From Rhodanobacteraceae bacterium (lineage in GTDB: Bacteria; Pseudomonadota; Gammaproteobacteria; Xanthomonadales; Rhodanobacteraceae): 64,000 nucleotides of DNA. A program made the position numbers and the translations under genes. A model generated the notes under the pieces. That model did not search any database and had not been told where the DNA came from. It saw nothing but the letters and a program-made list of their open reading frames with translations. Positions 1-64,000 of the stretch are shown here, piece after piece. Positions within the stretch are counted from its first letter, which is position 1, and the number at the start of each line of letters is the position of its first letter. The stretch covers positions 62,001-126,000 of the forward strand of contig SCQU01000021.1 of assembly GCA_004299555.1 (NCBI GenBank), read 5' to 3'.

Positions 1-142
1 CGACCTCGTAACGCACCGGCGGCGGCGGTGTGCCGACAGTGATGCCGATGCTGACCTGGGCGCCGGCGGTTGGCGCGTAAACGCCAAGGCCGCCTGCGGC
101 GAGCCCGAGTGCTGCGATGAGTGCAAGATGGCGCGTGTGCAT
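1..142 (-). CDS. Secreted small protein, N-terminal part only (possible YXWGXW-repeat protein)
   Basis: The frame runs from an ATG at 142-140 off the left edge, so only the first 47 codons are visible. A good ribosome binding site (GGGAGG) lies 7 bases before the ATG. The first 28 residues are a signal peptide ending near the residues TAGAQ. The mature part begins VSIGITVGTPPPPVRYEV, which resembles the opening of short exported proteins with YXWGXW repeats. The repeats themselves would lie outside the window, so the family call is an inference. The gene is divergent from icmF, and the 135 bases between them must hold both promoters. Confidence 0.6.
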   Translation of the reverse strand, partial: MHTRHLALIAALGLAAGGLGVYAPTAGAQVSIGITVGTPPPPVRYEV

Positions 143-277
143 TGATTGCCTCCCTCATGGCGGCCCGACCTCGGCCTGGCTTGATGGTAGTTGCGCGCTT
201 CACCGGTTCGCGAGTTTCACCGGCCATTCATTCACATAGCGTCGGGTTTGGCATTCAGTGCGCGTTAGAATAAAGGA

Positions 278-3200
278 ATGAACCAGACCGCCATTGAGCT
301 TACCCCGCACGCTGCCCAGGCTGATGCGACGCCGCTGCGTTTTGTCACCGCCGGCAGCCTGTTCGACGGCCACGATGCCGCCATCAACATCATGCGCCGC
401 ATCATCCAGTCGCAGGGTGCCGAAGTCATCCACCTCGGCCACAACCGGTCGGTGGAAGACGTGGTGCGCGCCGCGCTGCAGGAGGACGCCGATGCGATCG
501 CGCTGTCGAGCTACCAGGGCGGCCACATCGAGTACTTCAAGTACATGGTGGACATGCTGAAGGAGCGTGGCGCGGCGCACGTCCGCGTGTTTGGCGGCGG
601 CGGCGGCACCATTACCCCGGAAGAGATCAAGCAGCTTGAAGCCTACGGCGTCGAGCGCATCTACCACCCGAACGACGGCATGCACATGGGCCTCGTGCCC
701 ATGATTGAAGACGTGATGCAGCGCGCGCGGCGCGGACGCGCCGGCCATGCGGCCGCCAGTGCCAAGCCGCAACTCGGGCAGCCTGACATCGACGATGAAA
801 TCAGCGTCGGCCGGATGTTGTCCGCGCTGGAAGACGGTGCGGTTTCAGAGTCCGCGCTGAAGATGCTGCGCAAGCAGTGGGCCGGCGCCAAGGGCGGCCA
901 GGCGCCCGTCATCGGCGTGACCGGTACCGGCGGCGCGGGCAAGTCATCCGTGGTCGATGAGCTGCTGCTGCGTTTCCTGCACTCGTTTCCCGACATGCGC
1001 ATCGCGGTGCTGGCGGTCGATCCCACCCGCCGCAAGGGCGGCGGCGCGCTGCTGGGAGACCGCATCCGCATGAATGCGCTGCGCAGCCACCGCGTGTTCA
1101 TGCGTTCGATGGCGACGCGGCGCGCGCACGTGGCCACCAATGCGGTGCTGCACGATTGCATCGGGTTTCTGAAATCCATGCCGTTCGACCTGGTGATGGT
1201 CGAGACCGCCGGCATCGGTCAGGCCGACACCGAGATCGTGGACCTGGTCGATTTTCCGGTGTACGTCATGACCAGCGACTACGGTGCGGCCAGCCAGCTC
1301 GAGAAGATCGACATGATCGACTTCGCCGAGCTGATTGTCCTCAACAAGTACGACCGGCGCGGTGCCGAAGACGCGCTGCGCGACGTGCGCAAGCAGTGGA
1401 AGCGCAACCACACCGCGTTCAAGGTGGCCGACGAGGATGTGCCGGTGTACCCGACCATCGCCAGCCAGTTCAACGACCCGGGCGTCACCTGGATGTTTGT
1501 GAACCTGTGCCGGCTGCTGCGCGAGAAGGTTTTGCAACCGGCTTCTGGCGCAGATTCGCTGCGCTCTCCAGTCGACGCCGCTTTGCATCCCTCTCCCGCC
1601 GGGGTGAGCAGCGACGTCGGCGATCTGCCGGTGGCAGATCGCGACGCTGCGAACGCCCGAGCGCAAGAAGCGAGGGCTGGGGGTGGCGCGGCGCAGCCGC
1701 GCGACGGGACCGAGGGTGAGGGTACGGGTCCTGCGCGAGGTTCGTACCCTCACCCCCAACCCCTCTCCCGAGGGGAGAGGGGAGAAGCCACGCATTGCGA
1801 CTTCAACCCGCAGATTGACACCACGCTCAAGGAACCGCGTGCCACGGTGCTGATTCCGGGCAAGCGCGTGCGCTACCTTGCCGAGATTGCCGAGCAGGGG
1901 CGTTCGATCAATGCCGATGCCAAAAGCATGGCCGCGGCCGCGGCCAAGGCGCAGCACTACTACGAGTCGCTGAAGGATCTGGAAGACCGGAAGCTGCCGC
2001 ACCCGCTGGAAAGCTACCCGTCCACGGACCTCCTGTCGCACATCGGCACCAGCGCGCCCAATGCCGACCGCAGCCTGCTGCTGCTGCGCCAGCGCTACAA
2101 CGAAGCCCTCAAGGAACTTTCCAACGACGCCATCGACCTGTTGCGCGCGTGGCCGGCGCGCCGCGAAGCGGTGCTGCGTGAGTTCAACGAATACACCGTG
2201 CGCGGCAAGGCCATCAGGGTCGACAACTACCGCGAAACCCTGTCGCACGAAAAGGTGCCGAAGATCGCGCCGCCGACCACCGCTGACTGGGGCGAGCAGC
2301 TGAAGTTCCTCCTGCTGGAAAACCTGCCGGGCGCCTATCCCTACACCGGCGGCGTGTATCCGTACCGGCGTTCCGGCGAAGACCCGACGCGCATGTTCGC
2401 GGGCGAGGGCACGCCCGAGCGTACCAACCGGCGCTTCCACTACCTGTCGCATGGGCGTCCGGCCAAGCGGCTTTCGACCGCATTCGATTCGGTCACGCTG
2501 TATGGCGAAGATCCGGCCGAGCGCCCCGACATCTACGGCAAGGTCGGCAACTCCGGCGTCAGCATCGCAACGCTGGTCGACATGAAAAAGCTGTATTCGG
2601 GGTTTGACCTGTGCGATCCGAAAACCTCGGTGTCGATGACCATCAATGGCCCCGCGCCGATGATCCTCGCGATGTTCATGAACACCGCGATTGACCAGCA
2701 GGTCGAGAAATACCTGAAGCAAGACGCCGACCGCTGGGCGGCGGCCGAGAAGAAGATTGCCGAGCTGATGCACGGCAAGCCCCAGCCGCGGTACCACGGT
2801 GACTTGCCCGAGGGCAACGATGGCCTGGGACTGGCATTGCTCGGCGTCACCGGCGACCAGCTGGTCGATGTCGAAACCTATGAAAAGATCAAGGCGCACA
2901 CGCTTTCAACCGTGCGCGGCACCGTGCAGGCCGACATCCTGAAGGAAGACCAGGCGCAGAACACCTGCATCTTCTCAACCGAATTCGCGCTGCGCATGAT
3001 GGGCGACATCCAGCAGTATTTCGTCGATCACAAGGTGCGCAATTTCTATTCGGTCTCGATCTCGGGTTACCACATCGCCGAAGCCGGCGCCAACCCGATC
3101 TCGCAGCTCGCGTTCACGCTGTCCAACGGCTTCACCATCGTCGAGTACTACCTTGCGCGCGGGATGCGGATCGACGACTTCGCGCCCAACCTGTCGTTTT

Positions 3201-4087
3201 TCTTCAGTAACGGCATGGACCCGGAATACAGCGTGATCGGCCGCGTCGCGCGGCGCATCTGGGCGCGCGCGATGCGCGAGCGCTACGGCGCCTCCGCCCG
3301 CAGCCAGATGCTGAAGTACCACATCCAGACGTCGGGCCGATCGCTGCACGCGCAGGAAATCCAGTTCAACGACATCCGCACGACGCTGCAGGCGCTGTAC
3401 GCACTGTTCGACAACTGCAATTCGCTGCACACCAACGCGTATGACGAAGCCATCACGACCCCAACCGAAGAATCGGTGCGCCGCGCGGTCGCCATCCAGC
3501 TCATCATCAACCACGAGCTGGGCTTGAACTTCAACGAAAACCCGTGGCAGGGCAGCTACGTCATCGAGCGCTTGACCGACATGGTCGAGGAAGCCGTGTA
3601 CAAGGAGTTCGAAGCCATCAGCGAGCGCGGCGGCGTGCTCGGCGCCATGGATACCATGTACCAGCGCGGCAAGATCCAGGAAGAGTCCTTGTACTACGAG
3701 GGCAAGAAACACGACGGCTCGCTGCCGCTGATCGGCGTCAACACCTTCCTGCCCAAGGAACATGCCGGCGAAGTCGCCACCAAGATCAAGCTGATCCGTT
3801 CGACCCCGGACGAGAAGCGCGAACAGATCGCCAACGTTGAAGCCTTCAAGCAGGCCCGCAACCGGTTTGCGCCATCAGGCGAAACCGACCACGCCAGCGA
3901 GATCGGCGCGACCGAACTGCCCAAGCCCAAAACCCGCGATGGTCATGGCCTCAAGTACCTGCAGGACACTGCGCGCGAACGCAAAAACGTGTTCGAAGCC
4001 CTGATGCAGGCGGTAAAGACCCACTCGCTGGGGCAGATCAGCCACGCGCTGTACGATGTGGGTGGGGAGTACAGGCGGAATATGTGA
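278..4087 (+). CDS. icmF: Fused isobutyryl-CoA mutase IcmF (B12 domain, G-protein chaperone, mutase)
   Basis: IcmF interconverts isobutyryl-CoA and n-butyryl-CoA using adenosylcobalamin, with the repair GTPase built in. The 1269 residues show the known domain order. A B12-binding domain carries DGHDAA at 30-35, with H32 as the expected lower axial ligand. A MeaB-like GTPase follows, with P-loop GTGGAGKSS at 216-224, the switch segment [12 protein letters not shown] near 309-320 and NKYD at 356-359. The mutase barrel begins around residue 670 ([11 protein letters not shown]). Residues about 421-508 are a low-complexity insert encoded by a palindromic repeat and are not expected in the family, making the protein longer than the roughly 1,090 residues I recall for characterised members. 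The frame is intact. The ribosome binding site AAAGGA abuts the ATG, which is unusually close, but no other start precedes the B12 motif. The neighbours suggest no operon. Confidence 0.93.
1589..1782 (+). repeat. Palindromic mosaic repeat embedded in the icmF reading frame
   Basis: The stretch opens with CCCTCTCCCG at 1589-1598 and closes with an inverted partner ending at 1782. Inside are three dyads. CGATCTGCC (1621-1629) pairs with 1633-1641. GGGTGAGGGTACG (1714-1726) pairs perfectly with 1743-1755. CCCCTCTCCC (1760-1769) pairs with 1773-1782. It encodes the linker peptide that includes [12 protein letters not shown], a string I recognise as the usual translation of dispersed intergenic repeats. 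Here the repeat sits between the GTPase and mutase domains without breaking the frame. Confidence 0.8.
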
Positions 4088-4201
4088 GCTACACACGCGC
4101 ATGTGCGCTAGTAGACGTAACACGTTAGAAACGTAGGTGCGTGTGCAAGCTCATGTATCGGCGATTTAACGTATTGATCGACGCGGAAGCGGGGCGAGCG
4201 G

Positions 4202-5878
4202 ATGAGCATTATCCACGTAAACCAGATTGCAGCACGCATTGCGCCACAGTTCGAGCCGTCCATTGTAAGCAACGGCGCGCTGCATTCAACTCCAGTTGAC
4301 GCAGCGAAGCCTCTATTGACCCGATGCTTGGCTGCTTACGCCATTCAGTACAAAACAGCGTGTTCTGATGCGGATGCCGGCGCCGCTGTCGTTGATGGGT
4401 CTAATGACAACGGGATTGATGCCATATACGTTAATCAAGGGAACGGTGTCGTCGTGATGGCACAGTCCAAATGGATGAGCGACGGCACCGGCGAACCAAG
4501 TAGTGCAGACATTGGGAAATTTTGCCGCGGCGTTGAAGATGTTCTAAGTTTCGAGTGGGACAGGTTTAATGCCGCAATACAAGCAAAACGCACAGAGGTC
4601 GAATCCGTAATCAATTCTTTTGATGCGCACGTGGAGCTCGTATTGATATATACCGGCTCTCAAGACTTGGCGGTACATGGAAAGAGGCAACTTGACGACC
4701 TGCTTACGAAACTGAACGACTCGTCAGAACTGGTTTCACTCACAATTCTTAATCAAGCGGCGGTGCATGCATCCTTGGCAGCTGGCTCCGCCGGTGCGCC
4801 GGTTGTGCTCGAATTTGGCCTAGCAAATTGGGGACGCGTTGACGAGCCGCTGAATGCCTATTACGGGACGGTAACAGGATCGGAGCTCGCCGCATGGTGG
4901 AGCACGAACGGCGTGCGCCTTTTCGATCGCAACCTGCGCAGTGTTCTTGGAAGAACAGAGGTGAATCAGGAAATCACAAGTACGGCCATAAAGCGACCCC
5001 GTGATTTCTGGTACTTTAATAACGGCGTGACTGTGGTAGCAAATCGTGTCACGAAGAACCTTGCGGGCGGGGCTTCCCGCGACTTTGGAACATTTCGTGC
5101 CGACGGTGCGAGCGTAGTGAATGGGGCACAAACGGTAAGCACCCTTGGTCGCGCAGCGGCCAGTGGAGCGAATCTTGATGATGTGCGCGTCCTCTTACGC
5201 GTCATTTCATTAGAGAATGATTCCGCCAACACTGATTACAGTGCTGAAATTACAAGGACGAACAATACCCAGAATAGGATAGAGGCGCGTGACTTCGCTA
5301 CTCAGGATCCAGAGCAAACACGGCTCATGAGAGAGCTCGCGATGGATGGTATTACGTATGCGGTCGTAAGGTCTGAGGAAACAAGCGCAACTGAGGACTT
5401 CATTGGGTTGCCGGATGCCACTGTGGCACTTGCGTGCGCGCGCGCTGACCCGAGTTTAGCGGTTCTCGCGAAGCGGAATATTGGACAATTCTGGTCTGAT
5501 ATATCGAAGTCTCCATATAAGACTATATTCAATCCTAGCACAAGCGGTGCGCGACTCGCTCGATCGGTTAGGGTTGTTCGAATGGTTGAGCAGCGGTTGC
5601 GGAAGCACATAGGTGACTTACCAAAGAAATCGGGTAAGCGGTACGGCATACTCGTGCATGGGAATAGACTGATTGAATCGCTTGTTTTTAAGCAGATTGG
5701 TGGCTCTGCGCTTGACGCGAGCCACTTTGACATCGCGCCATTCGGCATTGATGCCAAAGTTGATGGCATCGTTGATAAGGTTGTCGACGTCATCGACACG
5801 ACGTACGGGGACAATTTCATGGCGACGTTGTTTAAGAATACCGACAAGTGTACATACATTTTTGCGCATGTTGTTTAA
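4202..5878 (+). CDS. AIPR-family (abortive infection/phage resistance) protein with nuclease-like N-terminus
   Basis: The 558-residue product matches the AIPR family (PF10592), annotated as abortive-infection phage resistance. Family signatures are LFDRNLRSVLG at 241-251, FWYFNNGVTVV at 270-280, VVNGAQTVSTL at 307-317 and TRTNNTQNRIEARDF at 352-366. Upstream, D65, D69, D73 and QSK at 88-90 fit the D...QxK pattern of PD-(D/E)XK nucleases, so a DNA-cutting role is plausible but inferred. Base composition differs sharply from its neighbours: 4561-4620 has 25 G/C of 60. This suggests recent transfer. The gene stands alone between icmF and a field of RAYT repeats; I see no methylase, helicase or antitoxin partner. 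The ATG has only a weak purine-rich ribosome binding site. Confidence 0.85.
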   Translation: MSIIHVNQIAARIAPQFEPSIVSNGALHSTPVDAAKPLLTRCLAAYAIQYKTACSDADAGAAVVDGSNDNGIDAIYVNQGNGVVVMAQSKWMSDGTGEPSSADIGKFCRGVEDVLSFEWDRFNAAIQAKRTEVESVINSFDAHVELVLIYTGSQDLAVHGKRQLDDLLTKLNDSSELVSLTILNQAAVHASLAAGSAGAPVVLEFGLANWGRVDEPLNAYYGTVTGSELAAWWSTNGVRLFDRNLRSVLGRTEVNQEITSTAIKRPRDFWYFNNGVTVVANRVTKNLAGGASRDFGTFRADGASVVNGAQTVSTLGRAAASGANLDDVRVLLRVISLENDSANTDYSAEITRTNNTQNRIEARDFATQDPEQTRLMRELAMDGITYAVVRSEETSATEDFIGLPDATVALACARADPSLAVLAKRNIGQFWSDISKSPYKTIFNPSTSGARLARSVRVVRMVEQRLRKHIGDLPKKSGKRYGILVHGNRLIESLVFKQIGGSALDASHFDIAPFGIDAKVDGIVDKVVDVIDTTYGDNFMATLFKNTDKCTYIFAHVV

Positions 5879-5905
5879 CAAAACAGTGATCAGGTCGGAA
5901 AACGG

Positions 5906-6052
5906 AAAAGGAGACGGAAGTAATTAAGACCCAAAGAACTGAAAAAGGGGACGGAGGTAATTAAGGGAAAAAGGGGACGGAGGTAATTAATTCGCGGTGG
6001 GGTCGTCGGGAAAAAGGGGACGGAGGTAATTAATTCGCGGTGGGTCGTCGGC
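5906..6052 (+). repeat. Array of four RAYT-associated repeats, two in a tandem duplication
   Basis: Four plus-strand copies of a run of A followed by GGGGACGGAGGTAATTAA lie at 5906-5927 (degenerate), 5942-5964, 5968-5990 and 6011-6033. The last two are followed by the same flank, beginning TTCGCGGTGGG, so 5968-6010 and 6011-6052 form a tandem duplication of about 43 bases. The copies follow directly after the AIPR gene. Each contains a Shine-Dalgarno-like GGAGGT and the palindrome TTAATTAA. Confidence 0.93.
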
Positions 6053-6152
6053 CTGCCATCGCCGCCTTCTGCGTGGGGTGATCGGGGAACGCGATGAGGA
6101 GCGCCTTGACCGTCGCCTGGAACCTCGGTCCGCCAAGCGCGCGGCCGTGTTG
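6030..6152 (-). pseudogene. Eroded C-terminal remnant of a RAYT transposase
   Basis: Read on the minus strand, 41 codons ending in a TAA at 6032-6030 give a tail that aligns with the last 41 residues of the intact transposase at 7625-8332. QHGRALGGPRFQATV here corresponds to QQERALGEPRFQAMV there. As in the intact gene, the stop codon is supplied by the neighbouring repeat copy. No HUH or tyrosine region remains upstream, where similarity fades near 6165 just before the DUF6164 gene. This is a truncated older copy of the same mobile family, in the same orientation. Confidence 0.8.
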
Positions 6153-6218
6153 TGGGTGGCGGACCCGGTTAGCTACCCACGCTCGCCTACTTTTTTGAGG
6201 GGTGGCTATGATGGATTC

Positions 6219-6584
6219 ATGTCCAAGCTGCTTCTGAACCTGCGTAACGTCCCCGATGATGAGGCCGACGGTGTGCGGGCGATGCTTGACGCGCAGCGGA
6301 TCGCGTTCTACGAGACGAAGCCCAGCATTTGGGGTGTCTCGGCGGGTGGGATCTGGATCACTGAAGACGCGGCATTCGCGGACGCCAAGCGGGCGTTCGA
6401 CGAGTACGACCAGCAGCGCACCGCACGCGCCCGTGCCGAATATGCCGCTGCCAAGCGCGGAGGCACCGCTGACACCTTCCTGACCTTGTTTCGCGCAGAC
6501 CCGGTCCGCGTCGTGATGAGTGTGTTGGGCATACTTCTCGCGTTGGGCCTGGTGACGATCCCGTTCTTCTTGTTGGGCGGGTAG
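6219..6584 (+). CDS. DUF6164 family protein
   Basis: This 121-residue protein opens MSKLLLNLRNVPDDEAD and contains WGVSAGGIWITEDAAFADA, which I recognise as the DUF6164 family common in Xanthomonadales. The N-terminal part is a compact alpha/beta domain. A basic helical stretch follows (about residues 70-80), and the last 25 residues form one membrane helix (VVMSVLGILLALGLVTIPFFLL), so the domain is probably held at the membrane. Function is unknown. I chose the ATG at 6219 because the family starts there; the longer frame back to 6078 is RAYT remnant. A GAGGGG lies 16 bases upstream, rather far. The gene sits between repeat copies on both sides. Confidence 0.8.
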   Translation: MSKLLLNLRNVPDDEADGVRAMLDAQRIAFYETKPSIWGVSAGGIWITEDAAFADAKRAFDEYDQQRTARARAEYAAAKRGGTADTFLTLFRADPVRVVMSVLGILLALGLVTIPFFLLGG

Positions 6585-6597
6585 ATCGCAAAAAGCG

Positions 6598-6646
6598 AAA
6601 AGGGGACGGAGGCAATTAACTCCTTAATTACCTCCGTCCCCTTTTT
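6598..6646. terminator. Inverted pair of RAYT repeats; likely bidirectional terminator hairpin
   Basis: A plus-strand copy (6598-6619, with GGCAATTAA in place of GGTAATTAA) faces a minus-strand copy (6624-6646) across a 4-base loop. The arms form a stem of about 22 base pairs ending in a run of T on the top strand and of A on the bottom. It lies between the convergent DUF6164 and acyltransferase genes, so it could end both transcripts. That role is inferred from structure and position. Confidence 0.65.
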
Positions 6647-6649
6647 TCT

Positions 6650-6672
6650 TTAATTACCTCCGTCCCCTTTTT
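6650..6672 (-). repeat. RAYT repeat copy that encodes the acyltransferase C-terminus
   Basis: On the minus strand this copy reads as a run of A, then GGGGACGGAGGTAATTAA. In the frame of the acyltransferase it gives KKGDGGN followed by TAA. The gene's last residues and stop codon therefore come from the repeat. Confidence 0.9.
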
Positions 6673-7564
6673 TCTCTTTTTTGTGCATGCGGGCCGCCTG
6701 GGCGTCTTTTTCACGCCACACCGTGGCCATCCAGGCCTTGATCCGGCCCCGAAAGGCGGGGTCCTGGTCGTAGCTGCCGATCAGTTCCGGCGTCAGCGGC
6801 CGTTCGCGCACGTGGACACGCACGTCATGCACGCGCCCAGCGATCAGGTCCATCATCGTGCAGGCGCCTGCGGGGTAGACGATCGTGACATCGAGTACCG
6901 CGTGCAGCGCGTCGCCCATGGCGTCAAGGACAAAGGCCGCACCGCCGGCCTTGGGTCGCAGCAGGTAGCGGAAGGGTGATTTCTGGGCTGCCTGTTTGGC
7001 GGGGGTAAAGCGGGTACCTTCCGCAAAGTTCATCACCGACACCGGCAGGTGGCGGAATTTCTCGCAGGCCTTGCGCGTCGCCTTGCGGTCCTTGCCTTGC
7101 AGCTCGGGGTGGCGCAGCAAGGTTTGCGCCGAATAGCGTTTCATGAAGGGGAAATCCAGCGCCCACCACGCCAGCCCCAGCAGCGGCACCCAGATCAATT
7201 GCTGTTTCAGGAAGAAACGCAGGAACGGGATGCGCCGGTTGAACACTTTCTGCAATACGGGGATGTCCACCCAGCTCTGGTGGTTGCACAGCACGAGGTA
7301 GTTGCCGTCGCGGCGCAAGCCGTCCAGCCCTTCGACCTGCCAGTCGATGCGCGTGAACAGTCCAAACAGCGCGTTGTTGACCCCAATCCAGCTTTCCGCG
7401 ATCGCGACCAGCGCGCGCGCGAGCTGCCTGCGCACCGCTGCAATCGGTACGCCGACCTTGATCAACGCCAGCACCATCAGCGGCGTGATGTGGAGCAGGC
7501 TGTTGAGCAACAGCAGCAGCATCGCCAGCGGGATGCGCAGGAAGTTTGGTACGGTCGCGATCAT
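6650..7564 (-). CDS. PlsC/YihG-type lysophospholipid acyltransferase
   Basis: This is a membrane acyltransferase that probably moves an acyl chain onto a lysophospholipid such as lysophosphatidate. The 304 residues begin with hydrophobic helices (about 10-38). The catalytic NHQSWVD motif (HX4D, H95 and D100) and the FAEGTR block near 180-185 follow; both are diagnostic. The spacing and the long N-terminal anchor resemble YihG/YihG-like proteins more than the short PlsC. The last seven residues, KKGDGGN, come from a RAYT repeat, so the original C-terminus has been replaced or extended. The 5' leader also holds repeat sequence (7578-7628). Substrate cannot be told from sequence. Confidence 0.85.
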   Translation of the reverse strand: MIATVPNFLRIPLAMLLLLLNSLLHITPLMVLALIKVGVPIAAVRRQLARALVAIAESWIGVNNALFGLFTRIDWQVEGLDGLRRDGNYLVLCNHQSWVDIPVLQKVFNRRIPFLRFFLKQQLIWVPLLGLAWWALDFPFMKRYSAQTLLRHPELQGKDRKATRKACEKFRHLPVSVMNFAEGTRFTPAKQAAQKSPFRYLLRPKAGGAAFVLDAMGDALHAVLDVTIVYPAGACTMMDLIAGRVHDVRVHVRERPLTPELIGSYDQDPAFRGRIKAWMATVWREKDAQAARMHKKEKKGDGGN

Positions 7565-7577
7565 GCGCGGGCTTTGT

Positions 7578-7603
7578 GGGGACGGAATGGCACATGGTGC
7601 CCC
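7578..7603 (+). repeat. Variant repeat with a different tail plus small hairpin
   Basis: GGGGACGGAATGGCAC at 7578-7593 shares the GGGGACGGA core of the local repeats but has another tail. It is followed by the dyad GGCAC-ATG-GTGCC (7589-7601). It lies in the leader of the acyltransferase, directly outside the left end of the RAYT element, and probably belongs to a sister repeat subfamily. Confidence 0.6.
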
Positions 7604-7624
7604 AAAAAAAGGGGACGGAGGTAA

Positions 7625-8332
7625 TTAACCGGCGCCAGCACCGTCGACCTGCCGCCGCGGCCGTCCGCACGGCTTCAGTACCACAGGTCTGCCAAGTGCC
7701 TGCTCGACCATGGCCTGGAATCTTGGCTCGCCAAGCGCGCGCTCCTGTTGCAGGTGCGCACGGATGCGGTCGAGGTCGTCTGGATCCGACCCTCGCGCGA
7801 GCAGCGCGCGGTAAGTCGCCCCCCGTGTCACCGGGTCCGGGCCCAGCGCGAGGAAGTTCGGATGCGGGGTGACCAAGGCGTCGCCGAGCAACCCGAGGTT
7901 GGCATGAACGCTGGACCAGCGGTAGTGCTCGGGGCGTTCGACCATCGCGGCACGCACGGGGTTGAGCTCGATGTAGCGGTAGACGGCCATGAGGTACCGC
8001 GCGCGGTCGACGAGGCAGGATTTGAACCGCCCTTGCCACAATGGCCCGCTGCGTCCATGCCGATGGTTGAAGGCCTGGACGTAGCATTGGCCAACCTTGC
8101 GCATCGCGCGGGGTAGCGCGTCGCTGTCGGGCGACGTCAGGAGCAGGTGGATGTGGTTGCCCATGAAGACGTAGGCGTGAACCGCAATGCCATACTGGGC
8201 CGCGGCGTCGCGCAACAGCAGGTACAGATGCCGGCGGTCGGTGTCGTCGACGAAGATCGCGCAGCGGTTCACGCCGCGCTGGGTGACGTGCAGGGGGATT
8301 CCGGCCAGGTGCAATCGAGGCTTTCGGGGCAT
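7625..8332 (-). CDS. REP-associated tyrosine transposase (RAYT, Y1/HUH superfamily)
   Basis: This single-strand DNA transposase nicks and joins repeat hairpins through a tyrosine. The 235-residue protein opens MPRKPRLHLAGIPLHVTQRG, typical of the family. It has the HUH pair in NHIHLLL (H60, H62), PLWQGRFKS near 97-105, and RYIELNPVRA at 119-128 with candidate catalytic tyrosines Y118/Y120. It ends with the usual HYRWSS block (136-141) and a basic tail. All key residues are present, so it may be active. The TAA stop lies inside the left repeat copy. No clear ribosome binding site precedes the ATG, so expression may be low. Confidence 0.92.
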   Translation of the reverse strand: MPRKPRLHLAGIPLHVTQRGVNRCAIFVDDTDRRHLYLLLRDAAAQYGIAVHAYVFMGNHIHLLLTSPDSDALPRAMRKVGQCYVQAFNHRHGRSGPLWQGRFKSCLVDRARYLMAVYRYIELNPVRAAMVERPEHYRWSSVHANLGLLGDALVTPHPNFLALGPDPVTRGATYRALLARGSDPDDLDRIRAHLQQERALGEPRFQAMVEQALGRPVVLKPCGRPRRQVDGAGAG

Positions 8333-8417
8333 GGCGCCAAGGTCGCATGAACGGCCGTCGCGTACAGCCGGCGAGGGTCGCGCGGCCGCGTAGGCGAGCG
8401 TCGGGCATCCATGTCAG

Positions 8418-8441
8418 TTAATTCCCTCCGTCCCCTTTTTT
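8418..8441 (-). repeat. Right inverted repeat of the RAYT element
   Basis: A minus-strand copy of the local repeat, with GGGAATTAA in place of GGTAATTAA, closes the element upstream of the transposase start. About 200 gene-free bases follow before the helicase gene and probably carry its promoter. GCGCC-TTAAAC-GGCGC within them is a small dyad. Confidence 0.85.
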
Positions 8442-8645
8442 GAACTCGAGACGAAGCGGGCGGCGAAATCATCTGAAGGTCGGACCGGTGCTGATACCCA
8501 TCTACTTCTGATCCTTCTGCCTTCGGGAGAAGGCAATCCACAGCCGGTGCCCGACGCCGAGCACGCGCCTTAAACGGCGCGCAACCGTTAGACTGACACC
8601 CTTCCTGCGCGCCGAATTCTCGGTCGCCGACCGAGGTTTGCCCAC

Positions 8646-10511
8646 ATGACGCTTCCCGTTTCCACTCCCCGTTCGGCTCCGGCCGCTACGGACTCAGGCG
8701 ATTTCGCCTCGTTGCATCTGGCGCCTGCCATCCAGCGCGTGCTGGCGGACGTTGGCTATGAAACGCCGTCGCCGATCCAGGCCGCCACCATCCCGCCCTT
8801 GCTCGCCGGGCGCGACGTGCTTGGCCAGGCGCAAACGGGTACCGGCAAGACGGCTGCCTTCGCGTTGCCGATCCTGTCGCGGCTGGACGCGAAAGCCGGG
8901 GCGCCGCAGGCGTTGGTGCTGGCGCCGACCCGTGAGCTGGCCATTCAAGTGGCCGAGGCGTTCCAGACCTACGCCGCGCACATTCCCGGTTTTCGCGTGT
9001 TGCCGATTTACGGTGGCCAAGGCTACGGCCCGCAGCTGTCGGGCCTGCGCCGGGGGGTGCATGTCGTGGTGGGTACGCCGGGCCGCACGCTCGATCACAT
9101 CAGGAAGGGTTCGCTGGATCTTTCCGGGGTGCGCTTCGCGGTGCTCGACGAAGCGGATGAAATGCTCAACATGGGCTTTACCGAGGACGTTGACGCGATC
9201 CTCGCGGCCACGCCCGGCACGCGCCAGACCGCGCTGTTTTCGGCGACCATGCCGGCCGCCATCCGGCGGATTGCGCGGGCGCACATGCGCGATCCGGTCG
9301 AGATCACCATTGAGTCCAAGACCACCACCGCGGCCAACACCCGTCAGCGTTACTGGATGGTCAGCGGCATGCACAAGCTCGATGCCCTGACCCGGATCCT
9401 CGAAGCCGAAGCGTTTGACGCGATGCTGATCTTCGCGCGCACCCGCCAGGCCACCGAAACCCTGGCCGAAAAGCTGCAGGCGCGCGGATTCACGGCGGCC
9501 GCGATCCACGGCGACATCGCCCAGCCCCAGCGCGAACGCCTGGTCAAGCAGCTGCGTGACGGCGCGCTGGACATCCTGGTGGCCACCGACGTGGCGGCGC
9601 GCGGCCTCGATGTCGGCCGCATCAGCCACGTCCTCAACTACGACATTCCCTACGACGTCGAATCGTATGTACACCGCATCGGGCGTACCGGTCGCGCCGG
9701 GCACAAGGGCGAGGCGATCGTGTTCGTCAGTCCGCGCGAGCGCGGCATGCTGCGCGCGATCGAACGGGCTACCCGTCAGCCGCTCGAAGCGATGGAGCTG
9801 CCGAGCGTTGACGTCGTCAATGACCACCGCATCCAGCGTTTCCTCGGGCGCATCGACGCGGCGTTGGCCGGCGACGACCTGACGGCTTTTCGGCAGATCA
9901 TCGAGCGCTATGAACGCGAGCACGACACGCCGGCCATCGAGATCGCGGCGGCACTGGCGCGCCTGGCGCATGGCGACAAGCCCCTGCTGCTGAAGGAACC
10001 TGTACGCGACAAGACCGAGCCCGCCGTGCGCGAACGCACGGGCCGCCGTGACACGCGTGCAGTGCGTGAGCGCGCGCCCCGGGCGGCCGGCGGGAACCAT
10101 CCTGGCGCGGCACCGCGCAAACCCTACGAGCGCAAGCTGCGCGCGGAACGTCCGCACGAGGGTGAGGCCGGCAAACAAACCTATCGCATCGAGGTGGGTC
10201 ATGCGCACGGTGCGCAACCCAAGAACATCATTGGCGCCATCGCCAACGAAGGCGATATCGACAGCCGCTACATCGGCCGCTTGACCATCCGCGATGACTA
10301 CAGCCTGATCGACTTGCCGGAGGGCATGCCGAGCGCGCTGCTGGCGCGGCTCAAGAAGGTGCGCGTGGCCGGACGCCAACTGTGCATGCGCCTGGAGACA
10401 GGCGCCGCTTCCGCCACGCCCGCGCACGTGGTGCACGCGCGCCCACGCACAGCCGCGGGCCGGGATGATTCCGGTCATGGCGGTTTCAAGCCGCCACGGC
10501 GGCCGCGTTAG
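8646..10511 (+). CDS. deaD: DEAD-box RNA helicase DeaD/CsdA
   Basis: This ATP-dependent RNA helicase remodels structured RNA and assists ribosome assembly, mainly in the cold in E. coli. The 621 residues carry every helicase motif: Q motif near 37-45 (GYETPSPIQ), AQTGTGKT at 62-69, PTRELA, GTPGR, DEAD at 168-171, SAT at 199-201, ATDVAARGLDV and HRIGRTGR. After a basic Arg-rich linker comes a DbpA/CsdA-type RNA-binding domain (about 500-575, IEVGHAHGAQPKNIIGAIAN). That domain argues for DeaD rather than RhlE. It stands alone. Confidence 0.95.
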   Translation: MTLPVSTPRSAPAATDSGDFASLHLAPAIQRVLADVGYETPSPIQAATIPPLLAGRDVLGQAQTGTGKTAAFALPILSRLDAKAGAPQALVLAPTRELAIQVAEAFQTYAAHIPGFRVLPIYGGQGYGPQLSGLRRGVHVVVGTPGRTLDHIRKGSLDLSGVRFAVLDEADEMLNMGFTEDVDAILAATPGTRQTALFSATMPAAIRRIARAHMRDPVEITIESKTTTAANTRQRYWMVSGMHKLDALTRILEAEAFDAMLIFARTRQATETLAEKLQARGFTAAAIHGDIAQPQRERLVKQLRDGALDILVATDVAARGLDVGRISHVLNYDIPYDVESYVHRIGRTGRAGHKGEAIVFVSPRERGMLRAIERATRQPLEAMELPSVDVVNDHRIQRFLGRIDAALAGDDLTAFRQIIERYEREHDTPAIEIAAALARLAHGDKPLLLKEPVRDKTEPAVRERTGRRDTRAVRERAPRAAGGNHPGAAPRKPYERKLRAERPHEGEAGKQTYRIEVGHAHGAQPKNIIGAIANEGDIDSRYIGRLTIRDDYSLIDLPEGMPSALLARLKKVRVAGRQLCMRLETGAASATPAHVVHARPRTAAGRDDSGHGGFKPPRRPR

Positions 10512-10539
10512 GGGTGCCCTTGTTTTGCTGATCACTCCC

Positions 10540-10568
10540 GGCCCACCACGGTCTTACCACGGTGGGCC
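10540..10568 (+). terminator. Possible terminator hairpin after deaD
   Basis: GGCCCACC pairs with GGTGGGCC across 13 bases, 28 bases after the deaD stop. There is no T run, so termination is uncertain. The rest of 10512-10809 (298 bases, between convergent genes) shows no further recognisable feature. Confidence 0.4.
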
Positions 10569-10809
10569 CCACTGCGTTTGCAGCCCGGCGAACGGGAATG
10601 CCGCGGGCAGCGTGTAGCGCAAACGTCAGGAATGGCGTGGGTCAATCGGTTTGCCGGGTTTTCCGATTGCGGGCGCGTGTGCAAAACCGACCGATCCCGG
10701 ATATCGCTTTGCGATTCCGGGATGACGCTCGAGGGCAGGGGGATCCTTGGTGTTGCAAACCGGGACCCGTGGCGGCTGGGCGGCGTACGCGCGCGCTGGC
10801 GCCTGCCGC

Positions 10810-11565
10810 CTACAGTGGATGCTGCCGATAGAAGTGTGCGAGCTGCCGGTAGATGTCCGGCAGATGCTGCTGCAGCGTTGCCGGGGTTTCAAAAAAAACC
10901 TCGCTGACCACCGAAAAGAACTCGGCCGGGCTTTCCAGTGCATACGGGTCGATCGGCAGCTCGGCACCGTTTTGGTGTGCGTGCTGCAGGCGGTGCCAGG
11001 CGTCCGAGAATGCCTCCGTCCATGCACGCCGGTCGGCACGGCGGGGCAGCGGCGGAAAACCGTTGGCGTCGCCATTTTGCATGTCGAGCTTGTGGGCCAT
11101 TTCGTGGATGACGACGTTATGGCCTGGTTGCTCGCCGATGTTCAGCACGTCCGCCCATGACAGGATCACCGGCCCGCGCCCCCACGCTTCGCCGGCCAGC
11201 GCGGTGTGGGTCTGGTGGACAACCCCCGCTGCGTCCGTGTGTTCACGGCGCGGAATGAAGGCGTCGGGGTAGACGATGACGCTGCGCCAGCCGTCGAACC
11301 ACTCGATGCCGAGTTTGAGGATGGGCACGCACGCGTGGGTCGCCAGCAGGACGCGGTCGGCACCCGTGAGATGCAGGCCCTTGACCGGCTCGATCGCCTT
11401 GCGTTGCAGGAACAGCGTTGCCAGCACACGCAGCGTCGCCTGGTCGGAAGCGCCAAGGCGCCGGGCCGGTCCGCAGTGCTGCAGCGCGTGCCGCCACAGT
11501 GGTTCGGCGATCGGATGGCGCGCGACGATCCGCCGGATGCGCCAGCGTTTGATGGCGTCGAACAT
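10810..11565 (-). CDS. mtfA: MtfA-type zinc peptidase
   Basis: MtfA of E. coli is an M90 zinc peptidase that binds the repressor Mlc and so affects glucose uptake. The 251-residue product shows the family blocks GIEWFDGWRSVIVYP and HEMAHKLDMQNG. The zinc motif HEMAH is at 154-158, and a later glutamate in SPAEFFSVVSE is the likely third ligand. I use the ATG at 11565; a TTG two codons earlier is possible. GGAG directly abuts the ATG. It is convergent with deaD. No Mlc or PTS gene is in the window, so the regulatory partner here is unknown. Confidence 0.88.
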   Translation of the reverse strand: MFDAIKRWRIRRIVARHPIAEPLWRHALQHCGPARRLGASDQATLRVLATLFLQRKAIEPVKGLHLTGADRVLLATHACVPILKLGIEWFDGWRSVIVYPDAFIPRREHTDAAGVVHQTHTALAGEAWGRGPVILSWADVLNIGEQPGHNVVIHEMAHKLDMQNGDANGFPPLPRRADRRAWTEAFSDAWHRLQHAHQNGAELPIDPYALESPAEFFSVVSEVFFETPATLQQHLPDIYRQLAHFYRQHPL

Positions 11566-11679
11566 CTCCAAGTGATGGGGGCGGGTCCACTGATCGCAAG
11601 CCGGGGCCCGGTGCCGCGCGACGTTGGGAAGGCTGCCCGCGGCACTTCGCCGCGGCGGGCGCCTGAGGTGGCGCTCGCT

Positions 11680-13011
11680 TCACCTCGCGCCTGCCGGTGC
11701 GATCACCGCGCCACTTCGCACCACAGGGTCATTCAGGTTTTCCGCCTTCCACACCATCGCGCGGTGGATGCGCTGCCAGCCGCTGGGGTGGTCGTAGAAG
11801 ACGAATTCCTCGACCGGGCCCGGGTGCATCTTGCGGTATTCGGACAGCTGCACCGCGGCCTGCGCGAAACCATCGGGCTCACGCGCGGCGTTCAGGCCAA
11901 AGGCGTCGGCCTCGGCTTCCATGCTGCGGGTGATGGTGTTGGTGACCGGCGTCATCACGAACATGAAAATCGCGAGCAGCGCGGCCAGCAGGGGCAGCCC
12001 GGCGGCGTCACCCACGCCGCGCAGGCCCCAGCGCGCGCCCCAGCGGCGCATCGCCCAGCCGAAGCCGAAGCGCACGAAGGCAAACGCCAGCACGATGATG
12101 ATGCCGAAGAACACGATGCCCTTGTAGACGTGGTTCAGCACGTAGTGGCCCATCTCGTGGCCGAGCACGGCCTTGACCTCCTCGGGCGAGCTGCGGTTCA
12201 AGAGGTTGTCGTTGAGGCTGATGCGGGTGGTGCCGAACATGCCGCTGACGTTGGCACTGATGCGCTTGCTTTGGCGCGAGGCGTCAAACCAGTACACGTT
12301 GGTGGCTGGAATGCCGTTCGCGCGCGCCATCGACAGTACCTGCGCCTTCAGCGGGCTATCCGGCAGCGGCTTGTAGGTATTGAACAGCGGCGCGATGTAG
12401 ACCGGCGCGATGGTGGCGATGAACATCATGAACACGATCGCAACCCCGGCGCCCCACAGCCACCAGGTGCGCGTGGCCTTGCGGATCACCGCATAGATGA
12501 CGACCAGCGCGATGGTGCCAAGGACCAGACCGACAACAAGCCCCTTGGTCTGTTCGCCGAGCCAGCCGCCAAGCGTGAGGTTGGACAGGCCGTACTGGTG
12601 CTCGCGGAAGTATCCCTCGTAGAGGTCCCACGGCAGCGTCAGCAGCGAGGTCAGCACGATGTACTGCACCACGTAGATCGCCGTCTGCAACCAGCGCCAG
12701 CGGGTGAGGCGTTCGCCGAGGTTGCGCATGCGCACGGAAAGCCGGGTACCGAGCAGTAGCCACGCCACGCCCAACGCAACGACCAGATCCCACAGGATCA
12801 GCCAGTAGCCGCCCTCGAAGTACGCGTCCGACCGCGCGCGCTGGCCGGGTGAAAGCTCGGCCATGTAGGCGCTGGTCGCGGCCTCAACGTCAAAGTGCGT
12901 GGCCTGCGCGGTCGTGGCCTGGGCTTGCGGCGGCACGCTGGCTGGTGCCTGTGCCGACGCCGTTCCGACCGCCAGGAATACCAGCAACAGCCACCCCGTC
13001 AGCTTGGTCAT
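11680..13011 (-). CDS. M48 family (Ste24-like) membrane metallopeptidase
   Basis: This 443-residue protein is a multi-helix integral membrane zinc protease of the CAAX-protease/Ste24 type. A signal-like segment (TGWLLLVFLAVGTASA) is followed by a periplasmic stretch and about six further membrane helices. The metal site HEMGH is at 285-289 in LGHEMGHYVLNH, and the third ligand is in SMEAEADAFGLN. Other family blocks are present, such as YKPLPDSPL and RQSKRISANVSG. The ATG at 13011 is chosen because GGGGGAC lies 6 bases upstream; the open frame starts seven codons earlier. Its substrates in bacteria are not known. Confidence 0.9.
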   Translation of the reverse strand: MTKLTGWLLLVFLAVGTASAQAPASVPPQAQATTAQATHFDVEAATSAYMAELSPGQRARSDAYFEGGYWLILWDLVVALGVAWLLLGTRLSVRMRNLGERLTRWRWLQTAIYVVQYIVLTSLLTLPWDLYEGYFREHQYGLSNLTLGGWLGEQTKGLVVGLVLGTIALVVIYAVIRKATRTWWLWGAGVAIVFMMFIATIAPVYIAPLFNTYKPLPDSPLKAQVLSMARANGIPATNVYWFDASRQSKRISANVSGMFGTTRISLNDNLLNRSSPEEVKAVLGHEMGHYVLNHVYKGIVFFGIIIVLAFAFVRFGFGWAMRRWGARWGLRGVGDAAGLPLLAALLAIFMFVMTPVTNTITRSMEAEADAFGLNAAREPDGFAQAAVQLSEYRKMHPGPVEEFVFYDHPSGWQRIHRAMVWKAENLNDPVVRSGAVIAPAGAR

Positions 13012-13196
13012 GCCAGTCCCCCGCGCCCTCAAAGAAGCTGCAATCTACAGGAATTGGCGCCGGTCGGCGCGGCGCCGGCAAGTGGCGTTGCCGCCGGTGC
13101 CATCGCCCGGTCGAAAGCGTGCTGCAAGGGGTGGCGCCCGGCCCACCGATCGCAAGCACGTGTGCGGCGTCCCAACCACTTGCCGCGTGGCCGGTT

Positions 13197-13658
13197 TCAG
13201 CCCGGCGCGTAGCGGCACTTCCAGTTGGCAGGAATGCCGTTCGTCGCAAGCAGGGCTGCAAGCGCGGGCGACGCGGCGTCCGCCGGATAGCGATCGGCGA
13301 CGCTGTAGATGGCTTCCTCTTCCTTGCGGTCGTGGATGCGCAAGAGGTTCAGCAGTGCCGCCGATGCGGGCAGCAGGTCGTCGAGCGGCGCCTTCGCGGT
13401 CAAAAGGTCCAGGGCCGACTCGAGGTGGGGCCACATGTCGCCGTGTTCGTAGCGCATCTGCGCCAATGCCATCAGGCGCCGCTGATCGAGCTCGATCACG
13501 GGGAACAGGAAGGCTTCCTCGACGTAGATGTGGCGGCGCAGCAGGTACACGGCATCGGTCAACTCCCGGCGGCTGCCGGAGCCATCGACCAATCCCCGGA
13601 TGCCAAGCTCCATGCTGCGGTGCTGCGCGGTCAGCAAGTCTTGATTCGTGGCGGTCAT
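13197..13658 (-). CDS. Hemerythrin-like HHE domain protein
   Basis: The 153-residue all-helical protein has the spaced histidine/glutamate pattern of hemerythrin HHE domains: QHRSMELG, LRRHIYVEEAFLFP, HGDMWPHL and RIHDRKEEEAIY. These would bind a di-iron centre, for oxygen, nitric oxide or iron sensing. Length is normal for a single-domain member. It is a lone gene, 185 bases upstream of the M48 gene on the same strand. The specific role is unknown. Confidence 0.85.
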   Translation of the reverse strand: MTATNQDLLTAQHRSMELGIRGLVDGSGSRRELTDAVYLLRRHIYVEEAFLFPVIELDQRRLMALAQMRYEHGDMWPHLESALDLLTAKAPLDDLLPASAALLNLLRIHDRKEEEAIYSVADRYPADAASPALAALLATNGIPANWKCRYAPG

Positions 13659-13782
13659 GGCATGTGACGGAACTGGAGTGGGCGTTGCAACCGGTGCTGC
13701 GCGGCGCGGTCAATCCTATCGGCCCGCGGCGCGCCATCGCTGACCTGCGTCAGCGGCGCGTCGTGGATCACGCACCGCAAGG

Positions 13783-15672
13783 TCAATCGCTGCGTGTTGC
13801 TGCGCTCGCCAGCGGCAACAGTATCGCGCTGCGTGCCTCCGGTCCGTGCTCGATCGTCACCGTGGCCTTCTGGTAGTCCTCCGGTTTCGCGAACAGGATG
13901 TTGGGTACGTACGTCTGCGGGTTGCGGTCGTACAGCGGGAACAGCGTCGACTGGATCTGCAGCATGATCCGGTGGCCAGGCCGGAACTCGTGGTTGACGG
14001 TCGGCAGGCGAAATTTGTATTCCTGCACCGCGTTGGCCGGAATGGGCGACGGGTCGGAAAAGCTCCCGCGGTAGCGCCCGCGGAAGATGTCCAGCGCGAC
14101 CGGGTGCAGGTAGCCGCCGAGTGCCGGGTCGGTCGGGTCGGTCCCGGGAAAGACATCGATCAGCTTGACCACGAAGTCCGCGTCGCTGCCGGTGGTGCGC
14201 GCAAAAATGTCCGTAATCGGCGCGCCTTGCACGTGCACGGTTTCGGTGAGGGTTGGCGTCATGTACGCGAGCACGTCCGGTCGACCTTCGACGAAACGCT
14301 GGTCGTGGACCAGCCAGATGCGCCAGCGGTCGATGTCCTGCGGGATCGGGCGCGGCAGGAAGGGCACCGGCTTGGCCGGATCGGACACGTAGCTGTCGCT
14401 GCCGCCGGTGGGTTCGTCAAAGCCGAGTGCGAAGTCGCCCTGCAGGTACAGCGGCGTCAGCTTCTGTTCGTCGGCGGTTTTCCACTCGTCGAATTCGTCC
14501 CAGCGCTGCGCGATCGGGTTGTAGATCATCGCGCCGGGCAGGGCCTTGGCGAGCGGCGTGCCGCGCAGGTGGTGGTTGAACCACGGGATCATCACCTGCT
14601 GGCGGAACTGCGCCGTGGTATTGCCTGGCCATTTCAGCGGGCCGGTGTTCCAGCCGGCGCGGTTGATCTGGCTGTGCCACCACGGGCCGATCACCAGGTG
14701 ATTGTTGGTGCGATGGCCAACCTTCACCAGCGCTTCCCAGGCGTGGACCGCGCCGTAGATGTCTTCCTGATCCCACAGGCCTTGCAGCCACATGGTCGGC
14801 ACGCTGGATGGGCGGGCGGCAAGCAGGGTATCCAGCGCCTGCAGCTGCCAGAACGCGTCGTAGGCCGGATGTGCGGCGAAGCGGCTCCACCACGGCAGCT
14901 GCCGCATGCCGTTGGCTTCGGCGTAGGCGCCGGCCGAGCCGGCTTCAAGAAAATTGGTGTAGTCGTCGTGGTGCGCGCGTGGTACGCCCTGGCCCTTGCC
15001 CTTCACGCTCATCTGCCCGGTGAAGTAGTCAAGGCCGAGCTGGCGGAACGCGCCGTAGTGGTACCAGTCATCGCCCATCCAGCCATCGATCATCGGGCTT
15101 TCCGGCGCGGCCACTTTCAGCGCAGGGTGCGGGTCCAGCAAGGCCATGGCGACGGTCCAGCCGTCATACGACGAGCCGATCATGCCGACCTTGCCGTTCG
15201 CTTCCGGGATGTTGGCAACCAGCCAGTCGATGGTGTCCCAGGCGTCGGTGGTGTCGTCGGTGTCGGTCGGATTGAGGGGGCCGCGCACCGGGCGGGTCAT
15301 GACGTAGTCGCCCTCCGAGCCGTATTTGCCGCGGACGTCCTGCCACACCAGGATGTATTTCGCGTCGGCCCAGTCGGTATTGCCCGACCACACCGCGTCG
15401 CGCATGTGCGGACTGTTGCCCGATGAATTCTTGTTGGCGTCATAGGGCGTGCGTTCCAGCAGGATCGGCAGCTCGCGCATGTCCTTGGGCGACATGATCA
15501 CGGTGTGCAGCTTCACCCCGTCGCGCATCGGGATCATCACCTCGCGCCGGATGTAGTCGAAGTGGTCGCGCGGCTGTTGCCAGTTGGCCGGGATGTCCGA
15601 ACCCGTCTGGATCATGTCGGGCGTGACTGCGGAGGCGTTTGGATTGGGTTGTGGTGCGGAAGATGGGGTCAT
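13783..15672 (-). CDS. CocE/NonD-type hydrolase, likely alpha-amino acid ester hydrolase
   Basis: This is a serine hydrolase of the X-Pro dipeptidyl-peptidase/alpha-amino acid ester hydrolase group. The 629 residues show REVMIPMRDGVKLHTV, then WQDVRGKYGSEGDY. The nucleophile motif GSSYDG is at 166-171 with S168 as nucleophile, followed by DDWYHYGAFR, a typical element of amino acid ester hydrolases. A C-terminal jelly-roll domain carries HPVALDIFRGRYR and FRPGHRIMLQI. The N-terminus lacks a signal peptide, which is odd because many relatives are exported; an upstream start was not found. The enzyme could act on beta-lactam-like or amino acid esters, but substrate is inferred only from family. 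Confidence 0.88.
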   Translation of the reverse strand: MTPSSAPQPNPNASAVTPDMIQTGSDIPANWQQPRDHFDYIRREVMIPMRDGVKLHTVIMSPKDMRELPILLERTPYDANKNSSGNSPHMRDAVWSGNTDWADAKYILVWQDVRGKYGSEGDYVMTRPVRGPLNPTDTDDTTDAWDTIDWLVANIPEANGKVGMIGSSYDGWTVAMALLDPHPALKVAAPESPMIDGWMGDDWYHYGAFRQLGLDYFTGQMSVKGKGQGVPRAHHDDYTNFLEAGSAGAYAEANGMRQLPWWSRFAAHPAYDAFWQLQALDTLLAARPSSVPTMWLQGLWDQEDIYGAVHAWEALVKVGHRTNNHLVIGPWWHSQINRAGWNTGPLKWPGNTTAQFRQQVMIPWFNHHLRGTPLAKALPGAMIYNPIAQRWDEFDEWKTADEQKLTPLYLQGDFALGFDEPTGGSDSYVSDPAKPVPFLPRPIPQDIDRWRIWLVHDQRFVEGRPDVLAYMTPTLTETVHVQGAPITDIFARTTGSDADFVVKLIDVFPGTDPTDPALGGYLHPVALDIFRGRYRGSFSDPSPIPANAVQEYKFRLPTVNHEFRPGHRIMLQIQSTLFPLYDRNPQTYVPNILFAKPEDYQKATVTIEHGPEARSAILLPLASAATRSD

Positions 15673-15762
15673 GGTGTGTACGTTCGATTGACTGCCCGGC
15701 CGCCGTGGCGCGGGCAGGATTTGTGGGTGGCCTGAAACTGTAGCGCGGAAGGCGTGCCAGGA

Positions 15763-17424
15763 TCAGGGACGCTCGCCGGCTCGGACGGCGTGGGGTATGG
15801 CCCGATGGCACGATTGCAGTACCGCTTCGGCAACGCGGATGCCGTCCGCAGCGGCGGAGAGAATACCGCCGGCATAGCCGGCGCCTTCGCCGGCGGGATA
15901 GAGCCCGCGGGTGTTGAGGCTTTGCAGGTCGTCGCTGTTGCGCCGAATGCGGAGCGGTGCCGAGGTGCGGGTTTCAACGCCCGTGAGGACGGCGTCGGGC
16001 AGTGCGTAACCGCGAATTTGGCGCGCGAAAACCGGTATTGCCGCGCGAATGGCGTCGATGGCGTAGCCGGGCAGGGCGGTGGCAAGGTCCGTCAGGCGCA
16101 CGCCGGGCTGGTAGGACGGCGTGACGTCGCCGAGTGCGGTCGTTGCGCGGGCGGCCAGAAAATCCTCAACGCGCTGCGCCGGTGCGATGTATTCGCCGCC
16201 GCCCATGGCAAATGCGCGGGTTTCCCAGTGCCGCTGCAACGCAATGCCGGCCAGCGGGCCCTCGCCGTAAGCCGCGTAGTCAGCGGGGGTGATGTCGCAC
16301 ACGATCGCGGCGTTGGCGTTGCGTTCGTTGCGCGAGTATTGGCTCATGCCGTTGGTCACCACGCACCCGGCTTCGCTGGTTGCCGCAACGACCGTGCCGC
16401 CGGGGCACATGCAGAAGCTGTAGACCGAACGGCCGTCCCGCCCGTGGTGTACGAGGTGGTAGTCGGCCGCGCCGAGGACGGGGTGGCCGGCCTGCGGGCC
16501 GAAGCGCGCGCGGTCAATCAGCGACTGCGGATGCTCGATGCGGAAGCCGATCGAGAAGGGCTTGGCCTCGATGCACACGCCGCGGGCGGCCAGCACCGCG
16601 AACGTGTCGCGGGCACTGTGGCCGGGTGCGAGGACGGCGTGATCGCTGCGCAGCGCTTCGCCGCCCGCAAGCCTCACGCCGCGCAGGCAGCGCCCGCCAC
16701 GGGCGTCGGTTTCGATCAGGAAGTCGTCCACGCGCTGGCCAAAGCGGATCTCGCCCCCGAGCGCGGTGATCCGCGCGCGCAGCTTTTCGACCATGCTGAC
16801 CAGGCGAAAGGTACCGATGTGGGGCTTGCTGACGTAGAGGATTTCTTCCGGCGCGCCGGCCGCGACGAATTCCTTGAGTACCTTGCGGCCGTAGTGTTTC
16901 GGGTCGTGGATGCCGCTGTGGAGCTTGCCATCGGAAAACGTGCCCGCGCCGCCTTCGCCAAACTGGACGTTGGAATCTGCGTGGAGGTGACGCTGACGCC
17001 AGAGGTCCCAGGTGTCCCTGGTGCGTTCGCGCACGGCCTTGCCGCGTTCCAGCACGATGGGTGCAAGCCCCGCCTCGGCCAGGATCAGCGCGGCGAAGAT
17101 GCCGCAGGGTCCGAAGCCGATGACGAGCGGGCGGTGCCCGGGCCGGTGCGGCGTGCGCGGCAGGGCATGGTAGTCGCTGTCCGGCGCGGCCTGTAAGTCA
17201 CGATCGCTGCCGTGGTGTGCCAGCAGGCCGGCCTCGTCGGCAACTTCACAATCGAGCGTATAGATCAGCGTGATCGCACCGCGCTTGCGGGCGTCGTAGC
17301 CGCGGCGAAACACCGTGAAAGCAAGCAGGGCTTCGCGTGGAATGCCCAGCCGCGTGCAGATCGCGCCGGGCAGGTCCTGGGCGGGGTGGTCGAGTGGCAA
17401 CCTGAGGTTGATGAGACGCAGCAT
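15763..17424 (-). CDS. FAD-dependent oxidoreductase (COG2509 type)
   Basis: The 553-residue flavoprotein has a dinucleotide-binding fingerprint VIGFGPCGIFAALILAEAG near 100-118, ending in an acidic residue (VLERG). FGEGGAGTFSDGKL and GFGPCGI are marks of the conserved uncharacterised FAD-dependent dehydrogenases of COG2509. The first 90 residues form a separate small domain (LRLPLDHP...), also typical of this group. The last 60 residues carry NTRGLYPAGEGAGYAGGI, the second FAD contact. The reaction is unknown. The gene is convergent with nothing and divergent from the CsgG-like gene. Confidence 0.88.
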   Translation of the reverse strand: MLRLINLRLPLDHPAQDLPGAICTRLGIPREALLAFTVFRRGYDARKRGAITLIYTLDCEVADEAGLLAHHGSDRDLQAAPDSDYHALPRTPHRPGHRPLVIGFGPCGIFAALILAEAGLAPIVLERGKAVRERTRDTWDLWRQRHLHADSNVQFGEGGAGTFSDGKLHSGIHDPKHYGRKVLKEFVAAGAPEEILYVSKPHIGTFRLVSMVEKLRARITALGGEIRFGQRVDDFLIETDARGGRCLRGVRLAGGEALRSDHAVLAPGHSARDTFAVLAARGVCIEAKPFSIGFRIEHPQSLIDRARFGPQAGHPVLGAADYHLVHHGRDGRSVYSFCMCPGGTVVAATSEAGCVVTNGMSQYSRNERNANAAIVCDITPADYAAYGEGPLAGIALQRHWETRAFAMGGGEYIAPAQRVEDFLAARATTALGDVTPSYQPGVRLTDLATALPGYAIDAIRAAIPVFARQIRGYALPDAVLTGVETRTSAPLRIRRNSDDLQSLNTRGLYPAGEGAGYAGGILSAAADGIRVAEAVLQSCHRAIPHAVRAGERP

Positions 17425-17753
17425 GGACGTAATACGGGAATGGCGAAAGCGGCAGTGGCAATCCCGGCAATTATGCAGGCGGCAGGCGTGTTGCCGGCAG
17501 CGCCCGTGGGCGTGGAAGCGGCCTGAAACGGCGGGGTGACTTGGGCCGCAAGTAGTGATTCAATACAGCAACGCAGCAAGGCCCACTTGCTGCCGCGGCC
17601 GGGCCCGGGCAATCCGGGGCATAGCGCAGTCGTCGTCCGGGTTGGTCGGAACGTTCGCTGGGCGATTTGCCGTAAAGGCGGAGCAGGCTTGAGCGGGCCT
17701 CGCACCTTCGCCGACCAACTCAATCCACCTGTCACACGCAACGAGGAACGGTC
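17425..17753. other. Gene-free interval between divergent genes
   Basis: These 329 bases lie between the start of the flavoprotein gene and the start of the CsgG-like gene, so they should hold two promoters. A good ribosome binding site (GAGGA) precedes the ATG at 17754. I see no tRNA, repeat or convincing -35/-10 pair. Confidence 0.5.
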
Positions 17754-18695
17754 ATGAAGACTCGCGTGCTGGGCATCACCGCTTGGGCCGGCTTGCTGGT
17801 ATTTGCCGGTGGCATCCTCCTTTCATCCACGGGCTGGGCCGACTCCGCCCCGCCGCCGCAAATACCGCGCTGTAGCCACAAGATAGGCACGGTAGCCGTG
17901 CAGGAACCGGACAACGGCAACCGCTGGTGGTCGGGCATGAACCTCGAATCGCCGGCGGCGCTGATCAAGGTCTACGTGTCCGAATCGGGCTGTTTCACGC
18001 TGGTCGACCGCGGCAAGGGCCTGCAGGCGGCCGAACAGGAACGCGCACTGGCCGGCGGCGGTGAAATGCGGGTCGGTTCGAACATCGGCAAGGGGCAGAT
18101 GAAGGCGGCCGACTATGTACTCGTGCCTGACATTGCCAACAGCAACGCCCACGCGGGCGGTACCAACATTGGCGGCATCCTGGGCGGCCTGATCGGGCAC
18201 GGCGCCGGCGCGATTCTTGGCGGCGTCAGCATTTCCAAGAAAACCGCCGACGTGGTGCTGACCCTGACCGACATCCGCTCCACCGAACAGGTCGCGCTTG
18301 AGCAGGGTCACGCGAAGAAGACCGACCTTGGCTGGGGCGGCGGCGGCGGCGCGTTCTTTGGCGGCTTTGCGGCGGGGGGCGCCAGCGGCTACGCCAACAC
18401 CGAGATCGGGCAGGTTGTCGCGCTGGCGTATCTCGACGCCTACAGCAAGATGGTCGCCGCCTTGCAGCAAGGCGCGCCCAACGCGCAGGCCGACAACGTG
18501 CAGCAGGCGGTACGTTTGACCGAGCCGACCAAGCTGTACTCGGAAGCCAACCTGCACGCGTCCGTCGTGCGCAGCCTGAAGCCCGGCATGATGCTGTATC
18601 CCACCGGCGACAAGGTCGGCGTGTGGTGGAAGGTGTCCGATGAGCTTGGCAACATGGGCTGGGTGGTATCGACCAAGCTGGAATTGGCACGCTGA
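17754..18695 (+). CDS. Exported CsgG-family protein with C-terminal SH3 domain
   Basis: The 313-residue protein begins with a signal peptide (about 1-29, ending GWADS). Residues 40-240 resemble the CsgG/HfaB fold used in outer-membrane export and LpoB-like periplasmic proteins: KIGTVAVQEP, FTLVDRGKGLQAAEQERAL, ADYVLVPDI, ADVVLTLTDIRS. Two long glycine-rich stretches (IGGILGGLIGHGAG and GGGGGAFFGGFAAGG) interrupt it. Residues about 255-312 are a bacterial SH3 domain (KLYSEANLHASVVRSLKPG...GWVVSTKLEL) that usually binds peptidoglycan. There is no lipobox cysteine, unlike true CsgG, so pore formation is doubtful. It more likely acts in the periplasm. Confidence 0.75.
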   Translation: MKTRVLGITAWAGLLVFAGGILLSSTGWADSAPPPQIPRCSHKIGTVAVQEPDNGNRWWSGMNLESPAALIKVYVSESGCFTLVDRGKGLQAAEQERALAGGGEMRVGSNIGKGQMKAADYVLVPDIANSNAHAGGTNIGGILGGLIGHGAGAILGGVSISKKTADVVLTLTDIRSTEQVALEQGHAKKTDLGWGGGGGAFFGGFAAGGASGYANTEIGQVVALAYLDAYSKMVAALQQGAPNAQADNVQQAVRLTEPTKLYSEANLHASVVRSLKPGMMLYPTGDKVGVWWKVSDELGNMGWVVSTKLELAR

Positions 18696-18711
18696 CGGCT
18701 CGCAGTGGATG

Positions 18712-18739
18712 GGGCCGTACGCGCAGGCGCGTACGGCCC
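18712..18739 (+). terminator. Strong GC hairpin after the CsgG-like gene
   Basis: GGGCCGTACGCGC (18712-18724) is perfectly complementary to GCGCGTACGGCCC (18727-18739), 16 bases after the stop codon. No T run follows, so it may end transcription with Rho or simply protect the transcript end. Confidence 0.5.
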
Positions 18740-18972
18740 GCAGCCGTGAGGCAAACGGATCCCGGGTTGAATTTTTCAACCGGATCGGCCCGCCGCGGAA
18801 GTTGCCGCGAAACGATCGAGTGGCCGCTGCATTGGCTGGATTGGCCGGTCGAGCCGGCGTGATCTCTGGCGGCTGAGCGTGGCCCGCCGGCGGGGCCTGC
18901 TGTTGACCATGGCGCCAGGCGGCCGGGTGCACTACCCGCCTCTGCGCCGCTCACGCGCTTGGCAATACACTA

Positions 18973-19005
18973 CCCGCCAGCGGAAGCCGGCCTGTTGCTG
19001 GCGGG
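18973..19005 (+). promoter_or_regulatory. Leader hairpin touching the ribosome binding site of the TPR gene
   Basis: CCCGCCAGC (18973-18981) pairs with GCTGGCGGG (18997-19005), and the right arm runs into the ribosome binding site of the GTG at 19020. The pairing could mask translation start. The rest of the 324-base interval 18696-19019 holds only the terminator hairpin and a direct repeat ACTACCCGCC. Confidence 0.35.
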
Positions 19006-19019
19006 AGTTGGGGGAACGC

Positions 19020-20864
19020 GTGACCGATCAGACCAAGACAACGGGCAAGCGCGGTTTCCTCGCCGAGCTTTCGCGGCGCCATGTCTGGCGCGCGGCGGTG
19101 CTGTACGCCGGCGCAGCGTGGGCGCTCTCGCAAGGCATCGCGCAACTGGGGCCGCTGTTCGACGCGCCGGACTGGGCAATGCGCGGGTTCGTGATTGCAT
19201 GCATCATCGGCTTTCCGTTCTGGATCGCGTTCGCCTGGTTCTACGCGTGGACACCCGAAGGCTTCAAGCGCGAAGAGGAAGTCGAACGCACGCCAGCGCT
19301 CAGCCGCGCCACCGGCCGCAAGCTGGACCTCGGAATCATCGGCGTGCTGATCGTGGCGGTCGTGCTGCTGGCTTCGGGTTACTTCGTGCACCGCAGCGTG
19401 CCCGCCGTTGCGCCGGGGGCTCTGGCTACGGCAACGCCTTTCACACCGCCCGCCGACACGCTGGTGGTGCTGCCCTTCGCCAACCTGTCGGGCGACAAGA
19501 GCCAGCAGTATTTCAGCGACGGCATCACCGAGGAACTCACCAACGCGCTCGGCCAGGCCACCGGCCTCAAGGTGATCGCGTGGGATACCGCCTCGCATTA
19601 CCGCGACAGCACGCAACCGGCCACCGCCATCGGCAAGGCGCTGGATGTCGCCAACGTCCTGACCGGCAAGATCCTGCGCCAGGGCAACGACGTGCGGGTG
19701 ATCGTGGAACTGGTGAACGCGCGCACCGGCTATCAGGTCTGGGCCGACCACTACGACGATTCACTGGCCAATGTATTCAAGGTGCAGGACCGGATTTCGG
19801 CGGCGATCGCGGGCGCGCTCAAGGTGAAGTTCGCGAGCCTTGGTGCCGCGCCGACGGTGAATCCAGAGGCGCACGACCTGGTGCTCAGGGCACGCGCATT
19901 GACGGACAAGGCTCACACCGCCGCGCTCTTCGAGCAGGCGCGCACGCTGTTCGAGCAAGCCATCGCGCTCGATCCCGGGTACGCCGATGCGCATGCCGGG
20001 CTTGCGCACGCGTGGGTCGAGCTGACCCAGTTCTCCACGCTGCCGCTGAAAGAGGCCCTGCCCAAGGTTCGTGAAGCGGCGAACAAGGCGCTGGCGCTGG
20101 ACCCGCGCAACGTGGAGGCGTTGGTGATGCTGGGCAATGCCGACGCGGCGGAAAACCGCATCACCGAAGCCAAGGCCGAGTACCAGCGCGCCCTGGCGAT
20201 CGATCCCAGCAGTGCCGTGGCGCACCTGGACTACGGCACCGTACTGCCGCTCAAGCAAGCGCTGGCGCAGGAGCAGGAAGCGGTGCAGCTCGACCCCGAA
20301 AGCGCCACCGCGCAGAACAATCTCGCGACGACTGAGCTGGACGTGGGCGATTACGCCCAGGCGCTGGCGCCGTGGCGCGCCACCCTCCGGCTCGACCCGA
20401 CCAGCGCCGATAGCGCGCTCGAGCTGGCATTGACCTATGCGCTGCTGCACCGCAACGAAGACGCGGTCAAGGCTTTCGGCCTTGCCCAGCCCGATGCGGA
20501 ACTGGGCAAGGCGCTGGTCGCCGCGGGCCGGCTGACCTATCAATCCCTGCTCGATCCCAAACTGCACGCGCAGGCGCTGGCCGCCGTGGAGGCGTTGCGC
20601 CGGCGTGCTGACCTCGACCCGTTTTCCATGGGCGACGTGCTCCAGCTCGAACTGGCGCTGGGTGGAAACAAGACCGCGCTGGAACAGTTGCCGAGGTTCT
20701 GCGCCAGCTCCCCGGTTGCCTGCAGCGACATCAGCGCCAATCCGGAGTGGCTGCCGCTGCGCGGCCAGCCGCGCTTCAAGGCGCTGGTGAAACAGTACGA
20801 CACCATCTCCCCGCCGGCGGCGGCCGCCTCCGCCGCGCCCCCTTCCGCCGCATCGTCGCCCTGA
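19020..20864 (+). CDS. Membrane-anchored TPR protein with FlgO-like domain
   Basis: The 614-residue product has three membrane helices in the first 125 residues, including GFVIACIIGFPFWIAFAWFY and LDLGIIGVLIVAVVLLASGY. A domain beginning LVVLPFANLSGDKSQQYFSDG follows; it recurs in bacterial adenylate-cyclase-like and regulatory proteins and recalls FlgO. The rest (about 300-560) is tetratricopeptide repeats, such as ALDPGYADAHAGLAHAWVE and LDPRNVEALVMLGNADA. The tail is rich in Ala, Ser and Pro. I use the GTG at 19020, which has GGGAG/GGGGGAA upstream; the longer frame from 18879 has no such site. Function is unknown; a scaffolding or sensing role is likely. Confidence 0.8.
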   Translation: MTDQTKTTGKRGFLAELSRRHVWRAAVLYAGAAWALSQGIAQLGPLFDAPDWAMRGFVIACIIGFPFWIAFAWFYAWTPEGFKREEEVERTPALSRATGRKLDLGIIGVLIVAVVLLASGYFVHRSVPAVAPGALATATPFTPPADTLVVLPFANLSGDKSQQYFSDGITEELTNALGQATGLKVIAWDTASHYRDSTQPATAIGKALDVANVLTGKILRQGNDVRVIVELVNARTGYQVWADHYDDSLANVFKVQDRISAAIAGALKVKFASLGAAPTVNPEAHDLVLRARALTDKAHTAALFEQARTLFEQAIALDPGYADAHAGLAHAWVELTQFSTLPLKEALPKVREAANKALALDPRNVEALVMLGNADAAENRITEAKAEYQRALAIDPSSAVAHLDYGTVLPLKQALAQEQEAVQLDPESATAQNNLATTELDVGDYAQALAPWRATLRLDPTSADSALELALTYALLHRNEDAVKAFGLAQPDAELGKALVAAGRLTYQSLLDPKLHAQALAAVEALRRRADLDPFSMGDVLQLELALGGNKTALEQLPRFCASSPVACSDISANPEWLPLRGQPRFKALVKQYDTISPPAAAASAAPPSAASSP

Positions 20865-21092
20865 GGCGGAGGCTCATGCGTGCACTCCCATTGCTGCGCG
20901 CCGCGACGGGCGGCCGGTTTGGCCGGCAGCGGACGCCTGACTGCATCGCGCGACCGGCTGGAGTGGGCCGGATGCGCAACCCGCCCGGAGCTGCGCCATT
21001 CGTGGTCGGTGCCGGCGATACCGGTCCAGCGACGCGTGCGGCAGCTGTCCGCCGAACGGGCGGCCGAGTGGGTTGGCGACCCTACTTCCGGA

Positions 21093-21905
21093 TCAATGCC
21101 TGGCCGGACTGAATACCGCAAAGATTCCGGCGTAGGGCTTGACCATGAATGCCGGCGCGCCGTAGTAGTCGCCGTCGACGTAGATCTGCGACAGCGTACC
21201 GTCAAGATAAAGTGCGTTGCGGCAACCGAGCTTGTCGCGGAATAGTTGCGCGAAGGTGTAAAAGTTCACGGGTGCGGTGCTGACGGCGAAGACGGCTTCG
21301 GCGGGTTTGCGAACGCACACGCCGCTGCGCCATTTTGTACTGTTGGAAGCCGCGTCAAAATGCGGGTTCAGCTTGCCCTCGATGACCAGCATCGGCCCCG
21401 ATTGCGTGGCCCAGCGGGGCGCGGTGCCGGACGCCGCAAATGCGGCGGTGGTCTGGATGCTTGCGTGGCCGCCGGCGTCGATCGCAAACACTCCGTTCGG
21501 CAGCAGCGAAAAGTTTCCGGCCGTTGGATCCCCGTGCGTGGTGTTGAGTGGCTTGATGACCTTGCCATCCTCGACGTACATGCCGAGCGGCTCGCCCCTG
21601 GCGTCGTAGATGCCTGCATTCACCGCGAACTGCAGCGTCTGCTGGCGGGCGGCACCCCATTCCTGCAGTGCGTGGATGCTGGCAAAGGGGGCTCCACTTG
21701 CCGGATTGCGCCAGTGGAGCGTCAGGTCTGCCCTGGCAAGGTCGATCACCACAACCCGATAGTGGACATTGCCAAACAGCACGTCATGGCTCGACACGCC
21801 CTGCGCGGCGCCGGTGCAGGCGACCGGCAGCAGTGCCACCAGCAGCACCGGCAGCAGCCGGGATGGTATACGCAGCCGGTGGAGGGTGACGCGCCGGGCA
21901 GTCAT
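21093..21905 (-). CDS. Exported phosphodiester glycosidase family protein
   Basis: The protein belongs to the NAGPA/phosphodiester glycosidase family (PF09992). FAVNAGIYDARGEPLGMYVEDGK at about 85-107, GVFAIDAGGHASIQTT, WATQSGPMLV and KLGCRNALYLDGTLSQ form the conserved core with the Asp/Gly-rich catalytic loops. The first 36 residues are a signal peptide (RLLPVLLVALLPVACTGAAQG). The cysteine could be lipidated but the -3 residue is Pro, so simple secretion is as likely. The ATG at 21905 is used because the longer frame starts with TTG inside the neighbour's spacer. It follows the penicillin acylase gene on the same strand. Confidence 0.85.
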   Translation of the reverse strand: MTARRVTLHRLRIPSRLLPVLLVALLPVACTGAAQGVSSHDVLFGNVHYRVVVIDLARADLTLHWRNPASGAPFASIHALQEWGAARQQTLQFAVNAGIYDARGEPLGMYVEDGKVIKPLNTTHGDPTAGNFSLLPNGVFAIDAGGHASIQTTAAFAASGTAPRWATQSGPMLVIEGKLNPHFDAASNSTKWRSGVCVRKPAEAVFAVSTAPVNFYTFAQLFRDKLGCRNALYLDGTLSQIYVDGDYYGAPAFMVKPYAGIFAVFSPARH

Positions 21906-21965
21906 GCCGTGATGGTCGCGGGACAGGGTGGCGGGATGCAAGCGTGGCCATTCCAAGGGTTCAGA

Positions 21966-24380
21966 TCACGGCCTGCCGTTACCGTGGGGTCGCGGGTCGA
22001 GCGTCAGCCGGTAACGGGCTGGGCCCGGCAACAGGGGTGTCACACGGCCATGTACCCACGCCTCGTGCCCGTTGCCAAACCACGGCGACGTCGGGTTGTC
22101 GGACTGGCCCGCCGGCATCTCGAGGATTCCCCGCGCCTCGTCACCGGGCTGTACGACCATGCGGATGGAAGCACCGAATGCCGGGTGCAATACGCGCGGC
22201 ACGTTGTCGTCGCCAGCCAGTTCATCGTGCGGCATGTTGAACCAGTCGGCCAGCCAGCGCGGCAGCGCGATGGCAAGCGGGTTGTCGATCCGGGCCGTGT
22301 TGTAGCGACCCCAGGTCTGGTCCTTGAGCGGGCCCGGCTGGGCGGCCAATTCGGTCGCAACCTCGCGCGCCGAGGCTTGCAGCAGGGCGTTCCAGTCCTG
22401 GTATTTGGGATCCAGCAGCCAGGCCGGCTTTTGCGCCACCAATTTCCAGACGGCGTATTCGCCGACGCCGGGAGATGGCCACTTGAAGTTGTGCCAGCGT
22501 GTCGCCGCGCGTGCGGTGAAGGGCGCAAGCGCATTCTCGCGGACTTTTTCACGGAACCTGCGTACCACCCGGTAGCCGACGCTGCCGGCGGCGGCGCGCG
22601 CCTGCCAGTGGGCGACGAAGGGTCGCAGTGCGACCAGCTTTGGGTCCCGCGACGCGTCCAGTACCCCCAGCAGCAGCTTCTGCCAGCGGGCGAGGAACAG
22701 GGCGCGATCGTCGAGCTGGATGTCCAGCATGTCGCGTGGGGTGAAGTGGGCGCGCGCCCGCAGGTCGTCGCGTATTTGCTGCGCGCGCGCGCCAAGGTCA
22801 TAGCCGCCGTTGCCGATGGTCTGCAGCGCGGTGCCGGTGACGATGCGCTGATTGGCGGTCCAGATGCGCGAATCGGCCGGATTTTCGATGCGGGGGTCCT
22901 GCGCGGGACTCGCATAACCCGTCCAGCCGGTGCCAGGTTGCGACCAGTCCGCGGGTATGCTGGGATCAAACCCCGTGCGCAGCGGAATCGCGCTGCTGGC
23001 GATACTCCAGCCGATGTTGCCGCGGGCGTCGGCCACCACGAGGTTCTGCGGCGGAATGCCCAGCGTGGGCGCCAACGCCAGCGCTTGCTGGACGCTGGTC
23101 GCCGTCTCGAGCTTCATCACGTTGAGGTTGACCGCACGCGGTTCCTGCGCCACCCACGCCAGCGCCAGCGGGGTGCCGTCGGGCGCCGTGGCCATGATCG
23201 GCCCCCAGATCGTGTCCGTGACCGTGATGTGGACGGCGGGGGCGCCTTTCACCTGGATGATTTCGGCATGGCGCTGCAGCGTCTGCCAGCCGGCGGGGGT
23301 CTTGTACTGTGCATGATTGCCGGGGTTTACGACCACGCGCACCCAATCCATCCAGTCGCCTTCGCTGTTGGTGAAGCCCCACGCGATGTGGCCGTTGCTG
23401 CCGATGACCATGGCGGGCGCGCCCGGCAGGGTGACGCCGTTCAAATCAATCATGCGTTGGGGGTCGGCCGGATCCGGGTACCGTAGTTGCGCGCGGTACC
23501 AGACGTTGGGCACGCGCAGCGCCAGGTGCGGATCGTTGGCGAGCAGCGCCGCACCGCCGGCCAGCGCGCCGCCGACCGCAAAGCCGTTGCTGCCGATGCC
23601 GGTGTCGGCCGCATCTGTTTTCGCCACCGCACGCGCGCCGGCAACGAGTGCCGCGGTGGCTGGTGTCGCGTGACGCAGGTCCAGCACTGATGCTGGTGGC
23701 AGGGGTACCGGCGCCGTCGGCCCGCCTTGCAGCGGCGCTTCCCAGCGTGGCGCCGGTGCCAGCAGGAAATCGGACAGGGCCTTTGGCAACACCGCGCGCA
23801 GGCGCGCGATGTTGAGTTCACGCGTATCGTTGCCGTCCTGGTTGAGGTCGAAAAACATGGTGTCCACGGTGAGGATCGAGTCGGCATCCGTCCACGGCTC
23901 GGGCGCAACGCCGAGCAGCAGGTACTCCCACGGGCGCACCGCCAGATGCCGCAGGCCCGCGTTGACGCCCGCGGTGTACGCGTCAACCATGGCGCGCTGA
24001 TACGGCGGCAATGCGGCCAGCTCGCGCACCGCCAACGCGCGCAGGCGGTGCTGGCGATGGCTTGCATCGGCCTTGATGGCCGCCTTGCCAAGCAATGCCG
24101 CCAACTCACCGGCAGCGACCCGGCGTTCGAGATCCATCTGGAAGAAACGCTCCTGCCCGTGAACGAAGCCCAGCGCGAAGGCGAGGTCGCGGCGATTGCG
24201 TGCGGTGATTGTCGGCACGCCGTTGGCGTCGCGCACGATGGTGACGGGCGCGGACAGGCCACGCGCGGCGATGCTGCCACTGGCCTGGGGGCGGCTGCCG
24301 GCGAGCAGGCGCCAACCCACCGCGGCAAGGATCGCCGCGACCACGATCAGCGCAACCAGAATCCGCTTGACCCAACGCAT
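21966..24380 (-). CDS. Penicillin acylase family N-terminal nucleophile hydrolase
   Basis: The enzyme is made as one 804-residue precursor and cuts itself at the Gly-Ser of GIGSNGFAVGG, leaving S264 as the catalytic N-terminus of the beta chain. Other family marks are an N-terminal membrane anchor (KRILVALIVVAAILAAVGWRL), GFVHGQERFFQMDLERR in the alpha chain, LLANDPHLALRVPNVWY just after the cut and GSNGHIAWGFTNSEGDW. Relatives cleave acyl side chains of beta-lactams or acyl-homoserine lactones; which applies here cannot be read from sequence. The ATG at 24380 starts directly at the anchor. The gene lies 60 bases upstream of the phosphodiester glycosidase gene, so the two may be co-transcribed. 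Confidence 0.9.
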   Translation of the reverse strand: MRWVKRILVALIVVAAILAAVGWRLLAGSRPQASGSIAARGLSAPVTIVRDANGVPTITARNRRDLAFALGFVHGQERFFQMDLERRVAAGELAALLGKAAIKADASHRQHRLRALAVRELAALPPYQRAMVDAYTAGVNAGLRHLAVRPWEYLLLGVAPEPWTDADSILTVDTMFFDLNQDGNDTRELNIARLRAVLPKALSDFLLAPAPRWEAPLQGGPTAPVPLPPASVLDLRHATPATAALVAGARAVAKTDAADTGIGSNGFAVGGALAGGAALLANDPHLALRVPNVWYRAQLRYPDPADPQRMIDLNGVTLPGAPAMVIGSNGHIAWGFTNSEGDWMDWVRVVVNPGNHAQYKTPAGWQTLQRHAEIIQVKGAPAVHITVTDTIWGPIMATAPDGTPLALAWVAQEPRAVNLNVMKLETATSVQQALALAPTLGIPPQNLVVADARGNIGWSIASSAIPLRTGFDPSIPADWSQPGTGWTGYASPAQDPRIENPADSRIWTANQRIVTGTALQTIGNGGYDLGARAQQIRDDLRARAHFTPRDMLDIQLDDRALFLARWQKLLLGVLDASRDPKLVALRPFVAHWQARAAAGSVGYRVVRRFREKVRENALAPFTARAATRWHNFKWPSPGVGEYAVWKLVAQKPAWLLDPKYQDWNALLQASAREVATELAAQPGPLKDQTWGRYNTARIDNPLAIALPRWLADWFNMPHDELAGDDNVPRVLHPAFGASIRMVVQPGDEARGILEMPAGQSDNPTSPWFGNGHEAWVHGRVTPLLPGPARYRLTLDPRPHGNGRP

Positions 24381-24449
24381 GCTGCATCCAGGGTGGTAGC
24401 CGCGCATTGTGGCGCGCGCACCCGCGGCCGCCAATGCCAAAGGTTGGCT

Positions 24450-25226
24450 TCAGGGTATCGCTGCCGTCCAGCCCGGAGTCGAAAACTTGGTTGTGGCCAG
24501 CGCCTGCGCAAGCGCCAGCTCGTGCGGGGACAGGACGTCGGCCTGCAACCCGTGCAGCTCACGGAAGGTGGCAAGCATGCGCTGGATGATCTCGGCGCGC
24601 GGAAGCCCGGTCTGGCTGCGCAGCGGGTCGACGCGTTTGGCGGCGCTTTGGGTGGCCTTGTCGGACAGTTTTTCGCGTCCGATCCTCAGCACCTGCAGCA
24701 TCCGCGTGGCGTCGATGTCGTAGGCCATGGTCACGTGGTGCAGCACCGCGCCGCGCCGGCGCGTCTGCGCTGCGCCGGCGATCTTGCCGCTGGGCGAGGC
24801 GATGTCGTTCAACGGCTGGTACCACGCGTTGATGCCAAGCGCCTTGAGGGCGTCGAGCACCCACGCATCCAGAAATGCGTAGGATTCCTGGAAGCTCATG
24901 CCGGCGACCAGCGCCTCGGGTGCGTAGATCGAGTAGGTGATGATGTTGCCGGGCTCCATGAACATGGCGCCCCCGCCGCTGATGCGGCGTACCACGTCGA
25001 TGCCGTAGCGCCTGGCCGCGTCCATGTCGACTTCATTGCGCAACGACTGGAAGCGGCCAATGACCACGGCCGAGGTTGGCCATTCCCACATCCGCAGCGT
25101 CGGCGGGCGGCGACCGGCCGCGACTTCGTCGGTCAGCACTTCGTCCAGTGCCATGTGCAGCACGGGCTGCTGCGGGCCGGCGTGGATCAGGCGCCACGCG
25201 TAATCGCGCCAGCCGGTTCGGGTCAT
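24450..25226 (-). CDS. Lipoate-protein ligase, catalytic subunit/domain
   Basis: This enzyme of the biotin/lipoate ligase fold activates lipoate and joins it to a lysine of a lipoyl domain. The 258 residues show IGRFQSLRNEVD, the signature RRISGGGAMF at 80-89 and GKIAGAAQ at 147-154 with K148, the usual catalytic lysine. HHVTMAYD follows. The C-terminal accessory domain of one-piece LplA enzymes is missing. Instead, a separate small gene encoding that domain overlaps its start by four bases (ATGA), which points to a two-protein ligase of the Thermoplasma LplA/LplB kind. Confidence 0.87.
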   Translation of the reverse strand: MTRTGWRDYAWRLIHAGPQQPVLHMALDEVLTDEVAAGRRPPTLRMWEWPTSAVVIGRFQSLRNEVDMDAARRYGIDVVRRISGGGAMFMEPGNIITYSIYAPEALVAGMSFQESYAFLDAWVLDALKALGINAWYQPLNDIASPSGKIAGAAQTRRRGAVLHHVTMAYDIDATRMLQVLRIGREKLSDKATQSAAKRVDPLRSQTGLPRAEIIQRMLATFRELHGLQADVLSPHELALAQALATTKFSTPGWTAAIP

Positions 25227-25507
25227 GCCGCATCCCCCAGCGCGCGCCGCACCGCGGTTGCAACGGCGGCGGGCGAGATGCCATACAGCACCATGCCGGC
25301 TTCCAGCCGCCGTTCGACGGCGTGTGCCAGCTGCGTGGCATCCGCGCCGGCGGGCTGGCCCTCGAGTGCGGCGTTGATCACATCCAGCGCGCTGTCGGGC
25401 TCAAGGAAAAAGTCACCGCTGATCTGGACGCGGCAGAGTCTGCCGGCGTCCACTTCCAGATCCGCGACCACCAGCTTGCCGCCGGACATCTTGTATTCAC
25501 CGTGCAT
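25223..25507 (-). CDS. Lipoate ligase accessory (C-terminal type) subunit
   Basis: The 94-residue product matches the accessory domain of lipoate ligases (PF10437). It opens MHGEYKMSGGKLVVADLEVD, continues RVQISGDFFLEPDSALDVIN and ends with the helical region YGISPAAVATAVRRAL. In the archaeal two-part enzyme this subunit is needed for lipoate adenylation. Its stop overlaps the ATG of the catalytic gene by four bases, so the two should be made together in fixed ratio. The ATG at 25507 is the family start; the longer frame to 25555 runs into parC. Confidence 0.85.
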   Translation of the reverse strand: MHGEYKMSGGKLVVADLEVDAGRLCRVQISGDFFLEPDSALDVINAALEGQPAGADATQLAHAVERRLEAGMVLYGISPAAVATAVRRALGDAA

Positions 25508-25551
25508 TTTTTCATTCTGCCTGATTGCTGCGCGTCGTGCGCAGACCTGCA

Positions 25552-27804
25552 TCAACCGGTGGTTTCAATCCGGTCCACGTGCCGCAGGCCACGCGGCAGC
25601 AAGCCGCCCCGCTGCGCGCGGTTGCCGCCGTACTCGACCAGGTCCGCCCATTTCAGGATGAGCTTGCGCTGGCCGGCGTAGAGGGTGACCGCGCCCGAAT
25701 TTTCCGCGACCACGGCCACGCCGACCAGGCGCTCCCCGCCGGCTGCCAACCTGGCCTTGGGGATTTCGATCAGCTTGTTGCCGCGGCCGCGTTCAAGCTC
25801 CGGCAGGTCCGCCACCGAAAACATCAGGCAGTGGCCTTCGCTGGTCACGGCTATAACCCGGTCGCGCGCCGCGTCCTTGATGTACGCCGGTGCCAGCACG
25901 CGTGCGCCGGTATCAATGTTGACAACCTGCTTGCCGGCCTTCTTGTTGGCCAGCAGCCCGCCAAAGCGGGTCCGAAAGCCGTATCCCGCGTCGGTCGCGA
26001 GGATCAGTCGGGTGGCATCGTCGCCGATCGCGAGCGCATCGAAGCGCGCACCGGCCGGAGGTGCAAACCGGCTGGTCAGGGGTTCGCCGTTGCCGCGCGC
26101 CGAGGGCAACGTGTGCGCGGGCGTGGAATAGCTGCGGCCGGTGGAATCGAGGAACACGACGTGCTGCGAACTCTTGCCGCGCATGCTCGCGAGGTAGGCG
26201 TCGCCTTCGCGATAGGTCAGCGCCGCCGCGTCGACGTCGTGGCCCCTGGCGGCGCGCGCCCAGCCCATGGTGCTGAGGACCACGGTTACGGGCTCGGCGA
26301 TCACGAGTTCGCTCGCATCCAGCGCCTGCGCCGCGGCGTGCTCGACCAGCGGCGAGCGACGGGCGTCGCCGTATTTGTCGGCGTCGGCCCGGAGTTCCTG
26401 CTTGATGAGGGTCTTCAGGCGCGCCTTCGAATTCAAGGTCACGTCGATCTTCGCGCGTTCGGCTTCCAGCGCATCGCGTTCGGCGTTGAGCTTCATTTCC
26501 TCCAGTCGCGCCAGTTGGCGCAGCTTGGTTTCGAGGATGTAATCGGCCTGTTCCTCGCTGAGCCTGAAGCGCGCGATCAGCGCCGGTTTTGGCTCGTCCT
26601 CGTGGCGCACGATGCGGATGACTTCGTCCAGGTTGAGGAACGCGATCCGCAGGGCTTCCAGCAGGTGCAACCGGTGTTCGACCTTTTCCAGCCGCTGGCG
26701 CAGGCGCCGGGTGACAGTGTCGGTGCGGAAGCGCAGCCATTCCTCGAGGATTTGCCTGAGCGGCTTGACCTGCGGCCGGCCGTCCAGCCCGATCATGTTG
26801 AGATTGACGCGGAAACTCTTTTCAAGGTCCGTCGTCGCGAACAGGTGTTGCATCATCGCGTCCGTGTCGACCCGGTTTGAACGCGGGATCAGCACCAGCC
26901 GAATCGGATTGACGTGATCCGACTCGTCGCGAACGTCCTCCAGCATCGGCAGTTTCTTGGCCCGCATCTGCGCGGCGATCTGCTCGATGACCTTTGCCGG
27001 CGAAACCTGGTGCGGCAGCGCGGTCAGCACCACGTTGCCGCGCTCGAGCGTGTAGACGGCGCGGCAGCGCACCGAGCCATTGCCGGTCGCGTACAGCGCC
27101 ACGAGATCGCTGCGGGGCGTGATGATTTCCGCCGCGGTCGGAAAATCCGGGCCGAGGACGTGCTCGCACAGGTCCGCGACGCTCGCGCCGGGCTCGTCCA
27201 GCAGGTGGATGCACGCCGAGGCGATTTCACGCAGGTTGTGCGGTGGGATGTCGGTCGCCATGCCAACCGCGATGCCGGTGGAACCGTTCAGCAGGACGTT
27301 CGGCAGCCGCGCCGGCAGCCACGAGGGTTCCTTCAGCGTGCCGTCGAAGTTCGGCGACCATTCGACGGTGCCCATGCCGACTTCGCCCAGCAGCAGTTCG
27401 GCGATCGGGGTGAGGCGCGACTCGGTGTAGCGCATCGCGGCGAACGATTTCGGATCATCCGGCGAGCCGAAGTTGCCCTGGCCGTCGACCAGCGGGTAGC
27501 GATAACTGAATGGCTGCGCCATCAGCACCATCGCCTCATACACCGAACTGTCGCCGTGCGGATGGAATTTGCCGATCACGTCGCCGACCGTGCGCGCCGA
27601 CTTCTTGGGCTTGGCGGTGGCGGCCAGGCCGAGCTCGCTCATCGCGTAGACGATGCGGCGCTGCACCGGCTTGAGCCCGTCGCCCACGAATGGCAAGGCC
27701 CGATCGAGAATCACATACATCGAGTAGTCGAGGTAGGCGCGCTCGGCGTATTCGCGCAGCGGGATTTGTTCGAAGTTGCCTTGCAGTGTTTCCATGGGAT
27801 CCAT
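25552..27804 (-). CDS. parC: DNA topoisomerase IV subunit A
   Basis: ParC cuts and rejoins DNA, together with ParE, to unlink daughter chromosomes. The 750 residues carry the GyrA/ParC winged-helix region with [19 protein letters not shown], the catalytic tyrosine in MRYTESRL and [21 protein letters not shown]. The C-terminal half is a reduced beta-pinwheel without the GyrA box, as expected of ParC rather than GyrA. The quinolone-determining serine and glutamate (S and E of GDSSVYE) are wild type. Start is either 27804 or 27795; neither has a strong ribosome binding site. parE is not in the window. Confidence 0.94.
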
Positions 27805-27985
27805 TCGGGTTGCGACCGCCACGCTGGGCGAAGCGCCCATTGTCGCGGCGTGCGCGGATCCATGCACGCGCGCGGGCGTCAGCGCCCGGCGTGAGCCGGC
27901 CTGCGGCGGGTTTCCCGGATATCCCGGCAGACGCGGCGCGGGTCATGCCACCCGCGCGACTGGAATGTCGCCGCGCCGGCGGGGC

Positions 27986-29170
27986 TCAGCGCGGTACGCG
28001 GTAGCCGCCGGGCACGCCGTGCGGCGACAGGGTGAGCTGCCACAACTGGCTTTGGCGCGTGCGGAAGGTGGCTGCCGAACCGCAAAGGTAGTACCGCCAC
28101 ATGCGGCGGAAGCGCTCGTTGTAACGCGAGTCGGCTGCGGCCAACTCCGGCCATGCGGCATCGAAATTGGCAAGCCACGCCATCAGGGTCTTGTCGTAGT
28201 CGGCGCCGAAGTTGTGCCAGTCCTCGACCACGAACAGGCCTTCCAGCGCGGGCGTGACCTGCGAAGCGGCGGGAATCATCGAGTTCGGGAAAATATATTT
28301 CTCGATCCATGGATCGGGCCGGCTGGGCTTGCCGTTGGTGCCGATGCAATGCAGTAGTGACAGCCCGTCGTCCTTCACGCAGCGCCGGCAGACCTCGAAA
28401 TAGGTGCGGTAGTTCTTCCAGCCGACGTGCTCGAACATGCCGATCGAGTACACCGCATCGAATGGTTCGTCGAGCTCACGGTAATCCTGCAGGCGGATTT
28501 CAATCGGCAGGCCCCGGCACAGGTCACGCGCAAAGGCGGCCTGTTGGGCCGACACCGTCACGCCGACGCCGGTCACGCCGTACTTTTCAGCCGCATACTT
28601 CAGGGTTTCACCCCAGCCGCAACCGATGTCGAGGATTTTCATCCCCGGTTGCAGCCTGAGCTTGCGGCACACGAGGTCAAGCTTGGCTTCCTCGGCAGCG
28701 TCGAGGCCGGCGGCGTCCTTCCAGTAGCCGCAGGAATACACCAGCCGCCGGCCCAGCATCTTCGCGAACAGATCGTTGCCGATGTCGTAGTGGGCCTTGC
28801 CGATCCTGAAGGCCTTGCGGCCGCGCTGCAGGTTGATGAAGCGCGCGCGCAGGTGCGCGCGGAGCGCGGCAAAATCGTGCAGTTGCTCGTCGAGATGCGC
28901 GCCGAGGACCTGGTAAAAAAACTGGTCAAGCGCGGGGGTGTCCCACCAGCCGTCCATGTATGCCTCGCCGAGGCCCAGCGAGCCGTGGGCAAAGGTGCGG
29001 GCAAACACGCGCTCGTCGTTGACCTTGAGATCCCACGCGCGGTCGCCGTCGATGCGGACGCCGGCGTGCGCCAGCAGCGTTTGCGCCTTTTCGCGCAGGG
29101 CTTGATCGTGGTGCGACACCGGACGCGATTGCGCGACGTCGTGCGCGGAGGGGGTCGAAAGGTCGTTCAT
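27986..29170 (-). CDS. cfa: Cyclopropane-fatty-acyl-phospholipid synthase
   Basis: Cfa uses S-adenosylmethionine to add a methylene bridge to unsaturated acyl chains of membrane phospholipids, a known acid and stress response. The 394-residue protein has the N-terminal lipid-binding domain (LGEAYMDGWWD) and then the methyltransferase with KAHYDIGNDLFAKML, the SAM loop KILDIGCGWGE and the family block HYDIGN...YSCGYW. GAGG lies 9 bases before the ATG, whose first bases overlap the stop of the MFS gene (ATGA). It is the last gene of the crcB operon, an unusual place for cfa. Confidence 0.95.
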   Translation of the reverse strand: MNDLSTPSAHDVAQSRPVSHHDQALREKAQTLLAHAGVRIDGDRAWDLKVNDERVFARTFAHGSLGLGEAYMDGWWDTPALDQFFYQVLGAHLDEQLHDFAALRAHLRARFINLQRGRKAFRIGKAHYDIGNDLFAKMLGRRLVYSCGYWKDAAGLDAAEEAKLDLVCRKLRLQPGMKILDIGCGWGETLKYAAEKYGVTGVGVTVSAQQAAFARDLCRGLPIEIRLQDYRELDEPFDAVYSIGMFEHVGWKNYRTYFEVCRRCVKDDGLSLLHCIGTNGKPSRPDPWIEKYIFPNSMIPAASQVTPALEGLFVVEDWHNFGADYDKTLMAWLANFDAAWPELAAADSRYNERFRRMWRYYLCGSAATFRTRQSQLWQLTLSPHGVPGGYRVPR

Positions 29171-30363
29171 TTCGCGGTCCTCGTTGGCTTGCGTAAACTC
29201 CACAGCAACGGGCACGCCGCAACCTGCAGGACAACCGCCGCGATTACCGTGTAGAGCGGGTTCACATCGTACAACACGCCAAGCAGGATGCTGCCCAGGC
29301 ACCACGCGGTGCCATAGATGGCGTTGAAGATGCCCATCACCGTGGCGCGCCGCTCTGGCGGGATGCGGGTGGCAACCGCTGCGCGGAAGAGCGAATCGTG
29401 CGCACCGAAACCGACGCCCCACAGCACCATCCCGGCCAGCGCCGCCCATGCGCCGCCCAGGAACACCAGCGGTGCGTACAGCGCCGGCACCAGCGTCGCC
29501 CAGAGCAATACCGACAAGCCGCGCCGGTCGAACAATTTGCCAAGGACCAGCGCGGTCAGTCCGCCGGCAAGACTCGCGAGTGCGTACAGGGTGGGTACCA
29601 CGCTGGTGGCGACAACGTGACCGCGTGCCAGGTGGAACGCGATCAGGGCAAAGTCCGAATATCCGGCGGCGACGAAGGCCGTGGCCACGAGGAAGATTTT
29701 CAGCTCGCGCAGCGCACGCGCGTCGCTGGTGCTTGGGAGTGGGTGGGGGTCGAGCGCCTGCGGCTGCGGGAACCGGCTGCGCGCGATGGCGAGGGTCGCG
29801 AGCGCTCCCAGCGCCGGCAACAACAACCAGCCGAAGGCTTCGCGGTAACCGCCGTGCAAAAACAGGATCAGCGCGGCGACCAGCGGGCCGAGCACCGCGC
29901 CGGTCGAGTCGAGCGCCTCGTGCAGGCCGAACGCCCAGCCCGCGCCGCCCATGTCCCTGGCCGCACTGGAAAGCATGGCGTCGCGCGCGGGCGTGCGCAG
30001 CGCCTTGCCGCTGCGCTCCAGGATCACCAGTCCCGCGGCGACCGGCCAGTTGCCGGCCAGCGCCAGCGCCGGTACCGCGAGCAGGTTGATCGCGTAACCG
30101 GCGATGGTGATCGTCCAGTAACGCTTGGTCTTGTCGGCCAGCGCGCCGGTGAACAGACGCAGGACGTAGCCGAACAGCTCGCCGCCGCCGGCGACCAGGC
30201 CGATGATGGCACCGGTCGCGCCGAGGGTGCCAAGGTAGGGTCCCCAGATCGAACGCGAGCCTTCGTAGGTCATGTCGGCGAACAGGCTGACGATGCCGAG
30301 CAGGACCACGAAGACGAGTGCGCGTTTGTGCGCCGCCGCGGGTCCGGGCGCCGCGCCGGTCAC
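29167..30363 (-). CDS. Major facilitator superfamily transporter
   Basis: The 398 residues form about twelve membrane helices. Family features include the cytoplasmic loop after helix 2 (RLFTGALADKTKRYW) and its second-half echo (LVLGKLFDRRGLS). An early motif FADMTYEGSRSIWGPYL and RSGKALRTPARDAML place it in an uncharacterised MFS group seen in many proteobacteria. The substrate is unknown. It overlaps DUF190 upstream and cfa downstream by four bases each, so translation is coupled within the fluoride-riboswitch operon. A role in fluoride or acid stress is inferred from that context only. Confidence 0.88.
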   Translation of the reverse strand: MTGAAPGPAAAHKRALVFVVLLGIVSLFADMTYEGSRSIWGPYLGTLGATGAIIGLVAGGGELFGYVLRLFTGALADKTKRYWTITIAGYAINLLAVPALALAGNWPVAAGLVILERSGKALRTPARDAMLSSAARDMGGAGWAFGLHEALDSTGAVLGPLVAALILFLHGGYREAFGWLLLPALGALATLAIARSRFPQPQALDPHPLPSTSDARALRELKIFLVATAFVAAGYSDFALIAFHLARGHVVATSVVPTLYALASLAGGLTALVLGKLFDRRGLSVLLWATLVPALYAPLVFLGGAWAALAGMVLWGVGFGAHDSLFRAAVATRIPPERRATVMGIFNAIYGTAWCLGSILLGVLYDVNPLYTVIAAVVLQVAACPLLWSLRKPTRTAK

Positions 30364-30704
30364 GGCGCGCCGCCATCCAGCGTGCCAAATTCCGCCGGCA
30401 GCGTCGCGTAGAAGATTTCCAGGTGTTCCGCGCGTACACGTGCCAGCATTTTGTCGGCCGCTTCGCGTGTCACCACGAAGTCTACCCGTACCGCCTCCTG
30501 CCCCGCGAGTTCGAGGAAGCGCGTTTCGTGGGTGACGCCGTGGCGGCCAAACCCCGCGATCGAGCGAAAGGCGGTACCGCCGGACAGCCCCAGTTTCCTC
30601 GCTTCGGCGAGCAGCCAGTCATACAGCAGCACACCCGCGTAACGGCGGTTTTCGTGGACAAAGAAGCGCAGGTAGACGCCTTGGGTGGGGGCGGGGTCAT
30701 TCAT
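30360..30704 (-). CDS. DUF190 family protein
   Basis: The 114-residue product has the DUF190 (PF02641) pattern: YLRFFVHENRRYAGVLLYDWLL, AFRSIAGFGRHGVTHETRFLELAGQEAVRVDFV and a final helix. The fold is PII-like. The family is often found beside crcB, and here the ATG overlaps the crcB stop (ATGA) with an excellent CAGGAG 7 bases upstream. It may sense or regulate fluoride export, but no biochemical role is established. Confidence 0.88.
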   Translation of the reverse strand: MNDPAPTQGVYLRFFVHENRRYAGVLLYDWLLAEARKLGLSGGTAFRSIAGFGRHGVTHETRFLELAGQEAVRVDFVVTREAADKMLARVRAEHLEIFYATLPAEFGTLDGGAP

Positions 30705-31093
30705 GCGAGACTCCTGAGCAGCGCTTGCATCAACGCAAAACCGATCAGCGTCATGCCCAGCGTGCCAATGAGGTGGGCACCGATGATGGTTGCGGTCCAA
30801 CCGTACTGGCCACGCAGCAGCAGGGTGATCGTCTCACCCGAGAAAGTCGAGAACGTGGTGAGTCCGCCCAGACACCCGGTGGTGACGAACACGCGGGTGG
30901 CGGGCGACAGCGACTGGAACTGGGCGAACGCGCCAAGGATCAGCCCCATCAACAACCCACCCAGCAGGTTGGCGGCCAGGGTGCCCAGGGGCACGGTCGG
31001 GAATACCGGATTGAACCACGTGCCAAACAGGTACCGCAGGCACGCACCGATGAATGCGCCGCTGCCGGCGGCGAGCAATGGATAGATTGGCAT
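30701..31093 (-). CDS. crcB: Fluoride channel CrcB/Fluc
   Basis: CrcB forms dual-topology dimers that let fluoride leave the cytoplasm. The 130 residues have four membrane helices, the GAFIGACLRYLFG opening, the conserved TLAANLLGG and the TTGCLGGLTTFSTFSGE signature with the sodium-site glycines and phenylalanine box. The ATG at 31093 gives the normal family length. The open frame continues upstream only because it runs through the riboswitch. It is the first gene of a four-gene overlapping operon. Confidence 0.96.
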   Translation of the reverse strand: MPIYPLLAAGSGAFIGACLRYLFGTWFNPVFPTVPLGTLAANLLGGLLMGLILGAFAQFQSLSPATRVFVTTGCLGGLTTFSTFSGETITLLLRGQYGWTATIIGAHLIGTLGMTLIGFALMQALLRSLA

Positions 31094-31183
31094 GTTTGCA
31101 ACGGCTCCCGTGCGGGTAGTCGGGAACCGGGCGCGCTGGCTGCTCGTCAAGCGGCGCTGCCAACACTCCGGAGTCCCGGTCGT

Positions 31184-31240
31184 GTAGGCATCATCAGCCG
31201 GACGGGCCGGCGGTTCGGGGAGGCATGCCATCTCCCGTCA
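31184..31240 (-). promoter_or_regulatory. Fluoride riboswitch (crcB motif) aptamer
   Basis: Read on the minus strand, the leader contains GGGAGATGGCATGCCTCCC, then GAACCGCC, a GC stem and GGCTGATGATGCCTAC. These are the conserved blocks of the crcB RNA motif: a GGGAG/CTCCC stem, the GATGGCAT/ATGCC pairing and the GGCTGATG loop. It sits 90 bases upstream of the crcB start, exactly where this riboswitch is expected. The expression platform between 31183 and 31094 contains the dyad ACTCC-GGAGT but I cannot say whether control is at termination or translation. Confidence 0.92.
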
Positions 31241-31250
31241 ATGGGTGCGT

Positions 31251-31281
31251 ATGGTAGCCGAAGCCGCCGCCGCCGCGTCAA
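31251..31281 (-). promoter_or_regulatory. Candidate promoter of the crcB operon
   Basis: On the minus strand TTGACG (31281-31276) and TACCAT (31256-31251) lie 19 bases apart, and transcription would start just before the aptamer. The -35 box overlaps the TGA stop of the upstream HExxH gene. The spacer is two bases longer than ideal, so this is a prediction. Confidence 0.45.
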
Positions 31282-32198
31282 GCTGAAGGTGGCAACAGTC
31301 CGCGCATCTGCAGGAACGCGCGGGCGTCCTCGGCATCGCGTTCGAACCACGCGCGCGCGGACCCCAGCCTAAACGAGTACCCCCACGCGTCCATGTCGGC
31401 AAATGCGCGCGCACGGCCAAAATCCGGCAAATCGTCGGCCAGCAGGATCTGCAGGTAGCAGGTGGCGTCCTCTTCCTCGAGCGAATCGCTGGCGTCGGTA
31501 TGGATGGCGGCGCGCCGGGCAGGATCGGCCACCAGGAGGTGGCAGGCTTCGTGCAGCAGTGAATGCAGCGGCGTGTCGGGCCGCGCAAAGACACGTGTTG
31601 CGATCACGCCGGCTTCCGGCTCGCCCCAGTAGCTGCCGGGGATCAACGCACCATCAGCGACCTGCACGAGTTCGAGCCCGTGCCGTGCAAGCAGGGCGGT
31701 AGGCAGTGCGAAACCGATGTCGATGATGCGCAAGACATCCCCCCGATGCTGCGCATCGACCCCCTTCGTATCGAAGGGGGTAAAGCCAGGCTTGTTTTTC
31801 CCCTTCGTATCGAAGGGGGTAAAGCCAGGCTTGTCTTTCCCTTTCATATCGAAGGGGGTGAAGCCGGGCTTGTCTTTCCCCTTCATATCGAAGGGGGTGA
31901 AGCCGGGCTTGTCTTTCCCCGTCATAACGAAGGGGGTGAAGCCGGGCTTGTCTTTCCCCTTCATATCGAAGGGGGTGAAGCCGGGCTTGTCTTTCCCCGT
32001 CATATCGAAGGGGATGAAGCCGGGCTTGTCTTTCCTCTTCATATCGAAGGGGGTGAAGCCGGGCTTGTCTTTCCCCTTCGTATCGAAGGAGGTGAAGCCA
32101 GGCTTGTCGCCCCGCGCCGTCTCGAAGGCCGCCGAATCAGGCTTGTCTTCCCCCTTCGCGGGCGAAGGGGGACTGAGGGGGATGGTCGTCGGGTCCAT
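31278..32198 (-). CDS. HExxH putative zinc-binding protein with repeat-derived N-terminus
   Basis: The 306-residue frame has two unlike halves. Residues about 1-150 are 13-residue repeats of the type KGKDKPGFTPFDM, encoded by the 39-bp tandem array. Residues about 155-306 form a compact domain opening VLRIIDIGFALPTALLARHG, with the metal-type motif HEACH in LHSLLHEACHLLVADPARR and an acidic EEEDATCYLQILL that could give the third ligand. I do not recognise a named family; a zincin-like peptidase fold is likely. It starts 26 bases after minE on the same strand. The true start may lie after the array, for example a TTG at the VLRII junction, in which case the repeats are leader DNA. Confidence 0.6.
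   Translation of the reverse strand: MDPTTIPLSPPSPAKGEDKPDSAAFETARGDKPGFTSFDTKGKDKPGFTPFDMKRKDKPGFIPFDMTGKDKPGFTPFDMKGKDKPGFTPFVMTGKDKPGFTPFDMKGKDKPGFTPFDMKGKDKPGFTPFDTKGKNKPGFTPFDTKGVDAQHRGDVLRIIDIGFALPTALLARHGLELVQVADGALIPGSYWGEPEAGVIATRVFARPDTPLHSLLHEACHLLVADPARRAAIHTDASDSLEEEDATCYLQILLADDLPDFGRARAFADMDAWGYSFRLGSARAWFERDAEDARAFLQMRGLLPPSA
31761..32150 (-). repeat. 39-bp tandem array with two dyads per unit
   Basis: Nine well-kept units run from 31761 to 32111, with a tenth degenerate unit to 32150 and a partial one beyond. Each unit holds a near-perfect dyad CCCCTTC...GAAGGGG and the dyad AAGCC-G-GGCTT, so the array can fold into a row of hairpins. All three plus-strand frames and the minus frame stay open, because 39 is a multiple of three and the unit lacks stops in those frames. 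Units differ mostly by single bases. Confidence 0.95.
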
Positions 32199-32224
32199 GG
32201 ACGCGCCGGTTTGCAACGTGAAGG

Positions 32225-32500
32225 TCAGCCGGAAGTACCGGTCGCCGGCTTGGCTTCGGGCAGTGCGACCGACAGCTCCAGTACCTCGCCGTCGCTGCCG
32301 CGTTCAAGGTTGACCTGGATGGCGTCGGGATCAACGCTCACGTATTTCCGGATCACTTCCAGCAGTTCGTTGCGCAGCAACGGCAGGTAGTCGGGGCCGC
32401 CGCGGTTGGCGCGCTCCTGCGCCACGATGATGCGCAGGCGCTCACGCGCCACATTGGCGGTGTTTTTCGGGCGCGGCCGCAAAAAATCGAGCAGGCTCAT
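32225..32500 (-). CDS. minE: Cell division topological specificity factor MinE
   Basis: MinE drives the pole-to-pole oscillation of MinCD by stimulating MinD ATPase. The 91 residues show the N-terminal membrane-targeting helix ([12 protein letters not shown]), the MinD-contact region [15 protein letters not shown] and the dimer domain [21 protein letters not shown] ribosome binding site lies 5 bases before the ATG. It follows minD by 11 bases. Confidence 0.96.
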
Positions 32501-32511
32501 CGGCGTCCTCC

Positions 32512-33324
32512 TCAGGTTCCGAACATGCGTTTGAAGAAGCCCTTTTTCGGGGCGTCGATGAACCGCATGGGCACGTCCTCGCCGAGCAGGCGCGCGACGG
32601 CGTCGGTGTAGGCCTGGCCCGCGATGGACGTGGCATCGTGGATGACCGGCACGCCCGAGTTGGATGCGGCCAGCACCTGCTCGGACTCGGGAATCACGCC
32701 AAGCACCGGGATGCCGAGAATTTCCTCGACGTCGCCGACGCTCATCATTTCCCCGGCCTCTACCCGCACCGGGTTGTAGCGGGTGAGCAAAAGGTGCTGC
32801 GCACCCGCGCCCTCGCCGCGCTCGGCGCGCCGGGTCTTGGACGCCAAAAGGCCGAGGATGCGGTCCGAATCGCGCACGCTCGAGACCTCCGGGTTGACCA
32901 CCACCACCGCGCGATCGGCAAAATACATCGCCAGGTGCGCGCCTTTTTCGATGCCGGCCGGCGAGTCGCACACGATGTACTCGAAACCGTCCTGCTGCAG
33001 GCCGTCCAGCACGCGGCCGACGCCTTCCTGCGTCAAGGCTTCCTTGTCGCGCGTCTGCGATGCGGCCAGCACGAACAGGTTGTCGTGACGCTTGTCGCGG
33101 ATCAGGGCCTGCTTCAGCGTGGCCTCGTTCTGGATGACGTTCACGAAGTCATACACCACGCGGCGTTCGCAGCCCATGATGAGGTCCAGGTTGCGCAGGC
33201 CGACGTCGAAGTCGATGACGGCCGTCTTGTGGCCGCGCAGGGCCAGGCCGACGCTGAGCGAGGCCGAGGTCGTGGTCTTGCCGACGCCGCCCTTGCCGGA
33301 AGTAATGACGATGGTTTCAGTCAA
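32512..33324 (-). CDS. minD: Septum site-determining ATPase MinD
   Basis: MinD is a membrane-cycling ATPase that carries MinC. The 270 residues show the deviant Walker A motif GKGGVGKT at 10-17, [14 protein letters not shown] at 38-51, the Walker B-like CDSPAGIE and the amphipathic membrane-targeting helix at the end ([10 protein letters not shown]). The gene lies between minC and minE. Confidence 0.97.
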
Positions 33325-33407
33325 GGAATGAACTCCGTTGGTACTGGGTCGAGAGGAAGGGGATGGGCCTGGCGCCGATTATTCCGGACGCGTCTGAATG
33401 CGCGGTG

Positions 33408-34175
33408 TCAAAGCGGGTCGATCTGCAATTTATCGTGTTCCAGCCAGATCTGTACCGCGCGGCCGGCGAAACTGGATGGCAGTTCCTCGAACACGCGGTA
33501 GTGGCCGGCGATCGACACGATTTCCGCGCGAAACTCACTGCAAAAGATGCGCGCTGCCTTGTCGCCCGCGGTGCCCGCGAACGCGCGGCCGCGCAGGGCC
33601 CCGTAGATGTGGATGTTGCCGTCGGCCAGTACTTCTGCGCCATTGGCCACGGCGCCGACCACGATGAGGTCGCAGCCCTGTGCGTAAACCTGCTGACCCG
33701 TGCGCACGGGATGCGGGTGTTGCAGCGCGGTGACCGGTTCGCCGGCGGCCGATGGCGTTGGCGCCGCGGCGGTGGCCGTGTGCGTCGCGTGTTCGGCCGC
33801 GGGCTGGGCGCTGGCCGCGCGTTCGTAGGCTGCGCGGAACTTGGCGATCAGCGGCAGTTCCAGCTGATGCGCCAGCGCATCGGTGGCCTCGTCGCCGTAG
33901 GCAAGGCCAACCGGCAGCATGCCGGCGTCGCGGATGGCCTGCAGCAGCGCGCGTGCGCCTGCGGCGTCGGGCTGCGGCGACAGGAAGGACAGGTCGACCA
34001 CTACCGGCGCGCGCTCGAACAGGGCGGGGGCCTCGCGGACGCGCAGCTCGATCGCGGCCCGCAACGTCGCGGGATCGGCATTGCGCACGCGTACGTTGGC
34101 GATGCCGACCTGGCCGAACCGGACGTCGGCGGCTTCGAGGGCTTCGGCAGCGGTACCGCTGGTGCGTGCGTTCAC
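33408..34175 (-). CDS. minC: Septum site-determining protein MinC
   Basis: MinC blocks FtsZ assembly away from mid-cell. The 255-residue protein has the N-terminal FtsZ-inhibiting domain, an Ala/Thr/Pro-rich linker (about 120-145) and the C-terminal beta-helix domain with VYAQGCDLIVVGAVANGAEV and DGNIHIYGALRGRAFAG. I use the GTG at 34175 because it overlaps the stop of the GNAT gene by four bases (GTGA) and matches the family start; the longer frame simply continues into that gene. Fluctuating dosage with minD is unlikely since all are in one operon. Confidence 0.94.
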   Translation of the reverse strand: MNARTSGTAAEALEAADVRFGQVGIANVRVRNADPATLRAAIELRVREAPALFERAPVVVDLSFLSPQPDAAGARALLQAIRDAGMLPVGLAYGDEATDALAHQLELPLIAKFRAAYERAASAQPAAEHATHTATAAAPTPSAAGEPVTALQHPHPVRTGQQVYAQGCDLIVVGAVANGAEVLADGNIHIYGALRGRAFAGTAGDKAARIFCSEFRAEIVSIAGHYRVFEELPSSFAGRAVQIWLEHDKLQIDPL

Positions 34176-34786
34176 GCTTGGCCCGCCGCACGCAGGGGCG
34201 TGGTTTCGGTTGGCAGGCAGCGCTGCGCCAGCCAGGGTTTGTCCGGCAGGCCGTCGGCATAGGTATCGCGCACGAACGAATAGCATTCCAGGCTTTTCAG
34301 GAGCAGGCTGACCCGGCGCCCGGATTCCGGCATCACCTGCTGCCCGACTTCATGGAACCCAAAGACGCCATGGAACAACACCGCGACGTCGTCACGCGGT
34401 TCCAGGAACACCTCGCAGGCGAGGTTCGGGGAACGCACCTCCGCGTAACTTTGCACGTCCGCGTAAAACGTGCGCCCGAGCCCGTGACCGCGGTGCAGGT
34501 CGCCAATCACCACGCGGTCGATGTAGACAAAACGGTCGCAGTGCGCGCGGAACCATTGGAAATTGGAACTGTTGTACGGCGTTGAATGCCGCAAGGCGAT
34601 CAGGAACCCGGCCACGTTGCCGTCCAGCTCGGCGACCCGGAAATAGTCCGCGTGCCGGTAGAAGCGTTGCAGTTGCGTTGCATCCATCGGCAGGATGGAA
34701 GTTCCCGCGGTGTTGTTCAGCGCCATTACGGCGGCAAGATCGTCCGCACGTACGTCGCGAAGGTGCAGGTTTGGCGTCAGCGTCAT
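34172..34786 (-). CDS. GNAT family N-acetyltransferase upstream of minC
   Basis: The 204-residue protein has the GNAT core: an N-terminal LHLRDVRADDLAAVMALNN, the beta-4 strand YIDRVVIGDLHRGHGLGRTFY with the acetyl-CoA pyrophosphate loop HRGHGLG, and FLEPRDDVAVLFHGVFGFHEVG. Its substrate is unknown. It is the first gene of the minCDE operon, and its TGA overlaps the minC GTG. The ATG at 34786 gives the normal domain start. Divergent from the kinase gene. Confidence 0.87.
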   Translation of the reverse strand: MTLTPNLHLRDVRADDLAAVMALNNTAGTSILPMDATQLQRFYRHADYFRVAELDGNVAGFLIALRHSTPYNSSNFQWFRAHCDRFVYIDRVVIGDLHRGHGLGRTFYADVQSYAEVRSPNLACEVFLEPRDDVAVLFHGVFGFHEVGQQVMPESGRRVSLLLKSLECYSFVRDTYADGLPDKPWLAQRCLPTETTPLRAAGQA

Positions 34787-34944
34787 GGCGTGTGGTTCTA
34801 TCCCGATGTGGCGTGGAGCCGTGACCGTGTTCAGCTGCGCATTATCGCATGCCACCGGCGGCTGGTCGCGGGCGTCCTGCGGCCGGCCCGTCCCTACGCG
34901 CGTGGACAGCCGTTTTGCGGGCGCGGCTGGGGTATCATCGCTGG

Positions 34945-36144
34945 GTGCGACGGCCTTCGATCAGCCATGTCACCCTGCTGCGGTACGCAGGGCTCATCAC
35001 GTACGCCAGCGTGGGTGTACCGCTGGTCCGCCGTGACTGGATCAACGCCGGCGCCGACCACACGGTCATCCACGCGACCCGCGCGTTGCACGCGCAAAGC
35101 CACGACGTGCTGCTGCTGTGGGCGCTCAGCTACGCCGTGTTCGGCGTGGTGTACTGGCTGCTGACGCGCAACCTGACCTCGCGCCGGCACTGGAGCCTGA
35201 AGCTGGCCGGCTTGCTGCTGCTGACGGTCGCCGCGATCGCGATCAGCTGGTTCAGCGTCAGCGGGCTCGGGGCACTGCTCTTGGCCGTCGGCGCGATGGT
35301 GCTGCCGTGGCTGTTGCCATTGCCGGTCGCGGCCGGCTGGATGGTGCTGCAGTACGCCGCGATCATTCCGGTGTACGCGATGTTTCCCAATTTCACGCTG
35401 GGCATGTCGGTGATGCAGGCGTGTCTGTACCTTGGTTACTCGGTCATCGTGTTCATCGCGTCGGAAGTGGCGCACCAGCAGGTCAACGCGCGCGAGGAAC
35501 TGCGCCAGCTGAATTCCGAGCTGCGCGCGACCCGCGCCCTGCTGGCCGAGTCCAGCCGGATTTCCGAGCGCATGCGGATCGCGCGCGAGCTGCATGACCT
35601 GGTGGGCCACCACCTGACCGCGCTCAGCTTGAACCTTGAAGTCGCGGCCCACCTGGTGGTCAATCAGGCGGCGTCCGAACATGTCACGCGCGCGCGCACG
35701 ACGGCCAAGCATTTGCTGGCGGACGTCCGTGAGGTGGTCAGTGAATTGCGCGATGACGAGGGCATCCACCTCACCGGGGCGCTGCGCGACTTGACCGAAG
35801 GCGTACCGGGGCTGGCGGTGCATCTTGAGCTGCCGCCGCGGTTTGCGGTCAGTGATTCGCGGCGCGCACAGGTGCTGTTGCGCTGCACGCAGGAAATCAT
35901 CACCAACGCGGTGCGCCACGCGCGGGCCTGCAACCTGTGGCTGCGGATCGAGGAAGGCGGGGGCGGCGAACTGGTGCTGAAGGCCAGCGATGACGGCCGC
36001 GGCGCAGCCGAGTTCGCACCCGGCAATGGCTTGAATGGCATGCGCGAACGCTTGGCGGAAGTCGGGGGCAAGCTCGCGATCCACACCCAGCGCGACCACG
36101 GTTTCATGCTGGAGGCTTCGTTGCCGGTGGAAAACCGGGCATGA
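34945..36144 (+). CDS. Sensor histidine kinase (HisKA_3 type)
   Basis: The roughly 399-residue kinase has five or six membrane helices between residues 55 and 175 with almost no outside loop, so it probably senses within the membrane. A coiled coil (about 178-205) leads to the phospho-acceptor H217 in RIARELHDLVGHHLTALSLN. The HATPase region shows IITNAVRHARA, DDGRGA and GNGLNGMRERL. This is the NarX/DesK/LiaS class. The start is uncertain; I use a GTG at 34945, since the frame upstream has no good site. Its partner regulator follows 92 bases later. Confidence 0.87.
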   Translation: MRRPSISHVTLLRYAGLITYASVGVPLVRRDWINAGADHTVIHATRALHAQSHDVLLLWALSYAVFGVVYWLLTRNLTSRRHWSLKLAGLLLLTVAAIAISWFSVSGLGALLLAVGAMVLPWLLPLPVAAGWMVLQYAAIIPVYAMFPNFTLGMSVMQACLYLGYSVIVFIASEVAHQQVNAREELRQLNSELRATRALLAESSRISERMRIARELHDLVGHHLTALSLNLEVAAHLVVNQAASEHVTRARTTAKHLLADVREVVSELRDDEGIHLTGALRDLTEGVPGLAVHLELPPRFAVSDSRRAQVLLRCTQEIITNAVRHARACNLWLRIEEGGGGELVLKASDDGRGAAEFAPGNGLNGMRERLAEVGGKLAIHTQRDHGFMLEASLPVENRA

Positions 36145-36236
36145 TGGACACCGGTTCCACGGGGCCGGGAGCCAGTGGTTGCTGGACTGGGCATTGAACG
36201 GCGGCACTGATGGCCGCCAGGTGAAGGGGAACGGCG

Positions 36237-36878
36237 ATGATTTCGGTATGTCTCGTTGACGATCAGACCCTGGTCCGCCAAGGCATCCGCTCGTTGCTTG
36301 AACTCTCACCCGAGATCGCGGTGGTCGCGGAGTGCAGCGACGGTGCAGAGGCGATCGCGAAGATCCCCGGGCTGAAGCCGGACGTCGTGCTGCTGGACAT
36401 GCGGATGCCCGGCAAAAGCGGGCTGGACGTGCTGAACGCGTTTTCGGCGCAGGGCAAGGTACCGCCGACCATCATCCTCACCACCTTCGATGATGACCAG
36501 CTGGTGCTGGCCGGCCTCAAGGCCGGGGCCCGGGGGTACCTGCTGAAGGACGTCTCGCTCGAGCAGCTGGTGGATGCTGTGAAAACCGTGGCCGGCGGCG
36601 GTTCACTGGTCGCGCCGGTCGTGACCCAGCGCCTGCTGGCGGGAGTCAATCGAATCCACAACGAATTCAGCAGCCTCGGCCAGCCCGATCCGCTGACCGA
36701 GCGTGAAACGGAAATCCTGCGCCTGATGTCCGGCGGCTACAGCAACAAGGAAATTGCCAATTCGCTCAAGGTGGCGGAGGGTACGGTCAAGAACCACGTT
36801 TCCAACATCCTTTCCAAACTGGGCGTGCGTGACCGCACGCGCGCCGTGTTGAAGGCGCTCGAGCTGGGAATCGTGTGA
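36237..36878 (+). CDS. NarL/FixJ-type response regulator
   Basis: The 213-residue regulator has a receiver domain with D54 as phospho-acceptor (LLDMRMPG), the conserved K in YLLKDV and T in ILTTF. A LuxR-type helix-turn-helix follows (LTERETEILRLMSGGYSNKEIANSLKVAEGTVKNHVSNIL region, 150-195). AGGGGAA precedes the ATG. It works with the kinase just upstream. No target operator could be recognised; the adjacent plus-strand genes are the natural first candidates. Confidence 0.94.
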   Translation: MISVCLVDDQTLVRQGIRSLLELSPEIAVVAECSDGAEAIAKIPGLKPDVVLLDMRMPGKSGLDVLNAFSAQGKVPPTIILTTFDDDQLVLAGLKAGARGYLLKDVSLEQLVDAVKTVAGGGSLVAPVVTQRLLAGVNRIHNEFSSLGQPDPLTERETEILRLMSGGYSNKEIANSLKVAEGTVKNHVSNILSKLGVRDRTRAVLKALELGIV

Positions 36879-37063
36879 TGAAGCATGGCTGCCGCGGCCA
36901 CAACTTGCGACCTGGTTCGCGCTGTCTTAAGGCCAGCCCTTTCGGGGCATGGCGCGAATGGCGCGAAGCGGCTACCATCCGCCATTCATGTTTTTTACAG
37001 TGGCGTACAGCGGCAAGTACGCGTGCGCCGACCCTGTGAACAAGCTGTCCGGAGATTCCTGGC

Positions 37064-38458
37064 ATGACTCGTGTGCTCGAATTTGTCGTAGCCCTGATCA
37101 TCGTGTTCGTCCTGGCCGTGATCGTGGGGTTGTTCCTCCCCAGCCACGCGCACATTGAGCGGTCGATCGAGATCAGCCACAACCCGCGCCATATCTACGA
37201 CGTGCTGAACAACTTCAGGCGTTTCGAGGATTCCATGGGCGCCGGCTTGAAGGCGGAAGACCCGGGGGTGAAGTTCCACCTGTCGGGGCCCGCTTATGGC
37301 CCAGGTGCAACGATCGGCTGGACCGGCGACAGCGCGATCGGCAACGGCACGCTGGTCAACAAGTCCGGCACCGTCGATCTTGCCAACAACGGCACGGTCG
37401 TCTGGGACCTCACCAACGATTGGCACGGCAAGGACAAGACCTTCACCCTGGACATCACGCCGAATCAACAGCGCCGGATCACCAGGGTGACGTGGTCCTA
37501 TGACGTCAATTACGGCTGGAACCTGGTCGGCCGGTACTCCGCGCTGTGGATTCATGGCCAGCCCGCGACGATCATCCAGTTCGGCCTCGATTCACTGCAA
37601 AACATGCTGGCCGGGATCGCCAACGTCGACTACAGCACGGTGCATCCGGGCCTGTATGCAACCACCGCGCAGCCGGCGTTGCTGGTATCGACCAAGGCCA
37701 CGCGGACGGTGGACGACATCGATACGGCCAAGGCCGCGGCGATGAAGGAAATCCGCGCGGCAATGGCCCAACTTGGCGTCAAGCAGGCAGGTCCCACCAC
37801 CACCGTGCGCAAGGAATGGGGTGATACCACCTTCGTGTTTGATGTCGTGGTGCCCATCAACACGTCCACGCTGACCGTCGCCGGCAAGACCGTCGACCTG
37901 ACGCAGCTGACCCCCGCCGGTGCGGCGGCGGCTACCCCGCCGGCATCGGCTTCCAGTGCAGGCGCCGCCGCTGCTGTCGCGGCAGGTCCTGCGGTCGGCA
38001 GCACCGACCAGCACGGGCAGTTGGTCGTCAGTGCCAACGTGCGCGCGGCAATGATGCCCGCGGGTGAGGTGCTGGCCGCGCCGTGGGTAGGCGAGAGTGG
38101 CGTGCAGTTCATGGTCAAGGCGCTGGAAGCCTACGCGGGGACGCACGGCTACGCGTTCAATGAAAGTGCGGCCCCGGCGTACAACCAGCTGGCGTCGTTG
38201 CCGACCGTTTCCGACGACAGCCAGATCTACCGGGTGTTCCTGCCGGTCACCAATGCACCGGCGCAGACGCCCGACCAGCTGGCTGGACGCACGCAGGCGT
38301 TCACCGCCCTGGACCCGTCGTTGTGGGCGGGCTCCGGCACGGCGCCGGCCGCCGAGACCAAGGCCGCGCCTGCGAACAAGAAGATCGACAAGAAGGCCGG
38401 TAAAAAGCACGAGGCGCGCAAACGGCCCGCGCACGCGCGCAAGGCGCATCGCCGCTGA
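37064..38458 (+). CDS. Membrane-anchored SRPBCC protein with possible GyrI-like domain
   Basis: The 464-residue protein starts with one membrane helix (VVALIIVFVLAVIVGLFLPS). It continues with an SRPBCC (polyketide cyclase/START-like) domain: IERSIEISHNPRHIYDVLNNF at 31-51, YGPGATIGWTGD, VTWSYDVNYG. After an Ala-rich linker near 285-310, residues 330-420 (GVQFMVKALEAYAGTHGY...IYRVFLPV) resemble a GyrI/effector-binding domain, as in other SRPBCC fusions. The last 40 residues are very basic (KKIDKKAGKKHEARKRPAH). Ligand unknown. GGAG lies 10 bases before the ATG. Confidence 0.72.
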   Translation: MTRVLEFVVALIIVFVLAVIVGLFLPSHAHIERSIEISHNPRHIYDVLNNFRRFEDSMGAGLKAEDPGVKFHLSGPAYGPGATIGWTGDSAIGNGTLVNKSGTVDLANNGTVVWDLTNDWHGKDKTFTLDITPNQQRRITRVTWSYDVNYGWNLVGRYSALWIHGQPATIIQFGLDSLQNMLAGIANVDYSTVHPGLYATTAQPALLVSTKATRTVDDIDTAKAAAMKEIRAAMAQLGVKQAGPTTTVRKEWGDTTFVFDVVVPINTSTLTVAGKTVDLTQLTPAGAAAATPPASASSAGAAAAVAAGPAVGSTDQHGQLVVSANVRAAMMPAGEVLAAPWVGESGVQFMVKALEAYAGTHGYAFNESAAPAYNQLASLPTVSDDSQIYRVFLPVTNAPAQTPDQLAGRTQAFTALDPSLWAGSGTAPAAETKAAPANKKIDKKAGKKHEARKRPAHARKAHRR

Positions 38459-38471
38459 AGCGAGTTTGCTG

Positions 38472-38500
38472 AAAAGGCCCGCCGCGTGCGGGCTTTTTCT
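38472..38500 (+). terminator. Rho-independent terminator after the SRPBCC gene
   Basis: The stem GCCCGC/GCGGGC with flanking AAAA/TTTT arms is followed by TTTTTCTTG, starting 13 bases after the stop codon. This is a classical intrinsic terminator and separates the SRPBCC gene from the ABC operon. Confidence 0.85.
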
Positions 38501-38566
38501 TGTGTGCTCGAAGAGGGTGACGCGCTGCTAGAGTTCGCAGGGTTTGGCGGTTCCGGCTTGCAGGCA

Positions 38567-39511
38567 ATGATCCAGACAGAAAATCTCGGCAAGCGCTACG
38601 GCAGGTTTGCGGCGGTTGCCGCGCTGGACTTGCGGGTCGCGCGTGGCGACGTGCTTGCCCTGCTGGGTCCCAACGGCGCCGGCAAGACCACATCGATGCG
38701 CATGATTGCGGGCTTTTTGCGGCCGAGTACGGGGCATGCACGGGTGTGTGGCCACGACGTGGTGCGGGAACCGCTCGCGGCGCGTCGTGCCTTGGGCTAT
38801 TTGCCCGAAGGCGCACCCAGCTACGGTGAATTGTCGGTTGCGGAATTTTTGGCGTTCGCCGCACGCGTACGCGGGCTGACCGATATTTCCGGTGCCCGTC
38901 GCGTCGATGACATGGTGGAGCGCCTGCAGTTGCAACCCGTGCTCGCACAAGGCATCGACACCCTGTCCAAGGGCTTCCGCCGGCGCGTGTGTCTTGCGCA
39001 GGCGTTGCTGCACGACCCGCCGGCGCTGATCCTCGACGAGCCGACCGACGGGCTCGACCCGAACCAGCAGCGCGAAGTCCACGCGTTGATCCGCGGTATG
39101 GCCCACGATCGCGCCATCATTGTCTCCACCCACTCGTTGGATGAGGTACGGGCGATTTGCAACCGCGTCGCGATCCTGGCCGATGGGCAACTGCGCGTAG
39201 AGGGCACGCCGGCCGAACTGGAAAGCCGCTCGCGCTACCATCGCGCGGTCAGTTTTCGCGCGCCCGCCAGTGCGCTGGCGCGCGAGCTGCTGGCGCGCCT
39301 GCCGGAAGTCGAAACGGTCGAGGTTGACCCGGTGAGCAGTTGGGTGACCGTGTTTCCCCGCGCAGGCCAGGACATCTTCCACGCCGTGGTGGCGTTGCTG
39401 GAAGCACAGCGCGTCCGGGTCGAGGAATTGCGGCTCGAGCACGGTCGCCTCGATGACGTGTTCCGCCAGATTACGCGCGCGGCGGAGCCATTGCCGGCGG
39501 TGGCGGCATGA
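38567..39511 (+). CDS. ABC transporter ATP-binding protein (GldA-like)
   Basis: The 314-residue ATPase shows Walker A GPNGAGKT, the Q-loop region, the signature LSKGFRRRVCLAQALLHDP, Walker B LILDEPTDGLDP and the switch histidine in VSTHS. The C-terminal 90 residues resemble the tail of GldA/NatA-type exporters. The ATG at 38567 matches the family start. Its stop overlaps the permease ATG by four bases. With the next two genes it forms a GldA-GldF-GldG-like set; these also occur in non-gliding proteobacteria. Confidence 0.92.
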   Translation: MIQTENLGKRYGRFAAVAALDLRVARGDVLALLGPNGAGKTTSMRMIAGFLRPSTGHARVCGHDVVREPLAARRALGYLPEGAPSYGELSVAEFLAFAARVRGLTDISGARRVDDMVERLQLQPVLAQGIDTLSKGFRRRVCLAQALLHDPPALILDEPTDGLDPNQQREVHALIRGMAHDRAIIVSTHSLDEVRAICNRVAILADGQLRVEGTPAELESRSRYHRAVSFRAPASALARELLARLPEVETVEVDPVSSWVTVFPRAGQDIFHAVVALLEAQRVRVEELRLEHGRLDDVFRQITRAAEPLPAVAA

Positions 39512-40284
39512 GTGGCAGCCAGGCTTCCGGGGCCAGCCTGGCGCCGCGCGGGATGGCGTTCCGCGGCGTGTTCCTGCGTGAGCTGCGAGGCTACCTGGTG
39601 ACGCCGGTCGCCTGGCTGTTCAGCGTGGTTTTCCTGCTCGCCGCCGGGGCATTTACGTTTTACCTCGGTGCGTTTTTCGAGCGCGGCCAGGCAGACCTCG
39701 ATCCATTTTTCCGCTTTCACCCGTGGTTGTACCTGGTGCTGGTGCCCGCGTTGGCCATGCGGTTGTGGGCCGAGGAACGCCGGAGTGGCACGCTCGAGCT
39801 GTTGCTGACGTTGCCCATCCGCACCTGGCAGGCGGTGCTGGCAAAGTTTTTCGCGGCGTGGCTGTACATTGGCTGCGCGCTGGCATTGACGTTCCCGATG
39901 TGGCTGACCGTTGACTATCTTGGCCACCCCGACAACGGGGTGATATTGGCCAGCTACGTTGGAAGCCTCCTGATGGCCGGGGCCTTCCTCGCGATCAGCG
40001 AGTGCCTGTCCGTGTTGACCCGCAGCCAGGTCGTTGCCTTCATCCTGGCGTTGGCGGTGTGCTTCCTGTTTTTGCTCGCGGGTGACCGCCTGGTGCAGGA
40101 ACCGTTGCTGGCACTGGGTTCCAATCGCGTCGCCGATGCACTGTCCGACCTGAGCTTGCTGACGCATTTCCAGGCGATCGCGCGCGGCGTGCTCGACTTT
40201 GCCGACGTCGCGTACTTCGTGCTGACGATCGCGTTCTGGCTGGCTGCGAACGTGGTGATCCTGGATGCGAGGCGCGGCGGATGA
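39508..40284 (+). CDS. ABC-2 type permease (GldF-like)
   Basis: The 258-residue membrane protein has six helices of the ABC-2 permease fold, opening FRGVFLRELRGYLVTPVAWLF and including RLWAEERRSGTLELLLTLPI, the usual coupling region, and EPLLALGSNRVADALSDLSLLTHFQAI. It overlaps both neighbours by four bases. Together they probably move a substrate across the inner membrane; the cargo is unknown. Confidence 0.9.
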   Translation: MSGSQASGASLAPRGMAFRGVFLRELRGYLVTPVAWLFSVVFLLAAGAFTFYLGAFFERGQADLDPFFRFHPWLYLVLVPALAMRLWAEERRSGTLELLLTLPIRTWQAVLAKFFAAWLYIGCALALTFPMWLTVDYLGHPDNGVILASYVGSLLMAGAFLAISECLSVLTRSQVVAFILALAVCFLFLLAGDRLVQEPLLALGSNRVADALSDLSLLTHFQAIARGVLDFADVAYFVLTIAFWLAANVVILDARRGG

Positions 40285-42095
40285 GGTTGCGCTGGCGCCC
40301 ACGATGGTGGCTGGTGCTGCCGCTGCTGGCGGTGGCCTACGTGTTGCTGGTGCTCGGTGCGTCGCGCTGGCTGGGTGGTGAACGGGTCGATCTGACGCGC
40401 GACCACCTGTACACGCTGTCGCAGGGGACGCGCGACATCGTCGCCGGCCTGCACCAGCGGCTTGACCTGACGCTGTATTTCTCGGACCGCGCAAGCCACG
40501 GGCTGCCGCAGCTGCGCGCGTACCACCAGCGCGTCCTGCACATGCTCGAGCAGATCGTCCGCCGCTCACACGGGCGTGTCCACCTCACCCGCATCGATCC
40601 GCTGCCCTTTTCCGAGGACGAGGACCGCGCGACGGCGGCCGGGTTGACCTCCGTGCGCGGCGAGGGAACCGGTGAAGCCATCTTTTTCGGCCTGGCCGGC
40701 CGCAATGCGGGTGACGGGCGCACCAGCGCGATTCCGTTTTTCCTTCCCGCCAAGGAACCGTTCCTTGAATACAACGTGGCGCGCCTGCTGTATGACCTCA
40801 GCGTGACGCACAAGCCGCGCGTTGCGATCTACAGCGGCCTGCCGATCTGGGGCGGCACCGATGCCGATGGCAATGCGGTACCGGCCTGGACCGCGCTGCA
40901 CCAGGTGCAGCAGTTGTTCGACGTTGACCGGCTGGACGCGGCAACGCTGGCCGCGCTGCGCCCGGGCGGCACGGATGTATTGGTGCTGCTGCAACCGACC
41001 GACCTGTCGCATGCCGACATCGTCGCGGTGGATCGCTATGTGCAAGCCGGCGGGCACCTGTTGGCATTCGTCGATCCGGACTCCGAGGTGGATGGCGGTG
41101 CGGCATCCGACCTGCGCCCGCTGTTCCAGGCCTGGGGTGTATCGTTTGATCCCGACCGCGTGTTGCTGGACCGCTCGCGTGCACTCACGGTGCAATCGCC
41201 CGTGACGGGTGCGGCGGTACGCAATCCCGGTGTATTGGGTCTCACCGGCGACGAACTCAATCGACGCGATCCGGTCACCAAGGCGCTGAGCGTCGTTGAC
41301 GTGTCCTCTGCCGGTTATTTCGGGTTGCTGCCGGGTGCGTCGGTGCGGCTGGACCCGTTGTTGCAAAGCACCACCGATGCAATGGCTGTGCCTACGCGCC
41401 GCCTGCGCGATGCTGCCGATCCGGCCGCGCTGTACAAGGCCTACACCCCGGACGGCGAACACTATGCGATCGCCGTCCGGCTGCTCGGCCGGCTGCCGGT
41501 TGCGTATCCGGGCGATGCGCCGGCCGGCAAGCCTGTGCACAAACCCGCGGTGATCCTGGTGGCCGACACCGATGTGCTGTCCGATCGGCTGTGGGTGCAA
41601 TCGAGCCCGACGCTGGGCCAGACCTTGATGAGTCCATTCGCCAACAACGGGGATTTGTTTGTCAATGCGATCGACGACCTCGCGGGCCCTTCCGATCTCA
41701 TTGGCATCCGCGGCCGGGCGGTGACCGAGCGCCGCTTCACCCGCGTGGACATGCTGCGCCGCCAGGCCGATGAAAAATTCAAGGCCAAGCAGGTGGAGCT
41801 GCAGACCGAGCTTGCGGATACGGAAAAGCGGCTCGTCGAGCTGCGGCAGGGTGCCGGTACACAGACCCGGACCGCGGCGCAGAGGGCAGCCCTGGACCAG
41901 TTCATGCAGCGCAAGCTTGAAATCCGCAACCAGTTGCGCAAGGTGCAACGCAGCCTGGATGCCGACATTGAACGGTTGTCGATCCGGCTGAAGTTTGCCG
42001 ACATCCTGTTGTTGCCGCTGTTGGTGGCCCTGGCCGGCCTGCTGTATGCGTTGGTGCGCGCGCGCAGGCGCCGCGCGGGCAGGGCATGGCATTGA
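40281..42095 (+). CDS. GldG-like ABC-associated membrane protein
   Basis: The 604 residues have an N-terminal helix, a large extracytoplasmic domain of the GldG/PF09822 type (RVDLTRDHLYTLSQGTRDIVAGL, TDVLVLLQPTDLSHADIVAVDRYVQAGGHLLAFVDP) and a coiled coil near 505-570 (LQTELADTEKRLVELRQG). A second helix lies at the end. This is the usual third component of the transporter. Its last codons overlap the DUF423 gene by ten bases. Confidence 0.9.
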   Translation: MRLRWRPRWWLVLPLLAVAYVLLVLGASRWLGGERVDLTRDHLYTLSQGTRDIVAGLHQRLDLTLYFSDRASHGLPQLRAYHQRVLHMLEQIVRRSHGRVHLTRIDPLPFSEDEDRATAAGLTSVRGEGTGEAIFFGLAGRNAGDGRTSAIPFFLPAKEPFLEYNVARLLYDLSVTHKPRVAIYSGLPIWGGTDADGNAVPAWTALHQVQQLFDVDRLDAATLAALRPGGTDVLVLLQPTDLSHADIVAVDRYVQAGGHLLAFVDPDSEVDGGAASDLRPLFQAWGVSFDPDRVLLDRSRALTVQSPVTGAAVRNPGVLGLTGDELNRRDPVTKALSVVDVSSAGYFGLLPGASVRLDPLLQSTTDAMAVPTRRLRDAADPAALYKAYTPDGEHYAIAVRLLGRLPVAYPGDAPAGKPVHKPAVILVADTDVLSDRLWVQSSPTLGQTLMSPFANNGDLFVNAIDDLAGPSDLIGIRGRAVTERRFTRVDMLRRQADEKFKAKQVELQTELADTEKRLVELRQGAGTQTRTAAQRAALDQFMQRKLEIRNQLRKVQRSLDADIERLSIRLKFADILLLPLLVALAGLLYALVRARRRRAGRAWH

Positions 42096-42487
42096 CGCCC
42101 GCCGGCGGTGGCCATGCGGGGCCGCTGCGCTGGCCGGGGGTTGCCGCGGCAACCGCGGGCGCGGTGGCGGTGGTCCTCGGCGCACTGGGCGCGCATGCGC
42201 TGCACGCGCAACTATCGGCGCCGATGCTGGATGTGTGGCACACCGCCGTGCGTTTCCAGTTCTGGCACGCGCTGGCGCTGGCCTTTTGCTCCGTGTTGCG
42301 CCCGACCCATGCGCTGCGCCTTGCCGCCGTACTGTTCGCGATCGGCATGGTGCTGTTCTGCGGCAGCCTGTACGCACTGGTGCTGGGCGCGCCGCGGGCC
42401 ATCGGCCTGCTGACGCCGCTTGGCGGACTGGCTTTGATCGGTGCCTGGATTGCGCTGGGCGTCGCGTTTTGTCAACGCAGGGAGTGA
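42086..42487 (+). CDS. DUF423 membrane protein
   Basis: The 133-residue protein has four membrane helices and the DUF423 pattern AVVLGALGAHALHAQLSAPML, TAVRFQFWHALALAF and LFCGSLYALVL. The family (E. coli YgdD) has no assigned function. It overlaps the GldG-like gene by ten bases and is followed three bases later by the glycosylase gene. Confidence 0.93.
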   Translation: MALTPAGGGHAGPLRWPGVAAATAGAVAVVLGALGAHALHAQLSAPMLDVWHTAVRFQFWHALALAFCSVLRPTHALRLAAVLFAIGMVLFCGSLYALVLGAPRAIGLLTPLGGLALIGAWIALGVAFCQRRE

Positions 42488-42490
42488 GCG

Positions 42491-43150
42491 ATGCCGGCAG
42501 CGAAGATTCCACGGGGGTTTGATGTGGCGGCGGGGGCCGCGTACCTGGCCCGGCGCGATCGCAAGCTCGCCCGCTGGATGGGCCGGATCGAGCCGCCCGA
42601 TTACAACTTCCGCGCAGCTTTTCAACCAGTGGATGTGCTGGCGCGCTCCATCCTGCACCAGCAGCTTTCCGGCAAGGTCGTGCGGGTGATCGAGGCGCGG
42701 GTGGAAGCGCTGATGCCGCACGGCCACAAGCTCACGGCGCGCGGCATCGGGGCCGTCACCGATGACGCGTTGCGCACCGCCGGCGTGTCACGCAACAAGA
42801 TTGCGGCACTGCGCGATCTTGCGGCCAAGGCGCGGACAGGCATCGTGCCCACGCCGGCACGCATCGACCGCATGGGCGACCAGGAGCTTGTCGATTGCCT
42901 GACGCAGGTGCGCGGCATCGGGCGCTGGACGGTCGAGATGATGTTGATGTTTCGTCTGGGCCGGCCCGACGTGTTGCCGGTCGATGATCTGGGCGTGCGC
43001 AAGGGCGCGCAGCTTGTGCATGGGTTCGACGCCCCGCCAACGCCCAGCGTGCTGCGCGAATTTGGCGCACGCTGGGCGCCGTACCGCACCCTGGCCGGAT
43101 TCTATTTGTGGCGCGTGGTGGACGTGGCGGGGGCAGCGCCGGCGCGCTGA
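42491..43150 (+). CDS. AlkA-type DNA-3-methyladenine glycosylase
   Basis: This base-excision enzyme removes alkylated purines. The 219 residues belong to the HhH-GPD superfamily: QLSGKVVRVIEARVE, the hairpin-helix-hairpin QVRGIGRWTVEMMLMF (139-154) and the catalytic aspartate in LPVDDLGVRKG (D165/D166). It lacks the N-terminal domain of E. coli AlkA, as the shorter Mag-type enzymes do. It is the last gene of the ABC-DUF423 run and overlaps the M15 peptidase gene tail-to-tail by 49 bases. Confidence 0.9.
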   Translation: MPAAKIPRGFDVAAGAAYLARRDRKLARWMGRIEPPDYNFRAAFQPVDVLARSILHQQLSGKVVRVIEARVEALMPHGHKLTARGIGAVTDDALRTAGVSRNKIAALRDLAAKARTGIVPTPARIDRMGDQELVDCLTQVRGIGRWTVEMMLMFRLGRPDVLPVDDLGVRKGAQLVHGFDAPPTPSVLREFGARWAPYRTLAGFYLWRVVDVAGAAPAR

Positions 43151-43728
43151 GCGTGCCAGCACCAGTGCCACGGTTCGTAGGCGAACGCGTGCGGATTGCC
43201 GCGTGGATAGGACAGCGCGAAGCCGAACGTGGCGGCGTGGCGGGTGAGCCACGCGAATGCCCGTGACTGTTCGAAGGTTTCTTCCAGCGGGGCGAAGCCG
43301 GGTGTGGTCAGGTCGACGCAGCGTCCGCTGTGGTGTTCGCTGTAGCCCGGTGCCGCGCTGACGCGCAGGATTGCGGCCATCGGCTGGCCGCGGGCGAGCT
43401 TGCGCTGCAGGATGCCGAGCTGGTATTCGATCGAGCGGAATGCGGAGACGACTTCCAGCACCACGCCGTCGCGCAGCGCGGCTTGGCGCAAAGCGGCCAG
43501 TGCGCCGGCCGCGCGCGGCTGCAACCACTGCGTGCGCCCGTAGACGTCGGTACCGATGGCTGCCAGGCGCGCGGGTTCGCGTTGCAGGCGCAGGCGGCGG
43601 GCCCGTGCGTAGCCGCGCGGAACACCAAGGTCCGATGCCCGTGCCAGCAGTGCGCGTCGGGCCGCGGAGCTGCGGCAGCGGGCCGGTGGCTCCGCGCCAA
43701 TGGCTTTGGTTTCGATGCCCTGCAGCAT
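43102..43728 (-). CDS. M15 family D-Ala-D-Ala carboxypeptidase/dipeptidase
   Basis: This zinc peptidase acts on peptidoglycan stems. The 208 residues show the VanY-type motifs: SAFRSIEYQ near 95, SxHxxGxxxD as SEHHSGRCVD at 130-139 (H132 and D139 as zinc ligands) and EPWHW at 185-189 with E185 and H188. No signal peptide is visible at the chosen ATG, so the exported form or a longer start needs checking. Its last 16 codons overlap the glycosylase gene on the other strand. Confidence 0.88.
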   Translation of the reverse strand: MLQGIETKAIGAEPPARCRSSAARRALLARASDLGVPRGYARARRLRLQREPARLAAIGTDVYGRTQWLQPRAAGALAALRQAALRDGVVLEVVSAFRSIEYQLGILQRKLARGQPMAAILRVSAAPGYSEHHSGRCVDLTTPGFAPLEETFEQSRAFAWLTRHAATFGFALSYPRGNPHAFAYEPWHWCWHAQRAGAAPATSTTRHK

Positions 43729-43734
43729 CGCGGG

Positions 43735-44193
43735 TCAGCCGGCCGCACCCGGATTGCGCGGCCGGATGTAAAACCCGGCGACCTGACCGGCGCCGTTGCA
43801 TGCGACCTGTGCGGTCAGTTGGCCCCTGGCGAACTGCAGGGGCGTGGCGACGACCGAAAATCCCTGGTACAAAAAACTGCGTGGCGTGCCGCGTGCCTTC
43901 AGCGCACCCACCTGTGCGCCGACGCCGAGCCAGGCGGTTCGCAGTTTTGCTGCATCGAGCCTGGTTTTCATGTCGCGGTCGAAATGGGCGGTGGCGGCGG
44001 AATAGTTGGCCTTCCCCAGCGCGTCAAGCAGCGCGTCCGAGCGGTGGGTGCAGGCCTCCATGCGCGCGGCGTTGACCTGTCCCGCGACCGCTGCCGCCTG
44101 CACGCTGGATGCCGGATGTGGGCTTGGCGGCCGCGCCGTGGCGAACGCCGGCAGAGCGCCAACCAGGGCAACCGCAAGCAGACTACGATGCAT
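43735..44193 (-). CDS. Exported DUF3887 domain protein
   Basis: The 152-residue product has a signal peptide (MHRSLLAVALVGALPAFATA) and a DUF3887-like domain: DALLDALGKANYSAATAHFD, LRTAWLGVGAQVGALK and FLYQGFSVVATPLQF. Such domains often help secreted hydrolases, but none is fused here. It sits six bases upstream of the M15 peptidase start on the same strand, so the two are probably co-expressed, and a joint role at the cell wall is plausible. Confidence 0.8.
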   Translation of the reverse strand: MHRSLLAVALVGALPAFATARPPSPHPASSVQAAAVAGQVNAARMEACTHRSDALLDALGKANYSAATAHFDRDMKTRLDAAKLRTAWLGVGAQVGALKARGTPRSFLYQGFSVVATPLQFARGQLTAQVACNGAGQVAGFYIRPRNPGAAG

Positions 44194-44454
44194 GGTGATA
44201 TCCGGAAGTTGGGTGGCGAAGCACGGGGATGCGGCCGGGCCGGGAACGAGCCTACGCCGATTGGACTGCAGTGCCTGCCCGCGCGCAAGCCGTGGCTGCG
44301 CGGCATAGGCGCCGGACACCGCGCCGCGCGCAGGCGGCGCCACGCGTTTGGCGGGTGCAATCACGTTGGATACAGGGGTGGAACGGTGCGGTTGCCGCGT
44401 GCCAGTTGCAGTACCGGCTAGACTCTTCGCGGTTGCCAAACGTGGAGTGCGGGC

Positions 44455-45963
44455 ATGAATGGGGTCGGTACACCGGGCTGGGCCATGATGGCGACCGAAA
44501 TTCTGGCGTCGACCGTGTTGCTGCTGGTGCTGGTCGCGGCCGCCGCCGCGGTGGCGGTGTATGCCTACGATCGCATGCAAACGCGCAGCGCCATCCTGCG
44601 CAACTTTCCCGTCGTCGGCCATTCGCGCAAGGTGCTGCAACACCTCGGGGTGTTCTTCCGGCGCTATTTCGCGGCCGCCGACCGCGAGGAGTTGCCGTTC
44701 AACCGGGCCCAGCGCCAGTGGGTACACTTTGCCTCGGTAAACAGTGACAACACGCGTGCCTTCGGCTCCACGCGGGACCTGCGGGTCGAGGGCGTGCCGT
44801 TCTTCGTGAATGCGCCGTTCCCGGATCTTGGCACGGAATCGGTGGCACCCAAGCCGCTGCTGATAGGGCCCTATGCCCGCAAGCCTTACCAACATGCACC
44901 GTTTTTCAACATTTCGGCGATGAGTTTTGGCGCGTTGTCGGCGCCGGCCGTGCGCGCGCTGTCGCGCGGTGCAGCCAAGGCAGGCATCTGGCTGGACACC
45001 GGCGAGGGTGGCTTGGCGCCGTACCACCTTGAGGGTGGCTGCGACATCGTGTTCGAAATCGGCACCGCCAAGTACGGCGTGCGCACCCCGGACGGGCACC
45101 TCGATGATGACAGGCTGCGGGCGGTTTGCGCGCACCCGGAAGTGAAAATGGTAAGCGTCAAGCTGTCGCAGGGTGCCAAGCCAGGCCTCGGCGGGCTGCT
45201 GCCGGGGGCGAAGGTCACGCCGGAGATCGCGGCCATCCGCGGTATCCCGGTGGGCCAGGATTCGGTCAGTCCCAATCGTCATATTGAGATCAGCAATGTC
45301 AAGGAATTGATTGATTTCATTGAGCATGTGCGAGAAGTCAGCGGTCTGCCCGTGGGCTTCAAGGCCGCGCTTGGCGGCGTCGAATGGATTCGGGAACTGT
45401 GCGTCGAGGTGCACCAGCGTGGTCTTGCGAGCGCACCGGATTTCATCATCGTCGATGGCTCGGAAGGCGGTACTGGCGCGTCGCCGCAGACGCTGATGGA
45501 TGGTATGGGCCTGCCCCTGCGGGAATCGCTGCCCATGCTGGTCGACACGCTGATCGAGCAGGGCTTGCGTGACCGGATCAAGGTGGTGTGTGCCGGCAAG
45601 TGCGTGACCGCCTACGAAGTGGCGTGGGCGCTCGCGATGGGAGCGGATTTCGTGAATTCCGCGCGGGGGTTCATGTTTGCGTTGGGCTGCATCCAGGCCA
45701 TGCGCTGCAACAAGAACACCTGCCCCACGGGCATCACGACGCAGAACCCCAAACTGCAGCGGGGCCTCGTGGTCATGGACAAGGCCGAGCGCGTGGCCAA
45801 CTATGCGCGCAACCTCATGCGTGAAGTCGGCACCATTGCCCACAGCTGCGGCGCCGGCGACCCGCGCGGCCTGCGGCGCAAGCACTGTCGCGTCGTCGTG
45901 GACGATGGCTTGTCGCAGTCGCTCGAAAAACTGTACCCGCTGCCGACTCAGCCGCCAGCTTGA
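44455..45963 (+). CDS. FMN-binding glutamate synthase family protein
   Basis: The 502-residue protein opens with a membrane helix (EILASTVLLLVLVAAAAAVAVYAYD). The rest is the FMN barrel of glutamate synthase large subunits: FFNISAMSFGALSAPAVRALSRGA, GTGEGG-like DTGEGGLAPYHLEGG, KLSQGAKPGLGGLLPGAKV and the iron-sulphur motif CNKNTCPTGI. The amidotransferase domain is absent, as in other stand-alone members, so it is unlikely to make glutamate from glutamine. The physiological reaction is unknown. Its end overlaps bpt tail-to-tail by 16 bases. Confidence 0.92.
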   Translation: MNGVGTPGWAMMATEILASTVLLLVLVAAAAAVAVYAYDRMQTRSAILRNFPVVGHSRKVLQHLGVFFRRYFAAADREELPFNRAQRQWVHFASVNSDNTRAFGSTRDLRVEGVPFFVNAPFPDLGTESVAPKPLLIGPYARKPYQHAPFFNISAMSFGALSAPAVRALSRGAAKAGIWLDTGEGGLAPYHLEGGCDIVFEIGTAKYGVRTPDGHLDDDRLRAVCAHPEVKMVSVKLSQGAKPGLGGLLPGAKVTPEIAAIRGIPVGQDSVSPNRHIEISNVKELIDFIEHVREVSGLPVGFKAALGGVEWIRELCVEVHQRGLASAPDFIIVDGSEGGTGASPQTLMDGMGLPLRESLPMLVDTLIEQGLRDRIKVVCAGKCVTAYEVAWALAMGADFVNSARGFMFALGCIQAMRCNKNTCPTGITTQNPKLQRGLVVMDKAERVANYARNLMREVGTIAHSCGAGDPRGLRRKHCRVVVDDGLSQSLEKLYPLPTQPPA

Positions 45964-46682
45964 CCGGCACGCTTGGCCAGCGGCTGCCAGCCGCCGGGAC
46001 CGAGGATTTGCAGGCTGTCAAAACGGGCCTTGTAGCCCATCTTGGCGTGGCCTTCGATCCAGTAGCCGAGATACAGGTGCGGCAGGCCGCGCGCGCGCGC
46101 CAGTTCGATCTGGCGCAGGATCGCGAAGCTGCCGAGGCTGCGTCGGGGCAGGGTTGGCTCGAAAAAGGTGTAGACGGCGGACAGTCCGGTTTCGCACACG
46201 TCGGTGACGGCCACGGCCACCAGCTGGCCGCGCAGGCGAAACTCCAGGAATTCGGTCGGGCTCCATGGGGCCGCCAGGAACTGCGAAAAATCGTCGCCGC
46301 TTGCATCGTCCATGCCGCCGCCCGGATGGCGCGCGCGGAGGTAGCGCGCGTACAGGTCGTGCCGTTCGTCGGTGAGCCCCGGCGGGCATGCAGCGACGTC
46401 AAGGTCGCGGTTGGCCGCGAGGCAACGCCGCAGGCTGCGATCGGGCTTGAAGGTGCTGACCTCGATGCGGCACGGCTCGCACGCGTGGCAGTTGGGGCAG
46501 TGCGGGTGGTAAACGTGGCCGCCGGCGCGGCGAAACCCGCGCGCGAGCGACAGCGCGTACAGGGCCGGCAGGTTCGGGGCCGCGGGATCGAGCACCAGGT
46601 TCTGCGCGGTGCGCGTGGCAAAGTAGCCGCAAGGGTGGGGCAGCGTCTGGAACAGGCGAACACGTTCGCTGCGCAGCGTCAT
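45948..46682 (-). CDS. bpt: Aspartate/glutamate leucyltransferase (arginyltransferase family)
   Basis: Bpt moves leucine from tRNA to N-terminal Asp or Glu, marking proteins for ClpAP by the N-end rule. The 244 residues contain the N-terminal cysteine block HCPNCHACEPCRIEV, FKPDRSLRR and the C-terminal GNAT-like half with YLGYWIEGHAKMGYKARFDSLQIL. Length and motifs are normal for the bacterial family. The ATG shares one base with the stop of the gene upstream (TAATG). Confidence 0.94.
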   Translation of the reverse strand: MTLRSERVRLFQTLPHPCGYFATRTAQNLVLDPAAPNLPALYALSLARGFRRAGGHVYHPHCPNCHACEPCRIEVSTFKPDRSLRRCLAANRDLDVAACPPGLTDERHDLYARYLRARHPGGGMDDASGDDFSQFLAAPWSPTEFLEFRLRGQLVAVAVTDVCETGLSAVYTFFEPTLPRRSLGSFAILRQIELARARGLPHLYLGYWIEGHAKMGYKARFDSLQILGPGGWQPLAKRAGQAGG

Positions 46683-47074
46683 TACCAGACCGCGGCCAGC
46701 CTGAGGGCATAGATAGCCACGGCGACCGCGACCGCCAGCAGTGCCAGCGTACGGATGCGGCTGGCGATGCGGCGGGGGTTGTGCTCGCCGTCCCGCTGAA
46801 AGCGGGAGTTGGCAAGTTCTTCGGCGTAGCGGGTGGCCGGTTCGATGCCAATTTCGCGCATCAGCTCACGCGCCCGGGTGTGGTCGTTGGCGTGCTGCAC
46901 CCACACCGCCGGCCAGTCGTCGCTGTGACCGGGACGCGCGTACGAGAAGCGCCCGTAACTGCTGCCTTCGTAAACGCGGCGGTTGGTCACGCGGGTCGCA
47001 ATGCCGTGCTCAGCCATCACGCTGACCAGGCGTTCGACGTTCTCGATTCGGGGCGAGCTGTAGATCCTGCGCAT
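46682..47074 (-). CDS. Conserved protein with small N-terminal domain and C-terminal helix
   Basis: The 130-residue product opens MRRIYSSPRIENVERLVSVM and has a ferredoxin-like DUF2007-type pattern (HGIATRVTNRRVYEG, WPAVWVQHANDHTRARELM) seen in proteins called putative signal transducing. A membrane helix (TLALLAVAVAVAIYALRLA) ends it, leaving the domain in the cytoplasm. Function unknown. It is translationally coupled to bpt. Confidence 0.72.
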   Translation of the reverse strand: MRRIYSSPRIENVERLVSVMAEHGIATRVTNRRVYEGSSYGRFSYARPGHSDDWPAVWVQHANDHTRARELMREIGIEPATRYAEELANSRFQRDGEHNPRRIASRIRTLALLAVAVAVAIYALRLAAVW

Positions 47075-47138
47075 GTGCCGAGTTTACGACAGCCGCGCCG
47101 GGTTGCAATCGCCCGCGCGCCACGGTGTGGCGGCGCCG

Positions 47139-48008
47139 TCAGCCAGCCGTGCGCAGCCGCAACAGGCCTTCCTGCGCGGTCGATGCGACGAGCTTGCCGG
47201 TACGGTCGAACATCTGGCCGCGCACCAGTCCGCGCGCACCTTGCGCGGTCGGGCTTTCGCACGCGTACAGCAGCCAGTCGTCGACCCGGAACGGCCGGTG
47301 GAACCACAACGCGTGATCGAGGCTGGCCAGGTGCAGGCCCGGGGTCAGGTACGACACGCCGTGGGGCAGCAGCGCGGTGCCGATCAGGTGGTAATCGGAG
47401 GTGTAGGCCAGCAGCGCGCGATGCAGTGCGGGCGTGGCGTCAATGCGCTGGTTCAACCGCAGCCAGATGTGCTGGAACGGTGGGCGTTTGGCTGGGTGCA
47501 GCTCGTCGCGTGGCCACACAAACCGGTATTCGAACGGGCCGTCGGTGGACAGCCAACGCTGAACCTTGGCCGGCAGGCTGGCCAGTTCTTCCGCCGGCAA
47601 TGGCGTGCGCGGTTCCAGATCTTCCGGCTTGGGCACTTCCGGCATGCTCGCCTGGTGTTCAAAGCCGGGTTCCTCGATCTGGAACGACACCGCGCAGTTG
47701 AGGATCGGTTTGCCGTGCTGGATCGCCTCGACCCGGCGGACCGAAAAACTCCGGCCGTCGCGGGCGCGGTCAACCCGGTACACGATGGGGGCCTCGATGT
47801 CGCCGGCCCGCAGGAAGTAGGCATGCAGTGAATGCGCCGAGCGCGCCAGGTCCACGGTCTGCTGCGCGGCGGAAAGCGCCTGGCCCAGCACCTGGCCGCC
47901 GAACACATAGCGCGTGCCGATGTCGCGGCTCTGGCCGCGGAAGAGGTTGTCTTCCAGGCGTTCGAGCTGCAGCAGGTCGATCAACTCGGCGACGTGGGGC
48001 TGGGTCAT
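47139..48008 (-). CDS. tesB: Acyl-CoA thioesterase II
   Basis: TesB cleaves medium and long acyl-CoA esters. The 289 residues form two hotdog domains with the family blocks YVFGGQVLGQALSAAQQTV, HSLHAYFLRAGD, RRVEAIQHGKPI and, at the end, SLDHALWFHRPFRVDDWLLY with the catalytic Asp and then ARGLVRGQMFDRTGKLVASTAQEG (Gln and Thr). Length matches E. coli TesB. It is a single gene. Confidence 0.95.
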   Translation of the reverse strand: MTQPHVAELIDLLQLERLEDNLFRGQSRDIGTRYVFGGQVLGQALSAAQQTVDLARSAHSLHAYFLRAGDIEAPIVYRVDRARDGRSFSVRRVEAIQHGKPILNCAVSFQIEEPGFEHQASMPEVPKPEDLEPRTPLPAEELASLPAKVQRWLSTDGPFEYRFVWPRDELHPAKRPPFQHIWLRLNQRIDATPALHRALLAYTSDYHLIGTALLPHGVSYLTPGLHLASLDHALWFHRPFRVDDWLLYACESPTAQGARGLVRGQMFDRTGKLVASTAQEGLLRLRTAG

Positions 48009-48039
48009 GGCAACGGTGTGGTAGGTGCAAAACGCCGCA

Positions 48040-48618
48040 TTATACCGGCACCGATGCGGGTTTCAGCCGCTGCAGCGGGCACGCGCGCAGGATGCGCTCC
48101 CAGTCGAACAACGGCCCCGGATCAAGCTTGCGGCGCACCTGCCGTAGCGGGTCATCGGTCGCCGCGACCGTACCCGTGTCGAGGTCTTCGTGCCCCGCGA
48201 TGTCGTGCAGGCTTGGCAGCGCGTTTTGCAGGTGGGCAAGCAGGTCGAGCAGGGCATCGATCTGGACGTCGGTGTAGGGTTCGGTCATGCGCTGCTGGTG
48301 CGAGTCGAACCAGTTGGGGTAGCGGCCGGTGTTCACCAGCTCGATGCCGATGGAATGTTGGTTGTAACCGCGGACGTGGTGGGCAATACGGTCGTCCCGG
48401 ACGTAGCGGAACACCGAGCCGTCGCGGTCGATGTAATAGTGCCCGCTGTTGCCGGTGCCGCCCGGATGCACGATGCGTTCACCATACTCGCGTGCCAACG
48501 CGAGGTCTGGCAGCTCGGTGCAATGGATCACGACCAGCTGGACGGTTCGCGTATCGCGCGCCTGCAGCCTGTCAACGTAGGGCAGCGGTCGGTCGCGGAT
48601 CAGGAGGGAATCATCCAT
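48040..48618 (-). CDS. AmpD-type N-acetylmuramoyl-L-alanine amidase
   Basis: This zinc amidase of the Amidase_2 family cuts muropeptides. The 192 residues show VVIHCTELPDL with the first zinc histidine, GNSGHYYIDRDGSVFRYV, DRIAHHVRGYNQHSIGIELVN with the second, and GHEDLDTGT near the end. There is no signal peptide at the ATG, so a cytoplasmic recycling role like AmpD is plausible, though the third zinc ligand pattern differs from textbook AmpD. It is divergent from the hydrolase gene. Confidence 0.87.
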   Translation of the reverse strand: MDDSLLIRDRPLPYVDRLQARDTRTVQLVVIHCTELPDLALAREYGERIVHPGGTGNSGHYYIDRDGSVFRYVRDDRIAHHVRGYNQHSIGIELVNTGRYPNWFDSHQQRMTEPYTDVQIDALLDLLAHLQNALPSLHDIAGHEDLDTGTVAATDDPLRQVRRKLDPGPLFDWERILRACPLQRLKPASVPV

Positions 48619-48692
48619 GGCCAAAGTGTTGCACGAAACCGCCGACGGCGGCGGCGTGCCTGATACGCTGTCCGGCGCGCTCCACCCTCAGC

Positions 48693-49220
48693 ATGCCCAT
48701 GACCGGCCACGTCATCCTTTCCCACGGTTCCAACAGCGGCCCCGAGGCCACCAAGGTCAGCGCGTTGGCGCGCGTGGCCGAGTCGTTGGGGTGGACGGCG
48801 TTCCGGCCCGATTACCGCGCGGACGACGCCAACGGTTACGCAGGCTGCGTGGCGCCGCGGCTGGCGCGCCTGACGGCGGCCATGCGCGGTGCGGCGCGGC
48901 CGCTGCTGCTGGCGGGGTCCAGCATGGGCGCGTTTGTGGCGGGGCTGGCATCACTGCGCGCGCCGTGTGATGGACTGTTCCTGATTGCGTTGCCGACGGC
49001 CATCCCGGGCTGCCCTGAACCGTTTTCCATCGCGGCCGGTGTGCCGGCCATGCTGGTGCATGGCTACCACGACGAACTGTGTCCCGTGGATGCAGCCATC
49101 GCCTTTGCGCGCGCGCGCGCCATGCCGGCACTGCTGCTCGATGGTGATCATCGCCTGACGGATCACGTCGCGACGCTCGAGCGGCAGTTCGCACTGTTTT
49201 TGCAATCGCGGACGGGCTGA
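48693..49220 (+). CDS. Small alpha/beta hydrolase
   Basis: The 175-residue protein has an alpha/beta-hydrolase core: VILSHGSNSGPEATK, the nucleophile elbow AGSSMGAFVAG (GxSxG), VHGYHDELCPVDAAIAFA with the acid and LDGDHRLTDH with the histidine. All three catalytic residues are present. It lacks a cap domain. Substrate unknown. It ends three bases before rlmKL, so the two are probably one transcript. Confidence 0.86.
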   Translation: MPMTGHVILSHGSNSGPEATKVSALARVAESLGWTAFRPDYRADDANGYAGCVAPRLARLTAAMRGAARPLLLAGSSMGAFVAGLASLRAPCDGLFLIALPTAIPGCPEPFSIAAGVPAMLVHGYHDELCPVDAAIAFARARAMPALLLDGDHRLTDHVATLERQFALFLQSRTG

Positions 49221-49223
49221 GCG

Positions 49224-51401
49224 ATGACGGCGTTTTTTGCGACCTGTCCCAAAGGGCTGGAATACCTGCTGCGCGATGAGCTTGCAGCGCTTGGCGCCGA
49301 CGCCCACGAGGCCCTCGCCGGCGTGCGTTTTACCGGTGAACTGGAGCACGCGTATCGCGCGTGCCTCGAGTCGCGCCTCGCCAGCCGCGTGCTGATGCCG
49401 TTGGCCGAGTTTGACGCGCCCGCGGCCGATGCACTGTACGCCGGCGTGTACGCGATCGACTGGGCGCAGCACCTGGCGCCGGACACGACGCTCGCCATCG
49501 ACGCGACGGGCACCACCGGATCGCTCAACCATTCCGGGTTCGCCGCGCAAAAGGTCAAGGACGCGATCGTCGACCAGTGCCGTGAGCGCTTCGCCACCCG
49601 CCCGACCATCCGGGCCGATCGCCCCGCGGTGCGCCTGAACCTGCGCCTGCACAAGCGGCGCGCGACGCTGTCGCTGGACTTCTCCGGTGAGCCGCTGCAC
49701 CGGCGCGGATGGCGGCGCGGCCAGGGTGATGCGCCGCTGAAGGAAAACCTCGCGTGCGCCATGCTGTTGCGTGCGGACTGGCCGGACATCTACGCCGGCG
49801 GTGGCGCGCTGGTGGATCCCATGTGCGGCTCGGGCACCTTGCTGGTCGAGGCCGCGTGGATGGCGGCTGGCGTCGCACCCGCCCTGCAGCGCGATTACTT
49901 TGGGTTTCTTGGCTGGCGGGGGCACGACGCCGCACTGTGGCAGAGCCTTGTGGATGCGGCCAAGGCGCGCGCCGAAGCGGGATTGCGCACGCTGCGCGCG
50001 TGCTTTTTTGGCAGTGACGCGGACCCGCACATGCTCGCGATCGCCACCGGCAACCTGCAGAACGCTGGCGTGGCCGGGTTTGCGAGCCTCGGCAGGCGCG
50101 CGGTCGAGTATCTGGAACCGCCGGCGGGTTTTTCCGGCGGGCTGGTCGTCACCAATCCGCCGTATGGCGAACGCATGGGCGACCTGGCCGAGCTGCCGCG
50201 GGTGTACCGCGCGTTCGGTGAGCGTTTGCGGACCCAATTCGAAGGCTGGCATGCGGCCGTCTTGACCAGCGAGCCCGCGCTTGAACGTGCGCTGGACCTG
50301 TATCCACGCAAGCACTACGTGCTGTTCAACGGCGCCATCGAGTGCCGGCTGGCCTTGTTTGAGGTCCGTCCTCCTGCGCGGCCGCGTGCGCCCGCGCCGC
50401 TGTCAGCGGGCGCGGAAATGGTCGCCAACCGGATCCGCAAGAACCTGCGCAACCTGCGCAGGCCGCTGGCGCGCGGTGGCGTGACGTGCTTTCGCGTTTA
50501 TGACGCGGACCTGCCCGAGTATGCGGCGGCCATCGATGTCTATCGCGGTTGGCCGGAAGACCGCGCTGCGGGCGGCGATGCTGCGGCCGCACAAACCTGG
50601 CTGCACGTGCAGGAATACGCACCACCGGCCACCGTGGATGCGGGCGCGGCGCTGACCCGCTGGCGCGACCTGCAACGCGCCGCGCGTGCCGTGTTCGACC
50701 TTCCGCGCGAGCAGATCGCCACCAAGACCCGTACCCGGGGCAAGGGTGGCAGCAGGTACGGCCGCCTGGCCACCGGCAACGAGTTCATCATCGTCGAGGA
50801 AGGCGGATTGCGGTTTCGCGTCAACCTGCGTGACCGGGTCGACACCGGGCTGTTCCTTGATCACCGGCTGGTGCGGGCGCGCGTGCGCGAACTGGCGCGG
50901 GATCGCGACGTGTTGAACCTGTTTGCGTATACCGGGGCGGCCAGCGTGTACGCCGCGGCCGGCGGCGCGCGCAGCACCACCAGCGTCGACCTGTCGCAGG
51001 GCTATCTCGAATGGGCGTCGCGGAACCTTTCCCTCAACGGCTTTGGCGGCGCCGCGCACGTGCTGGCACGTGGCGATGCGATGACGTCCCTCACCGAATC
51101 CCGCGCGTACTACGGTTTGATCTTTGTCGATCCGCCCACGTTTTCCAATTCCAGCCGCGCGGAAGATTTTGACGTCCAGCGCGACCACGTTGCCTTGCTG
51201 GAAGCCTGCGGCCGGCGTTTGCGTGATGATGGCGTCATCGTGTTCTCCAACAACTTTCGCCGTTTCCAATTGGATGTGGATTCATTGGCGCGCACGTTTG
51301 CGCTGGAAGACATCGGCCGCGCCAGTGTCCCCGCGGACTTTGCGCGCCGGCCCCGTATCCACGGCTGCTGGCTGCTGAGAAAGCAAGCCTGCGCCGCCTG
51401 A
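49224..51401 (+). CDS. rlmL: Bifunctional 23S rRNA methyltransferase RlmKL (G2445 and G2069)
   Basis: The fused enzyme methylates two guanines of 23S rRNA, one with each half. The 725 residues begin with a THUMP domain and the RlmL methyltransferase (DPMCGSGTLLVEAAW, VVTNPPYGERMGD). The RlmK half follows from about residue 440 (VNLRDRVDTGLFLDHR, NLFAYTGAASVYAAAGGA, IFVDPPTFSNSSR). Both catalytic NPPY/DPPTF motifs are intact. E. coli RlmKL is similar in length. Confidence 0.95.
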   Translation: MTAFFATCPKGLEYLLRDELAALGADAHEALAGVRFTGELEHAYRACLESRLASRVLMPLAEFDAPAADALYAGVYAIDWAQHLAPDTTLAIDATGTTGSLNHSGFAAQKVKDAIVDQCRERFATRPTIRADRPAVRLNLRLHKRRATLSLDFSGEPLHRRGWRRGQGDAPLKENLACAMLLRADWPDIYAGGGALVDPMCGSGTLLVEAAWMAAGVAPALQRDYFGFLGWRGHDAALWQSLVDAAKARAEAGLRTLRACFFGSDADPHMLAIATGNLQNAGVAGFASLGRRAVEYLEPPAGFSGGLVVTNPPYGERMGDLAELPRVYRAFGERLRTQFEGWHAAVLTSEPALERALDLYPRKHYVLFNGAIECRLALFEVRPPARPRAPAPLSAGAEMVANRIRKNLRNLRRPLARGGVTCFRVYDADLPEYAAAIDVYRGWPEDRAAGGDAAAAQTWLHVQEYAPPATVDAGAALTRWRDLQRAARAVFDLPREQIATKTRTRGKGGSRYGRLATGNEFIIVEEGGLRFRVNLRDRVDTGLFLDHRLVRARVRELARDRDVLNLFAYTGAASVYAAAGGARSTTSVDLSQGYLEWASRNLSLNGFGGAAHVLARGDAMTSLTESRAYYGLIFVDPPTFSNSSRAEDFDVQRDHVALLEACGRRLRDDGVIVFSNNFRRFQLDVDSLARTFALEDIGRASVPADFARRPRIHGCWLLRKQACAA

Positions 51402-51480
51402 ACGCGCGCAGGAATTTCAGGGGTGATTCAGTCCGGCGGCGAGACGATACCCACCAGGACCCGGCGAACGGAGGCTGGCC

Positions 51481-51885
51481 ATGGCAATTCGTGCATTCGC
51501 GCGCCGCGCGGCGCTGGCGGTTACGTTGGTGGCCGCGTCGATGCTGGTGGCGCCGCTGGCTGCCGCGCACGTACACGTTGGCGTTGGCATCTCGGTGCCG
51601 GGCATCAGCATCGGCGTCGGCAATTGCTGGCGTTGCGGTTATGGCTACGGCTACGTTGCGACGGCCCCGGTTTACTATTACCCGCCGGCCTATGCTGCAC
51701 CGGTGTATTACCCGGCGCCCGTGTATTACCCGACCCCCGTGTATTACGGCTACGGGTACTACGCGCCGTACTACCGGCATGGGTACCACGGTCGCGGCTA
51801 CGGTTACGGCCACTACTACCGCGGCCCTCATGGTTACCACGGCTGGCACCAGGGTGGCGGATATTACCATCATGGGCAGCATTGA
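51481..51885 (+). CDS. Exported Gly/Tyr/His-rich low-complexity protein
   Basis: The 134-residue product has a signal peptide ending in APLAAAHVHV, then a short VGVGISVPGISIGVG segment and a CWRC pair. A long tail is dominated by Tyr, Gly, Pro and His, with repeats such as PVYYPAPVYYPTPVYYGYG. No catalytic motif is visible. Such proteins occur in many proteobacteria without a known role; metal binding or a surface structure is possible. GGAGG precedes the ATG. Confidence 0.75.
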   Translation: MAIRAFARRAALAVTLVAASMLVAPLAAAHVHVGVGISVPGISIGVGNCWRCGYGYGYVATAPVYYYPPAYAAPVYYPAPVYYPTPVYYGYGYYAPYYRHGYHGRGYGYGHYYRGPHGYHGWHQGGGYYHHGQH

Positions 51886-51958
51886 CCTTCGCCGGGCCGC
51901 TGGCGGACGCGTTGGATTAACTCCGGTTGCAGGTGGGTTGTGCTAAAACGTGGTGCCC

Positions 51959-52618
51959 ATGGCACGCCCATCCGACTCGAGTTTGCACCCACAGCGCGGC
52001 GGTGATGCCGCGCTCGATTCGCGCTCGGCGCGTACGTTCCTGCGGCAGTGGCTGCGCAACCCCATGCGGATGGCGTCGATCACGCCGTCGGGACGGCAGC
52101 TCGCACGGTTGATGGTCGCGCAGCTGCCGCCGGGTGCGTCCCGGGTGGTTGAAGTGGGCGCCGGCACGGGCGTCTTCACGCGTGCGCTGCTGGCGGCCGG
52201 TCTGGCGCCCGCACGGCTGCTGGTCATCGAAATCAATCCGGATCTGGCGGCTTTCCTGCGCGACCGGTTCCCCGACGTCACGGTGGCATGCGCGGACGCG
52301 CGCAACCTGGACGCGTTGGCCGGCGAACACGGCCTGAGCGCGAGCGGCATGCTCGACGCGGTGGTCAGCGGGCTTGGCATGCTCTCCATGCGCGGGACAT
52401 TGCGCACCGAAATCCTCGGCGCCGCATTTCGCGCGCTGGGTGATGCCGGGCGTTTCATCCAGTTCACCTATGGCCCGGTGAGCCCGGTGCGCCGGCGCGA
52501 GCGCGAGGCGCTTGGCCTCAAGGTGCGCCGCGCGGGATTCGCCTTGCTGAACCTGCCACCGGCGACGGTATATGTGTACGAGCGGACGCGTCCGCCGCAG
52601 GCTGGTGTGGCCACCTAG
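51959..52618 (+). CDS. SAM-dependent methyltransferase (phospholipid N-methyltransferase-like)
   Basis: The 219-residue protein has the class I methyltransferase core: FLRQWLRNPMRMASITPSGRQLARLM, the SAM loop VVEVGAGTGVFTRALL and LLVIEINPDLAAFLRDRFP with the acidic residue. The opening block and overall length resemble PmtA-type phospholipid N-methyltransferases and KsgA-like proteins. A role in phosphatidylcholine synthesis is possible but unproven. I use the ATG at 51959; two GTG codons lie just upstream. Confidence 0.8.
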   Translation: MARPSDSSLHPQRGGDAALDSRSARTFLRQWLRNPMRMASITPSGRQLARLMVAQLPPGASRVVEVGAGTGVFTRALLAAGLAPARLLVIEINPDLAAFLRDRFPDVTVACADARNLDALAGEHGLSASGMLDAVVSGLGMLSMRGTLRTEILGAAFRALGDAGRFIQFTYGPVSPVRRREREALGLKVRRAGFALLNLPPATVYVYERTRPPQAGVAT

Positions 52619-52722
52619 CCCGCGGGCGCGCGGTCTGTCACACGCCGCGTGATGCAGTCACGTGGACCGGTGGGGCCGCTGGGCAGCCGTGCGCCCGTCC
52701 AGCGCGACAGGCCGGCGCGTTC

Positions 52723-53136
52723 TCAGTGCTGGGCGCTCACCCACCGCTTGTATTGCGCGGCGGTGATGTATTTGCCCTGTTGGCTGGCAAACAGGAAATC
52801 ACTGTCCAGCGGCGGGTAGGCCGCGGCTTCCGCTTCGCTGATGCGGCCGTCGTGGTTTGTGTCCAACGCCTGGAACGCGGGTGGCGGGCCGTAGTCCGGG
52901 ACCTGCGCGGGCATACCCGCGCGTACGGTCAGGGTGCCGCCATGGCTGTCGGGCAGGGCGTAGGTCGCCGTGGTCTCGGTGCCCTGGTAAAAACGGGCGG
53001 TTGTGGCGGTACCGGTCGTCTGCGGCTGCATGGGCGCCGCTGGCGGTTGCTGTGCCGTCGCCACGGCAGCCGCGCCGAACAGCGCTGCCACGATGGCACC
53101 CGCGAGGGTCAGACGAATCGAACGTTGGATGGTCAT
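52723..53136 (-). CDS. Exported EF-hand protein
   Basis: The 137-residue product has a signal peptide (about 1-29, ending AVATAQQ). It then has a Gln/Pro/Thr-rich stretch and one canonical EF-hand loop, DTNHDGRISEAE, with acidic residues at the calcium positions. A second half-motif, YPPLDSDFLFAS, is degenerate. AAAGGAG lies 7 bases before the ATG at 53136. Calcium binding is likely; function unknown. Confidence 0.82.
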   Translation of the reverse strand: MTIQRSIRLTLAGAIVAALFGAAAVATAQQPPAAPMQPQTTGTATTARFYQGTETTATYALPDSHGGTLTVRAGMPAQVPDYGPPPAFQALDTNHDGRISEAEAAAYPPLDSDFLFASQQGKYITAAQYKRWVSAQH

Positions 53137-53296
53137 GGAAAACTCCTTTGCCGAACGCCGCACGTTGAACGCGTGCCTGTGGTCTGAGACCGTGTCCGCG
53201 CGGGCGGGTTCGATCGCGCGATGCACTTCGGTAGTATCCATCAGCTTCCGTTCAACTGCGTGACGGCAACGTGACTTGGATCAATGGTTGCGGCCT

Positions 53297-56200
53297 TTAC
53301 GCGGCCTTGGCCCTGACGGCAAGCGCATCCAGCAGCTCGGCCGCCATGCGCAGGCGGTCGGCAGGTTCCGGCAGCTCCAAAGTGACGCGCAATTTGTCTT
53401 GCCCGTCAAACTTGTAGACGTGCGGCTGCCGCTGGATGAGGCGGATGATCGTGGCGGGGTCCACGCTGGGGCTCGGGCTAAAGGTGATCCGGCCGCGGCT
53501 GGCACCGAGATCGAGCTTGGTGATTCCAAGCGCCGCCGCCCGGAGTTTCAGGGTTGCGACCGCAAACAGGTTTTTGGTGGCTGCCGGCAGCAAGCCGAAA
53601 CGGTCAATCATTTCCACCTGCAGGTCGCGCAGCGCGGCATCGCTGGTCGCGCCGGCGATGCGCTTGTACAGGGTCAGGCGGGTGTGGACGTCCGGCAGGT
53701 AGTCGTCGGTGATCAGTGCCGGCAGGTGCAATTCCACCTCGGTACCGCGGTCGCCCGCGAGGTCAAAGTCGGGCACCTTGCCCGAGCGCAGCGCGCGCAC
53801 CGCGCGTTCCAGCAGTTCATTGTACAGGGCAAAACCGATGGCCTCGATTTGCCCCGATTGCGCTTCGCCAAGGAGCTCGCCCGCGCCACGGATTTCCATG
53901 TCATGCGTGGCAAGCGTGAAGCCGGCACCGAGTTCTTCCAGGGACTCCAGCGCGGCCAGGCGCTTTTCCGCGTCGGCGGTCATCGCCTTCCGGTCGGGCA
54001 CGATCAGGTATGCGTAGGCGCGATGGTGCGAGCGGCCGACGCGGCCACGCAGCTGGTGCAACTGGGCGAGACCGAAATGGTCGGCGTGGTCGATCACGAT
54101 GGTGTTGGCGGTCGGGACGTCGATGCCGGATTCGATGATGGTCGTACACACCAGCACGTTGAAGCGCTGGCGGTGGAAATCCAGCATCGTGCGGCCCAGT
54201 TCCTGCGCGCCCATCTGGCCGTGGGCGACGCGGATGCGTGCATCGGGAACCAGTTCCGCCAGTTCGCGTGCCGTGCGCTGGATGGTGTCGATGGAATTGT
54301 GCAGGAAATACACCTGGCCGCCGCGCGCCAGCTCGCGCTGGAATGCCTCGCGGATCAGGGCCGGGTCGTACCGGGCGATCAGGGTCTTGACCGCCATGCG
54401 GGCAGCCGGCGGGGTGGCGATGATCGACAGGTCCCGCATGCCGCTCATGGCCATGTTGAGCGTCCGCGGGATCGGCGTCGCGGTCAGCGTCAGCAGGTCG
54501 ACCTCGGCGCGCAGCTGTTTCAGGCGTTCCTTGTGGCGTACACCGAAGCGCTGCTCCTCGTCCACGATCACGAGGCCGAGATCCTTGAACTTGATGTTCG
54601 GCTGCAGCAGCTTGTGGGTGCCGACCACGATGTCCAGACGCCCGTCGGCGAGCCGCTGGAGCGCCCCCTCGACATCCGCCTTGGCGCGAAAGCGCGACAG
54701 CAATTCGACCTTGATCGGAAAATTGCTCAAGCGGTCGCGGAAGCTGTCAAAGTGCTGCTGCGCGAGCAGGGTGGTCGGGACCAGCACCGCAACCTGCTTG
54801 CCGGCGCTGGCGGCCGCGACGGCAGCACGCAACGCGACTTCCGTCTTGCCAAAGCCGACATCGCCACAGACCACGCGGTCCATCGGCTGCGGCGCGGCAA
54901 GGTCGGCCAGCACGGCGTCGATCGCGGCCTGTTGGTCGGGGGTCTCCTCAAATGCAAATCCCTCCGCGAAGCGTGCGACCAGCGCCCGGTCGTAATTGAT
55001 CGCGTGACCCTGACGCGCCGCGCGCTGGGCGTGGATGGCGAGGAGTTCGGCGGCCGCGTCCCGCACTTTCTCGGCGGCCTTGCGCTTGGCACGGTCCCAG
55101 GCCTCGCTGCTGAGCGAGTGCAGCGGCGCGTGCTCGGGGTCGGCGCCGCTGTATCGGTTCACCAGCGCGAGCTGCGCCACCGGCACGTACAGCTTGTCGC
55201 CGTGCGCGTATTCGATCGCGAGGAACTCGCCCTGCGTGCCACCCACTTCGAGCGGGACCAGGCCCAGGTAACGGCCCACGCCATGGTCGGCGTGCACGAT
55301 CGGCGCGCCGATTTCAAGCTCGGTCAGATCGCGCAGGATGGCCTCGGGGTCGCGATCGGCCACCTGGCGGCGCCGGCGCTCGCTGCGTGCGCGTTCACCT
55401 GCGTACTCGTGTTCCGTGATCACCGCGACCGGCGGCTGGGCCAGGACGAACCCGCGGTCGAGGGGTGCCACGGCAATCCATGGTTGCGGCGAGGCCGCTG
55501 TTGCTGCGCCGCCGTCCGCGGACGCCACCGGGTGCATGAAGGCCTGCCAGGAGTCCACCGGTACCGGCTGCAGGCCGCCCGCGCGCAGCTGTTCCAGCAG
55601 CGTCTCGCGCCGCCCCGGCGAATCGGTCGTAAGCAACACGCGCTGGTCGCGGTGAGCCGCCATCCACGTCGAAAGGCGCTCCGGAAACCCGCCCGCGGCG
55701 GTCACGGCTACGGAAAAATCGGGCGCCGCGCTCGTGCGGGTATCGGCAGCGCGAAGGTCCCCCGTTGCCACCAGGTCGGTGCGCAACACCTGGTTCAGGC
55801 GCTCGCGCAGCGCTTGCGGCGGCAGGTACAACTCCGCTGGTGGCAGGATCGGGCGTTCAAGGTCGTGCGCACGCTGGTCGTAGCGCTCGTTGGCCTGTTG
55901 CCAGAAGCGCTCGGCGGCGTCCAGCGAGCCGTTGCCAAGCACAAAGAGCGCATCGCCGCCGAGGTAATCGAACAGCGTTTCGGTGGTGTCGAAAAACAGT
56001 GGCAGGTAATACTCGATGCCGCCCGGCGTCACGCCTTGTTTCATGTCCTGGTACACCGGGCAGCGCCGTACATCGATCGGAAAGCGTTCGCGCAAGCGGT
56101 CGCGGAATGCGCGCGTGGCCTCGTCGGTCAACGGAAACTCATGGGCGGGCAACAGGCTGACGGCATCGACCTGGTGCAGGGAGCGCTGCGTTTCGGGATC

Positions 56201-56794
56201 GAAGGCGCGGATCGATTCCACCGCGTCGTCGAACAGCTCGATGCGGTAGGGCACGGGTGACCCCATCGGGAAAATGTCCAGCAGCGCGCCGCGTACCGCG
56301 AACTCGCCGTGCTCGCCCACCTGTGGAACGTGGCGGTAGCCGCAGGCTTCAAGGCGGCGCTGTTCGTCGGCCAGGGTCAGCCGGTCGCCGCGGGCGACCG
56401 CCAACCCGCTGCCCGCGATGTGGCTGCGGGGGGCGAGGCGCTGCATCAAGGTTGCCGCCGGCACCACCAATATGCCCTTGCGGGTCGTGGGCAGCTTATA
56501 GAGGGTGGCGATGCGTTGCGATACGAGGCGCGGATGCGGTGCAAACAGATCGTAGGGCAGCGTTTCCCAGTCGGGGAAATGCAGAACCGGAAGACCGCCG
56601 GCGAAGAAGGCGAGTTCTCCGCGCAGCGCACGGGCCGCACGGCTGTCGGCGGTCACCGCCACCAGAACGCCGTCGCGCTCGCGTGCCGCGGCGCAGAGCA
56701 ACAACGCCAAGGAGGCGCCATCAGGCTCGCGCCAGTCGCGTTGCTGACCGGCCTGTTTGGGCAGCGGTGGAATGGGAATGGAAGGGGAAGTCAT
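53297..56794 (-). CDS. mfd: Transcription-repair coupling factor Mfd
   Basis: Mfd removes RNA polymerase stalled at DNA damage and recruits UvrA. The 1165 residues show the UvrB-like N-terminal domains (LHFPDWETLPYDLFAPHP), the polymerase-interaction domain (IVHADHGVGRYLGL) and the translocase motifs GDVGFGKTEVALRAA, LVPTTLLAQQH, DEEQRFGVRHKERLK and LTATPIPRTLNMAMSG. The RecG-like TRG region and the C-terminal TRCF domain follow. The ATG at 56794 is used; the longer frame begins with TTG. An Slp lipoprotein gene lies just upstream on the same strand. Confidence 0.96.
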   Translation of the reverse strand: MTSPSIPIPPLPKQAGQQRDWREPDGASLALLLCAAARERDGVLVAVTADSRAARALRGELAFFAGGLPVLHFPDWETLPYDLFAPHPRLVSQRIATLYKLPTTRKGILVVPAATLMQRLAPRSHIAGSGLAVARGDRLTLADEQRRLEACGYRHVPQVGEHGEFAVRGALLDIFPMGSPVPYRIELFDDAVESIRAFDPETQRSLHQVDAVSLLPAHEFPLTDEATRAFRDRLRERFPIDVRRCPVYQDMKQGVTPGGIEYYLPLFFDTTETLFDYLGGDALFVLGNGSLDAAERFWQQANERYDQRAHDLERPILPPAELYLPPQALRERLNQVLRTDLVATGDLRAADTRTSAAPDFSVAVTAAGGFPERLSTWMAAHRDQRVLLTTDSPGRRETLLEQLRAGGLQPVPVDSWQAFMHPVASADGGAATAASPQPWIAVAPLDRGFVLAQPPVAVITEHEYAGERARSERRRRQVADRDPEAILRDLTELEIGAPIVHADHGVGRYLGLVPLEVGGTQGEFLAIEYAHGDKLYVPVAQLALVNRYSGADPEHAPLHSLSSEAWDRAKRKAAEKVRDAAAELLAIHAQRAARQGHAINYDRALVARFAEGFAFEETPDQQAAIDAVLADLAAPQPMDRVVCGDVGFGKTEVALRAAVAAASAGKQVAVLVPTTLLAQQHFDSFRDRLSNFPIKVELLSRFRAKADVEGALQRLADGRLDIVVGTHKLLQPNIKFKDLGLVIVDEEQRFGVRHKERLKQLRAEVDLLTLTATPIPRTLNMAMSGMRDLSIIATPPAARMAVKTLIARYDPALIREAFQRELARGGQVYFLHNSIDTIQRTARELAELVPDARIRVAHGQMGAQELGRTMLDFHRQRFNVLVCTTIIESGIDVPTANTIVIDHADHFGLAQLHQLRGRVGRSHHRAYAYLIVPDRKAMTADAEKRLAALESLEELGAGFTLATHDMEIRGAGELLGEAQSGQIEAIGFALYNELLERAVRALRSGKVPDFDLAGDRGTEVELHLPALITDDYLPDVHTRLTLYKRIAGATSDAALRDLQVEMIDRFGLLPAATKNLFAVATLKLRAAALGITKLDLGASRGRITFSPSPSVDPATIIRLIQRQPHVYKFDGQDKLRVTLELPEPADRLRMAAELLDALAVRAKAA

Positions 56795-56884
56795 GTCCGC
56801 GATAAACACGCCAAGGCGTTGCCGCGGCGCGTCAGGCGCCTCAGCAAAATCCGCAATCGGCAATTTTACCAGTGGCGTGGCCGC

Positions 56885-57403
56885 TCAGTGGATCCAGCCG
56901 CCGACGCCGACGCCGAGGCTGATGTTGGGATGACCCTGGCGCATTTCGGCCGCGGTCCAGTGGTGGATCGCCGCACCGTGAACCACCGTGAATGTGTAGG
57001 GGGCTTGTCCGACGGTACCACTGCGGGTGCCGGCGAGGGTTCCGCGCAGGGTCACCAGTGAGCCGTCCGGAAAGTTCATGGGTTCCACGAAGCCCGGCAT
57101 GATGGCGATGAAGCGGCCGGTTGGGGGCTGCCCAGGACGCGGCCGTTGCGATGCGTCGAGCGGGTAGGCGAGCACTTCAAGTTCGCTGTGATCGGTAAAG
57201 TTCTGCAGCGACACCACGCGGCCGCCCCACACCACCTGCAGGTCGCGGAAGTTGGCGGGTGCGGTGGCGACCTGTGCCGGGGTGGCGGCGACGAAGGATC
57301 CCGCGGTGGTCTTGTAGATCGGCGCGGGCGCGCACGCGGCCAGCAGCCCTGGCAACAGCAGTGCGAGCACCGGGAATGGTTGCAACCAGCGAAGCTTGCG
57401 CAT
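56885..57403 (-). CDS. Slp-family outer membrane lipoprotein
   Basis: The 172-residue protein has a lipoprotein signal with lipobox LLAAC near residues 20-24. The Slp domain follows: APANFRDLQVVWGGRVVSLQNF, TELEVLAYPLD-like SELEVLAYPLDASQRP, GRFIAIMPGFVEPMNFPDGSLVTLRGTL. E. coli Slp is induced by starvation and acid. The ATG at 57403 starts directly at the signal peptide. It lies 91 bases upstream of mfd. Confidence 0.9.
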   Translation of the reverse strand: MRKLRWLQPFPVLALLLPGLLAACAPAPIYKTTAGSFVAATPAQVATAPANFRDLQVVWGGRVVSLQNFTDHSELEVLAYPLDASQRPRPGQPPTGRFIAIMPGFVEPMNFPDGSLVTLRGTLAGTRSGTVGQAPYTFTVVHGAAIHHWTAAEMRQGHPNISLGVGVGGWIH

Positions 57404-57477
57404 CGGTGAGCGGCCTGTACAGGGGTGCGGCCGAGCATAGCGAAAAAACGCCAGGCCGGCAGCGCACCGGCGGCCGC

Positions 57478-58320
57478 TCACTTGCCGCGCAGCCAGAAAA
57501 CGCGTTCGGAAGCCTGCGGTGACTGGGCCAGCACCGTGCGCAACGCCGGCAACAACGCCCGCAGGCCGTGGTCCAGCTTCCATGGCGGGTTGGCGATCAG
57601 CATGCCACACCCGTTGAGGCGCAGCGGCGAGTCGTCGGGCTGCACCAGCATTTCGGCAACCAGTACCCGGTCGAACGGGCCACTCGCCAGCTGGCGGTGG
57701 AATGGCGTGACGACGCGCCCCGACTTGATGGGATACCACACCGCATAGACGCCCTGCGGCCAGCGCAGGTGTGCCTGGGCCAACGCGGCTTCGATGGCCG
57801 CGAAATCGTCATCTTGAACTTCGAACGGCGGATCGATCAGCACCAGGCCGCGTTTTTCCGCCGGCGGCAGCAAGGCGTACAGCGCCGCGTAGCCGTCACG
57901 GACGTGGACGTGCGCGCGCCGGTCGCGCCGCAGCAATCCGCGCAAGGCCGTGGCTTCGCGCTCCTGGGTCTCGCACAGTATCAAACGGTCCTCGGCGCGC
58001 AGCGCGTGTGCGGCCAGCAGCGGTGATCCAGGGTAATGGCGTGATGCGTCGTCCGGGTGCAGTTCGCGGATCGCCGCGAGGTACCGCTGCAGGGGCACAG
58101 CCGGGTGCGCAACAGCGAGCATGCGGCCGATGCCGTTGTGCCACTCGCCGGTGCGCGTCGCCTCGGGCGCGTCGAGGGCGTAGGAACCGCGACCCGCGTG
58201 GGTGTCGAAGTAGCACAACGGCTTGGCTTTCGCCGTCAACGCGTCCAGCAGCAAAAGCAGGATCGCGTGCTTGAAAACGTCCGCAAAATTGCCGGCATGA
58301 AAGGCGTGACGGTAGTTCAT
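57478..58320 (-). CDS. rlmJ: 23S rRNA (adenine2030-N6)-methyltransferase
   Basis: RlmJ adds a methyl group to A2030 of 23S rRNA. The 280 residues open MNYRHAFHAGNFADVFKH, the family signature. CYFDTHAGRGSY forms the SAM pocket, LVLIDPPFEVQDDDF holds the DPPF catalytic motif, and GCGMLIANPPW follows. Length is the same as the E. coli enzyme. It lies 74 bases upstream of the Slp gene. Confidence 0.96.
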   Translation of the reverse strand: MNYRHAFHAGNFADVFKHAILLLLLDALTAKAKPLCYFDTHAGRGSYALDAPEATRTGEWHNGIGRMLAVAHPAVPLQRYLAAIRELHPDDASRHYPGSPLLAAHALRAEDRLILCETQEREATALRGLLRRDRRAHVHVRDGYAALYALLPPAEKRGLVLIDPPFEVQDDDFAAIEAALAQAHLRWPQGVYAVWYPIKSGRVVTPFHRQLASGPFDRVLVAEMLVQPDDSPLRLNGCGMLIANPPWKLDHGLRALLPALRTVLAQSPQASERVFWLRGK

Positions 58321-58372
58321 CGGGCTCCTGACTGGCCGCGCAAGTATAGGCGGCCCGTCCGGCCCGGCCGGT

Positions 58373-59542
58373 TCAGGCTCTGGCGGTCACGCGCCCGCGC
58401 ACCAGCAGCGGCCCGATCACGGCCAGGTAGACCACGTAGGCAATGAACCACGCGGCAGCGGCCCAGACCCAACCGGTGGGGCGGTTGATGCCGAGTCGCA
58501 AAACCGCAGCGACCGTCGGCAGCACAAACATGACCGCGAGCGTGAGGTTGGCCTTGATCGGAACTCCGCTATGGCCCTGTGCGACGCGCACCATCATGCC
58601 GAGCGACAGGGTGCCGAGGGCCCCGACGGTGATGCCGTGCAGCGTGTCCAGTGCCGGCATCTGGAACGCCCCGACCAGAGCCAGACCCCGTATGGCCAGG
58701 CCGATGGACAGCCACAGGTAGCCAAGGTGCAGCACCCACAGCATCGGGTCGTGCCACGCGCGCCAGCCGCGCCAGCCGAGCAATCGAACCAGCGCAAGCA
58801 CGGCAACTACCAGCATCAGGCCGCCCCGCGGCAGGTTGGAGGCGCCAAACAAGCCACACAAAAGGACCAGCGCGCCGCCGCCGTTCACCGCCCAGATCAG
58901 GTATCGGTTGACCCACATCGTGTGGTCGTGGAGCTTGCGGCCGGTGAAAAACGGGATCACGCGGCCGCCAATGGCAAGCATCAGCACCATCAGCAGATCC
59001 ACCGTGCCGATCAGCGCGCGGGTGGGAACGGTGGCGCTGCCCGCGAGCAGGCCCGCGTAAAACGCAATGTCCAGGCCGGCGTAGAACAGCAGGATGCCGA
59101 TCAGGAACGCGTTGCGCTTGTTGTGTGACAGCCACAGCACGCGGCCCACCAGGAGTACCAGGCCGAACAGGTAGCCGACGTCGAACAGCGCACCTACCCA
59201 AAATGGCAGCCGCGACAGCAGCAGCAGGCGGGCGATGACCCAAACGGCGGTCAACAGCAAGAGGCCTGGCCGTGAGGTCGTGGCAATGCCCGTCCAGTTG
59301 GCCGACGCCGTCAGCAGGAACCCGCCCACCAGCGCGCTGGCGAAGCCGTAGAGCATCGTGTGGGCGTGCCAGTAGAGCGGGTTTTCAAGCGTGTGCGGCG
59401 GCAGCCAGCCGTAGTGCAGGAAAATGCCCCACGCCAGCATCCCCAGGCTCGCCGCCAGCGCGGCGCAGAAAAACAGCGGACGGAACGGGTGCAGTGGTGG
59501 GCGCGCAGGCCGGGTGACTGGTTCCGCAGTAGCGGCAGACAT
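58373..59542 (-). CDS. NnrS family membrane protein
   Basis: The 389-residue protein has about twelve membrane helices and the NnrS signatures HPFRPLFFCAALAASLGMLAW, NPLYWHAHTMLYGFASALVGGFLLTA and GGRVIPFFTGRKL. Members bind haem and copper and protect against nitric oxide in Vibrio; other denitrification genes are not in the window. The ATG at 59542 gives the family start. It is 52 bases upstream of rlmJ. Confidence 0.92.
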   Translation of the reverse strand: MSAATAEPVTRPARPPLHPFRPLFFCAALAASLGMLAWGIFLHYGWLPPHTLENPLYWHAHTMLYGFASALVGGFLLTASANWTGIATTSRPGLLLLTAVWVIARLLLLSRLPFWVGALFDVGYLFGLVLLVGRVLWLSHNKRNAFLIGILLFYAGLDIAFYAGLLAGSATVPTRALIGTVDLLMVLMLAIGGRVIPFFTGRKLHDHTMWVNRYLIWAVNGGGALVLLCGLFGASNLPRGGLMLVVAVLALVRLLGWRGWRAWHDPMLWVLHLGYLWLSIGLAIRGLALVGAFQMPALDTLHGITVGALGTLSLGMMVRVAQGHSGVPIKANLTLAVMFVLPTVAAVLRLGINRPTGWVWAAAAWFIAYVVYLAVIGPLLVRGRVTARA

Positions 59543-59635
59543 GGGCTGTCCGGAGGGTGGGTAAGGCGTGCATGATGATAATCCATCGGCGCTGCAGCCA
59601 TGATGCGCATCAAAGGGCAACGGCGTGCGGCTGTG

Positions 59636-60064
59636 TCAACCCGGCCTGGTGGCGATGGCGCCACCGAATGCGATGCAGGCGTAACACGCGACCCCGCGCG
59701 CCCGCCAATGCCCGCAGGCGTGGCGAAGGACATCGCACAGGGTGTCAAAGTCGCCGCCCGACGCGGCGTAAAGGGATCCTGCGTGGTCCAACAGCCAGGC
59801 GTACCCCGACGCGGTTGGCAGCCACGCAAGATCGGCGAGGCAGTCGGCGAGGCCATCCCAGTTGTGGCCAAACGTGGCGGGAAAGTCCAGCATCGCGGCG
59901 ACGCGCCGCAGCAGGTCGCCCTTGTCGGCACAGCCGAGCAGCGACGCGCGGCGCACCAACAGGCCGCGTGCGTGCGCCGCGGCGTTCAGTGCGTCAAGAT
60001 CGGCCGGCGTCGCGATCCAGAGGCCACCTTGACCCGGATCGTCCAGGTTGATGGGTGAGGTCAT
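59636..60064 (-). CDS. Barstar-family protein (RNase inhibitor fold)
   Basis: The 142-residue product matches barstar: a long first helix, FPATFGHNWDGLADCLADLAWLP with the conserved NWDGLxDxL pattern and YAWLLDHAGSL. Barstar proteins block barnase-type ribonucleases, and many bacteria carry such genes without a nearby toxin. None is visible here. Its ATG overlaps the dacB stop by four bases, an unusual partner; the coupling is probably incidental, but see findings. Confidence 0.88.
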   Translation of the reverse strand: MTSPINLDDPGQGGLWIATPADLDALNAAAHARGLLVRRASLLGCADKGDLLRRVAAMLDFPATFGHNWDGLADCLADLAWLPTASGYAWLLDHAGSLYAASGGDFDTLCDVLRHACGHWRARGVACYACIAFGGAIATRPG

Positions 60065-61728
60065 GGCGGTGGCGTGAAGCTGCGGTAGCGGTCGGCGGTG
60101 TAGTGGTAGACCTTCGGCGGATTGCCGCCCGGGATGATCCGCTGCCCCCCACGCGTGCGGGCGTCTTGGGCTCCGTGCTGTGCCAGCATTTTTGCGATGG
60201 CATCCAGCGCGTGCTTGGGCGCCGGCGCCTGCGGGTATTCCCGGGCAGCTTCCCAGCGCGGGTAGCGATTGAGCATGATCGAGAACACCAGGTGCTCGCC
60301 CGCGGCGTCGGTGACAAAGCCGGTCAGCGTGTAATCGTGGCTGAGGGTGCCGGTCTTGGCCTGCAGGTTGTCGGTGGCAGCGCCGTCGCGGAAACGGTGT
60401 TCAAGCGTGCCATCGACACCGGCAACCGGCAGCGCGTTGCGCAGGTCCGGGCCCCACGGTTGGGTCTGCGTCCAGCTGAGCCACTGTACCAATGCGTTGG
60501 GCGTGACCAGGTCGCGGCGCGCAAGCCCGCTGCCTTCGCTGAGCAACGCCGCACCTGGCGGTATGCCGGCGCGGCCGAGCAAACCCCGCAGCGCGCAGCG
60601 TGCCCAGTTCGAGCTGGTGTCCGGCCTGCGCGATTGGCCGCAGGCGTTGCGCTGGGCCGCGACTACGCCGACCTGCAACCACAACGCCTGCGCGTACAGG
60701 TTGTCGGAGTGCTTCAGCGTGTGGTCGATGAGGCTCGCGACCGTTGGCGAATCGATGCTGATGATCGGCCGCGTGGTGGACTGCGTGAGCGCCGGGTCGG
60801 CCTGCGGCCAGTGCAGCACCGTCACCTTGCCACCGAGCCTGATGTCGCGGCGTGCCAGTGCCTGGCGCAGCGTCCTGGCGGCGGTGCGTGCGGGATCGGG
60901 CAGCGACAGCACATAGGTATGCCGCTGGCTGCGCCCGGGCAACGCACCGCTGGCGAACAGCGTTGCCGAGCCAACCGGGCGGAACAGGCTAAGCGTGGTG
61001 CCGCTGGCCTCGGAAGTCTGGTTGACGACCTGTACCTGTGCCGCATCGGGAGTCACGCTGAGGCTGCAGCAACGACGCCTCTCGCGGGTTACAGACACTT
61101 TCATCAGGTTGCCGCCAACGTCAAGGGCCGAGGGCGCTGCGCCGTACCAGGTCTGCAGGTCGTTCGCCTCCCACCCGGCGCCGATGGTTGGCCCTGAAAA
61201 GTAGGTTGCGTCCGCGATCAGGTTGCCCTCGACGCGGTGCACGCCAAGCTCTGCGAGTGCCGCGGCCATGCGCCCGGCCCAGTCGGGCGATCCCTCGGAG
61301 GTACCCAGCGATGGATCGCCGCGGCCGTACAGGATCAGGTCGCCGCGCAGCGTGCCGTTGGCGCTTACGCGGGCGCTGGTGGCGTACAGGGTCGTTGCGA
61401 TGCGCGTCTGGTTGCCGAGTTCGGCCAGGGCCATCGCAGCGGTGAAAAGCTTGGCCGTGGAGGCCGGCACGAACAGGCGATCGGCGTTGTGGGTGTAAAG
61501 CACCTTGCCGGTATCCAGCGAGCGCACCGCGATACCCCAGTCGGCGCGCGCGAATTGCGGTTGCGCAATGTAGTCGTCGATTTGTTGTTGCAGGCCGGGG
61601 GCTGCGGCCGGGGCTTGTGCGTTGGCCGTGCTGGCAACGCCCGCCAGTACCGTGCACAGCAGCCAGCAGGGGAGCGCGCCGGGCAGCCTGCGTGACGTCC
61701 CACTGCTGCGGTTTGGCGCGTGGCTCAT
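60061..61728 (-). CDS. dacB: D-Ala-D-Ala carboxypeptidase/endopeptidase PBP4
   Basis: DacB is a periplasmic S13 peptidase that trims or cuts peptidoglycan cross-links. The 555 residues have a signal peptide ending ASTANAQA and the three penicillin-binding motifs: SxxK as STAK at 90-93, SxN in HSDNLYAQALWL and KTG in AKTGTLSHDYTLTG. The large inserted domain between the first two motifs, typical of class C PBPs, is present. It overlaps the barstar gene. Confidence 0.95.
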   Translation of the reverse strand: MSHAPNRSSGTSRRLPGALPCWLLCTVLAGVASTANAQAPAAAPGLQQQIDDYIAQPQFARADWGIAVRSLDTGKVLYTHNADRLFVPASTAKLFTAAMALAELGNQTRIATTLYATSARVSANGTLRGDLILYGRGDPSLGTSEGSPDWAGRMAAALAELGVHRVEGNLIADATYFSGPTIGAGWEANDLQTWYGAAPSALDVGGNLMKVSVTRERRRCCSLSVTPDAAQVQVVNQTSEASGTTLSLFRPVGSATLFASGALPGRSQRHTYVLSLPDPARTAARTLRQALARRDIRLGGKVTVLHWPQADPALTQSTTRPIISIDSPTVASLIDHTLKHSDNLYAQALWLQVGVVAAQRNACGQSRRPDTSSNWARCALRGLLGRAGIPPGAALLSEGSGLARRDLVTPNALVQWLSWTQTQPWGPDLRNALPVAGVDGTLEHRFRDGAATDNLQAKTGTLSHDYTLTGFVTDAAGEHLVFSIMLNRYPRWEAAREYPQAPAPKHALDAIAKMLAQHGAQDARTRGGQRIIPGGNPPKVYHYTADRYRSFTPPP

Positions 61729-61829
61729 GCGCTCATTCTGCCATGCGCGTGATGCCCTTCAGGGGTCTTGCGCGCGCGCGTGGATTGGGGCATCGTTGCG
61801 CCTGCAACCCACTGTCGATGGAGCGCAGC

Positions 61830-61931
61830 ATGAAAGGCCTGGAAAAGAAAAAAGAGGGCAAGAAGAAAGCCCAGAAAACGCTGAAGGAAAAGCGCGCCGA
61901 AAAACACGCCAAGAAGTCCGAGAACGCTTGA
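61830..61931 (+). CDS. Small Lys-rich protein
   Basis: A 33-residue protein, MKGLEKKKEGKKKAQK then TLKEKRAEKHAKKSENA, follows a GGAG at good spacing. More than a third of the residues are Lys, with no hydrophobic core, so it should be unstructured and bind nucleic acid or ribosomes if made. I recall similar tiny Lys-rich proteins in other proteobacteria but not a function. A strong hairpin follows the stop. It is too short for most gene callers. Confidence 0.6.
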   Translation: MKGLEKKKEGKKKAQKTLKEKRAEKHAKKSENA

Positions 61932-61947
61932 ATACAGCTGACGGCGT

Positions 61948-61987
61948 GCGCGTCCGTGACGGCTCCGTTGATCCGTCACGGACGCGC
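61948..61987. terminator. Perfect 15-bp hairpin after the Lys-rich gene
   Basis: GCGCGTCCGTGACGG (61948-61962) pairs base for base with 61973-61987 around a 10-base loop. It lies between the convergent Lys-rich and DMT exporter genes and could serve both, though there is no T run. Confidence 0.6.
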
Positions 61988-62018
61988 GCGCCAGCGTTTG
62001 AGCGTAGCCGTATCCCGG

Positions 62019-62945
62019 CTAGCCCTGCTGTTTTGACTCGGCGGCACCCAGTACCGCCGCAGGTGGTTTGACGAGTGCGCGCCGGGTCAGCAGCGGGTGC
62101 ATGCCTACCGCCGCGAGAATGATCGCCACCCCCATGTAGAACCAGCCGTCCAGCTGGTGCTGCTCACCCAGCAGGATGATCGCAAGCACAATCGCGTACA
62201 CGGGTTCGAGGTTGGTCGTCAGCTGCACCGTATAGGCCGACAATTTGCGCAGCACCGCGAGCGCCAGCGCAAACGGCAGCAGCGTGCAGACCAGCGCCAG
62301 CGCCAGCAGCAGCACGGCGTCGTGCAGGCCGGGCAGCACGAAGGTGCCTTCACCGTGCCAGACCACGGTGACCAGCGTCAGGAACAGCGTGGCCGCACCG
62401 AGCTCGACGCAGGTGACGGTCAGCGGCTCGCCTTGTTCGGCCATGCGTTTGTTGAAGGCACCAAACGCCGCGCAAAACAGGGCCGAGAGCACACCCACCG
62501 CGACGCCCAGGCGCATGTCGGCCGGGACCCCGCCGACCACCAGCGCCACCCCGGGGATGACCGCCACCGCCAGCAACAGCTCGCGCGGCTCGAACCGGCG
62601 GCCGGCCACGACCAGCGGTTCGATGACGGCGAGGAATACCGGCGCCAGCGCGATGCACGTCGCGGCAACCGATGCGTTGGCCAGCTTGACCGCCGAGTAG
62701 AACGTCAGCCAGTGCAGCGCGACCAGCACGCCCACGCCGGCGTAGGCGGTCAGCGTGTGGGCGGACATGCCGCGCAGCTCACGCCATACCTTTGGCAGCA
62801 GCAGCAAGGCGGCGGTCACCAGCAACACGCGCCACCACACCAGCTGCAGGGCGGTCAGGGTGATGAGCTTGCCGAGGATGGAAGTGAAACCCCACAGCAG
62901 GACGCAAAAATGCAGCTGCCAGTGGGCACGCGTATTGGCTGACAT
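62019..62945 (-). CDS. EamA/DMT family transporter
   Basis: The 308-residue protein has ten membrane helices in two EamA repeats. The first begins QLHFCVLLWGFTSILGKLITL and the second GVAVGVLSALFCAAFGAFNKRM. The block TTNLEPVYAIVLAIILLGEQ closes the second half, as in RhaT-like exporters. The substrate is unknown. The ATG at 62945 is used, since the longer frame enters the upstream hairpin. Confidence 0.9.
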   Translation of the reverse strand: MSANTRAHWQLHFCVLLWGFTSILGKLITLTALQLVWWRVLLVTAALLLLPKVWRELRGMSAHTLTAYAGVGVLVALHWLTFYSAVKLANASVAATCIALAPVFLAVIEPLVVAGRRFEPRELLLAVAVIPGVALVVGGVPADMRLGVAVGVLSALFCAAFGAFNKRMAEQGEPLTVTCVELGAATLFLTLVTVVWHGEGTFVLPGLHDAVLLLALALVCTLLPFALALAVLRKLSAYTVQLTTNLEPVYAIVLAIILLGEQHQLDGWFYMGVAIILAAVGMHPLLTRRALVKPPAAVLGAAESKQQG

Positions 62946-62965
62946 GACCGGTTGCGCAAAGGAGG

Positions 62966-62990
62966 GCGGCCGCACGAAGTGTGCGGCCGC
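62966..62990 (-). terminator. Hairpin between the APC permease and DMT exporter genes
   Basis: GCGGCCGCAC (62966-62975) pairs perfectly with GTGCGGCCGC (62981-62990) around GAAGT. It lies 38 bases after the permease stop. No T run follows on the minus strand, so termination is only likely. Confidence 0.5.
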
Positions 62991-63028
62991 GGTGCCAATT
63001 TTGTCACAACGCAGCGCCGGTTACGCGG

Positions 63029-64000
63029 TCACCCCGGCTGCTCGCCTGGCGCGTCCGCCCAGTTTTGGTTGATGTGGTCAAGGACGCGGCGGCCGCGCAG
63101 GCGGAAGCTGTGCGCCAACCACATGATCAGCGCCGAAAAGATGGCGATCACGGCGACGCCGGAAACCAGATGCAGGTAACCGAGATTGCCCGCGTGTTTG
63201 TCGAGTTCAGGGTAACGCCCCAGCCAGCTGATCAGCGCCAGACCGCCCAGCCACGGCAGCACCCAAAAGCCCGCCTTGAAATCAAGCCGGGGCGTGTGCT
63301 TGCCGCGCAGTCCCTCGTGCAGGGCCAGCAGCACCAGCCCCAGCACCACCGCCAGCATCAGCTTCCATACGACGTCCCAGCCCGACCAGAACACGATGAG
63401 GTTGGACGACAGGAAGGCGAGGTAGGGAACCATCCAGCCACCCATGAGCCGGAACGGACGGTGGTGGTTGGGCAGCTCTTCGCGCAGGGCCATCATGGTC
63501 AGCGGGCCGGAGCCAAATGACAGCACGCTGGCGGAGGTCACGAAGCCGACCAGCTTTTGCCAGCCCGGAAAGGGCAGGAAGAAGATCAGTCCTACGATGA
63601 AGGCCAGGATCACGCTGACCCACGGCACGCCGCGCTCGCTGACTTTGGCCAGTACCGCGGGCGCATTGCGGTTGCGGCCCATCGCGTAGGACAGCCGGGC
63701 GGTTACCGTGGTGTAGATCAGGCCGGTGTCAGCCGGCGACACGAACGCGTCGACGTACAGCAGGAGCGCGAGCCAGGTCATGCCCAGCGTCATCGCCAGC
63801 GTCGCCAGCGGGCCGAAGGCCAGCGCGCGCCCTTCGATGCCGCCCGAGAAGGTGGTGCCGATGTGCTGCCAGCCGTTCGCCAGCGCCGCACCCGGCAACG
63901 CGCCGATGAAGGCGATCTGCAGCAGGATGTAGATGACGGCGCACAGCAGCAGCGAACCGAGCACCGCGATCGGCACGTTGCGTTGCGGGTTGTCGGTCTC
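63029..64000 (-). CDS. APC family amino acid/cation permease, C-terminal part
   Basis: The frame enters from the right edge, so the first codons are outside the window and 323 residues are visible. ETDNPQRNVPIAVLGSLLLC at the edge and the eight or so following helices mark the APC superfamily of amino acid permeases, with TGLIYTTVTARLSYAMGRNR and NAPAVLAKVSERGVPWVSVIL as the conserved middle loop. Substrate unknown. The C-terminal tail is cytoplasmic. Confidence 0.9.
   Translation of the reverse strand, partial: ETDNPQRNVPIAVLGSLLLCAVIYILLQIAFIGALPGAALANGWQHIGTTFSGGIEGRALAFGPLATLAMTLGMTWLALLLYVDAFVSPADTGLIYTTVTARLSYAMGRNRNAPAVLAKVSERGVPWVSVILAFIVGLIFFLPFPGWQKLVGFVTSASVLSFGSGPLTMMALREELPNHHRPFRLMGGWMVPYLAFLSSNLIVFWSGWDVVWKLMLAVVLGLVLLALHEGLRGKHTPRLDFKAGFWVLPWLGGLALISWLGRYPELDKHAGNLGYLHLVSGVAVIAIFSALIMWLAHSFRLRGRRVLDHINQNWADAPGEQPG

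Follow-up and report, generated by a model that had tools for sequence, protein, structure and literature searches.

Why should a gene for a lipid-modifying enzyme stand at the end of an operon headed by a fluoride riboswitch? The question is raised by a locus in a window of 64,000 nucleotides from a Rhodanobacteraceae bacterium (GCA_004299555.1, contig SCQU01000021.1, positions 62,001 to 126,000 of the forward strand), whose genome is 98.26% complete and lies on 29 contigs. On the minus strand, a fluoride aptamer is followed by crcB, a DUF190 gene, a gene for an MFS carrier and cfa, an order that an earlier note had read from the letters and that is borne out by Rfam, Pfam and NCBIfam matches. 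We consider it probable, at roughly two chances in three, that this is a fluoride-induced operon making export and membrane remodelling together.

The aptamer (RF01734, positions 31178-31244, minus strand) scored 50.5 bits in cmscan (gathering score 34, E 4.8e-11) and encloses the stretch 31184-31240 to which it had first been assigned. It is the only Rfam match in the window to reach the gathering score and the single RF01734 match in an Rfam scan of the whole genome. Across 21 sequences, 98.8% of the 251 cells in P1, P3 and the loop-to-3' pseudoknot are paired, and six of twelve pairs are changed on both sides, a result that none of 500 shuffles equalled. In its number of pair types the alignment is unremarkable (209 of 500 shuffles). 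Fluoride binding and gene control by this aptamer are predicted. Just 3' of its core lies a short hairpin, CCGG-GACT-CCGG (31168-31179, minus strand), kept in all four sequences of the genus; its four pairs are invariant and hence give no information for or against it. In the fold of the window leader, another hairpin would cover the crcB Shine-Dalgarno sequence (31102-31129, minus strand, 31129-31123 pairing with 31108-31102) and is proposed as the expression platform: all its cells are paired in the four genus sequences and one pair is changed on both sides (G-C/A-U), a score equalled by 94 of 500 shuffles. No terminator-type platform was found in the window leader, and scans for consensus terminators were uninformative in DNA so rich in GC. 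Leaders in other genera fold unlike that of the window, and one mechanism for all of them is not claimed. The leader of the window can also be folded with its start codon paired to the aptamer 5' strand; as a model drawn from a single sequence, this was set aside.

The promoter that the earlier note had called plausible consists of elements picked out by eye, a putative -35 TTGACG (31276-31281) and a putative -10 TACCAT (31251-31256), both on the minus strand and 19 bases apart. They are partly kept in relatives: locus L040 has TTGACG and TACCAT and L158 has TTGACG and TATCAT, each with the same 19-base spacer, and L038 and L039 have the -10-like hexamers TACCAT/TAACAT without a clear -35. An automatic consensus scan of positions 27700-31700 (spacer 16-18) found no promoter, and we regard this one as plausible but weak.

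The genes themselves are readily assigned. The first, crcB (30701-31093, minus strand), encodes a Fluc fluoride channel of 130 aa that matches PF02537 (81.8 bits), passes the NCBIfam cut-offs of TIGR00494 (86.4 bits, cut-off 80.45) and NF010792 (132.3, cut-off 125), and is related to the solved Fluc 5a43. The DUF190 protein (30360-30704, minus strand, 114 aa) matches PF02641 with 64.9 bits, and its P-II match (PF00543, 21.7 bits) falls under the cut-off of 25. The MFS carrier (29167-30363, minus strand, 398 aa, GTG start) matches PF07690 with 91.4 bits, but no NCBIfam model at its cut-off and no PDB sequence at E 0.01, and its substrate could not be inferred from these comparisons. Export of a second product by this carrier, as suggested in the earlier note, is possible, and the sequence data speak neither for nor against it. 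The product of cfa (27986-29170, minus strand), a cyclopropane-fatty-acyl-phospholipid synthase of 394 aa, matches NF008686 over its full length (positions 9-383 of 383) with 577.8 bits against a cut-off of 400, and is by sequence comparison a full-length relative of the E. coli-type Cfa structure 6bqc (E 5.6e-126). Residues C147, E247, H274 and Y325 align with the solved enzyme and are invariant in all 15 Cfa rows; we take them to correspond to the E. coli active-site residues C139, E239, H266 and Y317, and they are presumably catalytic. No other canonical CFA synthase gene was found in the genome, where the only other PF02353 match is partial (33.7 bits, cut-off 27, 106 of 273 positions), and the cyclopropane lipid level would therefore follow fluoride. 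Each gene junction is a 4-base overlap, as had been claimed, although not every one is ATGA: this holds for crcB/DUF190 and MFS/cfa, whereas DUF190/MFS overlap by GTGA. A single transcript from riboswitch to cfa is predicted, indirectly, from these overlaps together with the lack of an internal consensus promoter.

The arrangement is no isolated case. Of the 83 family genomes with an Rfam match, among them the window's own, all but G372 and G376 were inspected, and in 65 of these 81 a canonical cfa stands behind a fluoride riboswitch. Sixty-two passed a neighbourhood rule that asked for a cfa match of 300 bits or more, with the matches inside 3.6 kb and no gap longer than 2.6 kb; they span 15 of 19 genera, the named genera with such an operon being Dyella and Rhodanobacter; G358, G336 and G380 were added to these. 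An extra open reading frame between DUF190 and cfa kept G310 outside the rule. The commonest form is riboswitch-crcB-DUF190-cfa, without the MFS gene (52 of the 62 cfa-bearing riboswitch loci), while the window's four-gene order recurs behind the riboswitch in L038, L039 and L158; the earlier note had named gene order in relatives as a check, and the order is present there, in its three-gene form in dozens of genomes. Since the order recurs so often, the arrangement is more than chance. A second riboswitch search, confined to 20 listed genomes negative by Rfam's model, added riboswitch-linked canonical cfa in five, at loci that end inside cfa; L199 (17.1 bits, cut off), the last of nine matches in one search behind the named examples, was not counted. 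Taken together, co-regulation of cfa with the fluoride riboswitch operon is well supported by the sequence data, and its recurrence suggests, as the best reading, that Rhodanobacteraceae cyclopropanate their membranes as part of their response to fluoride.

Among the genomes sampled beyond the family the link is rare. In other families of the order, 50 genomes bear the riboswitch and its place is listed for 45 (G063, G106, G233, G321 and G327 were left out); cfa is next to it in one, G146. Outside the order, 85 genomes with a riboswitch match of E 0.001 or better were sampled, some of these matches falling under Rfam's cut-off; none shows the link, the sole CFA-type match near a riboswitch (G644, 23.5 bits, about 3 kb upstream) being too weak for a CFA synthase.

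In four genomes (G198, G230, G146 and G336) a CFA synthase gene follows a fluoride riboswitch of its own, without crcB, which makes fluoride control of cfa more likely. The copy in G336 is of the CfaB type, another subfamily with 38% identity, whose best NCBIfam match is NF040703 (449 bits, under the cut-off of 650). G198 carries two copies of cfa, one in the main operon and one in an island; in the tree the island copy is sister to that of G146, a genome of another family (SH-aLRT 99). Islands also encode enolase, pyrophosphatase, Usp and a Na/H exchanger, the last in an island of G336. Enolase, pyrophosphatase and Na/H antiporters are tied to fluoride in the extract of a review (PMC11139923), and ppaC, uspA and eno in the extract on an operon that was tested in Enterobacter cloacae FRM (PMC5533749).

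How might such an operon work? Fluoride would rise in the cell, entering mainly as HF, which is its entry route according to the extract of PMC11139923, and the aptamer would fold. The leader would then permit translation of crcB, in the window's genus perhaps by release of the hidden ribosome-binding site, and the overlapping downstream genes would be translated along with it. CrcB would release fluoride from the cell, and Cfa would form cyclopropane lipids from the unsaturated lipids of the membrane, which may then better withstand acid and the HF/proton load. The benefit of Cfa would presumably lie in less leakage of HF or protons or in less membrane damage. A wider reading, which we put forward tentatively and with the odds slightly against it, is that Rhodanobacteraceae use membrane cyclopropanation as a defence dedicated to fluoride and controlled by a riboswitch: canonical cfa would have come under fluoride control in most members, two CFA subfamilies would have been recruited separately, and a cyclopropane-rich membrane would slow the HF/proton cycle that defeats export. 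In the extracts of the literature, CFA is viewed as a major contributor to the way E. coli resists acid in stationary phase (PMC7083825), and fluoride accompanies compromised, permeable membranes in P. putida (PMC13104614). Published fatty-acid tables, considered as an independent test, do not discriminate. The extract of PMC7083825 also credits unsaturated fatty acids, the precursors of CFA, with lower proton permeability in growing E. coli, a point that counts against the best explanation.

The same circuit may serve another purpose, with Cfa countering an acidified cytoplasm, a failing proton-motive force or membrane damage in general rather than HF entry, and this alternative is a serious one even if we would not favour it. 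It agrees with the link of acid resistance in E. coli to cyclopropane lipids (extracts of PMC7083825, PMC11340327 and PMC10070827), with the permeable membranes of fluoride-exposed P. putida, and with Na/H exchangers, which are common among riboswitch genes (extract of PMC11139923) and include the one in the G336 island. Sequence does not separate it from a barrier against HF, and both can hold. In the papers covered, the described fluoride responses concern export, pH and poisoned enzymes, and it is taken as given that HF enters across the lipid bilayer. If cells alter the bilayer on sensing fluoride, membrane permeability becomes a regulated and directly measurable defence. Cyclopropane lipid synthesis would then have a chemical signal besides growth phase, and its purpose could be studied in a clean system with one canonical cfa, one riboswitch and a genus mate that lacks the aptamer.

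This genus mate, G342, has the four genes but no aptamer, so fluoride control is dispensable there. It also speaks for an unlikely alternative, namely that cfa settled behind crcB in an ancestor and remained there, driven mainly by a promoter of its own, for example a stationary-phase one, while the riboswitch serves crcB alone. Further points in its favour are crcB-cfa without a detectable riboswitch in L248, L249, L254 and L167, and crcB-DUF190-cfa in L168. In the Luteibacter-like group g9, none of 11 genomes has a riboswitch-linked cfa and crcB adjoins cfa without a detectable riboswitch at two of three loci examined, so the adjacency can endure without the switch. At some loci there is room for a promoter before cfa (gaps of about 130 bases in L039 and 180 in L158), in which scans found no consensus promoter, sigma-S and other promoter types being outside their scope. 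Against such a passive neighbourhood stand the 4-base overlap of MFS and cfa in the window and the synthases of two subfamilies that have a riboswitch without crcB. In addition, crcB is near cfa at none of nine cfa loci examined in other families of the order, so that an ancient trait of the whole order is too simple an account of the adjacency. Elsewhere in their genomes, many relatives also carry remoter members of the CFA family (about 250-305 bits), and in these relatives cfa is perhaps not the sole source of cyclopropane lipids.

The operon of the window shares its aptamer and exporter with known RF01734 operons, whose genes include crcB, CLC-F, Na/H exchangers, pyrophosphatase, enolase and formate hydrogenlyase (extracts of PMC11139923 and PMC2864571), and several of these partners also occur in the Rhodanobacteraceae islands. 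In contrast, a recurrent enzyme modifying membrane lipids, present here, is absent from the gene lists in these extracts. The operon ppaC-uspA-eno-gpmA-crcB-orf5249 of E. cloacae FRM likewise places several genes for export and other protection behind a fluoride riboswitch and was demonstrated by RT-PCR, knock-out and complementation (extract of PMC5533749). It has no cfa, and the word "cyclopropane" appears nowhere in the text of that paper. In E. coli, cyclopropane acids are a stationary-phase trait (extract of PMC7083825) and small RNAs are among the controls of cfa (extracts of PMC6755755 and PMC11340327), while cfa of the window lies behind a fluoride riboswitch. The earlier note knew of no description of cfa under fluoride control, and no report of the link was found in open-licence full texts either, although the supplement of Baker et al. 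2012 may hold a cfa entry. In PMC12421806, the sole paper to contain "fluoride riboswitch" as well as "cyclopropane", and in PMC6486687, the sole one to combine fluoride and crcB with "cyclopropane fatty acid", the extracts show these terms in unrelated contexts, and PMC12595759 mentions neither cyclopropane nor cfa.

That Cfa works together with the MFS carrier on some special product, such as a fluorinated or lipid compound exported by the carrier, and not on bulk membrane lipid, is highly improbable, because the MFS gene is missing from most operons of the family and Cfa is a full-length canonical synthase of the phospholipid type, even though homologues of the carrier, 48-55% identical, lie behind fluoride riboswitches in G255, G336, G198 and G285.

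Within the whole source genome (98.26% complete), the Rfam fluoride riboswitch model RF01734 has a single match, an aptamer at 31244-31178 on the minus strand that scores 50.5 bits against a gathering score of 34. It is followed on the same strand by crcB (31093-30701), a DUF190 gene (30704-30360), an MFS gene with a GTG start (30363-29167) and, as the last of the four, the cyclopropane-fatty-acyl-phospholipid (CFA) synthase gene cfa (29170-27986), with 4-base overlaps at all three junctions (ATGA, GTGA and ATGA in gene order). The genome contains one crcB match and one canonical, NF008686-type cfa, the sole further CMAS-family match being partial (33.7 bits). The window Cfa is full length, exceeds the NCBIfam cut-off and, from residue 27 through to its C-terminus, aligns with the known structure 6bqc; C147, E247, H274 and Y325, which we take to be active-site residues, are retained. 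CrcB is a close relative of the solved Fluc channels. Immediately upstream of the operon, an ORF contains a 39-base tandem repeat (31761-32108, 8.9 copies, 93% matches), which encodes the repeated protein motif KPGFTPFD.

In a sample of 398 genomes of the order, the aptamer was detected at E 0.001 in 133. A covariance model built from 21 aptamers (R1) was used to search the DNA fetched around riboswitches and cfa genes, and the four window proteins were located in these loci by tblastn. Canonical cfa stood in line behind the riboswitch in 62 of the 81 family genomes whose fetched DNA contained a riboswitch, representing 15 of 19 genera. The prevailing order was crcB-DUF190-cfa (52 loci), followed by crcB-DUF190-MFS-cfa and arrangements with two crcB genes (three each), and by crcB-cfa and cfa in first place (two each). 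Three further genomes (G336, G358, G380) also carry an aptamer at the main cfa, at a place not listed by the Rfam search, which raises the total to 65/81. Of 20 family genomes in which Rfam gave no match, five have an R1 aptamer followed by crcB-DUF190-cfa. Riboswitch-headed crcB-DUF190-cfa was found in Dyella nitratireducens (L162) and Dyella sp. EPa41 (L163), Dyella being placed in the Rhodanobacteraceae, Lysobacterales, most likely the window's family too, as well as in three Rhodanobacter MAGs (L160, L161, L164), Rhodanobacteraceae ZG21-1 (L159) and MAG REEB215 (L177); MAG SZAS-93 (L158) shares the four-gene order of the window. Canonical cfa is present in 79/80 family genomes, with two copies only in G198, and many additionally carry more distant CFA-family genes (about 250-305 bits). 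In G310 (L102, 3717-6333), a long ORF judged peptidase-like by eye separates cfa from DUF190 in the riboswitch-headed locus.

Family aptamers often score near or under the Rfam gathering score; among eight named loci that R1 matched strongly, two pass it. In many, P1 and P3 are separated by an additional stem of at most about 40 bases (alignment A1; L041, L051, L055, L119 and others). Rfam-based surveys therefore undercount fluoride riboswitches in this family, and the low scores may be the reason why the pairing with cfa escaped notice. The aptamer structure itself is well supported. In the window's genus, a hairpin over the crcB Shine-Dalgarno sequence (31129-31123 pairing with 31108-31102) is kept in 4/4 sequences and one of its pairs shows changes in both bases, a shuffle control not being beaten with n=4; putative translational control of crcB is likely in this genus. 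Leaders of other genera fold differently.

In the genomes sampled, the pairing is confined in its distribution. No CFA synthase was found in the 5 kb around listed riboswitches in 24 class-level and 61 phylum-level riboswitch-bearing genomes sampled outside the order, 52 of the latter 61 having a CFA relative elsewhere in the genome. Other families of the order showed cfa beside a riboswitch in 1/45 comparable genomes, and crcB near cfa in none of nine cfa loci. Riboswitch-linked cfa was likewise absent from all 11 genomes of a Luteibacter-like genus of the family, where crcB adjoins cfa without a detectable riboswitch in two of three loci inspected. G342 (L040, 3500-3900), a member of the window's genus, keeps all four genes (77-87% identity) and a promoter-like TTGACG-19-TACCAT, the aptamer being absent; R1 gave one weak match in this genome (20.8 bits), away from the operon. 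Judged by its sequence, this operon is a candidate natural loss of fluoride control.

Against a mere neighbourhood of cfa and crcB, the strongest argument comes from CFA synthases directly behind riboswitches without crcB. In G198 (L060), G230 (L067) and G146 of another family (L130), a canonical cfa lies behind a riboswitch of its own and crcB does not intervene; all three copies pass the NF008686 cut-off. In G336 (L109), 180 bases separate a riboswitch from the probable start of a downstream CFA synthase of the CfaB type. This protein scores 336.5 bits with PF02353; among NCBIfam models NF040703 fits it best (449 bits, below the cut-off of 650), and its identity to the window Cfa is 38% across the matched part. 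Since both types were found, a CFA synthase gene has been placed behind a fluoride riboswitch on two or more occasions, counting direct and operon forms of the canonical type together. In a quickly computed maximum-likelihood tree with 57 Cfa rows, supported by SH-aLRT only, the G198 island copy was sister to the G146 copy (99) and L067 to the G368 copy (L123; 99). Each pair forms a separate branch of an unresolved fork, which also gives rise to the branch of the window's genus and to one of 24 rows (91) that holds most sampled main-operon rows, including the second G198 copy (L251). These relationships suggest that a riboswitch-cfa unit passed from one family to another.

Published work supports the separate steps from fluoride to a cyclopropane-lipid defence, each on its own. 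According to these sources, fluoride enters as HF with acidification of the cell and its export is accompanied by acid-stress functions (PMC11139923), compromised membranes go with fluoride in P. putida (PMC13104614), and CFA counts as a major contributor to the acid resistance of E. coli in stationary phase (PMC7083825). The same source describes exponential E. coli cells in which CFA was not detected and lower proton permeability was credited to its precursors, unsaturated acids. In Enterobacter cloacae FRM, a riboswitch operon with crcB and protective enzymes was shown to be induced by fluoride and to be required for high resistance (PMC5533749). We infer that cyclopropane lipids could slow HF or proton entry under fluoride stress. 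In the fatty-acid table for six Dyella strains, five from R2A broth and one from another study, cyclo-17:0 amounts to 0.7% and 3.3% in two and is not detected or low in four, with 1.2-7.4% for a summed feature including its precursor (PMC12789092). No cyclopropane acid is entered in a table for Luteibacter (PMC9965599). On this account, and with strains taken regardless of operon content, the Dyella values say little on the operon's role. Outside the subscription literature, to which the 2012 survey of riboswitch-associated genes belongs, no publication linking the fluoride riboswitch or crcB with cyclopropane synthase was found; we rate fluoride-riboswitch operons as known and cfa as a new, recurrent kind of member.

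Four genomes carry 8 to 12 fluoride riboswitch matches each, mostly clustered in islands: G198 (contig C40, L060-L061), G255 (C4; L076, L155), G285 (C35; L088-L090, L156) and G336 (C3 and C10, L109-L113). Pfam scans identified enolase, pyrophosphatase, an SNF2 helicase and an NADH-dehydrogenase/hydrogenlyase-type membrane protein in the G198 island and an Na/H exchanger and Usp in that of G336; DUF190, MFS and CFA synthase genes likewise belong to the islands' contents. MFS homologues (48-55%) are first in line behind fluoride riboswitches in G255 and G336 and follow another ORF in G198 and G285. The SNF2-type helicase (1136 residues, 5943-9350 in L060) lies directly behind a fluoride riboswitch at 5727-5793, and ORFs of about this length adjoin enolase in other islands.
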